64,000 nt of DNA from Coleophoma eucalyptorum (taxonomy: Eukaryota; Ascomycota; Leotiomycetes; Helotiales; Dermateaceae), in the NCBI GenBank assembly GCA_026120035.1, contig JALRME010000004.1, positions 248,001 through 312,000 on the forward strand, written 5' to 3'. Numbering within the stretch: position 1 is the first letter of the stretch; each line of letters begins with the position of its first letter. Of this stretch, positions 1-64,000 are shown one piece after another. Below the pieces are notes generated by a model. The model was given only the letters and a program-made list of their open reading frames with translations, did not search any database and was not told the origin of the DNA. The translations under genes were made by a program, and so were the position numbers.

Positions 1-902
1 AACTCCTCAATGGTACTTCGTGTCTGGCTATCGAGGTGCAAAGTTATCCCGTAACCCTGACTGCGAGCGGCGTCGCTCCAACGCATGACTGGAGCATAAT
101 TACCACCAACTTTGGCGGATCCAGTTCCACGAGGAGCAGCGCGGTCAAAGTCTTCCAGAATCAAACAATCGAGTGATTCAACCCCGTGATAGGAATTTCC
201 AGGAATTGCATAGACGCAAAAGATATATTCGTCAGTTGGACTCAGGGCAAGGCTCGCACTAGAGCCAAACATGACAGGCCTTATGTAGAGCAGTGCCTCC
301 GCTTCGTGTGGCGGTACAAACTCAGCGTTCTTGGATACAACCAAGTTAATACTTTCAAGGAAGACAGACTCAGGTACCGGGGGCATTGAGACGCATGAGC
401 CAGAATGAGACATACGCGTAGCATGAAACTGAGGACGGAAAATATTAATATCATTACTGGGTGACCGGAAAGCTATCAAGGAAAGTTAGCAGGAAAAGGG
501 ATAAAATTAATATGAACTTATAATTGAGCGAGCTCTTGCCTTTCAGTCCTTCATACGCCTGCTGACCTGCCACACTGTTAATTGACTTCCATACACAAAG
601 TCATAGCTGCCATGATTACCATAATTGAGCGCTGGAGCCAACCCATGGATACGCAAAAATGGATCTTCTACAAAGACGGGAGTAGTCCATGCGCCTGTCT
701 TTCTACTATATCTGGCTTCAACGTGCCCGTTAACTAAATTCGATTAGCGAAAATTCAGCGGCATGAAAAAGAACATGCAGACCTTCGGTGACTGCAACAC
801 CAAGTTTCTTCCAGTCTCCATAGCATTTGTTAGCTTGTACGTGAATTTTTTTACAATCGTGACTTTACCAATAGACTCAGTTGGTGGTGGCGGGAATGAC
901 AT
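1..902 (-). CDS. branched-chain aminotransferase-like protein (PLP fold type IV), C-terminus outside window
   Basis: PLP-dependent transaminase interconverting branched-chain amino acids and 2-oxo acids with glutamate. Five exons read on the minus strand: 902-869, 815-783, 733-620, 566-540 and 472 to the edge. The start [13 protein letters not shown], then [42 protein letters not shown] and [13 protein letters not shown] (PLP-binding Lys near base 110) match the fungal ToxF-like branch of BCATs. The fourth intron (539-473) starts with GC after AAAG and ends in AG, a GC-AG intron; the others are GT-AG. About 225 residues are present, and the last third lies beyond base 1. It is transcribed in the same direction as the FAS alpha gene, about 770 bp downstream of that gene's stop. 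Role in the cluster (supply or recycling of Leu/Val-type or non-standard branched amino acids) is inference; a housekeeping paralogue is possible. Confidence 0.88.
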
Positions 903-1673
903 TGCTCAATAACCTTCAGCTGGCTTAGTGGGTGATTTTATGTATCGACTTGCATAAGTTACTCAAGTATGCCTTGAGTTCGTTATTATCGAACTCGCCA
1001 TACTGTGCAGGAGAGAGCCTCTCCCTATATGTCTATGGAAACTTGTTATGTAAGCAACCCGGATTTCTGATAGTGAGCTTGCCCTCTAAATTGTACATTT
1101 GTTGTACGGCTTGGGGCTTACGGTTACAGTATCTTTCAGCTATCACCCCGCATCATTCCGCACAAATAAGCGGGGCGCTGCTACAGTACATGTATGTGTA
1201 ATCTGGTTCGCTGCATAGCTGTGCCACACCTGAGTCAGAAACATAGTCACTCCCTTGCAAGCATCAAGTTAGGTTTCACCAAAAGCCTCAGCCTCGTACA
1301 ATTGTGGTTGCAGAAGCAACCACTTTCAAGACATATAGGATTGAATAGTCACCCTCGATACCGCTCGTAAGAATTATCAATTTCTCTGTTGGTTATTGGG
1401 GTGTTGTTAAAATGGCATTGATTAATTTTTGATTTATATTCGAATTTTGTTCAATTAATGCCACATACTTCTATATATTGGTCCAAAGGAGTACCGTATA
1501 ACCCCCTATTGGATGCGAATCCATTTACACCTGACCTTCGTGATCTTAATTAGTGCCCTAATCAATTTTAATGTTATTAAGCTTAAAAGAAATCTATATC
1601 CCCAGTCCCAGACCAAAATATACTAAAATTATAACCCGTTTGATTGTTGTCAGTGACGTAACAAACTCCTACA
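903..1673. other. intergenic, upstream of aminotransferase
   Basis: No gene seen. The stretch holds the 5' flank of the aminotransferase and the 3' flank of FAS alpha. Bases 1380-1670 are strongly AT-rich. A GCN4/AP-1 type heptamer lies at 1231-1237. Confidence 0.6.
1231..1237. promoter_or_regulatory. TGAGTCA, GCN4/AP-1 type site
   Basis: Exact core site for Gcn4/CpcA-type bZIP proteins, 329 bp upstream of the aminotransferase start. Amino acid biosynthesis genes often carry such sites. A single heptamer can occur by chance. Confidence 0.35.
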
Positions 1674-4600
1674 TTAAAAACTGTAACTCCCGTCATTGTT
1701 TTCCGTTAATCTTGCATGCCAGTCTGTTAGCACGCTGAGCTCTTGCTCGGATGTATAAGGCGCATGGTCTTTGGAAACGAAGATGGTATTATTCAGTAAG
1801 GCATCGTGGAAGTGCCGATAGGCGTGTTGTTGCCTGTCTAAATTCCTTTTCTGGTACTCCATATATTTGTCTTCCTCGAGGGTTGCAAAGAAGTACCGAG
1901 GGTGAACACCGATGGCTTGAGCTCCTTTCTGTCCAAACCCAAAAGAGGTTACTGAAAACGCATCCACTCCATCCGTCTGTATTCCATTCATAGGGAAGGT
2001 CACATTAGAAAACTCTCGTAGTGCGTTGTCAATGTTATCTGCATTGAGATTCCCCGGAACAAATCCAGTCTCAAAGATCTGAAGGCAGCCGTTGAGCATC
2101 CAAGCCCCAGCGGCGCCTTTTGAATGACCCGTCAAATACTTCTGGAAAACTCCAAGAACTGGATTTCCAGGGGTGCGACCTAATTGTTGTAGTTGTGTAT
2201 GGATAACTCTCGTCTCGCTTTCATCATTCTTCTTGGTTGAAGTTCCATGGAATGACGCTACTCCGATATCGTCCACGGACAGTCCCCATACAGATAGAGC
2301 ACCTCGTAGCGGCGAGATGCGGGTATCACCTTTCCAAAACTGGCTTCCATAAGTGTTCACGGCTGACGCGAGGTCACGACTTGCTTCTAGTTTTATTTGG
2401 GCTCTACGAGCCTCAACATATTGTGTGAGGCCATCGTCAACGTCCGGGAAGAGCTTAGAAATTCTGGCGACATCTTCATCGAGATATGCCAGCTCAGTTT
2501 CCATGATTTTTGGGATCTGTGATTTTCGAAGATTCAATGCCCTCCTACGATATGTCAGGTCCAGCATTGGAGATGGAAAGAGGCTGGGAGATTCCCGTGC
2601 TACTGTAGCAATTCCCACCCCAGGGGCTGGCATTGAACGTCCGATTTTGTCACTTGCAAGCTCTGCTAGTGCTATTATTCCTCGTATCTGCAGTCCCATC
2701 TCCAGTGCAAGCTTTGCAGTGGTGAGGATCTGGACACCACATCCCTGAGATTCTACAAAGCCGTTTCTTGTAGAAGTAGTCGGACGTGACATTTCCTTGG
2801 GAGTTCTCCCTGATGCATATTCATTTTCGACATTAACTGTTGCTTTCATATTGGCAAATTCGTCTGCGGGGTTAGGATGGAGGTCGTCAACACCTCCTAC
2901 TAGACACATCTTTGCTTTGCCAGCCAAAATTGTCTCGTATCCGCTTTCAAGGGATTCCAAACTTGTTGCACATGCTCCCACTGGGGTTTTGATAGGCCCT
3001 GATGCAGAGAGAAGAAGCATATTTACCCATGCACTTGGTGCGTTAATAAATGCCTCCTGTAGGATATCATTCGACACATGTTGGTCTTGCTGACGCTGGT
3101 GGAAAACCTTTTTGACCGCTCGAAGACCGCCCATACCTGATCCGATACAATTGGCAATCTCAGAGACATGAAGATATTTGTATAGTTCAAAAGAGTCTGT
3201 GATGCCAGCTGAGTACAAGGCTTCGACAGTACAAACAAGCACATATAGTGTAGTAGGGTCAACCTGTGATATGATGTCTTCTGGTATGCCATATCGTGCG
3301 GGGTCCCAGCCAGTCGGCAGTTGACTTGCCACTCTCCTGTCAGTATGAGGCGCCCTGGGAACTCGAATAGTTGCTCCCTTTTTAAACCTGGCTTCATATT
3401 CACGAGGCGATCGCTCAGCTATGTCCACCTTGTCACCGTGAACCGACTGAAAAGCATCGGCCACTTCTTTCGTAACTTCAAATGGTGCCAGATCGACCTG
3501 TATTACAACTTCTTGAAAGATCTGGTGATCGGCTTCCACCTCCCAAGGGCGAATTCCACAATTTTCTAGTATCTGATCCTGATACTTTTTGTAAATTTCA
3601 GTATCGGAAACGGGATGCTTCGTCGCTGAATCGACCCAGCCACAATAAAGCAGGCCATTCAACATCCCGTTGTGATTTTTGATCAGCCCCATAATCCAAG
3701 CCAATTCAACGCAACCCTCAAGTGATAAGGTGCCTTCGCCAGCTTCTACGTCCCATCTAGTACGAGAGCTACCATATGGGCCGACTTCTGAAAACCCGAC
3801 AACAACGACTACCTTTTCCGGGTCCACCATCCCATGCAGGGACTGACATAATGGCGCGATTTTACTCTTATAATCGATAGGCTTTTGACTCCCAATGAGT
3901 ATATTTGCACGAGGCTCTATCACTGGCGTACTAATGCTATGGACTGTCTGGCCCAAAACACATGCCTCATCCTTCAGTGAATCTAGATAAGCAGCGTGGC
4001 GCTCATCGCTAAGATTGTTCATATTTGTCCTGATCTCTTTCATAATTCCCACGAGGTTGTCAACTTCATCCAGTCCGCCGCTGAAATTTGCTAGGATAGG
4101 TTGTTGTTCACTAAACTGTTGCATCTTTGGCGTCAGAAGCGCGCAGAGACAGAAGGCTATTTCATCGCGGGAGAAAGTGCGCATGCCACGGCTCTCAATA
4201 CCATTGGCGAGTAAATCATTGTCGTTCATAAGACCAGTGCCTCGAGTCCACCCAATCACTACTCCACATACGGAGAGAAAGTCTCCCCAGCTTTCAGAGT
4301 GCCATTTATCGAACAGCGATTCCAGAGCAAGTTTCGACTCAGCATAGAGGCCATCGCCTCCAAAGCTGCCATGGTTTGGAGATAGAGGAAGGATGACTTG
4401 TGCTGGTCGAGTTCTTATTCCTCGCAACTGTTTCTGGGCCTTAACTGCTCCCATGAGACGCAACGTATTTGTGAGCATGATTCTATGTGCAACCTCGGAT
4501 TTAGAATCAATCCCGTCTACTTCACGACCATTTTCAGATATTGCAGCGAAAGGAATGATGCAGTCCAGATCCCATCCGAGGCCATTCTTAGAATCATAAA

Positions 4601-6784
4601 TGTAAGAAACCAGGGTCTCGACATCCTTCTGACTTCCTTGGTTAAAGGGAGCCACAAATAATTCTGATCCTCGGGCTCCGTGTGTCCTATAGATGTTCTG
4701 ATACTCCTGGAGCACAGAATGTGAGTATGAGCTTGTTGTAACAAGAACTTTGGCGCCTCCACTGAGCAGACTTTGGAGAATTGCACTTCCTATGGATCCA
4801 ATTCCTGCACCAGTAAGAAGCACTGTTTTCCTCAATTCGAATCCATGCTTTGTTCCGAGATGCAACTGATCCAAAAATTCGCCTGTCACAGATGCGTCAT
4901 AATTTGGTGACCGAGGGCCTTTCGTACCTATATGCACAAAACGAGGCTTTTTTTCTGCGTAGGAACTTGTAATTATAGATTGATTATTTGACACAGGAGA
5001 CTTTGAGGCTGCATACGACTTGGGCAGCCCAACCAAGATGTTGACAAAGTTATGGCCCAGATCTGTTGACTCTCTCGGTACCTCGGTATAGCTGATACCA
5101 CCTTTCGAATCGATAACAGTCAATGGGGCCATGAGTACTGGTGGTCCAACAGTCGGGTTTTTGGTAAGGCTTTTCTCGCAGGCGTGGATAAGCCCATCTA
5201 GGATGTGGTCAAGATTTTCGTTCTGATGCTTGACTGTTTTCTTCTTAAAGTATCTCATTATACGGACGACGTCAGGGTCGGACTTATTCACGAGATCCCT
5301 AAAGCCATTTTGCGCCTCATCTATGGTAATCTGTCCTGCAAATATGCCATAAATTTTGCTTAAAAAACTTTGTTGTGACCAATTCCAGTACGAATCATAT
5401 TGCCTTATCTTAGCAGGGTTGAACACAGCACGTATTCCTGATGAGTATGTCTCGTCATGTTCGGTGGTCCAATCATCAAGTTTTTTCTGGAGCTCGAGGG
5501 ACTGGCTTTTAAACTTGGCCACAATTTTCAGAGAGTCTGATAAGTCAACCCCAAGCTGCTCGGCGTGAAACTGGAGGTTCTGTTTTGACCAAGATGTCTG
5601 TGTTGCTTGAAGGGCCTCGAATTGCTCCGGGCTGAGAGATTCCACATGAGAATTTCCATTCTGATTTGAATTTGTGAGAACTTCTAGAGAAAGATTTTCA
5701 CTTGCTGCATAGCTCTTTGTGACTTCATCGAGAAATGATTTGCTGTTCTCTACGGAACTGAGGCGAGCGGCTGGCTGGGTAAGCACTGCCGCCAGCAAAA
5801 CCCCATCTTGGCGACCAATTCCTAAGCCCCAGTGACTTGAAAGATAGGTCCTGGCAGCAGTATTTCGAAGATCTACTGGGAAGATATTCGTCATCATGCG
5901 GCTGATCAAGGCGCGCGTAACATATCCAAGTTGACCAGTAAAGGTGGGAGCAAAGGTGGCAGCCAACTCTTCCAGAGACATGTTTTCCGGGTCTTCGGGT
6001 ATGGATCCAAATTCCTTGTTCAAATCTCCAATAATTTCATTTTGAAGTGTGGACCTGCCTAACTGCTCTGTTAGTTGAAATCAGCGAATCTGACATTATT
6101 ATCACCCACCACCTGTAATGCTTTTTATGGTTGCTGATGATGGAAATAATGTAACTTCTTTTCTGCGCAGCTTTGCAGATATTAAAGTATGAATTATTGT
6201 GGCTGCGGTGAGTGGCACATCGGGAGCGAGAACTCTAGTCGTAGACAATTCCGGAGGGGCAATATTTTCAATTGATAATGCGGAACTAGTTTGCTTCATT
6301 TGAAAATGAATATCATTCTGAGTCTTCGCCTGAATAACTGAGTTTGGATTTGAGCCACTTGCGATTTCTCCTGTTATCAACTCAGAACCATGTTGAATTT
6401 CACGGTAGTAGATATTGTCAAAGTCGTTCTTCAGTGTGAGCAACTGCCGGGTAATTGCATTTGCCGCATCATATGTGTCGTACTTCATCCCAATTGTCTG
6501 CTTAAACATATTTATCAAAGTTAAACCAGGTCCAATCTCGATAATCCTTTCGACCTTATAGTCTCGTAGAATAACATCTTGAGTTTCGGTCCTTTTCAGT
6601 CGACATTAGCTCGGGCATCTGGAGGTCGAAGTGTTTCAAACAGACCATTTTACTGGAAAGCAGAATTGATGGCTATCTTGTCAATTAGCTTGGGTCTTTG
6701 TTTTTCGTGGAGATTTCAATTTCCATACGCCAGCAGTTCTATCAGCAATATATGAGCCAACTCTTGCTCAACGTCTGGAGACAT
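1674..6784 (-). CDS. fatty acid synthase alpha subunit lacking the PPT domain (secondary-metabolism type)
   Basis: Makes the acyl chain together with a FAS beta subunit. Exons 6784-6729, 6672-6646, 6591-6106 and 6054-1674 give 4950 nt, 1649 residues. The start MSPDVEQELAHILLIELLA is the usual Fas2 N-terminus, followed by FPVKW and TETQDV. The ACP segment ends SITGGG-ST; the phosphopantetheine Ser (about residue 191) follows directly after the codon split by intron 3 (6105-6055). The ketoreductase Rossmann motif TGAGIGSIG is near residue 600. The ketosynthase has the Cys in TPVGACATS (about 1219) and His in FHGTST and TGHSKGA (about 1500). After GQKGAQAIGVHPRYF and NNTIFVSK the protein ends within about 30 residues, where yeast Fas2 continues into about 200 residues of phosphopantetheine transferase. 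The stop is clean, and the length resembles AflA/StcJ-type pathway synthases. No beta subunit is in the window. A dedicated lipid-supply role for the NRPS is inferred from context. Confidence 0.95.
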
Positions 6785-8419
6785 ATTCTGTGTATGTCGT
6801 TGTTGTCCCACACCTCACTTAGAGTTGTGGCATTGTTCACTCACCCTTCCGAGCCATATTCGCTGGCCTGAAAATCTGCGGTTGGAATTAGTGCATGTTA
6901 GCAAAATGGAGATTCTTAGCATTCCGCATGTCAGAATTTAGGAATCTGGGGCTTTGTTTGTTTCAGTGACAAGCAGAGAAGATACATGATAGATTCACTG
7001 GCTGATGTCATCACGATTCCATATAACAAGGCGTGCGCAGGGTGAACTAGCGGGGGCGGCAGTACGTACAATATGCCACAGAAATAAATACACGTAAGCA
7101 TATTATGGAATTATAGAAACTTCCCACCTTCAAGTATTATGAAACTACCTGGCCGTCTGCCCTTGCTTTGGCGCTTAATTGAACATCATACTTTACAGAT
7201 TACAGTTTTCTTGGTAAATGATGCACAATTCATAGATCATGCGATCATACAACAAAATATATAAGCTGTTTGGGTTTAAAAACAGTCTAACAATACTACT
7301 AATGTGCAACACTAATTCTCCTTACATCAGAAAATTTAGGCCTGAATAAAATTTAGATATTAATAAAGTTCTTATACACTGCGCGGGTGGCTTCGCCTCG
7401 TATTACCCACCCGTCTGATCTTGGAGCTGTGCCGCTTCCTCCTGTTTTGGTGATGAAAGTCAGACGCGCACTGACGGAAGTTTAATCAGAAAATGGCGCT
7501 TGTTCTTAGTAAGTCACTGGTTCCCGTCTTCATGCCAAGGATCATTTCTGTTTTCTCTAATTATTATCGTCGTACTCACGCGGAATGTATGACTTGCCCT
7601 TTTTAGTGATGTTTGCTACCACGCCTATATTCCTATCTTACTAACATCCATATAGTGGATTCATGTACCTTCCTAGTCTAGCAGCCATTGTGCACATGGG
7701 GAGTACGGAGCCATCCGTACGCGCCTGTGCGTGTAACAATCGAAGGCCTTTGCGGGCATGCTATTGACGATCATCTTCGCTAAGGTTTTGGATCTATACA
7801 AGTCTATTAGTCCGGTCAAGAATGAGTTCTTTTCCATATGCTAAACTCATGGGTTTGCCATATTGTTAACCATCAATCAGAAGACAAAGTGTCAAGCTAT
7901 TTAGTTGTAGTCATACTGACATGAATCAGCTGACATTGAAAATTTGTAGAAGGATTAAGTGGATTCTAAATATCAAGAGTATGTTGGAACTCGGATTGTT
8001 TAATGTATATGATGGCTGTATGATTCTTCTATCTACAATGGAAATTTCTAGTGCACCAAATTGATATGCTTTCGTATAAATCGAAAATACTCATCTAGTC
8101 AAATAGTAATGGAACATTTGCACGGCGGACACAGATTTTCACGTAGAATTTATGGACGAATTTGAAATCAATTTCGTTTGTAAGTATTTCTCAAGATGTA
8201 AATTTCTTTCACCTTATCTTAGTCTTATATGATTGAAGCTGTATTTTAGCAATTTAAATACTAAACACCTCAAAAATTAACTTCTAAACTGAAACCAAAT
8301 GATAGAACTTTTGGATATCGTGAAAATCCAAAACTATCATGTTTGAAGATTAAGTTTTAAAGACTGCCTATTCTGCTCTTTTAAAGCAGTTGCCCAGCCC
8401 ATTAACCAGTAATTTATAT
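6785..8419. other. intergenic, FAS alpha promoter side
   Basis: No gene seen on either strand. Mostly AT-rich with frequent stops. Includes two Yap-type heptamers (7506-7512 and 7638-7644) about 720-860 bp upstream of the FAS alpha start. Confidence 0.55.
7506..7512. promoter_or_regulatory. TTAGTAA, Yap-type bZIP site
   Basis: Matches the Yap1 response element TTAGTAA and runs on into GTCA, so the whole reads TTAGTAAGTCA, close to the palindrome found before the NRPS at 29031. It lies 722 bp upstream of FAS alpha. A second variant, TTACTAA, is at 7638-7644. Confidence 0.3.
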
Positions 8420-9522
8420 TCAATACGCTGTTTGCAACCTTCTCTTATGATATTCTATGGCAGTCATGTCCTCATACTTGGATCCTTCAGCGCATTGAGC
8501 TACTGGACCAACTGATACATGTCGGTCCGCTTTGCAAAAATAAGCGATGCTGAATCGCTGTGGAATCACACCTTCCTCTACGTTGCGCATCTCTCGTGGG
8601 ATGGATACTTGGTGGAGGCCAGCGGGTAGACAATCATTGGTCCAGCGCTGCATGGTCTCGCTGATGTTGACAATCATCTCAGACGAGCTCGATGATTGCA
8701 CGGGGATGAAGTCGCCGCCTTGGTTGGAGCGATCCTCAACCTCCAACCCACCCACCCTTGATTCAACCAGCAGCGTGATTACTCCTAGGTCGAAGTGCGG
8801 CCAGATGCGACTCACACTACCTTCGCGGAGGGTCCCCAACGAGATGGCAGGATAATGGTTGAGACGAAACTCACTGGCATTGTTTTCATGCGTGCAGCGG
8901 TTCAGGAAGGTACCAGCAGGGAATTGCATGGCTTCTTCTAAAGCTTGGAGGATGTCCAAGCTGGCACGCTCCAACATACCGAAGTACATCTCCATGAACT
9001 CCCGGAAGCCGGGAAGGACAGACTCAGGCAACCACTGATTAGGAAACTCCTTATCGTTTGGGGCGCCACAGTCCCAATGTTCCTATCTATTTTAAGCGCA
9101 AAAGACTTTGATGCGGGTGGAATTCTGGTTTTACCCTTGCGTCCTTTAGATCTTCCCTCACTTTTAAACCAATCTTTCTCCCATATAGCGTTGATGTCTT
9201 TTCAACCCCAACGGCACTGTAACCACGTTGTGGATTGCCGTCGCGAACATTGTCTATCTTAAACTTCTCCTCCGCAGACAAGGAAAAGAACTTTTCTGCC
9301 TGTATCGTATCTCGGTTACTTCTGAACAGTAATATCGCATAATGCATAACTTACCCATTTGAAAGCTTCTTGCACAATTTCGTCTGGGATACCGTGGTCG
9401 AGGAGCCGCACAAATCCATGGTCTGTAAGACTCTTGAAAAGATCATTTACATACTTGCGGCGGCTTGCAGCATCATCATGGAAGTACGATGCTCGAAGGA
9501 GAGGGATACTCATGGCAACCAA
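8420..9522 (-). CDS. 2-oxoglutarate/Fe(II) oxygenase, isopenicillin N synthase-like
   Basis: Non-heme iron oxygenase using 2-oxoglutarate and O2. Exons 9522-9355, 9299-9135 and 9082-8420 give 331 residues. The DIOX N-terminal region has DHGFVRLLDHGIPDEIV. The jelly-roll core has the first two metal ligands in WPHFDLG (HxD), the distal His in AGLHQVS, and the 2OG-binding Arg/Ser in RFSIAYF, so the active site looks intact. ATG at 9522 is used; Met at 9513 is an alternative. It is divergent from the P5CR-like gene across 650 bp. In echinocandin-type clusters a related enzyme (EcdK/GloC) oxidises leucine at C5; the product cyclises and a P5CR-type reductase finishes 4-methylproline. The neighbour here suggests the same job, but hydroxylation of another residue or of the finished peptide is equally compatible with the fold. 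Confidence 0.92.
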
Positions 9523-10172
9523 AGCGTCAATGACGGTGCAGCTGTGTTGAATAGGGATCTAAAAATTGGATGTAATTTCTGTTCCTCGTCTGAAGGAATG
9601 TGATCAACACCCGAGCTTTTGTTTGACTTGGTTCTGTACAGCTTCATATTTTTCGGCATAATACCTCGCTACAGTTATCTGTCCGGTTTCGGTGTGTATG
9701 TTACAGGATGGCCGGGGAGGTGAGAACCTGCGTGAGACTTTTCATCTGCTATTACTCGCTCTTACTCGTCGGAGACTTTTTAGTCATGCTGTAGCCCTAC
9801 CTCATCTTTCCCGATCCTCACCTAAGAGCGGCCCTGTTTCGCCATCCCGTTCCAGTCTTCTCCATAAGCGATGTCGCAAAGTCAGGTCGTTCTTGTAGTT
9901 TAGCGTAATGGCCGTATGACTACAACTGCGCAGAAGCATCCCTTTCCATCTACATCTATGGCCCAAGGACGAAGATAGGTGGAGATTCGAGACAAGCGAG
10001 GAAGGGAGGAAACAAATATGTAGTGATAATAATTCGTGCGCTTGGAGAAGATGGCACGTGGCCGTGGCTTAGCCGTTGGAAAACAAGCAAAACGGGGGGA
10101 GAGAAAGGATCACGTAGGAAGCATCGCTTTTCAGAAATGACCACCTCGCGAGAGAAGCCATCACCCCACGCA
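9523..10172. promoter_or_regulatory. divergent promoter region, 2OG oxygenase / P5CR-like gene
   Basis: The two starts face away from each other over 650 bp, so a shared promoter is likely. A Yap-type site TTAGTCA (complement TGACTAA) is at 9780-9786, 258 bp from one start and 387 bp from the other. No coding sequence seen. Confidence 0.5.
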
Positions 10173-11172
10173 ATGAATAGCGACGCATCCATCACGATCC
10201 TCGGATGCGGGAAGTACCTGCACGTCACTAGAAGCACAGGTTTGACTGACTGAAGCAATGGGAAGGACTTCTTGGAACTGCCCTACTTACGGGTCTCGTG
10301 ACTTCGGCCGAGGCAGGATTCCCTCACATCACCAGAGATGTTGTTGAATCTTTGCCCAAACGCTTTATCGCCTGCGTCCAACGGAGGGAGAGCGCGGAAA
10401 AACTGACTCAGGTCTTCTCTGCTCAGTCCATGCCCAAGAAGAATGTCACTATCCTTGTCGCCGATAACTTACGCGGTATTCAGATGGCCTCGACGATCAT
10501 CTTCGCATTTCCTCCCAGTAGCATTCGCAGCGTCCTGAGCAACCCCGACGTTGCAGCTGCGCTAAGAAGTAAGCTTATCATCAGCATGGTGGGTGGAGTG
10601 AGCACGGCACAAATAGAGGACATTCTTCGTGAGAGCTTGGCACGGCCGGCATCTACGGGATTTGGGGAGAGTGAGAGTTGCTACCACATCGTGCAAGCGA
10701 TCGGTAATATTGCAGCGTCGATAGGACGATCGATGACGGTCATCAATGAAGTTTCATCATCTACACCTCCACCATTACTCTTGCATGCCAAACATATTCT
10801 TCGTCAGCTCGGCGATATTGCACATGTTCCCTTGCCACAGAAGCACATCAGCACAGCGCTTTGCGGCTCGGGCATACGGCTTACTTTGCTGTCATGGTGG
10901 AAGCCATGATTGATGGCGCCGTCTCTCTGGGGTTGCCTCGAGAACAGGCACAGATATTGGCAGCACAGACTATGAAAGGTACAGCAGATCTGGTCCTGAG
11001 TGGCCACCATCCGGCCTACATCCGTGACCAGGTGTCGACCCCAGGTGGTTCGACCATGACTGGTCTTTTGGCTTTTGAAGAAGGTTGCGGAAGAGCCACA
11101 ATCAGTAACACGTTACGGGCTTCAGCCTCAGCGGCATACCGTGCGCCTGGTAAGCATGGAAATAGCTTATAA
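10173..11172 (+). pseudogene. pyrroline-5-carboxylate reductase-like gene with a frameshift
   Basis: P5CR family: NAD(P)H reduction of a 1-pyrroline-5-carboxylate to a proline. Exon 1 begins MNSDASITILGCG, the dinucleotide-binding loop. After an intron the protein continues LLGTALLTGLVTSAEAG, RFIACVQRRESAEKL, and on to the C-terminal domain STALCGSG. There the frame breaks near 10871-10874: the expected continuation HTAYFAVMVEAMIDGA, with LPREQAQILAAQTM and STPGGSTMTGLL, is in the next frame up to the stop at 11172. One missing base explains it. The first intron is also awkward: the best donor GTACCT (10214) does not join in frame with any AG acceptor, while the poorer GTCACT at 10224 does. 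So the gene is damaged, or carries sequence errors. Context with the 2OG oxygenase suggests a methylproline role. Confidence 0.75.
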
Positions 11173-11339
11173 GAGACCCCGTGTCTTGTGTTTGAGTGAA
11201 AAAAGCAAGTTTAGTTCGATAGCACTATTTTTTATTTCAAGTAGCAAGAGAAGACAGTAGTAGGCTGTTTTATTATATCAATTTCGCTCTCGGCTCGCAC
11301 TGAATATGATGGCTTTTTGGTACATTTGAACTTCAACAA
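11173..11339. other. short spacer before tRNA-Trp
   Basis: Non-coding, AT-rich spacer between the P5CR-like gene and the tRNA. It probably holds the 3' end of the former. Confidence 0.5.
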
Positions 11340-11480
11340 GGACCGCTGGCGCAACGGTAGCGCGTTCGACTCCAGCTCAGGAGCTCAATCGAAAGGTTAT
11401 CCGGTAAGGACTCCTGCATCTAAATCATTCAAATCATCTTATACTAACATACAACCTCAGTTCAAATCGGGTGTGGTTCA
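11340..11480 (+). tRNA. tRNA-Trp (anticodon CCA) with an anticodon-loop intron and a GT-AG intron in the T arm
   Basis: Folded by hand. Acceptor GGACCGC pairs with GTGGTTC (two G-U), discriminator A at 11480. D stem GCGC/GCGC with loop AACGGTA. Anticodon stem TTCGA/TCGAA with loop CTCCAG...A; anticodon CCA at 11372-11374. A 12-nt intron (11376-11387) sits after position 37, the canonical place. The T stem ATCCG/CGGGT and loop TTCAAAT form only if 11404-11460 is removed. This 57-nt insert begins GTAAGG, contains TACTAAC and ends CCTCAG, that is, it has every mark of a spliceosomal intron and lies exactly between positions 53 and 54. The B box spans the junction, but AGTTCAAATCG at the intron's end nearly rebuilds it. 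A run of seven T follows at 11498. The arms match yeast tRNA-Trp well. Confidence 0.85.
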
Positions 11481-11497
11481 ATCCCTCTCATACCGTC

Positions 11498-11504
11498 TTT
11501 TTTT
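11498..11504 (+). terminator. RNA polymerase III terminator, seven T
   Basis: T7 run 18 nt after the tRNA discriminator base, the usual Pol III stop signal. It supports transcription of the tRNA gene by Pol III. Confidence 0.7.
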
Positions 11505-11751
11505 GCCATTTGGTCCAATTTTCATTTTTTGGGGGGGGGAATAATTTTTTTGCTTCCCATGTTGTATTATTTTTTACAGATGAAAAATCTAACAGTAATC
11601 TATATATCTGGCCATTAAATGTTTTATTGTGCTAAAAGCTAAAGACAAACTACTTAGAAAGGGGCACTACATGATAGTTTTGTGTTGCCAAGAATATTGT
11701 AGGAGGGGGGGGGGTAACTAATACAAGGTTGGTAACATTAAGGTTACTTCT

Positions 11752-12880
11752 TTATCCTACTTTCTCCACCGGAGTCTTACCCTTGTTCTTCTTCACTCGG
11801 CCACCCTTCTTCTTTTTCTTCCTTTCTTCCACCTTAACCCACGTACCATTCTGTTTATCGAGCCACTCGCGCATGCCTAAGACGCCGACCACCCTCCCCT
11901 CCCGCGTGACGCCGGTCTCTAAATCGAGAGCAGACCCATCGCCGGTGGCCAGCATGGCCAGGAAGCGACCCAGCTCCTGCGTACGCACAATGTAGTGCTT
12001 GTACTTCCAGCGCAGGACAGGCAGGATGCAGGCGATGAAGCGCTTGGGGAGGGGCAGGGGCCGCTTGATGTAGGGCTGGAGCGACGGGTGGAAGGCGTAG
12101 TCGATGACGGCTGGGCGCACAATATAGGGCTGGAAGGTTGGATTGGTGGCTTGCAGGGCCAGAATCCCCTCTTCCGCCTCGCCTTTGATCCGGTAGACAA
12201 AGGGCCGTCGCTTGGGTGGGTACTCGTCAATGCCATCATCTGTAAAGCGAAAAACGCAAAGGAAAACACGGGTTAGCGAGGGTGGGAGCGAGAGTGAGCC
12301 GAAACTAGGCGAGCCGATCCTAACGGGCCGGGGCAGGGCGGAGTGGGGTGGGAGCGGGACGGGACGTACGCGATATGTAGATGAACTTGAAGTTCGGGTG
12401 TAGTGTTTGGAAAGCGGCGGCGGCGGCGATGGGGAAATCACGCGTTGCTTTAGCAAACTCTCTTCGGGGGAGGACAGAAAATATTAGCCTGCCTTCCTTT
12501 CCACTAGCCTTTCCTCGCTCTAGTGGATTTATCTTCGCACACTGGTGGCCATGGTAAAATAGTGAAAGAAAACCGAAGGAAAATACTCCAAAACTCGAGA
12601 AAAGTCAACTCGGCTAGACGACGTACTTTTTTCCCACCGCGATAACACTCGGCCCGATGGCCCAGACACAGGCTTCGGCGCCGCGGATCTGCTTGAGCGT
12701 AGCGGGTGCGTAGAACCCATCGCCCGTACAGATGATGACGACGGCCTTCGCATGACCCTCAGCCTGCTTGACGGGGCTACGACTTAGGATGGAGATGTGG
12801 GTGAAGGCAGGGTCGTTGAGCAAGTGATCGAGACAGGCAGCCCCAACCAGGCCTGTTGCGCCAGTAAGGAGAATGTGCAT
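11752..12880 (-). CDS. NAD(P)-binding Rossmann-fold protein (atypical short-chain dehydrogenase / epimerase-like)
   Basis: Exons 12880-12627, 12461-12370 and 12239-11752 give 277 residues; introns are 165 and 130 nt, longer than elsewhere here. The N-terminus MHILLTGATGLVGAACL carries the GxTGxxG nucleotide-binding loop, followed by a second strand ISILSRSP and AEACVWAIGPS. The middle FKFIYIS and the stretch RIKGEAEEGILAL follow the HTATIP2-like NAD(P)-binding family (the Lys in RIKG takes the place of the catalytic YxxxK region). The C-terminus is a Lys-rich tail, which I do not recognise as part of the family. It is convergent with the tRNA and divergent from the ABC transporter. Substrate unknown; probably not a pathway gene. 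Confidence 0.75.
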
Positions 12881-13078
12881 GGTAAGAAGAAGTTCTTAAT
12901 TTCGTGATGGATAATTCTTGGGGGAGGGGGGGGGGGTCGGAAATTCAGAAAAGATGAAGTGAGGAGGACAAGAAAAAAGATCCCTAGAGAACTGGAGAGA
13001 AACAATAGAGCGAGAGTCAGATACCGAAGCCAAGGCGAAGAACTGAACAAAAGGTAGGAGAAATGCATATTCCACTCT

Positions 13079-13117
13079 CATTCATTCTCATTCATTCATT
13101 CATTCATTCATTCATTT
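13079..13117. repeat. (CATT)n microsatellite
   Basis: About eight CATT units in tandem, in the shared 5' region of the NAD(P)-binding gene and the ABC transporter. Confidence 0.85.
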
Positions 13118-13629
13118 TATTTTGGACGATTTCCTAAACCCAGCCAACCAGAATTAGACCAGGACACACGAGTGATGAGCTAATAAGAATAACGGCATAG
13201 CTGACTGTCCACGAGGCTGACGGCTGACGCTACAACCTGCCTTCTCCAGGTTGGTTGCAGCTGCGCATTGATCGGATGATCACGGGAATCTATGATGGGC
13301 TCGGTAATCTGCTTAGGTTAAGCATCCCTGACGCCCTGCGCTCCTGGCTTACTCGTCTACAGTAGTACCAAACGGAGGCTGGACAAGCACTGTGGCGCTG
13401 TCGGGGCCGTCTCCGGATCACCGTCGCTTAGCTTGGTTTGCAATTTAGGGTTCAGACGGGGTGACAACAGGCGGACGGTTAGCAGCCGACAGAGGGACAG
13501 CGAGGGCGGGTAGCAGAGTTAAACAGGGGGAAGCTAGGCTGCACCTCCCCCACAGTTCACTGTTGTTGTGTGCCAGTCCTCAGCTCTGGCCTCAGCCCTG
13601 CCTTGTCTCGCCGGTCTCTTCTGGTCTCC

Positions 13630-13653
13630 CTTCTGTGTCCGTCTCTCTGTCCG

Positions 13654-13691
<38 letters not shown>

Positions 13692-13760
13692 ACTCACTCA
13701 CTCACTCACCCACTCACTCACCCACTCGGTCATACGTCAAGCAGCAGCAGCAGCAGCAGC
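13630..13760. repeat. compound microsatellite (CT)n-(CACT)n-(GCA)n
   Basis: CT-rich run, then CACT units with a few CACC variants to about 13732, then seven GCA units at 13741-13760. It lies in the likely 5' untranslated leader or promoter of the transporter. Confidence 0.85.
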
Positions 13761-14142
13761 GGAGCAGTGAAGCCATACATGTCGGTCGCCTTTACGCTCT
13801 TGTGACCGACGCCTACCCGTCTACCTACTTGCCTGTTTGTCTACCGGCTTGGCTACCTCCCTGACTACCTACCTGACTACCAATCTCTCTGCCCACCTAC
13901 GTGCACTCCTGGTCACGCTTTCGCTCTGTCCTCAGTCGTCCTCGTCCTTGTACTCTTCCTCTTCCTTCGTCCCTTTACCTGCTCCTTTCTTCCTCTCCTC
14001 TTCTCTCCTTCTCTTCTCCTCTCCTCTTCGCCTCTTCTCGTCCTCGCTCCTCCACCCTCACCTAACCTGCCACACGCACACACGCATGCACGCACACCGC
14101 ACCGCACCGTAGACTACTCAGTAATGCACCGCCGCCGAAACC

Positions 14143-17100
14143 ATGTCCCCATCTCTGCCGGCGCCATGTCCGCCCTCCATCGACCATAGCTTCGGCCCCT
14201 GGGCCGGCCCACAATGTCGTGGCGGCTTCGACTTCACTTTGCTCTTTGAGGAGAGCATTTTAGCCATTCCCTTGCTGTGCTTCTTTCTGTTAGTGCTGCC
14301 CTTTCGACTCGCACGACTCCACACTGCGACACCCAAGGTCGTCTCAAGCCCGTTAAAGCTGTACAAAGTGGTATTTCTCAACTCCCTCGCTCTGCTTCGT
14401 TCTCTTTTCCAAATTCTAACGTAAGCCGTTTTGGTCTCGCCATAGAATGCTACCATTTGCCTGGCAGCCTTCCAACTAGCGCTGCTCGTGCTGTGGTCCG
14501 TCCGGTCCCACTCCAGCAACGATGACTTCCCGAGCACACGCGCTACCATCCCCACAGCCGCGCTTTCGTTTGTTGCAGCGCTAGGCTTCATTACGCTTTC
14601 ATGGCACGAACATGTACGTTCGGTGCGACCGGCCTTCATCTTGGATATTTATTTATTCCTGTCCCTCCTCTTCGATGCTCCTCGTGCGCGCACCCTCTGG
14701 ATGCTCCATGGGTTCCCCAATCGCGACATTCCCATCCTCTTCATCTGCTCCATCGTTATCCGCTGTATCTTGGTCATTCTCGAGTCGACCGAGAAGCGCA
14801 GCATCTTGGTACAGCCCTATGCTGCCTATCCTCGAGAAGCCCTTAGTGGCACCTTTAGTCGTAGCGTATTCTTTTGGTTGAGTGAGCTGTTTTGGAATGG
14901 CTATAAGAGGGTGTTGACCCTCGTTGACTTGTTCCCGCTTGACAACGAACTGCGTACTGAGCGCTTGCAAGCCTCCTTCCGTGATGCTTGGGACCGTGGT
15001 AGGTTGTTTCCTCCCTCCCCCCTCGCTCTCCTGTGTCTGGGCATGAGACCAAGATTGAATCTGAACCTTCACAGTCCCCGATCAGAAGAAACCCGGCGCG
15101 CTCATGTACTGCTGGATAGGGGTGCAAAAATGGGATATTCTAGCCGCTGTCTTTCCAAGGCTCTGCTTGATTGGCTTTACTTTTGCCCAACCATTTATGG
15201 TCACCCAGGCCATTATTCTTGCAGGTGCACCATCGTACCAGACCTACAATAATATTGGCTATGGCTTGATGGGTGCATATGTTTTTGTCTATGTGGGTAT
15301 TGCGGTACGTAGCACCCGAGCTTGGTGATAGGTACGAGTAGCCACTGACATGCTTACCTAGATTGCTAATGGTCGCTATGAATATAAGATGTACCGCGCA
15401 TCCATTAAGATGCGGGGCGCCATCATACCCTGTATCTTCCGGAAGACTCTGCTCATAAAGTCATCGGATGTCAGTTCGGCCGATGCGCTCACTCTGATCA
15501 GCACCGACATCGAGACGATAATCAATGGTATTGTGCAGATGCATGAGATCTGGGGCGGGCTGATCGAGATTGCCCTCGCCATCTATCTGCTATATCGACA
15601 GCTGGGTGCAGCTAGCGCCATTCCCATCTGCTTCTCGTTTGGTAAGCTCCCATTCCCTTCTGCTCTTGCCCTGCAGCCCTAACTCGGAGATCTTGGTATA
15701 GCCGTAATGGTGGGTACTATTGTTTTGGCCGTTTCTGTCGGAAAGAGTCAAGCTGCTTGGATCTTGGCCTCGCAGCAGCGAGTAGCTAACACTTCCAATA
15801 CGTTGGGCAGCATGAAATGGCTCCGAATATCTGGTCTGAATAACGCATCATTCTCCATCATCCGGAAGCTGAGGGAGCATGAGCTCAAGGTATCAAGGAA
15901 ATTCCGAATCCTGATCATTTGGGCCGTTGTCTTTTGTAAATATGCCCTACCCCCGGCCTGCGCTCGCCCATCAATATACTGATTTACACATAGCAACATG
16001 CACTCCTATCATCAGCCCGGTACTCACTTTCATAACTTTTGCAGCTCTTGCATTGAAAAACCACAGTACCTTGACCATTTCCAGAGTGTTTACGTCATTA
16101 TCGATCTTTGCCCTCCTCAATAAACCCCTCACTATTATTATAATAGCTCTTCCAACCATTGGAGGTTCCGTGGCATCCTTTGCCAGAGTCCAAGACTATT
16201 TGAATATGGAAGAACGCGAGGATGTAACCCAGATCGAGCATCACCCCCACACCCTTGAAGCAGAGGGGCTTCAGTCGAAACAACCCCTCGAGTCTCCAAA
16301 GCCAGCCTCCCCCACAAACTCCAAGCCTTTGTCGAGTAACTCACACAAGTCTCTCCCGGACAATATGGAAGCATCAAAATCGGGTTATAACAGTTTTGAG
16401 ATGCAACAAACACGCAGGAGGAGCAGTACAATCGCAGCTCCGGAAAATGAACTTATTTTAACTATGAAGGGTAGATTCACCTGGCCGGAGAGCACCAAAC
16501 CTATAATCGATATTGAGCAGCTTTCTATCCGTCGGAAGACTTTTGCCATCATTCTTGGACCAGTTGGATGTGGGAAGACGACCTTATTGAAATGCCTTCT
16601 GGCGGAGATGTCGGGATTTGAAGGTACCCTTGTTACCTCATACACTGGTGTCGCATTCTGTGACCAGAGTCCATGGATACCCAATCTAACGGTGCGAGAA
16701 TTGATAACCGGCCCTTCAGATTATGACAAGAAGTGGTTTGATGTGGTTGTGCGCGCATGTGCCCTCGAGAAGGACCTGCAGCAGTGGCCCGAAGGAGATG
16801 CTTCGGCTACTGGTAGCAAAGGCGTCTCTCTTAGTGGAGGTCAAAAGCAACGTCTAGCGATTGCACGAGCGGTATATTCCAGAAAGGAGCTTCTAATATT
16901 TGATGACGTCTTCAGTGGATTGGATTCGCGCACCGAAGATGCTGTCTTCCACAATCTCTTGGGTAAAGACGGCCTTCTTCGCCGGGCAGACATGACCGTG
17001 GTCATAACTTCTTCAAATGGTATGTTCACATCTTAGAATCACTCTCCACCTCTAAAAGAGAGTAATTGGAACTGACATGGCCTAGCTCACCGCATCTCGT

Positions 17101-19421
17101 ATGCGGATTATGTGGTTATACTAGCGGAAAATGGCACTATTGCAGAACAAGGCACCGCCAACGAAGTTAATGCCAGCCCAGAATGTTACTCAACTAATAC
17201 ACCGGAGACCACTGAGAGGGATCCTAAAACCACGGGACCAAAAATGCAGGAGCCTGGTATTGTCGGGAACTCACTTCAGAGCACGCTCACATTACCCACG
17301 GGTGAGACCCAGGCAGATATGCATCGTCGAACAGGAGACTCCACCGTTTACAAATTCTATGTTAAATCGGCCGGCTGGCAAGCGCCTACTATCTTCGTCG
17401 CCTTTATGGCAGTCTTTGCCTTCTGCGATTCCTTTCCGAGTAAGCTCCAGTTTATCATTCCGACCCAGCGTCATATAGCTGATAATGATAGATCTGTGGC
17501 TCAAATGGTGGGCAGAAGCCAATGCCAAAGCTCCAAATGAACAACTCGGGAAATGGCTTGGTGTTTACTCCGCTCTGGCAGTAGGAGCCATAATTAGTCT
17601 TCTTATAGGCGCTTGGTATATATGCACTCCCGTGATCAACACTTGGCGATTTCTAACATCTTGTCAGGCAACTTTTCATCGTAACAATCACCAACTCGGG
17701 TATCTACTTCCACAACCTTCTCGTCGATACTGTCTCGAGGTAGGTTGACATAAATTCGTAGATATATTTACTGACCAATTAGAGCACCTATGAGTTTGTT
17801 TACCATGGTGGATATTGGAGTAACGGTGAATCGGTGTGTGAACCTGAATTGGTTTCAAATGGTTTACTGACAGGAGATATTCCAGGTTTTCACAAGATCT
17901 ACAGCTCATCGATATGGAATTGCCTATCGCGGCACTGGGTGTCTCTATTGGTACGTGACTTGTGTGCTCTTTTACTTGAGTCCTCCCTGACTGTATTATA
18001 GCCTTGGCATTTTGTATCGCACAGGCTGTGTTGATTTCCATCGCGTCAAAATACTTTGCTATCGTACTTCCCTTTGTCGTCTTCCTCTTCTACATAATCC
18101 AGCACTTCTACTTGCGCACGTCCCGACAAATGCGTTTCCTCGATATTGAATACAAAGCCCCGCTATACTCGCAACTCATTGAGATGCTCAACGGGTTGGT
18201 CACGATTCGAGCATTTAAATGGGAACACGACTCAGAGCTCAAGAGCTGGAGAATTTTAGATGATTCTCAACGACCTGCATATCTGTTATACTGTCTTCAA
18301 AGATGGCTAGTATTCTCAGTCGATTTAGTTATTGCAGGCATGGCATTTATCTTGATCACGATGACCACAACACTGCGCGAACAAATTGGCCCTGGATATA
18401 TGGGTATCGCCCTTGTTAATATCATAGCATTTGGAGCGACCATGAAAGGTATGATCACTTCGTGGGTATCCTTAGAAGTCAGCATCGGCGCTGTAGCTCG
18501 TATCAAAAACTTTGCTGCGGATATTAAACCCGAAGGGTATGATTCGAAAGGGCTACAAAGTACTTTATCCATATCTGATGAGTGGCCCACGATGGGAAAC
18601 ATCGAGATTCAAGACATCACCGCCTCTTACACGTAAGTACATAGTCTTCTTGGGTTAAAACTTTAACTCACGCTAACTCTTATAGGACATCGGCTTCCGT
18701 TCTGAAAAATCTCTCATTGTCTATCAAAGCAGGCGAGAGGGTTGGCATTTGCGGACGAACGGGCAGTGGAAAATCCTCCCTCATTCTCTGCCTCTTCCGT
18801 ATGCTTGACATAGACGCTGGTAGCATTCTCATTGATGGGGTAGACCTAAAAACTATTCCTCATTCAGTTATCCGTGAGCGACTCGTCGCTGTCCCACAGG
18901 AGGTCTACATCTTTGACGGCACTGTCCGTCTCAATGCTGATCCAAGCTCCAATATTCCAGATAAAGAAATCATCTCAGCACTGGAGAAAGTCCAGCTCTG
19001 GCCTACCATCGTACAACGCGGTGGTCTTGATGCGGTCATTGATGACCATTTCTTCTCACAAGGCCAATCTCAACTCTTCGCTTTGGCGCGGGCGATGCTC
19101 AGGCGGGCCAATATTCTTGTCCTTGACGAGGCAACATCAAGTTTAGATTCCACAACGGCCGCTATTATTGACGATGTCGTCATGACAACTTTCAAGGAAT
19201 GCACAGTTCTTGCAATAGCACATAAACTTGAAGCGATAGAGGAATATGACAAGGTGGCTGTGCTAGATAGGGGACGATTAGTTGAATTCGGTGTTCCAAA
19301 GGAGCTCCTCCGCCAAGAAGATAGTGAATTTTGCCATTTGGTGAAAGGAGGCCGCACGGATCCTGGAAACCACATCGCGGCAACGAAGAATAGACAGGAC
19401 AAGGGCAAGGATACCACTTAG
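14143..19421 (+). CDS. ABC transporter, ABC-C (MRP-like) family, full length
   Basis: ATP-driven exporter, TMD0-TMD1-NBD1-TMD2-NBD2, about 1526 residues in 13 exons: 14143-14367 (or 14370), 14446-14998, 15075-15304, 15362-15641, 15702-15935, 15994-17019, 17086-17439, 17492-17615, 17668-17739, 17783-17833, 17886-17950, 18002-18632, 18686-19421. The N-terminus IDHSFGPWAGPQCRGGFDFT is typical of fungal ABC-C proteins. NBD1: Walker A GPVGCGKTT, signature VSLSGGQKQR, Walker B LLIFDDVFSGLD, with Asp in place of the catalytic Glu. NBD2: Walker A GRTGSGKSS, degenerate signature FFSQGQSQL, Walker B ILVLDEATSSLD with intact Glu. So only one ATP site should hydrolyse, common in this family. A divergent linker rich in Pro/Ser lies before NBD1. 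Export of the cluster peptide is possible but not shown. Confidence 0.95.
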
Positions 19422-19883
19422 ACATTTACAGTAGGTCTGATAATGTATCTGGAAGCTAGTTATCATGTTGATTAATCTGCGGTCTCAGCGTTTCGTATAA
19501 ATGAAAGTCTTCCAAAAGTCCATCGTAGGAACTTCTGGATGGTAGATAGTTCTGATAATGTAATAATGCCTTTCTCTCGCGTATTGATATAGGGGAGATA
19601 ACTATGCATGATGGATGCTCTAAGTATCATCAAGTTTCTGGAATGTTCGGCTTTGGTACTAGAACGCCTCATCTTGGCTATATATGGCAAGAGTTGAGAA
19701 CGTTGGACTTTGAAGACGCACTCATCATAAGTTAAGTTAAGGAAAGTTTTGGAGGATCTACTCTTAAGTAGTAGAGATAATACGCATCGCTGTGAATATT
19801 GCTGTCGCTCAAAATCTTCAATCTCCACCCCTATCCTATTGCGTCTTCTCATCATCATCATCGTCATCTTCGTCACTATCATC
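19422..19883. other. convergent intergenic region
   Basis: 3' flanks of the ABC transporter (+) and the PLAC8 gene (-). No gene seen. A CAT/CGT-rich simple stretch occurs at about 19848-19875. Confidence 0.6.
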
Positions 19884-20632
19884 TCAACTCTCCTGTGGCT
19901 CGGCTACCATGGCCATATTGTCAGGGTGTGGCTGGTATCCCATACTAGCCTGGTACATAGGCAGCCCCTGCTGCTGCTCGAGGTCCAGGTGCTCGAGTTC
20001 CTTCTCCACCTGCATCAACTCGCAGCAGGGGCAGCACCCAGCAGCGAGGATGGTCTTGACAGTGCTCCCTTCAAATCCTAGCCCGATGCCAAATTAGACC
20101 AGAAAAATGTTCAACACCTACAGAAGAAAAATTCCTCCCCTTTTGCCTTCAACTTTTTCTCCATCTCGTGAAGTGGGAGTGAGAAGAAAGGATAAACGTA
20201 CCATATTTCGCGCGCATGTTCTCGCGGTGAATCATCTGTAGTATCGGCCCACAGAATCCGCACGCTGTCAAGCAGCAGTATCCTGCGCACCACCCGTTGC
20301 AGGAGCTGTACTCGCTCCCGGGCTCGCCGTTGAGCCGGTGGTGGATGTGACCCGAGACCAGGCAGGGGCAGAAGGTTGCCTTCAGACATATGGAGAGAAG
20401 AGAAAGGTTAGTTTTGGGTTTTCCTGGGGAGAGTTTTTAAAAAAATTTATTTTAATTTTTTTTGCGCGTTTTCTGGATGGGGGGTGGATGGGATGGATGG
20501 TTGGGGGAGGAGGGGAAAAGGTGAGGTGAGGATGGAATCGGTTAAGCGAGCTGTCCCTTACAGAGGAAATGGCGAGAAGCAGGACCAGAATGGTGCAGTC
20601 CATGATCGCTGCTGTCTTCCTGGGGTAGCCAT
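19884..20632 (-). CDS. PLAC8 family cysteine-rich protein
   Basis: Small membrane-associated Cys-rich protein, about 150 residues. Exon 1 (20632-20562) encodes MATPGRQQRSWTAPFWSCFSPF, exon 2 (about 20389-20202) LKATFCPCLVSGHIHHRLNG and CNGWCAGYCCLTACGFCG, exon 3 (20077-19884) TILAAGCCPCCELMQVEKE. This is the PLAC8 pattern: two Cys-rich hydrophobic segments and a CCPCC near the C-terminus. Intron 2 (20201-20078) is a clean GT-AG. The exon 1/2 junction is not clean: the donor GTAAGG fits, but the frame needs exon 2 to begin at 20389, where the preceding bases are AT, not AG. A one-base error or a non-standard acceptor is possible. Family members act in cell size, metal handling or calcium influx; no link to the cluster is evident. 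Confidence 0.75.
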
Positions 20633-23600
20633 CTTCAAATGTGGTCTTATTGGCTGGCTGACTGGCTGACCAGTGCTTTGTTGAGTGGAGTGATGGAGAT
20701 CGATTGAGTGTGTGGGAGGGTGAGTGAATAGTCGTGTGGAAGCGGGTATCGGAAGATGGCGTAGTAGTGCGGTATAGAAGGTACAGAAGTAAGTCTAGAA
20801 ATGGAGAGAGAGAGAAGAGAGAGAAAAAAGAGATGGAGGGACAGGAAAGACGAAGGCGGGAAAGAGTAAGAGGGTCAGAAAAGTAGGTTTATAGATAAAA
20901 TCCTCTTGTAAGGCTGGTAGAATATGCGTAAATAGCTAACTAGTTGTTACTGAGGTAATTTAACGCAGTATATATATACAGAATGAACTAGGTAAGATTG
21001 AAAACCAAATTAAAAATGCTTTTGTTATATCTCACAGTCATCTAACACTCAGACCTATGGCTCTGATAATATAAGCGATGAATTCTTTTTTTCTATTGAC
21101 GCTGATAAAATAAAGCCCTTCAAGCGTATCAGTTTATAAAAATGTTGAATTTATTTACTGGTATGATCTCGAGTATTATTTTGCTTTAACTTCATTGATA
21201 CATTTTAGCTTAGTTCTTTCTTTGTGTCGTGCCCCCAAATCCACATCTTTGCAAGAATACCATCTGCCTATGGCTATGTTGTAGGGTTTACTATCAGTAA
21301 ATCATCAAGGAGGCATTGCTTGTCTACACAAGGTTGATATAGCTAAGCTCCGGGCTAATTTCAAGTTTGTCTGGATTATTTGTGGGGTAGGCAATCGAAC
21401 AAGGGGGGACGGTAAAGTAAGTAAATAGGGTAGCTTAACGTAGCCATGATCCTCATTTGTGCCGGGTTCTTGGTATGTTTGCGATTCCTTTTTCATCAAT
21501 CGTGTTCTCTTCTGCTTTCCCCTTTTCGTCCATGCCAATTGCTTATTAGCTGTGTGAAATGTGTTTGCAGAAATTGCTTGGCAGATGTGTAGGTCTATAC
21601 GGGATGCCTGTTGTGTAGTTCCTGATTCCCTATTTTGCAAACTTTCTTTACCTTGAGACACACCATGAGCGCCTTCTTTGAATGGCAAATAAGTTGGAAA
21701 GACAAATGTACCTTAGAAGAACTAAGACCTGCTACTAAAAGAGTTTCCAATATTCTCCAGCCCTAAAACTGACATTGACATAACGTTCCGTGGTTTATAT
21801 CTTTCAAACTCTAATACCTCGATGATCGGAGGTACCTCCTCAGCTGCAGTTCTACAAGTTCTATAGTACTCAATAAATGATACTTTTGTTTTGCATATCA
21901 GTTACAGCACGCGGAAGATATTCAGCACCGGTCTTCAAACGATTTTGATTTGGCTGACGGTTGATAGGTCATCACCGGCCCCTTGTTACTGAGCCACGCA
22001 TTGATCGGTGAGGTAAGCTCGGCGACCATGCGTTAGAACCTGCCAGCCTGCGGACTACGGTGCCAAGCATACTTTTATTTACGCTACAAAGAGACAAAGG
22101 GGTCGCTGCCGAGGAGAGCACGTAATGGGAAAAATCAAAGCAAATTTTAGAGTCGAGAGTGGCACGCGGGAGCAACGGTAAGTAGCCTCCGAAAAACCAA
22201 CCATTTCCTGAGCACGAAAAGCGATGCGGCCATCTATAGCCAATGGCAAATTCGAATCAAGTAAGGAGATGGAATGGAGTAAGGAGGTTGAATTGAGTAA
22301 AGTAGGAGTAAGACCGCTGACTGTTGGCACTAACTCAAATCGCGGTATAAAGCCAGACAGCCTTTTTAATTTTGGTTGGGCTGTCGGAATAAGACCCTGA
22401 GAAGTATGAATTTAAGTTTGGCCGCTGTCATATCACGCAATTGTAAGCAGCTTTCGTGAACAATGTCTGAAAACAATGTCTTAGAACCGGCGGGGTATTT
22501 CGGGTAAGGCTCTGACTGACTACTTTGAAAATCAGCCCCGAAACCTCTCTTTACGTAGCACTACAGTATCCTTGTCACATGAAGTACCTACTCAATTTAT
22601 CTCCGCTCTGAGCTACGGTACCCTTTTTGCTTCTTCAGAGCTAATGGAATTGCTTTTTTGGAGGGGATGGGCGCTCTATGGTGGCTAAGGCTATCCCGTT
22701 GTCATTCTAAGAACTCAACCTCGCAGCGAAAATAACAACCAGCTAGTTCAGACGGCTGTCTCTCTGGGTTCTGCAGTGTATATAAGCGCTTGCACCTAAT
22801 GCGGTGTTATACTCCCCTTCCCCACCGCACCGCGCATAGAGCCTGTCGAAAATCATGTCAGGAAAATGAAAGAAAGCGCAATATGTGACAACAGAAAGAA
22901 AGGGCGAGGTTAAAAGTTGGCTGCCCCGATACTTACGGAACATAAGCCATTTTATAAGATAATATCAAGCAATTGTTACGAGAATATCGAAGGTACTCGA
23001 AGGTACATGTGCATACTGTCGATCTAATCTTATTGTATGCTTATTATGGTCAATATGCCACAGTACATCGAAATCTGCTCGCTAAAAAGTAAGTGATCGT
23101 TGCAAACCCAACTACTTGCCAAATATATCTCCTAAGGCTATGCGCTTCCCCAAAAGACGATCTCCCAGAAATCAGGTTTGTTTTTACTGGGTTGCATAAG
23201 CGTCTGGATGTGCTTTGTACTCTGTCCACTAAGCTCCTCGCCTGTGCTGCTCGCCGTGCATTCCTCCCATGGGGCAGTACTACACCTGCAGTGCAGTCCC
23301 TTACTTTACTCGAGTCTTGTTTCCGGTACTGTGCCTCGACTGCTTAGTTTGATTCAGCTGAGTGAGGTAGATGCGCTTTGCAACATACGTACAGAATATG
23401 TGTAGAATAGAGAGTACTTGCACGCCTGTAGCCGCTGTATACGTAATGGATGTCTTATATAGAAAGTATTTATATCCAAATATCTGAACACCAAGGGCCG
23501 TCTCTCACGTGTTTCAAAACTAGCACATTCTCTCGTCTACTGACCTCGTATTCTGGGTGCGATCAGACCCTGTACATGCACGCCCTTCCCGCTCTTGATT

Positions 23601-23786
23601 ATGAAGCATATCGATACAACGATTCACCATTCTTCCCAACTGTGCTGCTGGAATCCGCCTTGAGCAGCACAAGAGCAGCATGGTCGCCGTAGTGGCATAT
23701 GAGTTGTCATTCCGCCTTACTGTAGTATTGTCGGCGGTAAACGTTGTTAGGAGTGCCCACAAGTTTGGAAGCTGCCAAACACGAAG
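20633..23786. other. 3.1 kb without recognisable gene
   Basis: Only short open frames in all six frames, none with recognisable motifs or joinable exons. Bases 20800-20850 are purine-rich, 20900-21300 AT-rich. It separates the transporter/PLAC8 block from the bZIP-ligase-NRPS block. A decayed gene or a non-coding RNA cannot be excluded. Confidence 0.5.
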
Positions 23787-25341
23787 TTAGCTAATTAGGA
23801 TTCCAGATATGTAGTGCACAGGTGATAGTACCTCGTCTTGGAAGGTTCTTTTGATCATGGGAATGGCTTGACATATTGGCGTGCCCGCCAACATCTGGCT
23901 CCCTCCCATTGGCGATGCATCCACGGCAGCAACATCGAATGGAAACTCGTTGAAACCTTGATCTTGGTGAAACTCCTGGCACTCTGCCACGATGATGGAC
24001 TCGGCCGATCTAATAATCTCGTCACGATACCCCACTGATTCCCACGCCGTCCAATCCGAGTTCTTCTCGCGCAGCTGCGCCAGTACACGAGGGAGGTGGC
24101 GGTTGCGGCTGATTCGTTGTTCGTTGGACACAGGCGATACGTCGCTAAATTCTGCCGTGTAGTATTGTGCAACCATGGAATCGAAATTTTCAAATCCAGC
24201 GCTCCATATAGATTGTAGTATAAACTCAAATCGTTGCTCTAAAGTTGCGTCCTTGGAGAATTCGTCCGATTGTGACTTCTGTGTTTTTTTCTTACTAGCA
24301 CCTGGGTTGCTCTCTCGACTGGCTGGCCTGGGTGTTCTGCTTGCTGACGGTGATGAGTGGCAAGAACCACTGTCCTTCCCTTTGTCAGGTGTTGTCTGTC
24401 GTTCAGAAGATATTTGCATAGGCCAGGGCACTTCCCCTGGTAGTGGTGGGAAGGCAGGATAACTGTTTAAAAAGAACAAATCTGCTGCCGATTTTAGGTC
24501 CCCATTTTTTGCGCCTTGGCTATCTTCTCGATTTACTGGAAAACACTCATCAATTGTGTGATCTTACCTAGGTAGGTCCATAGAACTTACTTGACATGTC
24601 CTTCTGGTTGAAGACGTCTGGAGATTCGACAGAGCTTGGATGTGGAGAAACTCTATTCATAGTGGGACTTTGGTAGGAACTAAGATATTGCTGCATGCTG
24701 GGAGGCTGCATCGAGAAACTGGAGAGGCCAGGAGTGTAGGAGCCTTGGTCTGAAGATACAGGGACTTGATGTTGTCGCGGCTCTTGAGACGAGAATGGCT
24801 TGCCCGATTCCATGAACTGTGGGAGCAAGACATCTTCATAATTGGAACCGAAGCCATTGGATGGGACTTGTACTCGGCCAACAGAACGGGCATCGGATTT
24901 TGGCTGTGAAGTAGATATGGATGTGGATGTTGATGCTGCGTCTTTTGTCCCCTCCTCGCTCTCCATTGCCGGCTTTGTTATCTTGACATCGCTAGGTCTT
25001 GTGTCCCCATTCAATGCCGAGCGTTGCTCGTACAGATCAATTTGTTGTTGAAGCTCCTCGAGACGTTGTTTCATCCGACTTCCTACCAGAATGAATTAAA
25101 TTGCAAGATCATAAAACCAATATTATGAGGCCTGCTGCTGGAACTTACGGTAGGTTCTTTGTGCCACGCGGTTCTGTATCCGTTTCTTTGTCCTCCGATC
25201 TGTGACTTCTCGCCAATCATTCTCAGCCGTTGTTGTAGAACTTGTCCATACTGGCTTGGGATCAGTGGTGTTGGTAATAGAGTACCTGCGGTACAGAGTT
25301 GGCACACTCCTGGCATCACCGGCCTGCGGAAGCTCCTGCAT
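23787..25341 (-). CDS. bZIP transcription factor, Yap-like basic region
   Basis: Three exons, 25341-25149, 25082-24591 and 24535-23787, give 477 residues; introns 25148-25083 and 24590-24536 are GT-AG. The basic region KKRIQNRVAQRTYRSR has the N-x-x-A-Q-x-x-Y/F-R pattern of fungal Yap/Pap1-type bZIPs. The first intron falls in the last Arg codon of this motif (C|GA). The zipper follows as RLEELQQQIDLYE and is short, about two heptads. The middle is Ser/Pro/Gln-rich (residues about 90-240), as in activation regions. The C-terminal part, with LEQRFEFILQSIWSAGFENF and SDWTAWESVGYRDEI, is conserved in bZIP regulators found near fungal pathway genes. It sits 1.2 kb from the acyl ligase and is a good candidate for pathway control. 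Confidence 0.9.
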
Positions 25342-26568
25342 GCTCAGGGTAGTGTGTGGAATCGCTGCAGACTGATGGTCTAGTAGTCTGGCGAGATGAT
25401 TTCTTGGCAGTTTGAGCTAGGGAGATTACTCGTAAGGCCGGTATAGGTCAGTAGATCTGTCTGGAGATAGAATTCATGAATAACAGCTATCAGAGGCTGG
25501 ATGTGCGAGAGATAGATGTATGATGTGGTCAGCGCCTTTACGTGGTTTTTTCTCTCTCTTACCCACTACCTCTGCATGCTGACTTTACTGTAGGTTGGCT
25601 GCCATACTACACTACGTGTGACAAATAAGTGGCGGAAATTGGCACATACCTGCGACCACCAAAGCCTGGTATTTATTCATAAATATTTTGACTTTTCTGT
25701 TGTTAGAACTCTTCGCTGCGTGTACGTACGTAGTATATATTGGGGTCTCGGGCACGTTGTTTTACAACTGGAGCTGACTTGAGTTCACCTTAGGGACAAT
25801 TTAGCAAGTATAGATTTTTGTGCAGTCACCGGCGTCAATTTCGGGCACTTGTTGCTGACAGGACAAACGAGGCTGAAGCCGTGCCGCTCAAGGGCGAAAT
25901 AGAGGTCTCGAAGCATGGCACGCTGCTTATTTGGGTAGCATATGATACCAAACCATGCCAATGTTGTGTCACGCCAGCTTGGCCACCATATTTCTGTAGT
26001 AAAGCTACGTAAATCTATAGACTAAATTAGGGCTGATCAGCCACAAAACTTACCTCACCGTTGTTGTCATCTAGCTAGTACAAACTGGCAAAGAAAACTT
26101 GAGGGGGGGGCACAGCACGGTATGTACTCTTAGGTACAGAGATGGCGCAATGCTAGATGAAGAAGGGGAAGTGTGGAGAGTGATGACTGGGAATGTCTAT
26201 ATAGAAAGTCTGTGTTATCTTAACCTTCAACGAGGCAATTCAAAATACATATTCCGGCTATAATAACTACTAACTACGAGTATAAATGTGGTCATCCATG
26301 TAAATCGGATCTGCTAAGCCTTAAGATTAAAGTTATTCTAGTGCTAAGTTAGAAAGGACCCATAACTATTGTGAGTACGGATCAATGGAGACTATTTTTC
26401 TGAATCCACTAGTATTACTCCTATGTAAGCCTTTACACAATTTCAAGTTACATCAACAAACTAGGTTTTGCGAAGGAGCGAAGTCGCTAAAATGTGACAA
26501 GTCACTCGACATAATGGAATTGGTGTAAAGTACTTCTTCAGGGTATGTACCTAGAGCAGCTAGTGCGT
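25342..26568. other. intergenic, bZIP promoter side
   Basis: No gene seen. It contains the 5' flank of the bZIP gene and the 3' flank of the acyl ligase. A short CT-rich tract is near 25550. Confidence 0.55.
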
Positions 26569-28621
26569 TTAATCATCAAAATCAAAGACCTGCATCTCTT
26601 GAACCCTTGGACCCAAGTCTGCCAATTTCTCACTACCCAAAAATACTTGAGACGGCCTCTTTTTCTGGGACATCTCCCTCAGCTGCCTTCTCAAGATCTT
26701 CCCACTCGAGCTCTTGGGTAGTTCATTAACAAATTCAATCCCGCCCTTTAGTTCTTTGAAGTGAGCGATCCCCTGCTTGACGTACTGATGGATTTCGCTT
26801 TTAAGTTGTTCGTCATCAAAGGTTCGTGCCGCAGTGGTGCGCACGATTAACGCCTTAGGCAATTCTCCGGCAACGTAGTCAGGAACTGGGGCAACTCCGA
26901 CATCCTGGATGGCTGGATGAAGGGACAGGAATGCTTCGAGCTCTGCGGGAGCTACCTGCATACCCTGGAGTTATCAGTTTCAGAAACCTTTCATACCTGC
27001 TACATAGTACTCACCTTGACTTTGATGAGCTCCTTTATACGGTCGACGATGAAGATGTGCTCGTAATTATTTGGACTTAGTCGAAACATGGCGAGGTCTC
27101 CTGTCTTCATCCAACCGTCGACAGTAAACATGTCGTTGGTTGCAGCATCGTTGTTAAGGTAGCCTGGGAAAATAGTAGGCGACTTAAGTACCAGCTCGCC
27201 AGCTTCTCCATATTCTGTGATAACACTCCCGTCAGTCACGCGGATGAGTTGGGCTTCGAATCCGGGTAGGAGGCTGCCACAAGATCCAAACCAGACGTCG
27301 CCAGCTCCCGTTGAGCTGACCACAACGGAGGATTCGGTAAGACCTAAAGAAGTAAGAGTTTAGCAAGTCTAAAGTAGAAAGATTCCCAACCACCGCTACG
27401 AAATGCGGTCACCATTCCAGTAGAGGCATTTTCCGTACCATAACCTTGAAGAATGGTCCAATTAGGCTGGACTTCTCGAAGCTTATCTGATATTTCAGCC
27501 GTCAACGGGGATGCTCCAACCCATACCGATGTAACACTGCTCAAATCATACTCTGCTAGTATTGCCGGGGCTTTGAGCATGGCAATCACCATTGGCGGAA
27601 CCTAATAATCCAACGTTAGTTACGAAGGGGCATAGGCCAGTCGCCATGCTCACCATGTATAATCTGGTCATGCGGAAAGTCTGAATTCCTTGTAGGAGCT
27701 CACGGAGGTCAAAGCTGGGGAAAATGATGACACCATCTCCACGGAAGATACTGGAATGGCTGATGAGGAGCAGGCAAAAGCTGTGGCTCTGAGGTAAAAG
27801 CCCGAGGCACACCTCGCGCTCCTCACCCCGGTGAGGTTCCTCAAAAGTCGCCATCTGCATCATGTTTGCAATAACATTTCGATGCGATACCTTCACATTT
27901 TTCTGATTGAGCATTATGTGAGCTTTGTCTAAGTTTATACATTGGAATATAGGTATACCGGAAGCCCTGATGTTCCACTAGAGGAGCACAAATACGCCGT
28001 TTGATGCGTGCCTTGGCCTCTCCCCCAACTTAATGGTGCCAAGGGTTGGAGATTAGCACCCTCAGAAATGAGTTGATCGATCGTCGCAAATGTATCAGGA
28101 ACCAGCTTGTCTTGAGCTTTTGATTCTGGGAGTTCGAGAATGAATATGCGGTCTTCAGGAATGCCCACAGAAGTGGCTGCATTTCGAGCCAGATCCAGCA
28201 GTGGAGCACATGTGAAAATAATCCTACAACCAGTGGCTTTAAGTTGATGCTTGAGCTCTACCAGCGAATATGCTGCATTGATCGGAGCTGAGATGCCTCC
28301 AAGTTGGTGAGTTGCCCATGAAACTGTCATATTATCAATTGTGTTCAGACTGAAGATTCCAACAACTTTGTCCCATTCTGAGCCGCTATTTGGATCCCAT
28401 TCAAGCCGATTAGAAAGACTTCTTGCTAGCATAGCTACTCTGTCTCTGACCTCAAGCGCTGAGTAGCTTTTACCGGAAAGACCACAAGTAAATGGTGGCT
28501 TTGACTTGGCGAGTGGATATCTCCCATAAGATTCTGGGCCGAACAAGAAATCGCCAATTGTAATAGAATCTGGAGGATCAAATGCCAGCAGTGGAGTCCA
28601 GGACGGAGACTTGAAAATCAT
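26569..28621 (-). CDS. acyl-AMP / acyl-CoA ligase (ANL superfamily), probable fatty acid activator for the NRPS
   Basis: Adenylates a carboxylic acid and passes it to CoA or a carrier protein. Exons 28621-27959, 27902-27654, 27601-27439, 27343-27015 and 26964-26569 sum to 1800 nt, 599 residues. The P-loop reads YLCSSSGTSGLPK (split by intron 1), then VSHRNVIANMMQ, ILQGYGLTESS (split by the 95-nt intron 3), DGWMKTGDLAMF, IKVKGMQVAPAELE and SSSGKILRRQL with the C-terminal catalytic Lys. All ANL core motifs are present. It resembles 4-coumarate-CoA ligase-like enzymes of lipopeptide clusters such as EcdI. No C-terminal peroxisomal signal (ends FDFDD). ATG 28621 (MIFKSPSW) is preferred to the one at 28657. 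It is divergent from the NRPS, whose free N-terminal T0 is the likely acceptor. Confidence 0.93.
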
Positions 28622-29435
28622 GGTGGAGTTTGATAATTCTTGCGTGAAGCCGAGCAATCATAAGAAAAATGAAGATGAAAAGCGAGTATCTGCAAAATGC
28701 GCAACCCAGCTGAACATAATGTGAAAAACTGGGCAACAGGATTCCAAATGTGAGCTACTCAGCAACTGATGCTAACAGATCATGAGGAGGAGACGAGGAT
28801 CGGCCTGACTAATTGTAGACACGGCTGGACAAACTGAAATTCGAGGCAAAATCCCTGGTCGTGAGATTGATAATATCGTTCAAAGCGTCTATTTTTTATT
28901 CCGATACTGGTGGCAAAACTTCAATTATGGATTTTTATATGAACATCATGTGAGTGTGTTTTTGGTGCAAAAATTCTATCATTTCGGGGAAGATAAGCTT
29001 AGCCAGGGAGCGACAGTAGGTGGTTTTAAGTGACTAAGTCAAATTTACGTACCTTATCGAGGTACAGTAAGCCATTTATCCCGAATGCCGTAAGTGTCGC
29101 GCCTGAGGGTCACCACTATATCCTGGTCGTGGGTACGGGAGAAACAAAGGCATGACAGTAAGCTTGCCGACCGCTTAGTACCTTATTTTCATCCGCAGTA
29201 TAGGGAGAGGAAGTGGCATTACCGTCACGTTTCTACAGACTCAGTGATGCGATTTGGGGGCGCAATTATGACCTGAACTGATTGATTCATACGTGTGTAG
29301 TAGCCAAGAAGCCCAATCTTGTAGTGTTGACGAGAAATCTGGGAAATCGGATTTCACCATCACTATACAGTCCGAATTACCAGCTCTTTATTCAACAGTG
29401 ACAGCAATAGCGAAAACAACCCGCATCTAATCGAA
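28622..29435. promoter_or_regulatory. bidirectional promoter, acyl ligase / NRPS
   Basis: An 814-bp region between two divergent starts, with no coding content seen. It holds TGACTAA at 28806-28812 and the palindrome TGACTAAGTCA at 29031-29041, 395 bp before the NRPS start. TGACTAA is one of the known Yap response elements. Joint control of loading enzyme and synthetase is likely. Confidence 0.55.
29031..29041. promoter_or_regulatory. TGACTAAGTCA palindrome, Yap/AP-1 type site
   Basis: TGACT-A-AGTCA, an inverted repeat about a single A, containing the Yap element TGACTAA. It is the best candidate target for the cluster bZIP. A related element TGACTAA occurs at 28806 in the same region. Confidence 0.4.
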
Positions 29436-31350
29436 ATGACCAAATCTAACTTTGTCGAGGGCGACCATGCTCGCCAGATCGATGATATCCTTCTTGCAAA
29501 CAAGCTTGTCAAGCATGGCAGGGTCGTCACGATCCTAAATGCTGCTGGTGAGCTGCAGCATATTATAGCGATTTCTTTGTGTTACGACAGGGAATCCAGA
29601 GAAACTCCATCCAGCGGGGACCTTGTGGCCAGTGTTCGAAATGATTTGCTCAGTCAACTCCAATCCTCTCTTATCCCTAAGAGATGGGTACTTTTGGACA
29701 ATTTTCCATTGAAGAAGAATGGCGCAATTGATGACGAAAAACTAAAAGATGATCTCGGAAATGTGCAATGTGGAGGCGAAAAAGGCGGAGAAGGAGGGAA
29801 GATATCGAAGAAAGTGGCAGACAACGACAAACATGGCATGGCAGCCTTGACGGGCAATGGGCGGATTTTGCTGAGAGCATTTGGCCAAGCGCACGATATT
29901 GCAGCCGGAGAAGTAAGCATGGAGCGGTCTTTCATCCAACAAGGAGGTGATTCCATTAGCGCGATCGAAGTCATGTCTACCTGCCTCGAGCATGGTATCA
30001 TTATTACAGTACCGGATCTGCTAAACTGCAAGCGACTAAAGGAAGTTTCTGATGCTGCAGAGACGTCGCAATCTCCCCCATTCAACTTCGAAAAGGGTGA
30101 TGTAATCCCGAAAGAATTCCAGGATTGGTCTTGGGGTGTTGATAGAGTGGTCTTGCGCTTCAAAGAAGAGGTGCTTGAAGAGGAAATTATCCAGGCTATT
30201 GACCAGCTTGCGTGCCAGCATTCACTCCTCAGACTTGGCAGGTGTCTAGGCTCCGCCTTGTGCATGGTGAAGTATGCCGAATACCCAGCAAGGAATCTTG
30301 TAACTAATGACCATGTTGGAATCTTTCGAGCGTCTCTATTTGTTACTCCAGGAGTTGCGCCACGATTGATCCTAGAGGCCCACAAGCTGGCCTTTGATAG
30401 AGCATCATGGGCAATTCTACTACGCGACCTAAAAGAGAATCTTGAGATACTGAGGGCGAAAACCGTACACACGAATGGATACACAGATCGAATTAAAAAC
30501 AGACGAAACGGATATAAAAATGATTTGAATGAACATATCGCAAACGGGTTTAAAAGTTCAGTGCCTTCAAACATTCAATTTGACGATCTGAGGACAGAAT
30601 CTACTGCCTGGAAATGGAAGAATGCTAATAACAACGCATCTAAACGACCTGGAGAAACATTGTCTCTGAATGATAGAGACAGTGATTTACTCCTGAATGG
30701 TTGCCATGTGGGATTAGGAACACAACCTGTGGAGGTCTTGGTTGCCGTTCTAGCACGTGCATGGTCGCAAGAATTAGCCAAGGATGATCCTCTAGTAATT
30801 CTTGTTCATGGAAGTGCTCGCAATATGGGCATCATGCCAATGGAGCTATCGCATGTGCTCGGTTGCTTCGATAGCTCTATGGCATTTGCATTTAATCGTG
30901 TCTTAGATGACAGAAAGCTTGAGGACGACATCCGCCAAATCAAAGACAATATGCGGCTTACTTCTTGCCAAATACAGGCTCAAAATGTTGATATTTCTGT
31001 TCACTTCGTCGACGAAAGGACCACAGAGCTTACAAGGAACGCGGATATATATACAATAGAAAGCGAGCCGGCCAATAGAGACGAGGTGTGGGGTACCCCA
31101 CACTCACTGGATGTCCTTGTAAGGGTGACCCGAGATAGCAAGATCTTGATACAGAGCTTTCGGCCTCTTGGATTACCTTCCACTGATAAATGGATGCATC
31201 ACTGCCAGGAACTATTCAAATGCGGTACTCTCAAAGACTTAGCGTACAGAACACCAGAGAGCACTTTGAGTGATTTTGCCCTATTACCGCTCACATATCC
31301 CGAGCTGGAGAAGCTTGAGAAGGTGGTTTTACCAGAAATGGGTATATTCA
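29436..31350 (+). other. NRPS starter region: A-domain remnant, T0, inactive epimerase E0
   Basis: Residues 1 to about 110 align only with the C-terminal subdomain of an A domain and end in KKNGAIDDEKL, an A10-like motif; the core with P-loop and substrate pocket is absent. T0 follows with QQGGDSISAIEV (Ser at 29952-29954). Then about 400 residues of an epimerase-like domain: the HHxxxDxxSW motif reads AHKLAFDRASW, so the catalytic second His is Lys317, and the EGHGR motif is reduced to VHGSARN. E0 must be inactive. T0, without its own A domain, is the likely site where the acyl ligase loads the fatty acid. Confidence 0.85.
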
Positions 31351-34300
31351 ATCGCAATGATATTGAGAGTGCATATGTATGTTCTCCGGTACAAGAAGGA
31401 ATACTATTGAGCCAAGTCAAGAAACCCAAGAGTTATAGGGTGGAACGAATCTTCGAACTTTCGTCAAATACCAGGGACGAACTCGTATGCGTTGAAAAAT
31501 TAGAGGCAGCTTGGCAAGCAGTTGTAGACCATCATGCTGCTCTCCGGACTATTTTTGTGCCAAGTGTACGCGAAAATGTGTTGTATGATCAGGTTGTATT
31601 GAAGAAGGCGATTGCGAGCATCCAGCTGATATCCTCATCAATTTTAAATGGCGATGATGCTGATGCTTTAAAGGCCCTCAATTCACAGCAAACCAAGACC
31701 TTTCAACCTACTGGGCCTCCGCATCACCTTACTATATCTCAGGACTTCAGTGGAAGAGTCTTCTGCAAGTTGGAGATGAGCCACGCTATCATAGATGGCA
31801 TGTCCTTAGCTATACTTCTACGGGATTTGAACCTTGCTTATAGCGGGCGCCTTCCAAAAGGAACAGGCCCACAATTCAGCGATTATATCTCGTATGCTCA
31901 AAATCAGCCATCGAGGCCAATGATTGAGTATTGGAGAGATTATATCGGGGATACCCAACCATGCTACTTCCCTAATATGGATCCTGTTCCTAGCGTACAC
32001 AAGGTGACAAGATCAGTTTTTGTAGATACTGGTAGCATCTCTCAGCTACAGATGTTCTGTAAAAAGCAAGCTGTGACTATGTCTACGCTAATTCAGGCAG
32101 TCTGGGGTATCGTTCTTAGAAGATACACACAATCTAGTTCTGTTTGCTTTGGATATCTGAGCTCGGGAAGGGATGCACCCGTAAAGAACATCCAAGATGC
32201 CGTCGGAGTATTCATACACCTACTTGTTTGCCGGATGGATTTCCGCAATGGAAAGTCAGTAACTGAAGTTCTAAGGGATCTTCAAGGGGAACTCAGTAAA
32301 AGTTTGTCAAACCAATACTGCTCTTTCGCCGATATCCAGAGTGCAATGGGATTGAATGGACAGGCTCTTTTCAATACCCTGTTATCTTTCCAATACTCAC
32401 GGGCGGGGACAACCCAGAGCAATATCTCACTAAGACAAATTAGCGAGCAAGCTTCGACAGAATATTCAATCAATCTCAATGTCAATGCCTCCGCAAATAA
32501 TTTAAGCATTCGCTTGAGTTACGAGACCGATGTTCTTTCCGACGTTCAAGCAGCCAGCCTATCTAACTCCATCAGCAAAGCACTGTCAGCTATCCTCCGA
32601 CGACCCGATAAACCAACTGCCGAAATCAATATTATCAGTGAACCTGACATGCTGCAGCTCATAAAGTGGAACAGACCAGTCCATGTGACGGTACGAAGTT
32701 GTGTACATTGGATGATATCCACACGAGCAAGAATTCAACCTGAACGACCAGCAATTAACGGCTGGGACGAAGACTTCTCTTACAGACAGTTGGATGAAGT
32801 ATCCAATGGCCTAGCACAACATCTTCAGAGCCTTGGAGTAGGGCCAGAGGTACTAGTTCCTATATGCTTCGAAAAGTCGGCTTGGACAATCGTTGCAATG
32901 CTTTCTATCATGAAAGCCGGGGGTGCTTTTGTACCACTTGATCCTTCTGCACCCAGGGCCCGCCTCGAAAGCGTTGTCAATGATACCAAGGCAAAACTGA
33001 TCTTGACGTCAGCTAACAATGCAACACTTTTCGACAAATTTCCTTTAGCGCCAGCGATTTTTGTGGTTAGTAGAAGGTCCTTGATGAACATTCCGGTCAA
33101 CACTTCTCCCATTACCTCAGCTGTTCAAGCTCATAACATTGCGTATGTAATATTCACGTCAGGCAGCACTGGAAATCCCAAAGGAATTGTTATGGAGCAT
33201 GCGGCGGTTTGTACAAGCTCAAGGATCCATAGCGTCGCTTTGAAGATTCGTCAGTCGTCCCGGGTACTGCAGTTTGCCGCATATACATTCGATGTTAGTC
33301 TGTTTGAGATCTTAACTACTCTCATGTTTGGAGGTTGTATATGTGTGCCCTCCGAGAATGATCGAATGAACAATCTCGTCAGCGTCATCAATAAGATGAA
33401 TATTAATTGGATCTTTCTTACTCCGACAGTTGCTGATCTTATTGAGCCGTCTGAGGTACCGACGCTCCGGGACTTGGTAATGGGCGGCGAAGCGATATCG
33501 ACAAAGACGATTAAAAGATGGCGGACTATTGATTTACAAGGCATTTATGGTCCTGCAGAATGCTCTATTTGTGCCTGGAACGGTCGACTTGGGAAAGGTA
33601 AGTCTGCTAACATTGGTCAACCTCTAGGAAGCACGTTCTGGGTGGTAGATGTGGAAGATTATAAGAAGCTTCTACCTATAGGCTGTGTAGGAGAACTTCT
33701 TGTGACAGGTCCAATGCTTGCACGAGGGTATCTGAACCAGGCCAACGAAGTAGGCGTCTTTCTGGATAAGTGTGAATGGCTCCCTTCTTCAAGTGACGAA
33801 GGTGAGAAGGTATATCGAACAGGAGATCTTGTTAGATATAACATTGATGGTACACTGGACTTCATTGGTCGGAAGGACACCCAGGTGAAGTTTCATGGTC
33901 AGCGTATCGAGTTGGGCGACATTGAGCACCATGCACATCAGTCACTTCCTTCTACACTTCGAGTGGCAGCCGAGATGGTCAGGCCGGATGCTGCTCCCAA
34001 TGATATACTTGTTTTATTTATGTGGTCTACCGGGGAGAGTCAAAAGGAACAGAGACAGAGCACGCTATTACAGTCGAAATCTTCGAAAGTACAGAGAATC
34101 ATATCGGATCTCATCTCTCGGTTGTCGAAACGCCTTCCCTCCTATATGGTTCCATCAATCGTCATACCTTTGTCATCCACTCCAAAAACTACAATATCAG
34201 GCAAGGTTGATCGAAAAGTCTTGCGGGCAGTCGCAAAAGCGCTCTCCTCAGACGACTTGGCACTTTTCTCGGCAGCGACTTCAGATACAATCGAAGCCAT

Positions 34301-37300
34301 GACCGCATCCGAAGCACTTCTGATAGATCTATGGGCAAATATTCTCGGTATCCAGGCAGGAGCCATTGGTCGAAACCATAACTTCTTCAGGCTAGGTGGA
34401 GACTCTGTAAGTGCCATGAAACTAGTCACTGCGGCGTACAAGTCGAACGTTGTCTTGACAGTTGCAACGATATTTGAGAATCCAGTTCTCTCCGACATGG
34501 CAGCACGGATGGACTCATCGGGCAGGACTGATACAGCCTCGATCAAACCACTTGCGCTTTTAACAGAAGGAATTGATAACATATGTGATGAAGTTGCAGA
34601 AATATGCAATGTGTCGTCGACTACTATTGACGATATTTATCCATGTACAGCACTTCAGACTGGCCTCATGGCTCTTTCTCTCAAGCAGCCAAAGTCATAT
34701 ATTGGACGGATCGCGTATTCAATTCCTGAGAGTCTAGATGTGGAAATATTTAAGAAAGCATGGCAAAGTGTAGCCGAAGCCCACACAATGTTGCGGACAA
34801 GAATCATCGACACTGAAGCTGCGGGAACTGTGCAGGTTGTACTCAATGAACGCATTAAATGGGCCTTTGCTTCATCACTAGAACTCTATCTGGAGGAGGA
34901 TACTAATAAAAAAATGGAAAGTGGTCAACCTCTCTCGCGATATGCCATAATTACCAACCGGGATGGCACTCGATATTTTGTTTGGACTGTACATCACGCG
35001 CTGTTCGATGGCTATTGTCTGTCTTTTATTTTGCATCAAGTTGAGCTTGCTTACAGAGGAGACAACATTCAAGATGCAGTTCCTTTCGTTGGGTTTATTG
35101 AGTATGTTCATAATATTGATACTGAAGCGGCTAGAGAGTTCTGGAAAGATGAGCTGCGAGGCTCTAGCAGCTCTTCGTTCCCAGCCATCACAACAAATGG
35201 TAACTGCAATCGCAAGGAGCAGTCTACTCAACATGTCATCCGATATGATGATACCATTGAGTCTGAAGTTACTACCTCTATTTTACTCAGAGCTGCTTGG
35301 GCTATAGTTCTTGGGCAGTACTCTGAGTCGAACGATATTGTTTTTGGTGCTACGGTTACAGGTCGCAGTGCCCCAGTAGTGGGAATCGAAAATATGGTCG
35401 GACCGACAATCGCGACCGTTCCATTACGTGTTCATATTGACAGAGACCTGGAAGTATCTCTTTTCCTCTCGGAACTACAGACGCAGAGTACAGAAATGAT
35501 TGCATATGAACAAATCGGGATCCATGAGATTGCAAAGATGGGAGGCGATACACATGTTGCTGCTTGTTTCAGAACACTTCTTGTTGTTCAGCCAGCAGAG
35601 GAGAACACAAATTCCATGAAGCCATTACAGATGGAGCCAATAAATGTTACTGGAATCGGATTTCACACCTATCCTATCGTTTTGGAGTGTAAGCTTGGAC
35701 ATAATGAGATTGAACTCCACGCGATATACGACGCAAGTCTACTCAAGGCAGAGAAGATGGATGCTATCTGTCGCCAAGTTCAACACGTATTTGACCAATT
35801 GAGGACCGCCACAGATATGACTCTAGACCAGGTGGATGTCATAACGACCGAAGAGAAAAATCAAGTATTTTCATGGAATAAGAACTACCCAGAAGTTGTT
35901 CGGGCTTGTGTACACGACATCTTCAAGCAACGAACAATTGAGACTCCACAACACGAAGCCATCTGCTCATGGGATGGTACTCTTACATATAAGTCCCTTG
36001 ATGAGACTGCTGAGCGGGTTGCCTCATTTTTGAAAAGCATTGGAGTTGGACCAGAAATATTAGTCCCCATTTGCTTTGAGAAATCCGTCTGGGCCATAGT
36101 TACCATACTTGCTGTGCTAAAATCTGGCGGAGCGTTTGTACCAATCGATCCATCGCATCCCAAGAGCTACGTGGCTACCGTATTAGAAAAGGTCAATTCA
36201 CCATTTATGCTTGCTTCCAAAAAAACAGCTTCGACATTGTCTTCTATAGTACCTCGAATTATCGAGATTTCTGCGGAGTCTCTCGAAGTTCTCCCAGTGG
36301 TTGAGAAGTCAGTGAATTCTGATGTCGGTCCAGATAATATGGCATATGTGCTCTTCACATCTGGAAGCACAGGCACACCAAAAGGTGTTGTCTTAGAACA
36401 CGGTGCCGTTTGCTCTAGTTCAGCAGGACTCAGTCAAAGGATGAATCTCTCATCAGCTTCTCGGGTGCTTCAATTTGCGTCTTTTGTTTTCGACGCTTGC
36501 ATCGTCGAAATCCTTACTACTCTCACTAGGGGCGGCTGTGTTTGTGTCCCGTCTGATTCTCTGAGATTGAATGATATTATTGGAACTATCAATAGTATGA
36601 AAGTGAACTGGGCTTTCTTCACACCTTCAGTTATTCGTCTCATCAATAGAGAAGATGTCCCGACTCTAAAGACGTTAGTTCTTGGCGGAGAAGCTGTTGG
36701 GCGCGACAACCTTGACAACTGGTTCGGTGTTCAGCTCATGAACGGTTATGGACCTACTGAAACATGTGTCTTCTGTGCTACCAACGAATGGGAATCCAGA
36801 GACTCCTCTCCCATGACTATTGGTCGAGGTGTTAGCTCTGTATGCTGGGTGGTAGACCCAAACAACCACAATAAGCTAACCCCACCTGGATGCCTCGGGG
36901 AGCTACTTGTGCAAGGGCCTGCCCTCTCTCGTGGCTACTTTAAAGACAAGAAAAAGACTGATGAGGCTTTCATTGACTCTCCAATTTGGCTGCCTGACAT
37001 TCCTGGACAGTCGAGCAGACTATATAAAACCGGTGACTTGGTGCACCATAATCTTGATGGCACATTGGAGTTTGTAGGTCGTAAAGATACTCAGGTCAAA
37101 TTAAGAGGGCAGAGGGTTGAGCTTGGAGATATTGAGCACCATATAAGGAAGCTGCTTCCGGACTCGGAAATCGTTGTTGACATCTTTGGTCCATCCCAGA
37201 CTCTTACACTTTTCTTCTCGTTGGATTCGACTTCAATATTGAGTTCCGGTAGTCAGGAAGTGATTCTGTCCATGGATGAATCTACGAAGAAGAGAATCGC

Positions 37301-40300
37301 AGAACTCGTCAATAGTCTTACTGACTCTATACCGAGGTACATGATACCGACAGTTTACATTCCTTTGAATCGGATACCATTTTCCATCTCGGGAAAAAGT
37401 GATCGACGTAAACTCAAAGATTTGGCTTGCAGTCTATCAGAAGAGGAAATCGCAATGTATGGTCCAACCCGTACCGAAAAGCTTGCCATCTCAACCGAAA
37501 TGGAGTCTAGACTTCAAAGGCATTGGGCAAACGTACTCAAGATCGCATGTGATTCAATCGGCGCCGATGACCACTTTATACGCCTTGGAGGCGATTCGAT
37601 TGCTGCAATGAGGCTAGTAGCCGTCGCCAGAGCAAATAATATCTCGTTGAGTGTTGCGGACATTTTTTTGTACCCACGTCTCTCGCAGATGTCTCTCATA
37701 GCGGTATCAACCGCGGAAAATACTTCCTTGACCGTTATCGAGCCTTTTAGCTTGTTACCATCTCCAGCGTGGTATACTGAACTACAAAGAGTCATTAGCG
37801 GTATAAGCTTACAGGATGCATACCCTTGTACTGCATTGCAGGAAGGCCTAATGGCACTGTCAGCAAAAAAGCCAGGAGCATACGTTGCTCGGAGTATCTT
37901 CCGCCTACCAGACGCGATAGATTTGCAAAAATTTAAGGGTGCTTGGCAAACCGTTGCTTCAAGTAGTGAAATTCTTCGCACCAGAATCTTCTACCTGAAT
38001 AATAAAACAGATTATACTACTTTGCAGGTAGTCTTGAACGAGGACATCGAATGGCATGAGAGTTCAGATCTGGCCCAATATATTGAGAAAGATCAAAAAA
38101 CGCTGATGGGCTATGGCGAACAACTATCTCGCTTAACAATCGTACGTGATGGTGAGCAGTTGTACCTCGCCTGGACAATCCACCATGCAATATATGATGG
38201 CTGGTGTTTACCTCTTGTTTTACAAAATGTCAAAAACTGTTATGATGGCCAGTCCAACTTGAACTTGACACCATACAAGGAGTTTTTAAGATACTCTCTT
38301 TGCTTGGACTTAGAAGCTTCTAAGTCTTTTTGGATTTCCCAATTGTCAGGCGCCGAGGCCCCAAGCTTCCCTCGAACTACAAACACGACCCGCCAAATAC
38401 TTGCAAATAAAAAGTACAAGAAGCATATCGTCTTGAAGCATGCTACAGATTTTACAGCAGCATCAATTCTGCGCGCCGCTTGGTCGATCGTGCTAGCACG
38501 ACACTCCGATTCAGATAATATCGTCTTTGGAGCTATCGTCTCTGGGAGAAATGCTCCTGTGGCTGGTATAGATAATATTGCAGGAACGACACTTGCAACT
38601 GTGCCTGTACGAGTTCAGATAAATAAACAACAACCGGTATCAGAACTTTTAGAAGATATACAGCGGCAATCCTCTGAGATGATCCCTCACGAGCAGTTCG
38701 GACTACAGAATATCGCCGCAATAGATTCTACAGCCCGTCAGGCATGCAACTTCCAGAGTCTTTTGCTTATTCAGCCAACTTCAGAAGAGAAATCACCAGC
38801 CAGTCTTTTGGGAATGGAACCGCTTGAATTACACTCGCAAGGATTCTACACCTATGCACTGGTACTCGAGTTCAATCTGAGTGACGAAGGAGTCTTTTTA
38901 GAAGCCAGCTATGACGATACAATTCTATCTGAAAACGAGATGGATATCTTGGCACATCACCTGGAGCGGGTGGTGGAAGAGCTGACTTCCAAAAAAGCTC
39001 AAACGATGGAGGTTGGACAAATAACCCTGTTCGGCCCCCGTGATCACTCAGAGATTGAGAAGTCTAATTATAACCCTCCCAAGGCTGTGCTCAACTGCAT
39101 TCATACACTTGTGGAGGAACGGGTTGCTTTGCAGCCCGAACGCATTGCAATACATGCTCATGACGGGAATCTCAGCTATTCTGAGCTTGACACTCTTGCC
39201 AATACTTTGGCAGGTTATCTAGTGTCACTTGGTATTGATCCCGAATCATTTGTTCCTGTCTGCATGGAGAAAACGAAATACGCCGTAGTCGCTATGCTGG
39301 CAGTGTTAAAAGCAGGCGCTGCTTTCGTACCACTCGAGCCTGCACATCCTAGGGCCCGTCGGCAAGCGATTCTTAATCAGATCAACTCTGTAATACTAAT
39401 CACATCCGAGAAATCAGCGACAGATTGTGATGGAATGGCAGACACGATAATCAAGCTCCCTTTGATTTTTAATCAGGTGCCGATCAGTAAAAAGCCTTCT
39501 GTTCGAACCAGTCCTAGAAATGCAGCCTATGCCATGTTCACATCTGGTAGCACGGGCACCTCGAAAGGAGTAGTTGTCGAGCATTCTTCGCTTTGCTCTA
39601 GCACCGCTGGGCATGTCCCCGTCATGGGGTTCACAACATCATCCCGTGTCTTACAATACTGCTCGTATACTTTTGATATTAGTCTTGCAGAAATATGGAC
39701 GACTTTGGCATGTGGTGGGTGCTTATGCATCCCCTCAGCAGACACTCTGATGAACAATATATCTGGGGCAATCGAGGAATATCAGGTTAACACAGCTCTT
39801 CTGACTTCTTCCATAGTCTCGCTCATTGCCCCCAAAGACGCTCCTTCGTTGGAGACATTAGTTTTTGTGGGAGAAGCTCCAACGAAAGCGAACGTAGAAA
39901 AGTGGTGGGGAAAAGTAAGACTTATCAATGGTTATGGGCCCACTGAAGCAACAATCTTTTGCGTAGCCCATGAATACACTTCACGACACGATTCCGCCAC
40001 AAATATTGGACGACCAATGAACGTTTCCTGCTGGATCAGTGAAGTGGACAATTACAACCAACTCACGCCAGTAGGTTGTGTTGGTGAGCTTCTGATTCAA
40101 GGCCCTCTTCTTGCACGTGAGTACTTGCATGATCCAGAGAAGACAGCAGGTGTTTTCGTGGAGTGTCCACGGTGGATGCCAGATGACACAGCCAAGGAAT
40201 TACAGCGCTTTTATAGAACAGGGGATCTCGCTCGGTATCATGGAGACGGTACAATTGAGTACCTTGGTCGTAAAGATACCCAGGTCAAGCTTCGTGGGCA

Positions 40301-43300
40301 TAGAATTGAACTCGGCGATATAGAGTATCGCATTAAGGCCCATTGTGAGGATGTGGAACAGATCGCAGTCGAACTAGTGTCTCCATCCGGTGAGGAATTG
40401 ACACTGGCCGCGTTTTTTTCTTTCACAAGTAATTCTCAGCTTAGAGAAGAAGAGGATATCCTGATCTCAGTTGACGACTATCTTCGCAAGAGGATCGACG
40501 ATCTGCTGAGTTACTTGGAGGTTACTATCCCACATTATATGATTCCAACCTTAATTATTCCACTTCGGCGGATGCCACTTGTTACGTCCGGTAAGACCGA
40601 TAGGAAGATGCTAAGGCAAACCGTCAAAGAACTTTCTAGAGATCAGTTACTTCATTACTCTTCAACCTTCGATAATGCCGTTGACCACACCCCACCATCT
40701 ACACCCATGGAAAAGCGTCTGGCAGAGCTCTGGGTGGTCGCTTTAAAAATCAACGACATTGCGATAATCAACAAGAATGATAATTTTTTGCGAATGGGAG
40801 GTGACTCCATCTCAACTATGCGCCTTGTTGCAGCTGCGAGGGAATCAAATATCGTTCTATCAGTAGGAGATATTTTCAAAGACCCGCGATTGTCTCAAAT
40901 AGCCCTAAAGGCTCAGCAGGTGGAAGAAGTCTACAATAAAGAAATGGTAATTGCGTTCAAAATGTTAGAAGTTGCGCAGTCCGATGTACTCGTTGCTGAA
41001 CTTGCAGCTCAGTGCGGTGTTGCACCTGAATGCGTGGAGAACGCTTATCCAGCTACACCTCTTCAAGAGGGGTTAATGGTTCTGCAACAAAGCTATCCAG
41101 GTTCCTACACTTCTCGCAGTGTTATTCGAATCCCAAAACATATAGACCTTGACCGCCTGAAGAATGCTTGGAGTAAGGCCTTTTCAGCAAGCGAAATACT
41201 AAGAACAAGAATTGTTTTGATTGGGAACAAGCACATTCAAGTAGTTCTCAATGAACATATCAAGTGGGAGAGATCGACAAACAGAGATGAGTATCTTGAA
41301 GAATCTGCAAAACTAAGAATGGATTATGGCAAGCCTTTATCTCGCTATTCGGTAATTGAGGAAAGTCCCATAGATCGATTTCTTGTTTGGACGGTTCATC
41401 ATGCTGTCTACGATGCTTGGTGCTTTGGCCTTCTTGCAGAAAATATCAGATGTGCTTATGAGGGACTTGATATATCTGAAGTTATACCATTTTCGAAATT
41501 CGTCGAGTACAATATTTCCAACATGCAAGACTCGGATGCTTTTTGGAAAAGTCAACTTTTGGATGCAAAAGCTACAGCATTCCCTCCAAGGTCGGCTTTA
41601 TCAAGAAAGGGTAAACGGTCCGAGGAGATTCTCACTTATGCTGTACCATGTCAACGACCAGGAGGCTCCTTAATCACTCTCCCAACAGTAATCCGCGCAG
41701 CTTGGGCTCTAGTGCTTTCACGATATGCAGATACAGACGATGTCATATTCGGCACAATTGTATCGGGAAGGAATGCACCAATTCGTGGCATTGACCGTAT
41801 TCTGGGGCCAACAATAGCAACTGTACCCATTCGCGTTCGAATTGATCCACAAATGTCAGTTGAATCCTTCCTGGAAGCAATTCAAATGCAAGCAAATGAT
41901 ATGATACCGCATGAGCAAAAAGGCGTCCAAAACATCGCCAAGCTAGGCACAAATATGCGTGATGGCTGCGATTTTCAAACTCTCATAGTTGTTCAGCCTG
42001 CAAGTATATCAAACATATCTTCACGTACTATTCTGGACATGGAGGTCTGTGACGAAACAACCAGAAAGCAGAATTTCCATTCATATGCACTTGCAATTGA
42101 GTGTAGCGTGGACGATAATCAGGTCAATCTTCTCGCCAGTTACGATTCTAGCCTTCTCAGAAAAGACCAGGTGAATACAATATGCCACCAGCTTGGACAT
42201 GTTATCCAGCAGCTTCTACCACCATCAGATAATTTAGCGGCTGTCACTATGTTTAGCCAGCATGACCAAGACCTCGTACGACAATGGAATAGTCAGTGGC
42301 CAAAGGAAGTTCACTCGACCATACATGAGGTTTTCCAAAATCGAGTATTAAAACAGCCAGATGCTACGGCTATAGAATATTCAGCGGGTCAATTTACATT
42401 TTCGGAGGTGGACAATTTATCCAATCGTATCGGCCGCCACCTACAAAGTCTTGGTATTGGCCCCGAGAGTTTTGTACCGCTCTGTTTTGAGAAGTCACCT
42501 TGGGCTGTTATCGCAATGCTTGGTATTTGGAAAGCTGGAGGTGCCATGGTCCCAATGTCATCAGCCTACCCCCTAAATCGAAGGAAGGACATATTGCGCC
42601 AAATTGGGGCTAAGATTATGCTGGCATCGTGTACTACAGTTGGCGCGTACTCTGGACTAGTAGAAACCTTGGTAGAAATATCGCCTACTCTGGTAGAAAT
42701 TCTACCTTTGTCGTCTCCAGTCATTTCAAAGGTCAGCCCCAAAAACGCAGCGTATATCACGTTCACTTCAGGAAGCACTGGGCAACCAAAAGGGGTCGTG
42801 ATTGATCACCTTGCACTTTGTACAAGTGTGGCAGCACAGTCCGATACCATAGGTCTAACCCCTGAGACACGTCTCCTTCAATCGGCTCCTTATATCTTTG
42901 ATGCCAGTATCAGCGAAAACTTTTCAGTTCTAACAGCTGGTGGAACAATCTGTCTTCCATCCGATGACCTCACCGATGCCATACAAGTTCTGAATGCGAA
43001 GAAGGTCAACATTGCATTTTTCACGCCCTCTTTCATTAGAACAATCCAACCAAGTGGTGTTCCAACCCTAAAGACAATGCTCCTTGGAGGAGAAGCAGTT
43101 GGACGCGACAATATCGAGGTATGGTTTGGATCCGTGCGTCTAATGAATGCGTATGGGCCAACCGAGGCTGCAATCTGTTGCACTATCAACATAGTCGAAT
43201 CTCTGGCGGATTCCCCAACCATCATTGGGAAAGGACTGGGATCAATCTCTTGGATCGTAGACCCTGACAACCACGACCGTCTGGCCCCTTTGGGATGTAC

Positions 43301-46300
43301 TGGTGAGCTTCTAATTCAAGGTCCGGGACTTGCTCGGGGATATTTGAACGACCCTGAGAAGACTGCTGCGTCATTTATCGAAAATCCAGCGTTTCTACCA
43401 CCTGATGCTGCGGCGCACTCGCCTCGGTTATACAAGACTGGGGATCTAGTTCGGTACGCTTCAGCAACTGGTAGAATCGAATACATAGGCCGAAAAGATG
43501 CCCAAGTCAAGCTGCGCGGCCGTCGTATCGAACTTGGAGAGATTGAATACCACATACTTTCGAATGACCATATACACCAGGCAGTTGTACTAGTTCCGCG
43601 ATCTGGATACGTTAACCAGCAGATAGTTGCCGTCCTATCTCTTTCCAAGGGGACCAACACTTCCCAGGGGGATACACAGTTGCAACTAGTGACTGGTGAT
43701 GCTAGAGATACGGCAATTCTTCAAACTCATCGCCTAAAAGAGCACTTAGCGGATCAGTTGCCAGATTACATGGTTCCCTCGATGTGGCTTGTCATCAATG
43801 AGATTCCCATCACTCCGACCGGGAAGGCTAACACCAAAATGGTTCTAGAATGGCTTGAAAGCATGTCAGAAGATATTTTCAATTCATTGGTGGATAGCTC
43901 TCCTGACGAAACGGTTGAATTGCCAGCAACGACTGTCCAGAAAGAATTACAGGAGATCTTTGCTGATGTTCTCAATCTTCCTCTCCAAATGATTAGCGTT
44001 AACCGGTCATTCTTGCGTCTTGGCGGCGATTCTATCTCTGCCATGCAAGTCATATCTCGAGCGAAAGCTCGTAAAATCACGATTACAGTACAGCAGGTGT
44101 TGAAAAGTAGTACACTTGCCCAATTAGCAACTGTTGCTACTTCCCAATCATCGGCAATTTCATTGGATGAAGAGGTCCTGGATCAAGATTTCGGGCTCAC
44201 GCCAATTCAACAAGTTTACTTGCAGTCTCCTAATCAACCTCATAAATCGGGATCTAACCACTTTAATCAAAGTTTCCTATTGCGGCTCACTGCAAAGACA
44301 ACTACACAAGCGTTACAATGGGCACTTGAGGGCATTGTAGAACGGCATTCAATGTTACGTGCAAGATTCTCCCAGTCTGAAGGAGGCATTTGGAGGCAGC
44401 GCATAATTTCTCGAATAGCACAGTCATACGAATTCGACATCCATACTGTGGATTGCTTGGAAAATGTCGAATCGCTTATTGCCATACGGCAATCAAAGAT
44501 AGATGTGATCAATGGTCCTGTCTTTGGAGCTGATCTTTTCAATATTTCAGGACACGATGAACAACTTCTCTTTCTTGTCGCGCACCATCTTGTTATTGAT
44601 TTGGTGTCTTGGCGTGTAATAATTCAAGATCTCGAGCAACTTTTGCAGACCGGGATACCGTTACTCGACAGTCCGCTATCTTTCCAGACATGGCAAAAGT
44701 TACAAGTAGAACGAGAAGCCTCGGTGGGCATCCATCATCTGCAGCCAGTGGTTAATGCTACAAATATGAGCTACTGGGGAATGAGCCAGGAAAAATCGAA
44801 CACGTTTAAAGATGTGATTCAACAAGACTTTTCGATCGATGTCCAAAAGACAAGGCTACTCATCGAAAAGATTCGAAATCCCCTTAATACAGAAACTAAC
44901 GACGTATTACTTGCAGCTATATTATATTCGTTCTATGAAACGTTCGGTGATCGGTCGCTACCATCCATTTACACCGAAGGTCATGGTCGTGATGCCTGGG
45001 ATCCTGCCATTGATTTGACGGAGACTGTTGGTTGGTTTACAGTTTTAACTCCATTCTCAATTTCTCTCACCAATACCTCAGACTTTATTGAAACAATGAA
45101 GTTTGTTAAGGACACTCGACGAAATCTCGCGAAGTATGGAAATCCCAATCTACAGTTTCCACAGAACTCAAACATTCCCATGGAAATAATCTTCAACTAT
45201 ATTGGTTCCTATCAGCAACTGGAACGTAATGGGGCTCTTTTACGACATGGACCGTCTATCTCGAGAACGACAGGTGCTGGTGATTTTGGTCAAGAAGTCA
45301 ATCGATTCTCCCTTTTTGAAATCACGTCCGCAGTGATTGAAGGCCAATTGCAAGTTTCATTTGCATATAACAAAAACATGACGCGACAAAGCAGCATTCG
45401 GACGTGGATCAATAAAGTTGAAGCAAAACTAAATACATGTATCGAAAATATGCAAAAGATGAGCATCGAGTACACGATTAGTGACTTTCCTCTGCTCAGA
45501 CTGGAAGATAGCAAACTGTGCGATGCCTTGAACCAAAGACTTGCGCACATAACCGATCTTCAAAATATCGAAGATGTGTATCCTTGTTCACCAACCGCAC
45601 AGGGAATTCTTCTTAGTCAAGTCAAAAGTTCAGGGTACGGCATACGCGTTGTACTCGACGTCCAGCTGGGAGCCGCAAAGAGTGTTGACCTTACTAGGCT
45701 ACAGCATGCATGGTTGCAAACTGTGAAACGTCATTCAGCCCTCCGTACTGTTTTTATTAACAGTGTGTCCAATGATGGGTTATTTGATCAAGTTGTTTTG
45801 AGACAGATCAAGCCTGATATATCGATTGTTAAGTGCGCCGACAAGGATCTTCAATCAGTTTTGTCTAATCAAAGGAGTGTCGGGTTTATTGGAGCGAAGC
45901 CAGCCCATCATTTAACGATATGCGAAACTACTTCTGGTAGACTTATCTGCCAACTAGAAGCTAGCCATGCACTTCTCGATGCCATGTCGGTACAGGTCAT
46001 TTTCCACGATATCACTCTCGCTTACGACGATGCTCTGATTAGCGAGCCAGATTTCTTGTACAGTGATTACATTTCACATTTAGAAGGGACTGCTTCCTCC
46101 TTGGAATACTGGACAACTTATCTCGCAAAGCTTGAGCCTTGTATATTCCCCACAAGTACCTCTGATTCCAGACCTTCAAACAATGTGAAGGATGTCAACC
46201 TACTGATTCCAGTTGCCAAACAGCTTGATACTATCGCTAAGAAGTTTGATGTCACTTTACTCAACATTTTCCAAAGTTTATGGGCCTTAGTATTACGAAA

Positions 46301-49300
46301 GTATACTGGTTCAGAGGATATTACATTTGGCTATCTTACTTCCGGGCGCGATGTTCCAGTTCCAGGTATCGAAAGTGCTGTTGGATTATTTGTGAACATG
46401 ATGATTTCACGCACGAAAATTGCGAAAACAGATACTTTTGATGCGATTTTAAAACAATCTAAGGAATATTACACGAATAGCCTCGCCCATCAGCATATAT
46501 CATTAGCAGAGATTCACCACGCGCTAGGTCTTTCTGCGGAGCCTCTTTTCAATTCTATCATGTCGTTCAGAAAGTCAACTACGACCAGTGAAAACAAAAG
46601 CTCCTCTATCATTTTTGAGGGAGTGGAGAGTGAATCCTCAACAGAGGTAAGACATTCTATAACATCTTTGAGGTGGCTAAACTAACGATTGATAGTATCC
46701 TTTGGTCTTAAATATTGGAGTGGTAAACGACGACGTGCTGATGACGCTTAACTATCAATCTTCAACAGTATCAGAAAGCCTAGCAACCAGTGTAATCGGG
46801 ACGATGAGGCGTACAACAGAGTGTTTCTTACAACATCCAGATCAATTAATCGATAACTTAGATCTTATCCCTGAATATGACTTGGGCAAGATTATCGAAT
46901 GGAGTGGAGATCTCCCCAAAAAGGCCGACGCCTGTGTGCACGAACTTATTCGGCAACAGACACTTTCACAACCCAATTCAGTCGCAATTGATTCTTGGGA
47001 TGGCCAATTTACCTACCATCAATTAGATGATTTATCCTCAAAGTTGGCCTCATACTTACTCAACAACGGACTTGTTAATCAAGAAAACTTAGTTCCATTG
47101 TGCTTCGAGAAGTCAGCTTGGACCATTGTGGCCATGCTTGCTGTCATGAAATCGGGTGGTGCTTTCGTGCCACTGGAGCCATTAACTCCACGTGATCGGC
47201 TTCTTAAGACTGTTCAAGATGCAAAAGCCAGTCTCGTTATTACTTCCACAGCACAGAGCACACTGTGCCACAGTCTTGCTCCTCAAGTCTTGGTGCTTGA
47301 TGATAACTTTTGGAAAACCACTACCTTTGAGGCAAATTGTGCGCTTCCTAGAGTTTCTCCTGGAAGCACTGGTTACGTTATTTTCACATCCGGAAGCACG
47401 GGAACACCCAAGGGAATCGTTATGGAGCATGGTGCTCTATGTACGAGCTCTTTAGCACATGGAAAAGCCCTTAAAATCAACTCTTCTACGAGAGTTCTAC
47501 AGTTCTCTGCCTACGTCTTTGACGTGAGTTTGTTTGAGATACTCACTACTTTGATATATGGCGGTGTCGTCTGCGTACCTTCCGACCACGAACGTATGAA
47601 CTCCGTTGTAGAAATAATTAACAGGAAAGCCATCAATTGGGCCTTTTTCACACCGACCTTTGCCGACATGATTGAACCTGCTGACGTTCCTACCTTGAGG
47701 ATTCTACTTTTGGGTGGCGAAGCAGTTACGAAAAAATCAACAAATAGATGGTTGGATACTGGTGTTGAACTACACAGTATCTATGGTCCAGCAGAGTGCT
47801 CAATATGTGCTTGGAATGGCCAACTAGGAATTTCCGAGAGAGCTAGCAATATTGGTACTCCAATTGGTAGTAGATTCTGGGTTATGGAAGAAAATGACGT
47901 TAGAAAGCTTGCTGCCGTCGGATGTATTGGCGAGCTTCTGGTAGAAGGGCCCATGCTCGCCCGCGGTTATCTTAATGTTACCGAAAAAGCTGCTTCTGCA
48001 TTTATGGAAAATGCAGATTGGCTTCCTGGATCTAGCAACGAGCTTCAAAGAACGGCATATAGAACAGGAGACCTGGTAAGGTGGAACACAGATGGCAGTA
48101 TTGATTATATGGGTCGAAAAGATCATCAGGTTAAGCTCAATGGACAAAGAATTGAGCTCGAAGAAGTGGAATTCCATATCAAACGTTCTTTGCCGCCCAA
48201 TTTCAATGCTGCCGCAGAGCTTGTTGCTTTCAACGGGGGAAGTAAGAAGCTAGTTGCGTTCCTTTGGTCTTCAAGCTCTCGCCAAGAAGGTCAACAGTCC
48301 CCAGGACTGATATTGACAATTTCACCAGAGTTTCGACTGTTAATTGATGAACTGGAATCATCTATTCGAAGCTCACTACCATCCTACATGGTACCTTCCA
48401 TTTTCCTCTCTCTGGACAGAATGCCGAAAGCTACAGTTTCAGGAAAGCTCGATCGAAAGGACCTTCAAAGAATCTCAAGAGAAGTTCCTGAGGAGTTATT
48501 ATTGCGATTCTCTTCTAATAATATTAATAGCGAGCCTCCCTCAACAGAGAAGGAAAAACAGCTTCAGAAGCTCTGGGGTTCCGTTCTTGGCATAAATCCG
48601 GACCTTATCGGTCAAAAACACAACTTTTTCCGCCTTGGTGGTGATTCTACCACCGCTATCAAGCTTGTGACTACTGCTTTCAAAGAAGGTCTTGTTTTAT
48701 CTGTTGCAGCCATATTTCAAAATCCGCTACTCGTCGGCATGGCTGCATGCTCAGTCATCTCCGAGTCCTTCGGTGACGACAGCCCAACCCCATTTACTCT
48801 TTTGCCAAATAATGCAGACTTGGGAAGCATAAAGATGCAAGTTAGTGATATCTGCAATGTTGATGAAGACTGCATCCTGGACATTTTCCCGTGTACGCCC
48901 CTACAAATTGGATTGGTCGCTCTCTCACAGCGCAACTCAAGTGCGTATATTGGCCGGGTCGTATATTCTCTACCAAAAGAGATTGACATTCCTCGATTTG
49001 TAGCAGCTTGGAATAAAGTTGCAATGATGAACTCTATGCTACGCACTAGGATTGTTGATTCGGCGATTGGGTTTGTCCAAGTTGTTACAAATGAACAGGT
49101 ACCGTGGAATTTCGCCTCGGGGCTTGAGGAGTATATCAAACACGATAGACAGAGCCCAATGAAACCAGGGCAACCTCTGACACGTTGGGCTATTGTGGAA
49201 ACAACGGAGAGGGAGCACAACTTTGTGTGGACTGCACATCATTCTACTTACGACGGTTACTGCCTTCCCCTCCTTCTTCGTCAGCTGGTTCTAGCATACA

Positions 49301-52300
49301 ATGACCAGGAATTAGCAGAGCCAGTTTCTTACAATCGCTTCATTAAGCATATCCAAACAACCGACCATGATTCGCGAGCCCAGTCATTTTGGAAGTCTCA
49401 ATTCTCTCATTCCAAAAGATCGAACTTTTTGTCTTCCAAAAGCATTCCTGGATATGTACGATCCGAGGAAATATTCACCTTGAATATCCACAATCCAAAA
49501 GCTGGATTAGCCTTCACTACATCCTCAATAATCCGGGCAGCTTGGGCAATAGTCATTTCTAAGCATTCTCATACCAACGATGTTATATTTGGGGCTACAG
49601 TAACTGGACGAAGCGCGCCTGTCAGAGGGATTGAGGAGATGATGGGCCCAACCATTGCCACAGTACCACTCCGAATAATTGTAGACGCTAAGAAATCAAT
49701 CCACGATTTCCTCGAAGGAATCCAGGACCAATCTAGAGAGATGATTCCATTTGAGCAATACGGTATTCAAAATATCGCTCAACTTGGCGGGGAAACTTCG
49801 AATGCATCCTCATTCCAAAGTCTTCTGGTAGTCCAACCTAGCGACAGTGGTAGTTCAATACTGCCATTGAACATGCGTCCAGTAGCTATTGGTGGATCTG
49901 CCTTCTACTCTTATCCCTTTGTACTAGAATGCAAGCTGAACGAGGATGTGATTCATGTCAATGCTGTGTTCGATGCGACTATGATCGCGAAAGAAAAAGT
50001 TGAATCGATCTGCCACCATCTCGAAGTCGCCATAGAGCAGCTTTCTAAACCAGGTTCTGATATTTCGTTGGGAGAAATGAATATATTCAGTCAATATGAT
50101 AGCACCCGTATTGGAAAAATCAGCAACAGTACCCCTACTCTTGTCAATTCGTGCGTGCACAAGTTGATAGAGCAGAGAGGGAAACTTCAGCCAAGTATGC
50201 CAGCAATCTCATCTTGGGATGGGACTTACACTTACTCCCAAATGAACGAAGCAGCAGAAAAGATTGCCTTTTACCTTGTGGGACTTGGTGTAAAATCGGA
50301 GACCTCTGTACCGATATGCTTCGAAAAAACAGCTTGGGCAGTAATCGCTATGATGGCAGTTCTGAAGGCTGGTGGTGCCTTTGTGCCACTCGACCCATCA
50401 GCTCCGAAGAGCCGATTGAAGGAACTTTCCCGTCAAGTCAATGCTCGAATAATTCTTACTTCGAGCAAAGAGGAATCTAACTGCAAAGGGTTTGCTGAAC
50501 GGGTTATCCCAGTATCGGCTATGCTGGTTGGATCTCTACCCATAGGAAATATCCCCAAGGACAATGTCAGCCCACATAACATGGCATATATTTTGTTCAC
50601 TTCAGGAAGCACCGGAAAGCCTAAAGGTGTGGTCTTGGAACACGCTTCCGTTAGTACTAGTGTGCTGGGAATCGGCAAAAGAGTGGGCCTTGATTCTGCT
50701 ATAAAAGCTCGAACATTACAATTCTCCTCCTTCATATTCGACGCTTCGATAGCAGAGATCTTCTCTACGCTGGCGTATGGTGGCTGTGTTTGTATTCCTT
50801 CGGATTCTGCACGAGTCAACAACCTCACTGGAGCGATACGAGACTTAGATATTAGCTGGGCTTTCCTCACACCAAGTGTAGCGCGACTTATCGATCCAAA
50901 TGAAGTTTCTTGTTTAGAAACACTGGCGCTAGGTGGCGAGAGTGTTGATAGAGATATTATCGACACATGGTTTGGTAAAGTTCGCCTAATCAACGGTTAC
51001 GGTCCTACCGAAGCATGCATTTACAGCTGCACCTACGAGTGGCCTTCACGCTCCTCATTACCTGCCACCATTGGTTTCGCTCTCAATTCAATGTGTTCTA
51101 TAGTAGAAGAAAACAACCATAACTTGCTTGCTCCATTTGGCTGCCCTGGAGAATTGGTAGTACGCGGTCCGATCCTTGCTCGCGAGTACTTGAATGATCC
51201 AGAGAAGACCTCATCGTCCTTCATTAAGACTTCAACCTGGACATCTGAATTGGAGCAATTCCAGAGATTCTATAAAACAGGAGATCTAGTGCGTTATGAT
51301 GAGTCAGGAGCTCTCGTATATCTTGGTCGTAAAGACTCCCAGATAAAGTTACGCGGTCAACGGATCGAAGTCGGCGAGATTGAATACCATGTGAGACAGG
51401 AATTCCCAGGTGAAGAAGTCACAATATCTCTTATCAACAACTTTGAAAATAGAGCTGGCTCAGAACTGGTCGTATTTCTCACAGTGGCAGGAGAGTTACA
51501 GCCTGTCAGCAGTACTGAAGAACCGTTGTTGCTGGACATCAAGTTAAAAAACAAACTGGCAATTCTTCACAACAATCTGAAGACGGTTTTACCTTCATAT
51601 ATGATTCCGAGTTTATATCTTCCTATGAAGCAGATTAATCTGACTACATCTGGAAAGATAAATAGACAACAGCTAAACTTGATGGCTCGTAAACTTACGA
51701 CCGGTCAATTGACACACTACTCTCTTGCAGAAGTTGACAAAGAGAAGCAGCAACCTTTAAGCGGCACGGAGAAGCAATTGCAAAGTCTTTGGGCTCAAGT
51801 ACTGAAGACAAACCCTAACGAAATCGGTCTTTCCGACAGCTTTATTCGACTAGGAGGAGATTCAATCTCTGCAATGAAACTCGTTGGCCTTGCGCGCAAT
51901 AACGGTCTACATCTGACCGTTGCCGATATTTTTGAAGATTCACGTCTGGGTCCCATGGTGTCAAAAGTCGTCAAAATTGAACAGGAATCAAGTGTTGAAT
52001 ACGAAGCCCCACCATTTGGGCTATTACCACACGGTATGGATCAACTTAAAGTACTAGATACTATTTCAGAGGAGATCATGGTGCCGCCTGAATATATATC
52101 GGACTTTTATCCATGTACTTCGCTTCAAGAGGGACTTATGGCGCTACAGGCAAGACAACGCAATGCCTATATGTCTCGCAATGTCCTTTTATTGCCACCA
52201 GATCTTGACATTCCTCGTTTCAAGATCGCTTGGGCCGCAGCAGTATCGGCCTGCGATATTCTCCGGACAAGAATAGTATATCTATCAGGGCAGACCTCCC

Positions 52301-55300
52301 TCCAGGTCGTTGTAAAGGAGGGAATTATTTGGCACGAAGCTAAGGGGCTGAATGAGTATATGAAACAAGACAAACAAATTTCCATGGGTTATGGTTCACC
52401 TTTATCTCGCTATGCCATTGTTGACGACGAATCGAGCAAGAAATTCATGGTCTGGACAGTTCACCATGCAATCTATGACGGCTGGTGCTTACCATTGATT
52501 CTGAATTTGGTAACACAGGCTTACCATGGCCAAGAGCTCCATCGCTCTTCATTTTCAGGATTCATAAAGTATAACCAACAAGCACAGAGTAGTGAGTCAT
52601 CGGCCTTTTGGAAATTGCAAACGGCAAATGTGAGTATATCAACATTCCCAGCAAACACCCATACCATTTCTGGACCTCGGCAAGACGGACACGTAAAGCA
52701 TGTTATATCCATCCCGAAATTATCGTCTTCTGTCACATCATCTATTTTGCTTCGAGCAGCCTGGGCTACTGCTCTATCGAACTTTTCTCAGTCCGATGAT
52801 ATCGTATTTGGTATTACCGCTTCAGGTCGCAATGCACCCTTTCCAGGAATCGAAAAGGTCATTGGACCAACTATCGCGACCCTACCGCTCCGAGTCAAAA
52901 TAAATAAGCAGCAACATATTCAGGAATTTTTATTGGACCTTCAAAAACAAGCCAATGATATGATTCGCTATGAACAAACGGGAATCCAAAATATTAGCCG
53001 TCTAGGGCCAGACGCAAAGCTTGCTTGTGATTTTAAGACTCTACTAGTTGTTCAACCACCTACCTCCAAAATGGATGCACATGATCTGTTGGGCCTACAA
53101 CTTGTTAACTCAGCTTCTGGAGTGGAAAATTTCCATACGTACCCTTTCGTCGTGGAGTGTAGGCCAAGTAACGAAGATATGGAGATACATGCTACTTTTG
53201 ATTCAACAATTATTTCTCACGATCTCGCCCAATCAATATGCTGCCACTTTGGGCACATATATGGTCAATTGCAGCAGTGTCATGCAGATCTTCCTCTTGC
53301 GAATATCAACATGCTAAGCTCTCACGAGAAGAGCCTTCTCATAGAATGGCAATCTCGCACTGTTAAGCCACCCACGAATGCTTGTATTCATAGTCTCATC
53401 AAAAAACGCGTACAATCGCAACCAGAATCTCATGCGATTGAGGCATGGGATTGTTCGTTCACATATGCTGAACTAGACGAAGCGGCAGATCGATTGGCAA
53501 ATCATCTCCTGTGCAGTGGCATCAAATCGGAAACTCATCCATTCATACCACTATGCTTTGAGAAGTCTGGATGGACAATTGTATCAATGCTGGCAGTTCT
53601 TAAGGTTGGATCTGCCTTTGTGCCACTTGACCCCAGTCATTCAGAGCTTAGACACAAAGAAATTCTCGGCCAGCTAAGAGCATCTATCCTTATCGTCTCG
53701 CCACAGACAGCATCCCATTTTGCTGGTATCATTCAAACAATTCAAGTTTCAGAAGAATTGAATTTATTGCTTAAAATTCAAAATCTCCCGCTTGAGACAA
53801 TCACAGCCGCTGCCACGGATGCTGCATACGTTCTGTTCACATCCGGATCTACTGGAAAGCCAAAAGGAGTAATCATCGACCATTCTGCGATTTGCACAAG
53901 TATATCAGGCCATTCTGTAAAATTAGGGATTACCAAAACAACGCGTGCTCTTCAATTCGCGGCATATGTCTTTGATGCTTCTATTGTCGAGATAATAAGC
54001 ACATTGGTGCAAGGAGGCTGTGTGTGTGTGCCTTCTGATAGTGCACGAATGGACAGCTTGTCTGATGCTATCAATCACTTTAATGTCAATTGGGCTCTCC
54101 TTACACCATCTGTCGCCAGATTGGTTTGCCCTGATGGTGTTCCTTCGCTGAAGACTCTGGTATTTGGGGGAGAGGCACTAACTTCTGACGACGTGGATGC
54201 GTGGCTACCGCATGTACAACTTTTTAATGCCTATGGGCCCACAGAGGCGTCTATCATCAGTGCCATCCATCCTATTCATCCAGAAGCATCTTCATCCTTA
54301 TCCTTAACCTCGAACAAGCGCGTGCACCAATCGCCTTCGACGATAGGGAAATCTGTGAGTTCATCGTCCTGGATCGTGGATTCAAATGATTGTCATCAAC
54401 TAGTACCTATTGGCTGTATTGGAGAGCTTTTGATTCAAGGCCCAACATTGGCACGCGGCTACCTCTACGAAAAGGAGAAAACATTATCTTCCTTTGGTGA
54501 GACTCCTAACTGGGCAATAGCATTCTTCCATGAACGCAATAATTCTAATTTGGCACCATTACGGTTCTACAAGACTGGAGATCTGGTTCGGTATAACTTT
54601 CAGGGCGATATTGAGTATATCGGGAGGAAAGACTCTCAGATTAAAATCCACGGGCAAAGAGTAGAGCTGGGTGAAATCGAACACGCAATCAAAACAAATT
54701 TAAGCGGCAAGCCAAATACTGTTGTCGACTTAGTATCATACGATAAGCAAGATGCACCTCTTGTTGCTTTCATTGTTTGTGGTGATTTGCACGAGGCCAG
54801 GGAGCTACTTATTCCACTGCATGCGGAATTCCGCGAAGAATTGCAACAACTTTCTCACACACTATCCGATGTCTTGCCGCGTTACATGCATCCAACAATC
54901 TATCTTCCGATAAGCCGAATACCAACAATGGTTTCTGGAAAGGTTGATCGAGGAAGATTGCGTCGCTTAGCAGAATCACTCACGGACGAGCAAATTGTCA
55001 TTTACTCACTCTCAACTGGCGAAAAGCGTGAACCATCAACGGAGATGGAAATTGTTCTACAAGATATATGGTCTTCAGTCCTAAATCTCCCAAGTTCTTC
55101 AATTGGAGCAGACGATAGTTTCCTTAAACTTGGAGGAGATTCCATTTCCGCAATGCAACTGGTCTCCGTGGCTAGAGATGCAGGGATATCGTTGACAGTC
55201 TCAAATATCTTCAAGGATCCTCGCCTATCAAAGATAGCTCTCACCGCATTTGTTTACACAACAACAGATACAGAGGCAGTGGAACAATTTAGTTTGATAG

Positions 55301-58300
55301 AAGAGCCTATTCTAAGCTCTTTCCGTGATTTGATCCAAGAAAGATGTTGCTCGAAAACTATTGAAGATATATATCCTCTTACTACGCTTCAAGAAGGACT
55401 TATGGCTCTTAGCATCAAACAGCCGGGTAGCTACATTGCCCGCAACGTTTTCCAACTTCCCGATGGCATGAGCATCGACCATTTTAAAAGGGCGTGGGAG
55501 GTCACTTCATCTATCAATGGCATTCTCAGGACACGAATTTTCACTTTAAATGGTGAATCAGCTCAAGCAGTTATAGAAGAAAAGATCGTATGGGAGACTG
55601 CAACTGATTTGGCGAGCTATATTAAAATTGACGAAAAGACTGAGATGGACTACGGCTCTCCCTTGTCTAGATATGCAATTATTACAGAAGGAAAGCATCG
55701 ATACATGGTTTGGACCATTCACCACGCAATTTATGATGGATTCTGTTATCAGCTTATCATGGATACCGTGGAGCGCGTTTATAAGAACGAAAATGTTGTC
55801 CGAGGCCCATCTTATGCAGAATTTATCCGCTACATTAAAACTCGACGAGCCGAGGAAACAGAAAGTTTCTGGAAATCTCAATTGTCGAATGCCGTATCGC
55901 CTCAGTTCCCTCGAAATCGTTTCAGTGCAGAAAGAAACGAGGAGAAAATCAGCTATAAGTTTTCTTCTCCCCGTCCAGCTGGTTCTTCAATCACAATCCC
56001 TACAGTACTTCGAGCAGCTTGGTCGATACTACTTTGTAAATTGTCAAACTCGGACGATATTGTGTTTGATGCAACGGTTTCGGGTCGCAATGCTCCTGTA
56101 GATGGTATTCAAACGATAATTGGGCCGACATTCGCCACAGTTCCAGTTCGTGTTATGGTTGACTTCACACAACCGACATCAACATTCTTAACCCAGATTC
56201 AAGATCAAGCCAGTTCTATCATTCCACATGAACAATTTGGATTACAGAATATTTCAAGGCTTGGAATGGATGAGGCTTGCCGCAATAATAGCCTTTTGGT
56301 GATTCAACCGTTGAGGACCGGTGTAGCCTCCCAGAGTACAATAGGCTTGAGATCGGTAGATGTCCCGCAAGACAAACGAGGTTTCCATACATACTCTTTT
56401 GTTCTAGAGCTTCACGTTTGCGATGATGAAACTCAAGTTACTGTCTTATACGATGCAAATTCTTTATCACGCGTGCAAGCAAACGCAATTTGTTATCAAC
56501 TAGAGCATATTGTTACCCAGTTACTCGACCCCAAGTATGTTAAATTGGGACAGATTCGAGTTTTCGGCCCAAAAGACCAAGAACGAATTGATCAAATATC
56601 TGTCAGGCCTCCAGAGCTTATCAAAACTTGGATAGATTACCTAGTGTCTCGAAGAGCTGAAGAAAGCCCTAATGCCGATGCTGTATGCGCCTGGGATGGC
56701 AAATTTTCGTATCAAGATCTCGATCTAGCATCGACAAGACTGGCGAGATATTTGGTTGATATTGGTGTCCAACCTGGCGATATGGTTCCACTTTGCTTCG
56801 ATAAATCATCGTGGTATATCGTGGCAATTCTTGCTGTCTTGAAAACTGGAGCAGCGTTTGTCCCTATTGACACAGCTAATCCTATTAAGCGTCGCCAAGA
56901 AATCGTTGGACAATTAAGAAGTTCAATCACACTTGTTTCTTCAAACTCTAGCGAGAAATGCCTAGGATTGACAGAGGCAGTACTCGAGGTTTGTGCAGCT
57001 TTGGACTGCAAATTACGTGTATCACATTCCTGGTCAACGCCTAATTGGTCGCTCGTTACATCTCGCAAGTCCAGTGATCTTGCATATGTCATTTTCACCT
57101 CCGGGAGCACTGGAAAGCCTAAAGGAGTAATGATTGAACACGGAGCATTCTGTACTGGTGCCATGGGTCATGGCCCTGCTCTTGGACTTTCATCAAAGTC
57201 TCGTGCACTACAATTTTCTACGCATGCATTCGACGCTAGCCTGGTAGAGATACTCACCACCCTCCTTCTTGGAGGTTGTGTGTGCATTCCTTCAGCAGAC
57301 TCAAGAGTGAATGATCTCCCTGGAGCCATACGCGAGTTGGCAGTCAACTGGGCAGTCTTAACGCCTTCTGTTTCCCGAATCATTAGACCTGCAGATGTCC
57401 CAGGACTTCAAACATTAGTTTTTGCTGGCGAGGCGGTCTCCGGGGAAGATATCCAGGCATGGCTTGGACATTTGAATCTCATCAACGGCTATGGGCCCGC
57501 AGAGGCTTGTATTTGTTGTGCTGCTCACTCCATTAAATCTTCCGCCTCTCCTACAGTTATCGGGGATGCAGTCAGTTCTTCTTGCTGGGTAGTGGACCCT
57601 GATGACCACAACCAACTCACACCTCTAGGTTGTGTTGGAGAATTGGTTGTACAGGGCCCTGCGCTGTCTCGAGGTTATTTAGACGATCCTAAGAAGACTT
57701 CGGAGGTGTTCTTCACAGACCCGTTTTGGCTATCTAAAGAATCCTTATCTTTCTCACCTAAACTGTATAAGACTGGCGACTTGGTACGCTATGAATCTGC
57801 GGGTAAACTCGAATATGTAGGACGAAAGGATAACCAGGTCAAACTTCGTGGACAAAGAATTGAGCTTGGAGAAGTCGAGCACCACTTCTTTAAGAATAGC
57901 TATGTTCGAAGCGCGGTCGCTTTGGTTCCTCGCTCCGGATACTATGGCGATCGGCTTGTTGCAGTCATTGCTGTTTCCGCCAATACCAAGTTTGCCGATG
58001 ATAAGAATCAGCTCGAACTTGTCTCAGGAGCTGAGAAAGAACTTGCAGCTATACGATTTGAAAAATTGCGCAACGATATGCACCAAAAGGTGCCATCTTA
58101 TATGGAACCAACAGTCTGGGTTGCAGCAAGCAAATTACCCCTAAGCGAATCCGGCAAAGTCGATCGAAGGGCAGTTCTCAAACTTTTCGAGGATGCCAAT
58201 GATGATATTTATTCGAACATACTTGATAATCCCGATACCGCTTTAATTTTTCCACAAACAAGCAATGAGAAAATGGTTCAAGATATCGTTGCCTCTGTTT

Positions 58301-61300
58301 TGGCTAAATCCGTTAAGACAATCAACCTTGGACAGTCATTTGTAAGACAAGGGGGCGATTCCATCACTGCAATGCAAGTCGCAACTCGAGCAAAAGCTGC
58401 TGGACTGAGCCTGCAAGTCCAGAAAATACTCAATTCGCCGTCTCTGACTATTTTGGCTGCCTCAATCACAGAACTTTCAATGACCTCGAGAGCTAAAGAG
58501 GAAGTTTTCGATCAGGAGTTTGCTCTTTCGCCAATTCAGCAAATGTATCTCGAAAAGTTTGCCCAAGGCTCTTCATCGGCCTATTCTCCCTCCGGGATCG
58601 CGGATCACTTCAACCAAAGTGTTCTTTTCAAAATTTCGAAACCTGTGACTATAAAAGAATTAGATGGAGCTATTGAATCTATCGTCGGCCGTCACTCCAT
58701 GTTAAGAGCACGATTCGCAAAAGTCGAAGGTCTAGATGAACATTGGGTTCAGCAAGTCCCCAAGGCAAATCTCAATTCTTATCTATTCCAGGTACACAGT
58801 GGAACGGACTTACAGTATCTGTCTCGCCTTATGGCAAATCGACAAGCAGAGATGGATATTGTCCATGGGCCAGTCTTCGCAGTAGACCTGCTTCATACTG
58901 AGACTGAGGAGCAACTTCTATTCCTCGTTGCACATCACTTGGTTGTTGACCTTGTTTCGTGGAGAGTTATACTTCAAGATCTCGAACAGCTTCTGGATAC
59001 TAAAACTCCACTCTCCAGCAGCCCAACCTCGTTCCAAGCCTGGTGTGCTGCTGATGCGGAAGAAAGCACGAAGCTATCCCCACTCCAAGTTCTTCCTTAT
59101 AATGTAACGAACTTTGACGAGAATTACTGGGGAATGGAAGGTTGCCCCAATAGATACGGCAGTTTATTGCGCGAAAGTTTCAAACTCGATCGTGAAATCA
59201 CATCAAGTCTTATGAGTGATTGCCATACCACCCTTCGTACAGAAACTGTTGACATTCTCCTCGCGGCTCTGTATCACTCATTCTCTCGAATTTTCAACGA
59301 TAGATCATCGCCGGCTATATTTATTGAGAGTCACGGCCGTGAGCCTGGATCTACCGGACTTGATCTTTCGGAAACTGTTGGTTGGTTTACTACCATGTTT
59401 CCAATTCAAATTCCTGGACAGCATTGTGGGGATATCATGGATACCATCCGATATGTCAAGGATATCCGGCGACAAGTCCCAGACAATGGAAAACCTTATT
59501 TCTCTTCGCGATATCTCAGTGAAAAGGGGAGGGACAGGTTCGGTGGCCATTCCAACATGGAGATTGTATTCAATTACGCTGGTCAATTCCAACAGGTGCA
59601 GCGGGAAAACGCATTCTTCCAGCATGGGCCATCAATTGAACAAGGTGATGTGGGAGATAATGTTCCACGGTTTGCACTCTTCGAAATTTCAGCAGCACTA
59701 AGTCACGGAGAGATGCATGTCAACTTCATATACAACAAAAAGATGAAACAGCAAGCAAAGATTTCCCAGTGGATTCAATTCTCAAAGAGTTCAATGATTG
59801 CAGCGGTTGAGAAATTACAGGCAGCCACCGCCGAATTCACCATAAGCGACTTCCCCTTGCTCAAGTCAACAATGAATGCACTCCAAAACAAAGAGCTCAA
59901 TCAACGACTCTCGGAAGTTGCGCCATCGGGGCTAAATCATATCGAGGACGTTTATCCCTGCTCACCTACCCAACAAGGAATATTACTTAGCCAGGCAAGG
60001 ACATCAGGACAATATTCAACATCTTTGATTCTGGAGGTCTGCGGTATAATACCGGATGCTAATCGGGTAGAAGAGGCTTGGCGCGAAGTCGTTCATCGCC
60101 ACACTGTACTTCGAACTGTTTTCATCGATAGCATATCGAGTAGCGACCTGTATGACCAAGTAGTCTTGCGCGAAATTGAACCTCAAATCGCACATTTAAC
60201 AACATCGAGCTCCGCTATCGAGACGCTCCGTACTCACGAGGTTCGGTTCCAAGATGGCAAGCCGCCTCACAAGTTGCTGATCTGCACTGATTCTTCCAAG
60301 AGAACTTTCTGTCGATTGGCTATCAGCCATGCACTGATTGATGGTGCCTCAACCGCTATTCTTTTCAGAGACTTCGGTCTTGCATATGAAGGAAGGCTTG
60401 GCCCTGGCACTGCGTCAACCTACAGCAGCTTTATTGCAGATATCCAACGCTTCCCCAAGGAGACTGCACTGGACTACTGGAAGGTCTATCTTTCAGGATC
60501 ACGAATTTGTGAGATTACTCCAGCTCTGGGAGACCTCTCAGTCCCAAATCAGCTTCGTAGAATCAATGTGAAGGTTCCACTGGGCCATAAGATCGAAGCT
60601 GCATGTCAGAAACATAATGTGACAATATCCAACATTATCCACGTTGCATGGTCCTTGGTTCTTAGGCAATACACCGGGCTCGATGACATTTGCTTTGGAT
60701 ATCCAACAGCTGGTAGAGACAGCTCCGTCGAGGGGATATATGATGCCATTGGCCTCTATATCAATTTTCTCGTGTACCGTTGCAAAATTAGCAAACATAC
60801 AACTATTAGTGATCTGCTTCAAGCAGCAAGGTCTGACTATGCATCAAGTCTACCACATCAACATTTCTCGATGGCAGAGGTTTTCCACACATTGGATTTA
60901 CCTAAGGAAGGCCTTTTTAACACGGCTCTCTCCGTTCAAAGGCGATCATTATCAACAAGTCAGAATAGCGATGGGGTCTCATTTCGGATAATTGATGGAG
61001 AGGATCCTACAGAAGTATGTTTTCGCAGTGCCTTAACTGAATCATTTGGCTAACTAAATCAGTATGCAATAACGGTCAATGTGGCAGTGACAGAAAGTGA
61101 TATTATCATCAATTTGAGTCATTGGACCTCGGCCATTTCCTCCAAGTACGCCAACAGTATTGCCAGCACAATGACAAGAGCTCTAGATCTCATATTAGAA
61201 ACACCAGAAATATCGGTACATAATGCTGATATGGCCAGTGTAGATGATATCACACTGGCTCAGAACTTCAACAGTCATATGTCTGCGTCTATCGACATGT

Positions 61301-64000
61301 GTGTTCACGAGATATTCGCAGACCAAGCGTTAAAGACGCCAAACGCTCAAGCAGTTTATTCTACCGACATTGCATTCACCTATAGCGAGCTTGATTATGA
61401 ATCCGAAAAGTTATCCACACTACTACGGCATTATGGCGTAGGTAAAGAAACATTTGTTCCAATTTGTTTTGAGAAGTCGCCTTGGGTCATTGTGGCCATG
61501 CTGGGTGTGCTAAAAGCCGGAGGTGCCTTCGTCCCCCTAGATCCCTCTCACCCCCAGGAAAGAAAAAGAGACATCATTCATCAAATCAATGCAAAATTTA
61601 TCTTGGTTTCGAAGCAGACAATGAGCCTATGCTCTGACCTTCTCGACAAAGTCATCGAAGTGTCAAACTCACTTGATTCTACCGTTGTTCACGCCAAAGG
61701 GCGACAAGTTTTCCCACTCATGCCTCAAACTGAGTTGAATTCAACTTTCAACAGTGCAGCCTATGTTATCTTTACGTCTGGAAGCACCGGCAAGCCGAAA
61801 GGTGTGGTGTTGGAACACAGAGCAGTTTGTACAAGTATATCTGGATTTAGCAAACTCATGGGAATTACGGCCTCTTCGAGGGTGGTTCAATTCTCCGCTT
61901 ATGTCTTTGATGCATCTATAGCGGAAATCCTAGCAACCCTTAACGTGGGTGGTTGTGTATGCGTACCATCCGATGAGGAACGTATCAACGATATCGCTGG
62001 CTTTATGAATACTACGAAGGTCACCTGGGCTTTCTTCACGCCTTCATTTGTACGATTCATCTATCCAAACCAAGTTCCTACTCTGGAAACACTCATAGTC
62101 GGGGGGGAGAGGTTTACTGCCGACATATGTGAGAGGTGGGCAGACAAAGTGAAACTCATGAATGCGTATGGCCCAACAGAGTGCTGCATATTCAATTCAG
62201 CTTATGAATTACAATCTGCGACTGACTCTGTAAAATCGATCGGATACGGCATCGATACCTCTAATTGGATTGTGGATGCAGAGGACCATAACCGTCTTGT
62301 TCCCATAGGATGTATTGGAGAATTGCTTATCCAAGGACCAACTCTCGCTCGTGGATATATCAACGAGCAATCGAAAACCGATGCAGCATTTATAAGACAT
62401 CCAGGTTGGATCTCGAGATTGGAAATATCGCCGCCAGCATCCTCGAAATTCTATAAAACAGGCGACCTTGTTCGCCTCAACGTTGATGGCACAATGGATT
62501 ACATTGGCAGAAAAGATACTCAAGTCAAGCTCAATGGCCAGAGAATGGAGCTTGGAGAAATTGAACATCATATTAAAACTTGTCTCAGTGACGTGGAGCA
62601 AGTCGTGGTCGATTTGGCTGATATTGGGGCCGGTTTTGCTCGCCTGGTAGCTTTCTTTCACTTTTCCCATACATTGGATGGACAAGATGAATACGCCTCT
62701 CAACCACTACCAATCAACGAAGGCCTAAGACTTAAACTTCAAAGCCTCATAGATTCCCTGGGTAGACTGGTCCCAAAATATATGGTACCTACACTTTTCA
62801 TTCCTATGACGAACTTTCCATTAGTCACCTCCGGAAAGGTTGACCGGAAGCTTCTTCGGCAAGTGGCTCAGAGCCTTTCGAATGAGGATATATCCCTCTA
62901 TACTCTTTCTCAGCCATCGTCCAGGATCGCCCCTTCGACAGCCATGGAGAAGACTTTGCAACGACTTTGGTCTGAGACCCTTAACTGTCCATTAGAAAGT
63001 ATCGGATCAAATAAGTCATTTATACAACTTGGAGGAGATTCCATCCTTGCTATGAGACTAGTCACTAATGCACGAGCGAATGGAGTCTCCCTCAACGTCC
63101 GTACTGTTTTCGATAATCCAAGGCTGGATCGAATGGCCTTAGTCGCAAGTAACGAGAGCTTTATTCAACTTTCTGAGCATGTTCAGCCTTTTAGTTTGCT
63201 GGAAGGCATCATTTCCTTCACTAGCCTTTGTGACACAGTGAAGGCTCAATGCGATATCGCAAGCGACAATCTTGTAGATGCCTACCCCGTTACTGCTCTC
63301 CAAGAAGGTCTGATGGCCCTCTCAGTAAAGGAGTCGGGCACATACATTGCTCAAAATGTGTTTTCCTTGGGTCCAAGTGTCAATCTCGAGCAATTCAAAG
63401 AATCTTGGCAACAAGTCATAAATTCAACCGAAATGCTTCGAACTCGAATCATCACTATAACAGAACAACGCTTCGTGCAGGTAATAATTTCTGAAAATAT
63501 TACCTGGCAAAGTGGTAATAACCTCATGGCATATTTGGAGAGAGATAAGAATATCTCAATGGGATACGGAAGTCAACTATCACGCTACGCAATTATTCAG
63601 GAGGAGATGCAGACATATTTCGTATGGACGGCTCATCACGCAATTTACGATGGTTGGTGTATGCGACTGGTTATGGACAAGATGCAAAGAGCCTATCAGG
63701 GAACTCAACAGCTTCAAAGTGTTCGCTTTGCGAATTTCATTAAATATACGAAAGAGCAGGACCAAAGTATCTCTGATTCATTCTGGTCAAGGGAGCTTGC
63801 CGGTGCTCAAAAATCCAACTATCCACGCATTTTGTCGCCAAATAGCAAACCGCGTGCCGGCAGCAGTTTACACTACGAAATTGATTCCCTTCCAACACCA
63901 AGCGAATCAGTTACTATGGCCTCTGTGGTTCGTGCAGCGTGGTCTATTGTCTTATCCAAGCATTGCGATTCAGACGACATCGTATTTGGGGCAACGATTT
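29436..64000 (+). CDS. giant non-ribosomal peptide synthetase, at least ten modules, 3' end outside window
   Basis: Assembles a peptide on carrier domains. Exon 1 29436-46646, intron 46647-46695, exon 2 46696-61014, intron 61015-61062, exon 3 61063 to the edge; both introns are phase 0 and restore the frame. The window holds 11,489 residues with no stop. Order: A(relic)-T0-E0(dead), then C1A1T1, C2A2T2, C3A3T3, C4A4T4E4, C5A5T5, C6A6T6, C7A7T7, C8A8T8E8, C9A9T9, C10... Carrier Ser residues are at about 173, 1657, 2721, 3791, 4866, 6388, 7460, 8553, 9626 and 11170. All nine complete A domains have FTSGSTG, YGPT/AE and a GK or similar A10 motif. No methyltransferase domain lies between A and T in any module. 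D-residues are expected at positions 4 and 8. The substrate codes quoted per module are my own reading. The start ATG 29436 has no in-frame coding sequence upstream that I can see. Confidence 0.97.
31351..34500 (+). other. NRPS module 1 (C1-A1-T1)
   Basis: C1 starts near 31365 (SAYVCSPVQEG) and has SHAIIDG, the post-epimerase form with the first His replaced by Ser. A1 pocket read as D-V-F-F-V-G-I-I-C-K, with the unusual IYGPAECSICAWNG. T1 Ser is in LGGDSVSAM. C1 lacks the intron found at the same place in C5 and C9. Confidence 0.85.
34590..37700 (+). other. NRPS module 2 (C2-A2-T2)
   Basis: C2 has HHALFDG and should be active as an LCL-type condensation domain. A2 pocket read as D-A-V-F-V-G-G-V-F-K. 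T2 Ser is in LGGDSIAAM at 37596. Substrate not predicted with confidence. Confidence 0.85.
37790..40920 (+). other. NRPS module 3 (C3-A3-T3)
   Basis: C3 has HHAIYDG. A3 pocket read as D-I-A-L-V-V-G-I-F-K; the motif after A5 is LVFVGEA rather than the usual LxxGGEA. T3 Ser in MGGDSISTM at 40806. Substrate not predicted. Confidence 0.85.
41010..45500 (+). other. NRPS module 4 with epimerase (C4-A4-T4-E4)
   Basis: C4 has HHAVYDA, where the Gly of the DG pair is Ala. A4 pocket read as D-A-S-F-L-G-A-I-C-K. T4 Ser is in LGGDSISAM at 44031. E4 (about 44170-45480) has intact HHLVIDLVSW, EGHGRDAW and VGWFT, so residue 4 should become D. Confidence 0.85.
45540..48750 (+). other. NRPS module 5 (C5-A5-T5), contains intron 1
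   Basis: C5 has SHALLDA, post-epimerase type. Intron 46647-46695 interrupts it after STE. A5 pocket read as D-V-F-F-L-G-I-I-C-K, one position away from A1, and A5 repeats the IYGPAECSICAWNG segment, so modules 1 and 5 should use the same or very similar monomer. T5 Ser in LGGDSTTAI at 48646. Confidence 0.85.
48840..51970 (+). other. NRPS module 6 (C6-A6-T6)
   Basis: C6 has HHSTYDG. A6 pocket read as D-A-A-F-A-G-G-I-Y-K. T6 Ser in LGGDSISAM at 51862. It corresponds to module 2 in the block layout. Confidence 0.85.
52060..55250 (+). other. NRPS module 7 (C7-A7-T7)
   Basis: C7 has HHAIYDG. A7 pocket read as D-A-V-L-V-G-A-I-I-K. A7 carries a Ser/His-rich insertion of about 18 residues after the YGPTEA motif (54270-54340). 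T7 Ser in LGGDSISAM at 55141. Confidence 0.85.
55320..59890 (+). other. NRPS module 8 with epimerase (C8-A8-T8-E8)
   Basis: C8 has HHAIYDG. A8 pocket read as D-A-V-V-V-A-G-I-C-K. T8 Ser in RQGGDSITAM at 58360; Gln before GGDS is shared with T0. E8 (about 58500-59870) has intact HHLVVDLVSW, ESHGREPG and VGWFT, so residue 8 should become D. Confidence 0.85.
59930..63160 (+). other. NRPS module 9 (C9-A9-T9), contains intron 2
   Basis: C9 has SHALIDG, post-epimerase type, and is interrupted by intron 61015-61062 after PTE, the same alignment point as intron 1. A9 pocket read as D-A-A-F-I-G-A-I-F-K, unlike A1 and A5. T9 Ser in LGGDSILAM at 63040. Confidence 0.85.
63260..64000 (+). other. NRPS module 10, start of C10, cut by window edge
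   Basis: C10 begins DAYPVTALQEG near 63275 and has HHAIYDGWC at about 63633, an LCL-type domain as in modules 2 and 3. The reading frame is open to base 64000, so further domains follow outside the window. Confidence 0.85.

Follow-up and report, generated by a model that had tools for sequence, protein, structure and literature searches.

The window analysed here, i.e., a stretch of 64,000 nt, corresponds to C46:248001-312000 of a fungal genome of 45.3 Mb in 101 contigs. A tRNA-Trp(CCA) gene was found at 11340-11480 of the window, 167 nt downstream of the stop codon of a gene on the same strand, which was named pyrroline-5-carboxylate reductase-like by eye from its translation. The tRNA gene carries a 12-nt anticodon intron and, additionally, a 57-bp insert between positions 53 and 54, within the T arm. 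The insert boundary slides by one base, with G at both sides, and the GT-AG placement is one of two equal options. The features are listed in Table 1. The positions that a first-pass annotation had given for the insert and the T7 run hold on re-check of the sequence.

Table 1. Features of the interrupted tRNA-Trp gene, its two intact paralogs, and the U6 snRNA intron. Positions are those of the window unless a contig or locus is named.
Feature	Position	Strand	Remarks
CTTCAACAA, start-site-like motif	11331..11339	+	abuts tRNA position 1; common to other tRNA genes of the genome
tRNA-Trp(CCA) positions 1-37	11340..11375	+	same in all 3 genomic copies
Anticodon CCA of tRNA-Trp	11372-11374	+	
Canonical 12-nt anticodon-loop intron, tRNA endonuclease type	11376..11387	+	in 3/3 copies; pairwise 2-3/12 differences
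tRNA positions 38-53: 3' anticodon stem, variable loop, 5' T-stem half	11388..11403	+	same in 3 copies
Insert of 57 nt between 53 and 54; GT-AG ends, spliceosomal marks	11404..11460	+	missing from both paralogs
TACTAAC branch-site sequence	11442..11448	+	CTAAC is the commonest branch (18/42 candidate introns)
B box core GTTCAAATC	11460-11468	+	retained across insert/exon junction
T loop, 3' T stem, acceptor 3' strand, discriminator A73	11461..11480	+	same as paralogs
T7 run, Pol III terminator	11498..11504	+	
Intact tRNA-Trp paralog	match range C11:725939-726044	-	no insert
Intact tRNA-Trp paralog	match range C7:590232-590339	-	no insert
U6 intron	C33:149694-149747 (L020 1479-1532)		54 nt, GTAAGT...TTCTAAC...ACACAG; between GATAC and AGAGAAG

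Scored by the Rfam tRNA model, the insert-bearing gene reaches 23.3 bits, below the cut-off of 29, and each intact paralog reaches 47.1 bits. ARAGORN in a default run reported no tRNA within the window. From the insert-free gene it recognized a tRNA, called Glu(CTC), with the 12-nt intron placed at position 33. The C11 paralog was called Glu(TTC), with the intron placed in the same way, and the C7 paralog (L014) was called Trp(CCA), i(37,12). With the canonical 37/38 placement the anticodon reads CCA in all three copies, as the first-pass annotation had read it when it took the rest of the gene for a tRNA-Trp(CCA) with a 12-nt anticodon intron. Energy folding gave an MFE of -32.4 kcal/mol (z -0.85) with the insert and -28.2 (z -1.50) for the insert-free precursor, the latter with no clean cloverleaf. 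The T arm that had been proposed to form upon removal of the insert was recovered in the Rfam alignment; its assignment rests on that alignment, to which the energy folds add no help.

By pattern and DNA searches, at least three tRNA-Trp loci were found in the genome, i.e., the window copy and the copies on C11 and C7. Both paralogs read TATCCG directly followed by TTCAAATCGGG at the insert site. Because neither has the insert, the insertion site is established by comparison, beyond folding, and it lies exactly at 53/54 as first annotated. The count of intact tRNA-Trp genes, which had been named as a check, thus came to two. In a separate search with the tRNA family, 63 of 1,762 candidates were scored, and none of the three tRNA-Trp genes was among the matches listed. 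The inventory of tRNA genes is therefore incomplete, and there could be a fourth tRNA-Trp gene of diverged sequence.

The mature tRNA sequence is identical in the three copies (72/72 bases). The window copy differs from C11 at 2/12 anticodon-intron bases and 2/17 trailer bases (4/29 together, the trailer compared by eye), versus 0/72 mature bases. The flanks of the three copies have, by eye, little in common beyond the upstream motif and, with C11, the trailer. These proportions suggest that constraint acted on the window copy over most of its existence; constraint after a possibly recent insertion is not implied. The identical mature sequence can equally reflect a very young insertion. A decayed mature sequence, the mark of a tRNA pseudogene, is not seen, and a very young pseudogene is still compatible with this.

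The insert begins with GTAAGG, carries a CTAAC branch site with 13 nt from the branch A to its end, and closes with CTCAG. It has the GT-AG ends, the good 5' splice site, and the branch site at proper distance of U2-type introns, and its presence or absence is exact, with the exons unchanged against the two paralogs. It was compared with the genome's own introns. Candidate introns were predicted from the sequence wherever removal joined two open frames of 60 codons or more, and GT[AG]NG and YAG ends were required. From a first set of 34 stretches (182,392 bases), 198 overlapping candidates were reduced to 38 by taking the best per overlap and by a score filter of our own; nine further stretches gave 20 more, for a total of 58. 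The comparison set comprised the 42 that were no longer than 90 nt and had a CTRAY branch, and the other 16 were excluded. The 42 candidates have a median length of 52.5 nt (range 43-84) and 8-19 nt from the branch A to the end. CTAAC and CAG each occurred in 18, and these frequencies are biased to the consensus because the filter favours CTAAC and GTAAGT. The insert lies well within this range in length, branch, branch distance, and CAG end. Its GTAAGG was found in 0/42 candidates, and G as the sixth base in 1/42.

The combination of signals was also checked for chance occurrence. Among 569,598 positions, i.e., both strands of the window and of the retrieved loci above 2.5 kb with overlaps recounted, there were nine 57-mers of the form GTAAG...CAG. 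In five of the nine, TACTAAC precedes the CAG by 5-16 nt, and each of these is the present insert, counted from overlapping loci. It is very probable, judged from the sequence, that the insert is a spliceosomal-type intron. Comparison with the paralogs and with the features of other introns of this genome gives good support for such an intron within a tRNA gene of Pol III type. This part of the first-pass reading stands; of the two outcomes it offered, spliceosomal processing of the precursor or a silent gene, the second is nearly as likely as the first.

A search for further copies of the insert in its own genome, with E up to 10, very common words skipped, and the best candidates scored, gave none. 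Similar copies across many introns, which would characterize an introner, were thus not seen within that search. Tandem duplication was considered as a source and rejected. The insert has TTCAAATC at 11428-11435, which recurs at the T loop at 11461, and it contains the short repeat AAATCATTC/AAATCATCT; neither repeat accounts for the GT-AG ends, so duplication was dropped as the origin.

The sole U6 snRNA gene found in the genome also has an mRNA-type intron. This intron of 54 nt lies within the ACAGAGA box; the locus reads ACGATAC, then the 54 nt GTAAGTAATACC...TTCTAACATATACACAG, then AGAGAAGATTAGC. Without the 54 nt the sequence becomes ACGATACAGAGAAGATTAGC, the conserved U6 core that matches the Rfam consensus. 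In the Rfam U6 model the exon after the intron fits well and the 5' part is forced onto the intron, so the U6 match begins inside the intron. The search gave one match, with 47 of 3,141 candidates scored, and the core pattern with up to 2 mismatches also matched once in the genome. U6 snRNA genes are Pol III-type by nature, and by eye the flanks are consistent with this: the gene is preceded by a TATA-like stretch and followed by a T run. With no second U6 gene found, the cell should rely on the splicing of the U6 precursor. The spliceosome of this organism is therefore expected to remove an intron from a Pol III-type small RNA, which makes spliceosomal processing of the tRNA-Trp precursor more plausible. 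In fission yeast, removal of the U6-precursor intron by the spliceosome is reported (PMC10484740, excerpt).

Further inserts of this kind were searched for genome-wide. No other tRNA gene with an insert at 53/54 containing CTAAC was found. The pattern CTAAC N{3,33} YAGTTCRANYC gave 13 genomic matches against 37 for a reversed-pattern control. GT-AG stretches were excised at the 13 loci in 167 variants, and a tRNA appeared in a single variant, i.e., this tRNA-Trp gene. With the best candidates scored, no intron-sized insert was found in the 37 listed 5S matches (116-121 nt), the one SRP RNA match (276 nt), or the three U2 matches (193-201 nt). RNase P gave one match with long loops, just under the cut-off in one search and just over it in another, and no clear intron was seen in it by eye. 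No copy of the U6 intron was found elsewhere in the genome. In the open-licence literature, judged by titles and the starts of abstracts, no report of a spliceosomal intron in a nuclear tRNA gene was found. An mRNA-type intron in a Pol III RNA gene is of a known kind, and, as far as these searches tell, a nuclear tRNA as its host is new.

The T-arm insert and the U6 intron share GTAAG, CCTGCA, AAATCATTC, CTAACATA, and CAG in the same order. Among 43 introns, the U6 intron is the top match of the insert, and the reverse is also true, in four of four scoring settings. Pairs of other introns scored as high in 0, 0, 12, and 1 of 861 cases in the four settings. Shuffles that keep GTAAG, CTAAC, and CAG equalled the score in 4.9% and 5.7%, and in a second run in 3.4% and 4.1%. 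The number of common 6- to 9-mers was equalled in 2-9% of shuffles, and the overall p is about 0.02-0.09. GC is 0.35 in both introns against a mean of 0.41 in 28 others. Given these shuffle frequencies and the AT-richness of both introns, a shared origin is suggested and is taken as a lead only.

The Pol III signals of the window copy were compared with those of other tRNA genes. The B box core, the T7 terminator, and TTCAACAA are present. The insert ends in G, i.e., the G of the 3' splice-site AG, and the core GTTCAAATC is retained for this reason, which agrees with the first-pass remark that the 3' end of the insert nearly rebuilds the B box. The spacing from the A box to the B box is enlarged by 57 nt; an increase of this size is tolerable for Pol III genes. 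TTCAACAA matches the window copy at 8/8 bases at -8, immediately before position 1. Upstream of tRNA genes it matches at 8/8 in 11 and at 7/8 in 18, i.e., in 29 of 46 stretches, and among random 80-mers of the window (n=5000) 6.7% reach at least 7 matches and 0.5% reach 8. A TATA-like block (consensus about ATATaaaaAAATAAg) was not detected upstream of the window copy, whose score was -7.1. The 38 tRNA genes scored a mean of 8.4 (sd 7.0; own scores not cross-validated), 2/38 were below the window copy, and 33% of random stretches reached its score. Transcription of the window copy may be weak because this block is missing.

The usual upstream layout of the tRNA genes is ATATaaaaAAATAAg followed by CTTCAACAA, which are probably the Pol III TATA box and start site of this fungus. 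In the two intact tRNA-Trp genes (L013 and L014), about 30 nt separate CTTCAACAA from the tRNA, and the window copy is without such a leader. By eye, the leaders of these two genes could form similar hairpins with one changed pair.

Given the exact insertion, the intron-like anatomy, the intact paralogs, and the similar intron of the U6 gene, the most likely event is the gain of a spliceosomal intron in a dispensable tRNA-Trp copy, dispensable because two intact genes exist. The intron probably entered a pre-tRNA by reverse splicing; reverse transcription of this RNA and recombination would then have brought it into the gene. The interrupted gene retains its A box, B box core, and terminator, so Pol III may still transcribe it. 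The spliceosome would then take out the 57 nt, as is expected for the U6 precursor, and the T arm would be restored. The ends would be processed by RNase P and RNase Z, and the tRNA endonuclease would presumably excise the 12-nt anticodon intron afterwards. This main reading, i.e., a U2-type intron gained in one of three tRNA-Trp genes, spliced by the spliceosome so that the tRNA matures, is given a probability of about 0.5. Taken by itself, splicing of the insert to yield a tRNA has a chance somewhat under even. The fuller proposal is more tentative: one nuclear tRNA would be matured by two unrelated splicing machines, the spliceosome for the T-arm intron of a Pol III precursor and the tRNA endonuclease for the anticodon intron. 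The further step, in which the T-arm intron would also descend from the U6 intron and introns would spread by reverse splicing between Pol III RNAs, is unlikely.

Nearly as likely as the favoured reading is that the window copy is silent or dying, i.e., a genuine spliceosomal intron sits in a redundant tRNA-Trp gene that is not usefully transcribed, or whose transcript is degraded; the copy would be a young pseudogene. The two intact genes and the missing TATA-like element agree with this. Short insertions in the D or T arm are also described as occurring mostly in one of many synonymous eukaryotic tRNA genes, supposed to be pseudogenes (PMC4090602, excerpt). However, the mature bases are unchanged against 4/29 differences in intron and trailer, no damage is seen in the splice signals, the start motif, the B box core, or the terminator, and, to judge from the U6 gene, this organism may be able to splice precursors of this kind.

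It is improbable that the insert is spliced solely from Pol II read-through of the reductase-like gene, as an intron of its 3' UTR with the tRNA incidental. That gene lies a short way upstream on the same strand with its stop codon at 11170-11172, and Pol II transcripts are the usual substrates of the spliceosome, but the insert sits exactly at a tRNA position in an otherwise perfect tRNA, and no sequence link between the insert and the upstream gene was found. The least probable reading is that the insert is another intron of the tRNA endonuclease, ectopically placed like those of archaea, nucleomorphs, and Cyanidioschyzon. Archaeal tRNA genes are known to have ectopic introns at 53/54 (PMC4090602, excerpt), but the insert has GT-AG ends and a branch site, and its predicted fold, no better than shuffles (z -0.85), puts both splice sites in helices flanking a 2x2 AA/AA internal loop and forms no bulge-helix-bulge.

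Among known systems, the U6 snRNA introns of fission yeast and other fungi are alike in that a small RNA gene of Pol III type carries a GT-AG intron with a branch site. They differ in the host, since U6 is a spliceosome component that meets lariats directly, whereas a tRNA does not and has its own, separate splicing system. Spliceosomal introns are also known in the nuclear rRNA genes of lichen fungi. There, too, an RNA gene that Pol II does not transcribe carries mRNA-type introns in ascomycetes, but the host is rRNA and the polymerase is Pol I. The mRNA-type introns of U6 are thought to originate via reverse splicing (PMC10484740, excerpt). The ectopic introns of archaea, cryptophyte nucleomorphs, and Cyanidioschyzon merolae resemble the insert in lying outside the anticodon loop; in archaea they also occur in the T arm and at 53/54, and ectopic introns sometimes share a gene with a canonical intron (PMC4090602, excerpt). 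Those of archaea and Cyanidioschyzon are cut at bulge-helix-bulge-like sites, whereas the present insert has spliceosomal signals and no such motif in its predicted fold; for the short nucleomorph introns, the removal mechanism is given as unknown in the same excerpt (PMC4090602).

If the insert is spliced, a tRNA precursor would be a spliceosome substrate, and Pol III origin and the lack of a cap would be no bar even beyond U6. If it is not spliced, the locus is still a clean case of intron gain in which the site is known, two paralogs are empty, and there is a possible donor. Either outcome bears on the open question of the origin of spliceosomal introns.

Other observations concern the genome and the rest of the window. 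The Pol III subunit RPC2, encoded by an open frame of 965 aa on C20, has its best match, among the 120 listed of 4,555, in Phlyctema vagabunda, with 93% identity. The next named matches we take to be Helotiales and kin, and the fungus is accordingly placed in the Leotiomycetes, as a helotialean. Two open frames of 5784 and 4785 residues, at 29331-61053 on the plus strand of the window, look by eye like one giant non-ribosomal peptide synthetase. A fatty acid synthase alpha-like protein is encoded at 1674-6080 on the minus strand and is 53% identical to its best match among those listed, compared with the 93% of RPC2; possibly it is a specialised copy, close to the peptide synthetase. Contig C56 (128 kb) carries a cluster of tRNA genes on one strand and is probably the mitochondrial genome.
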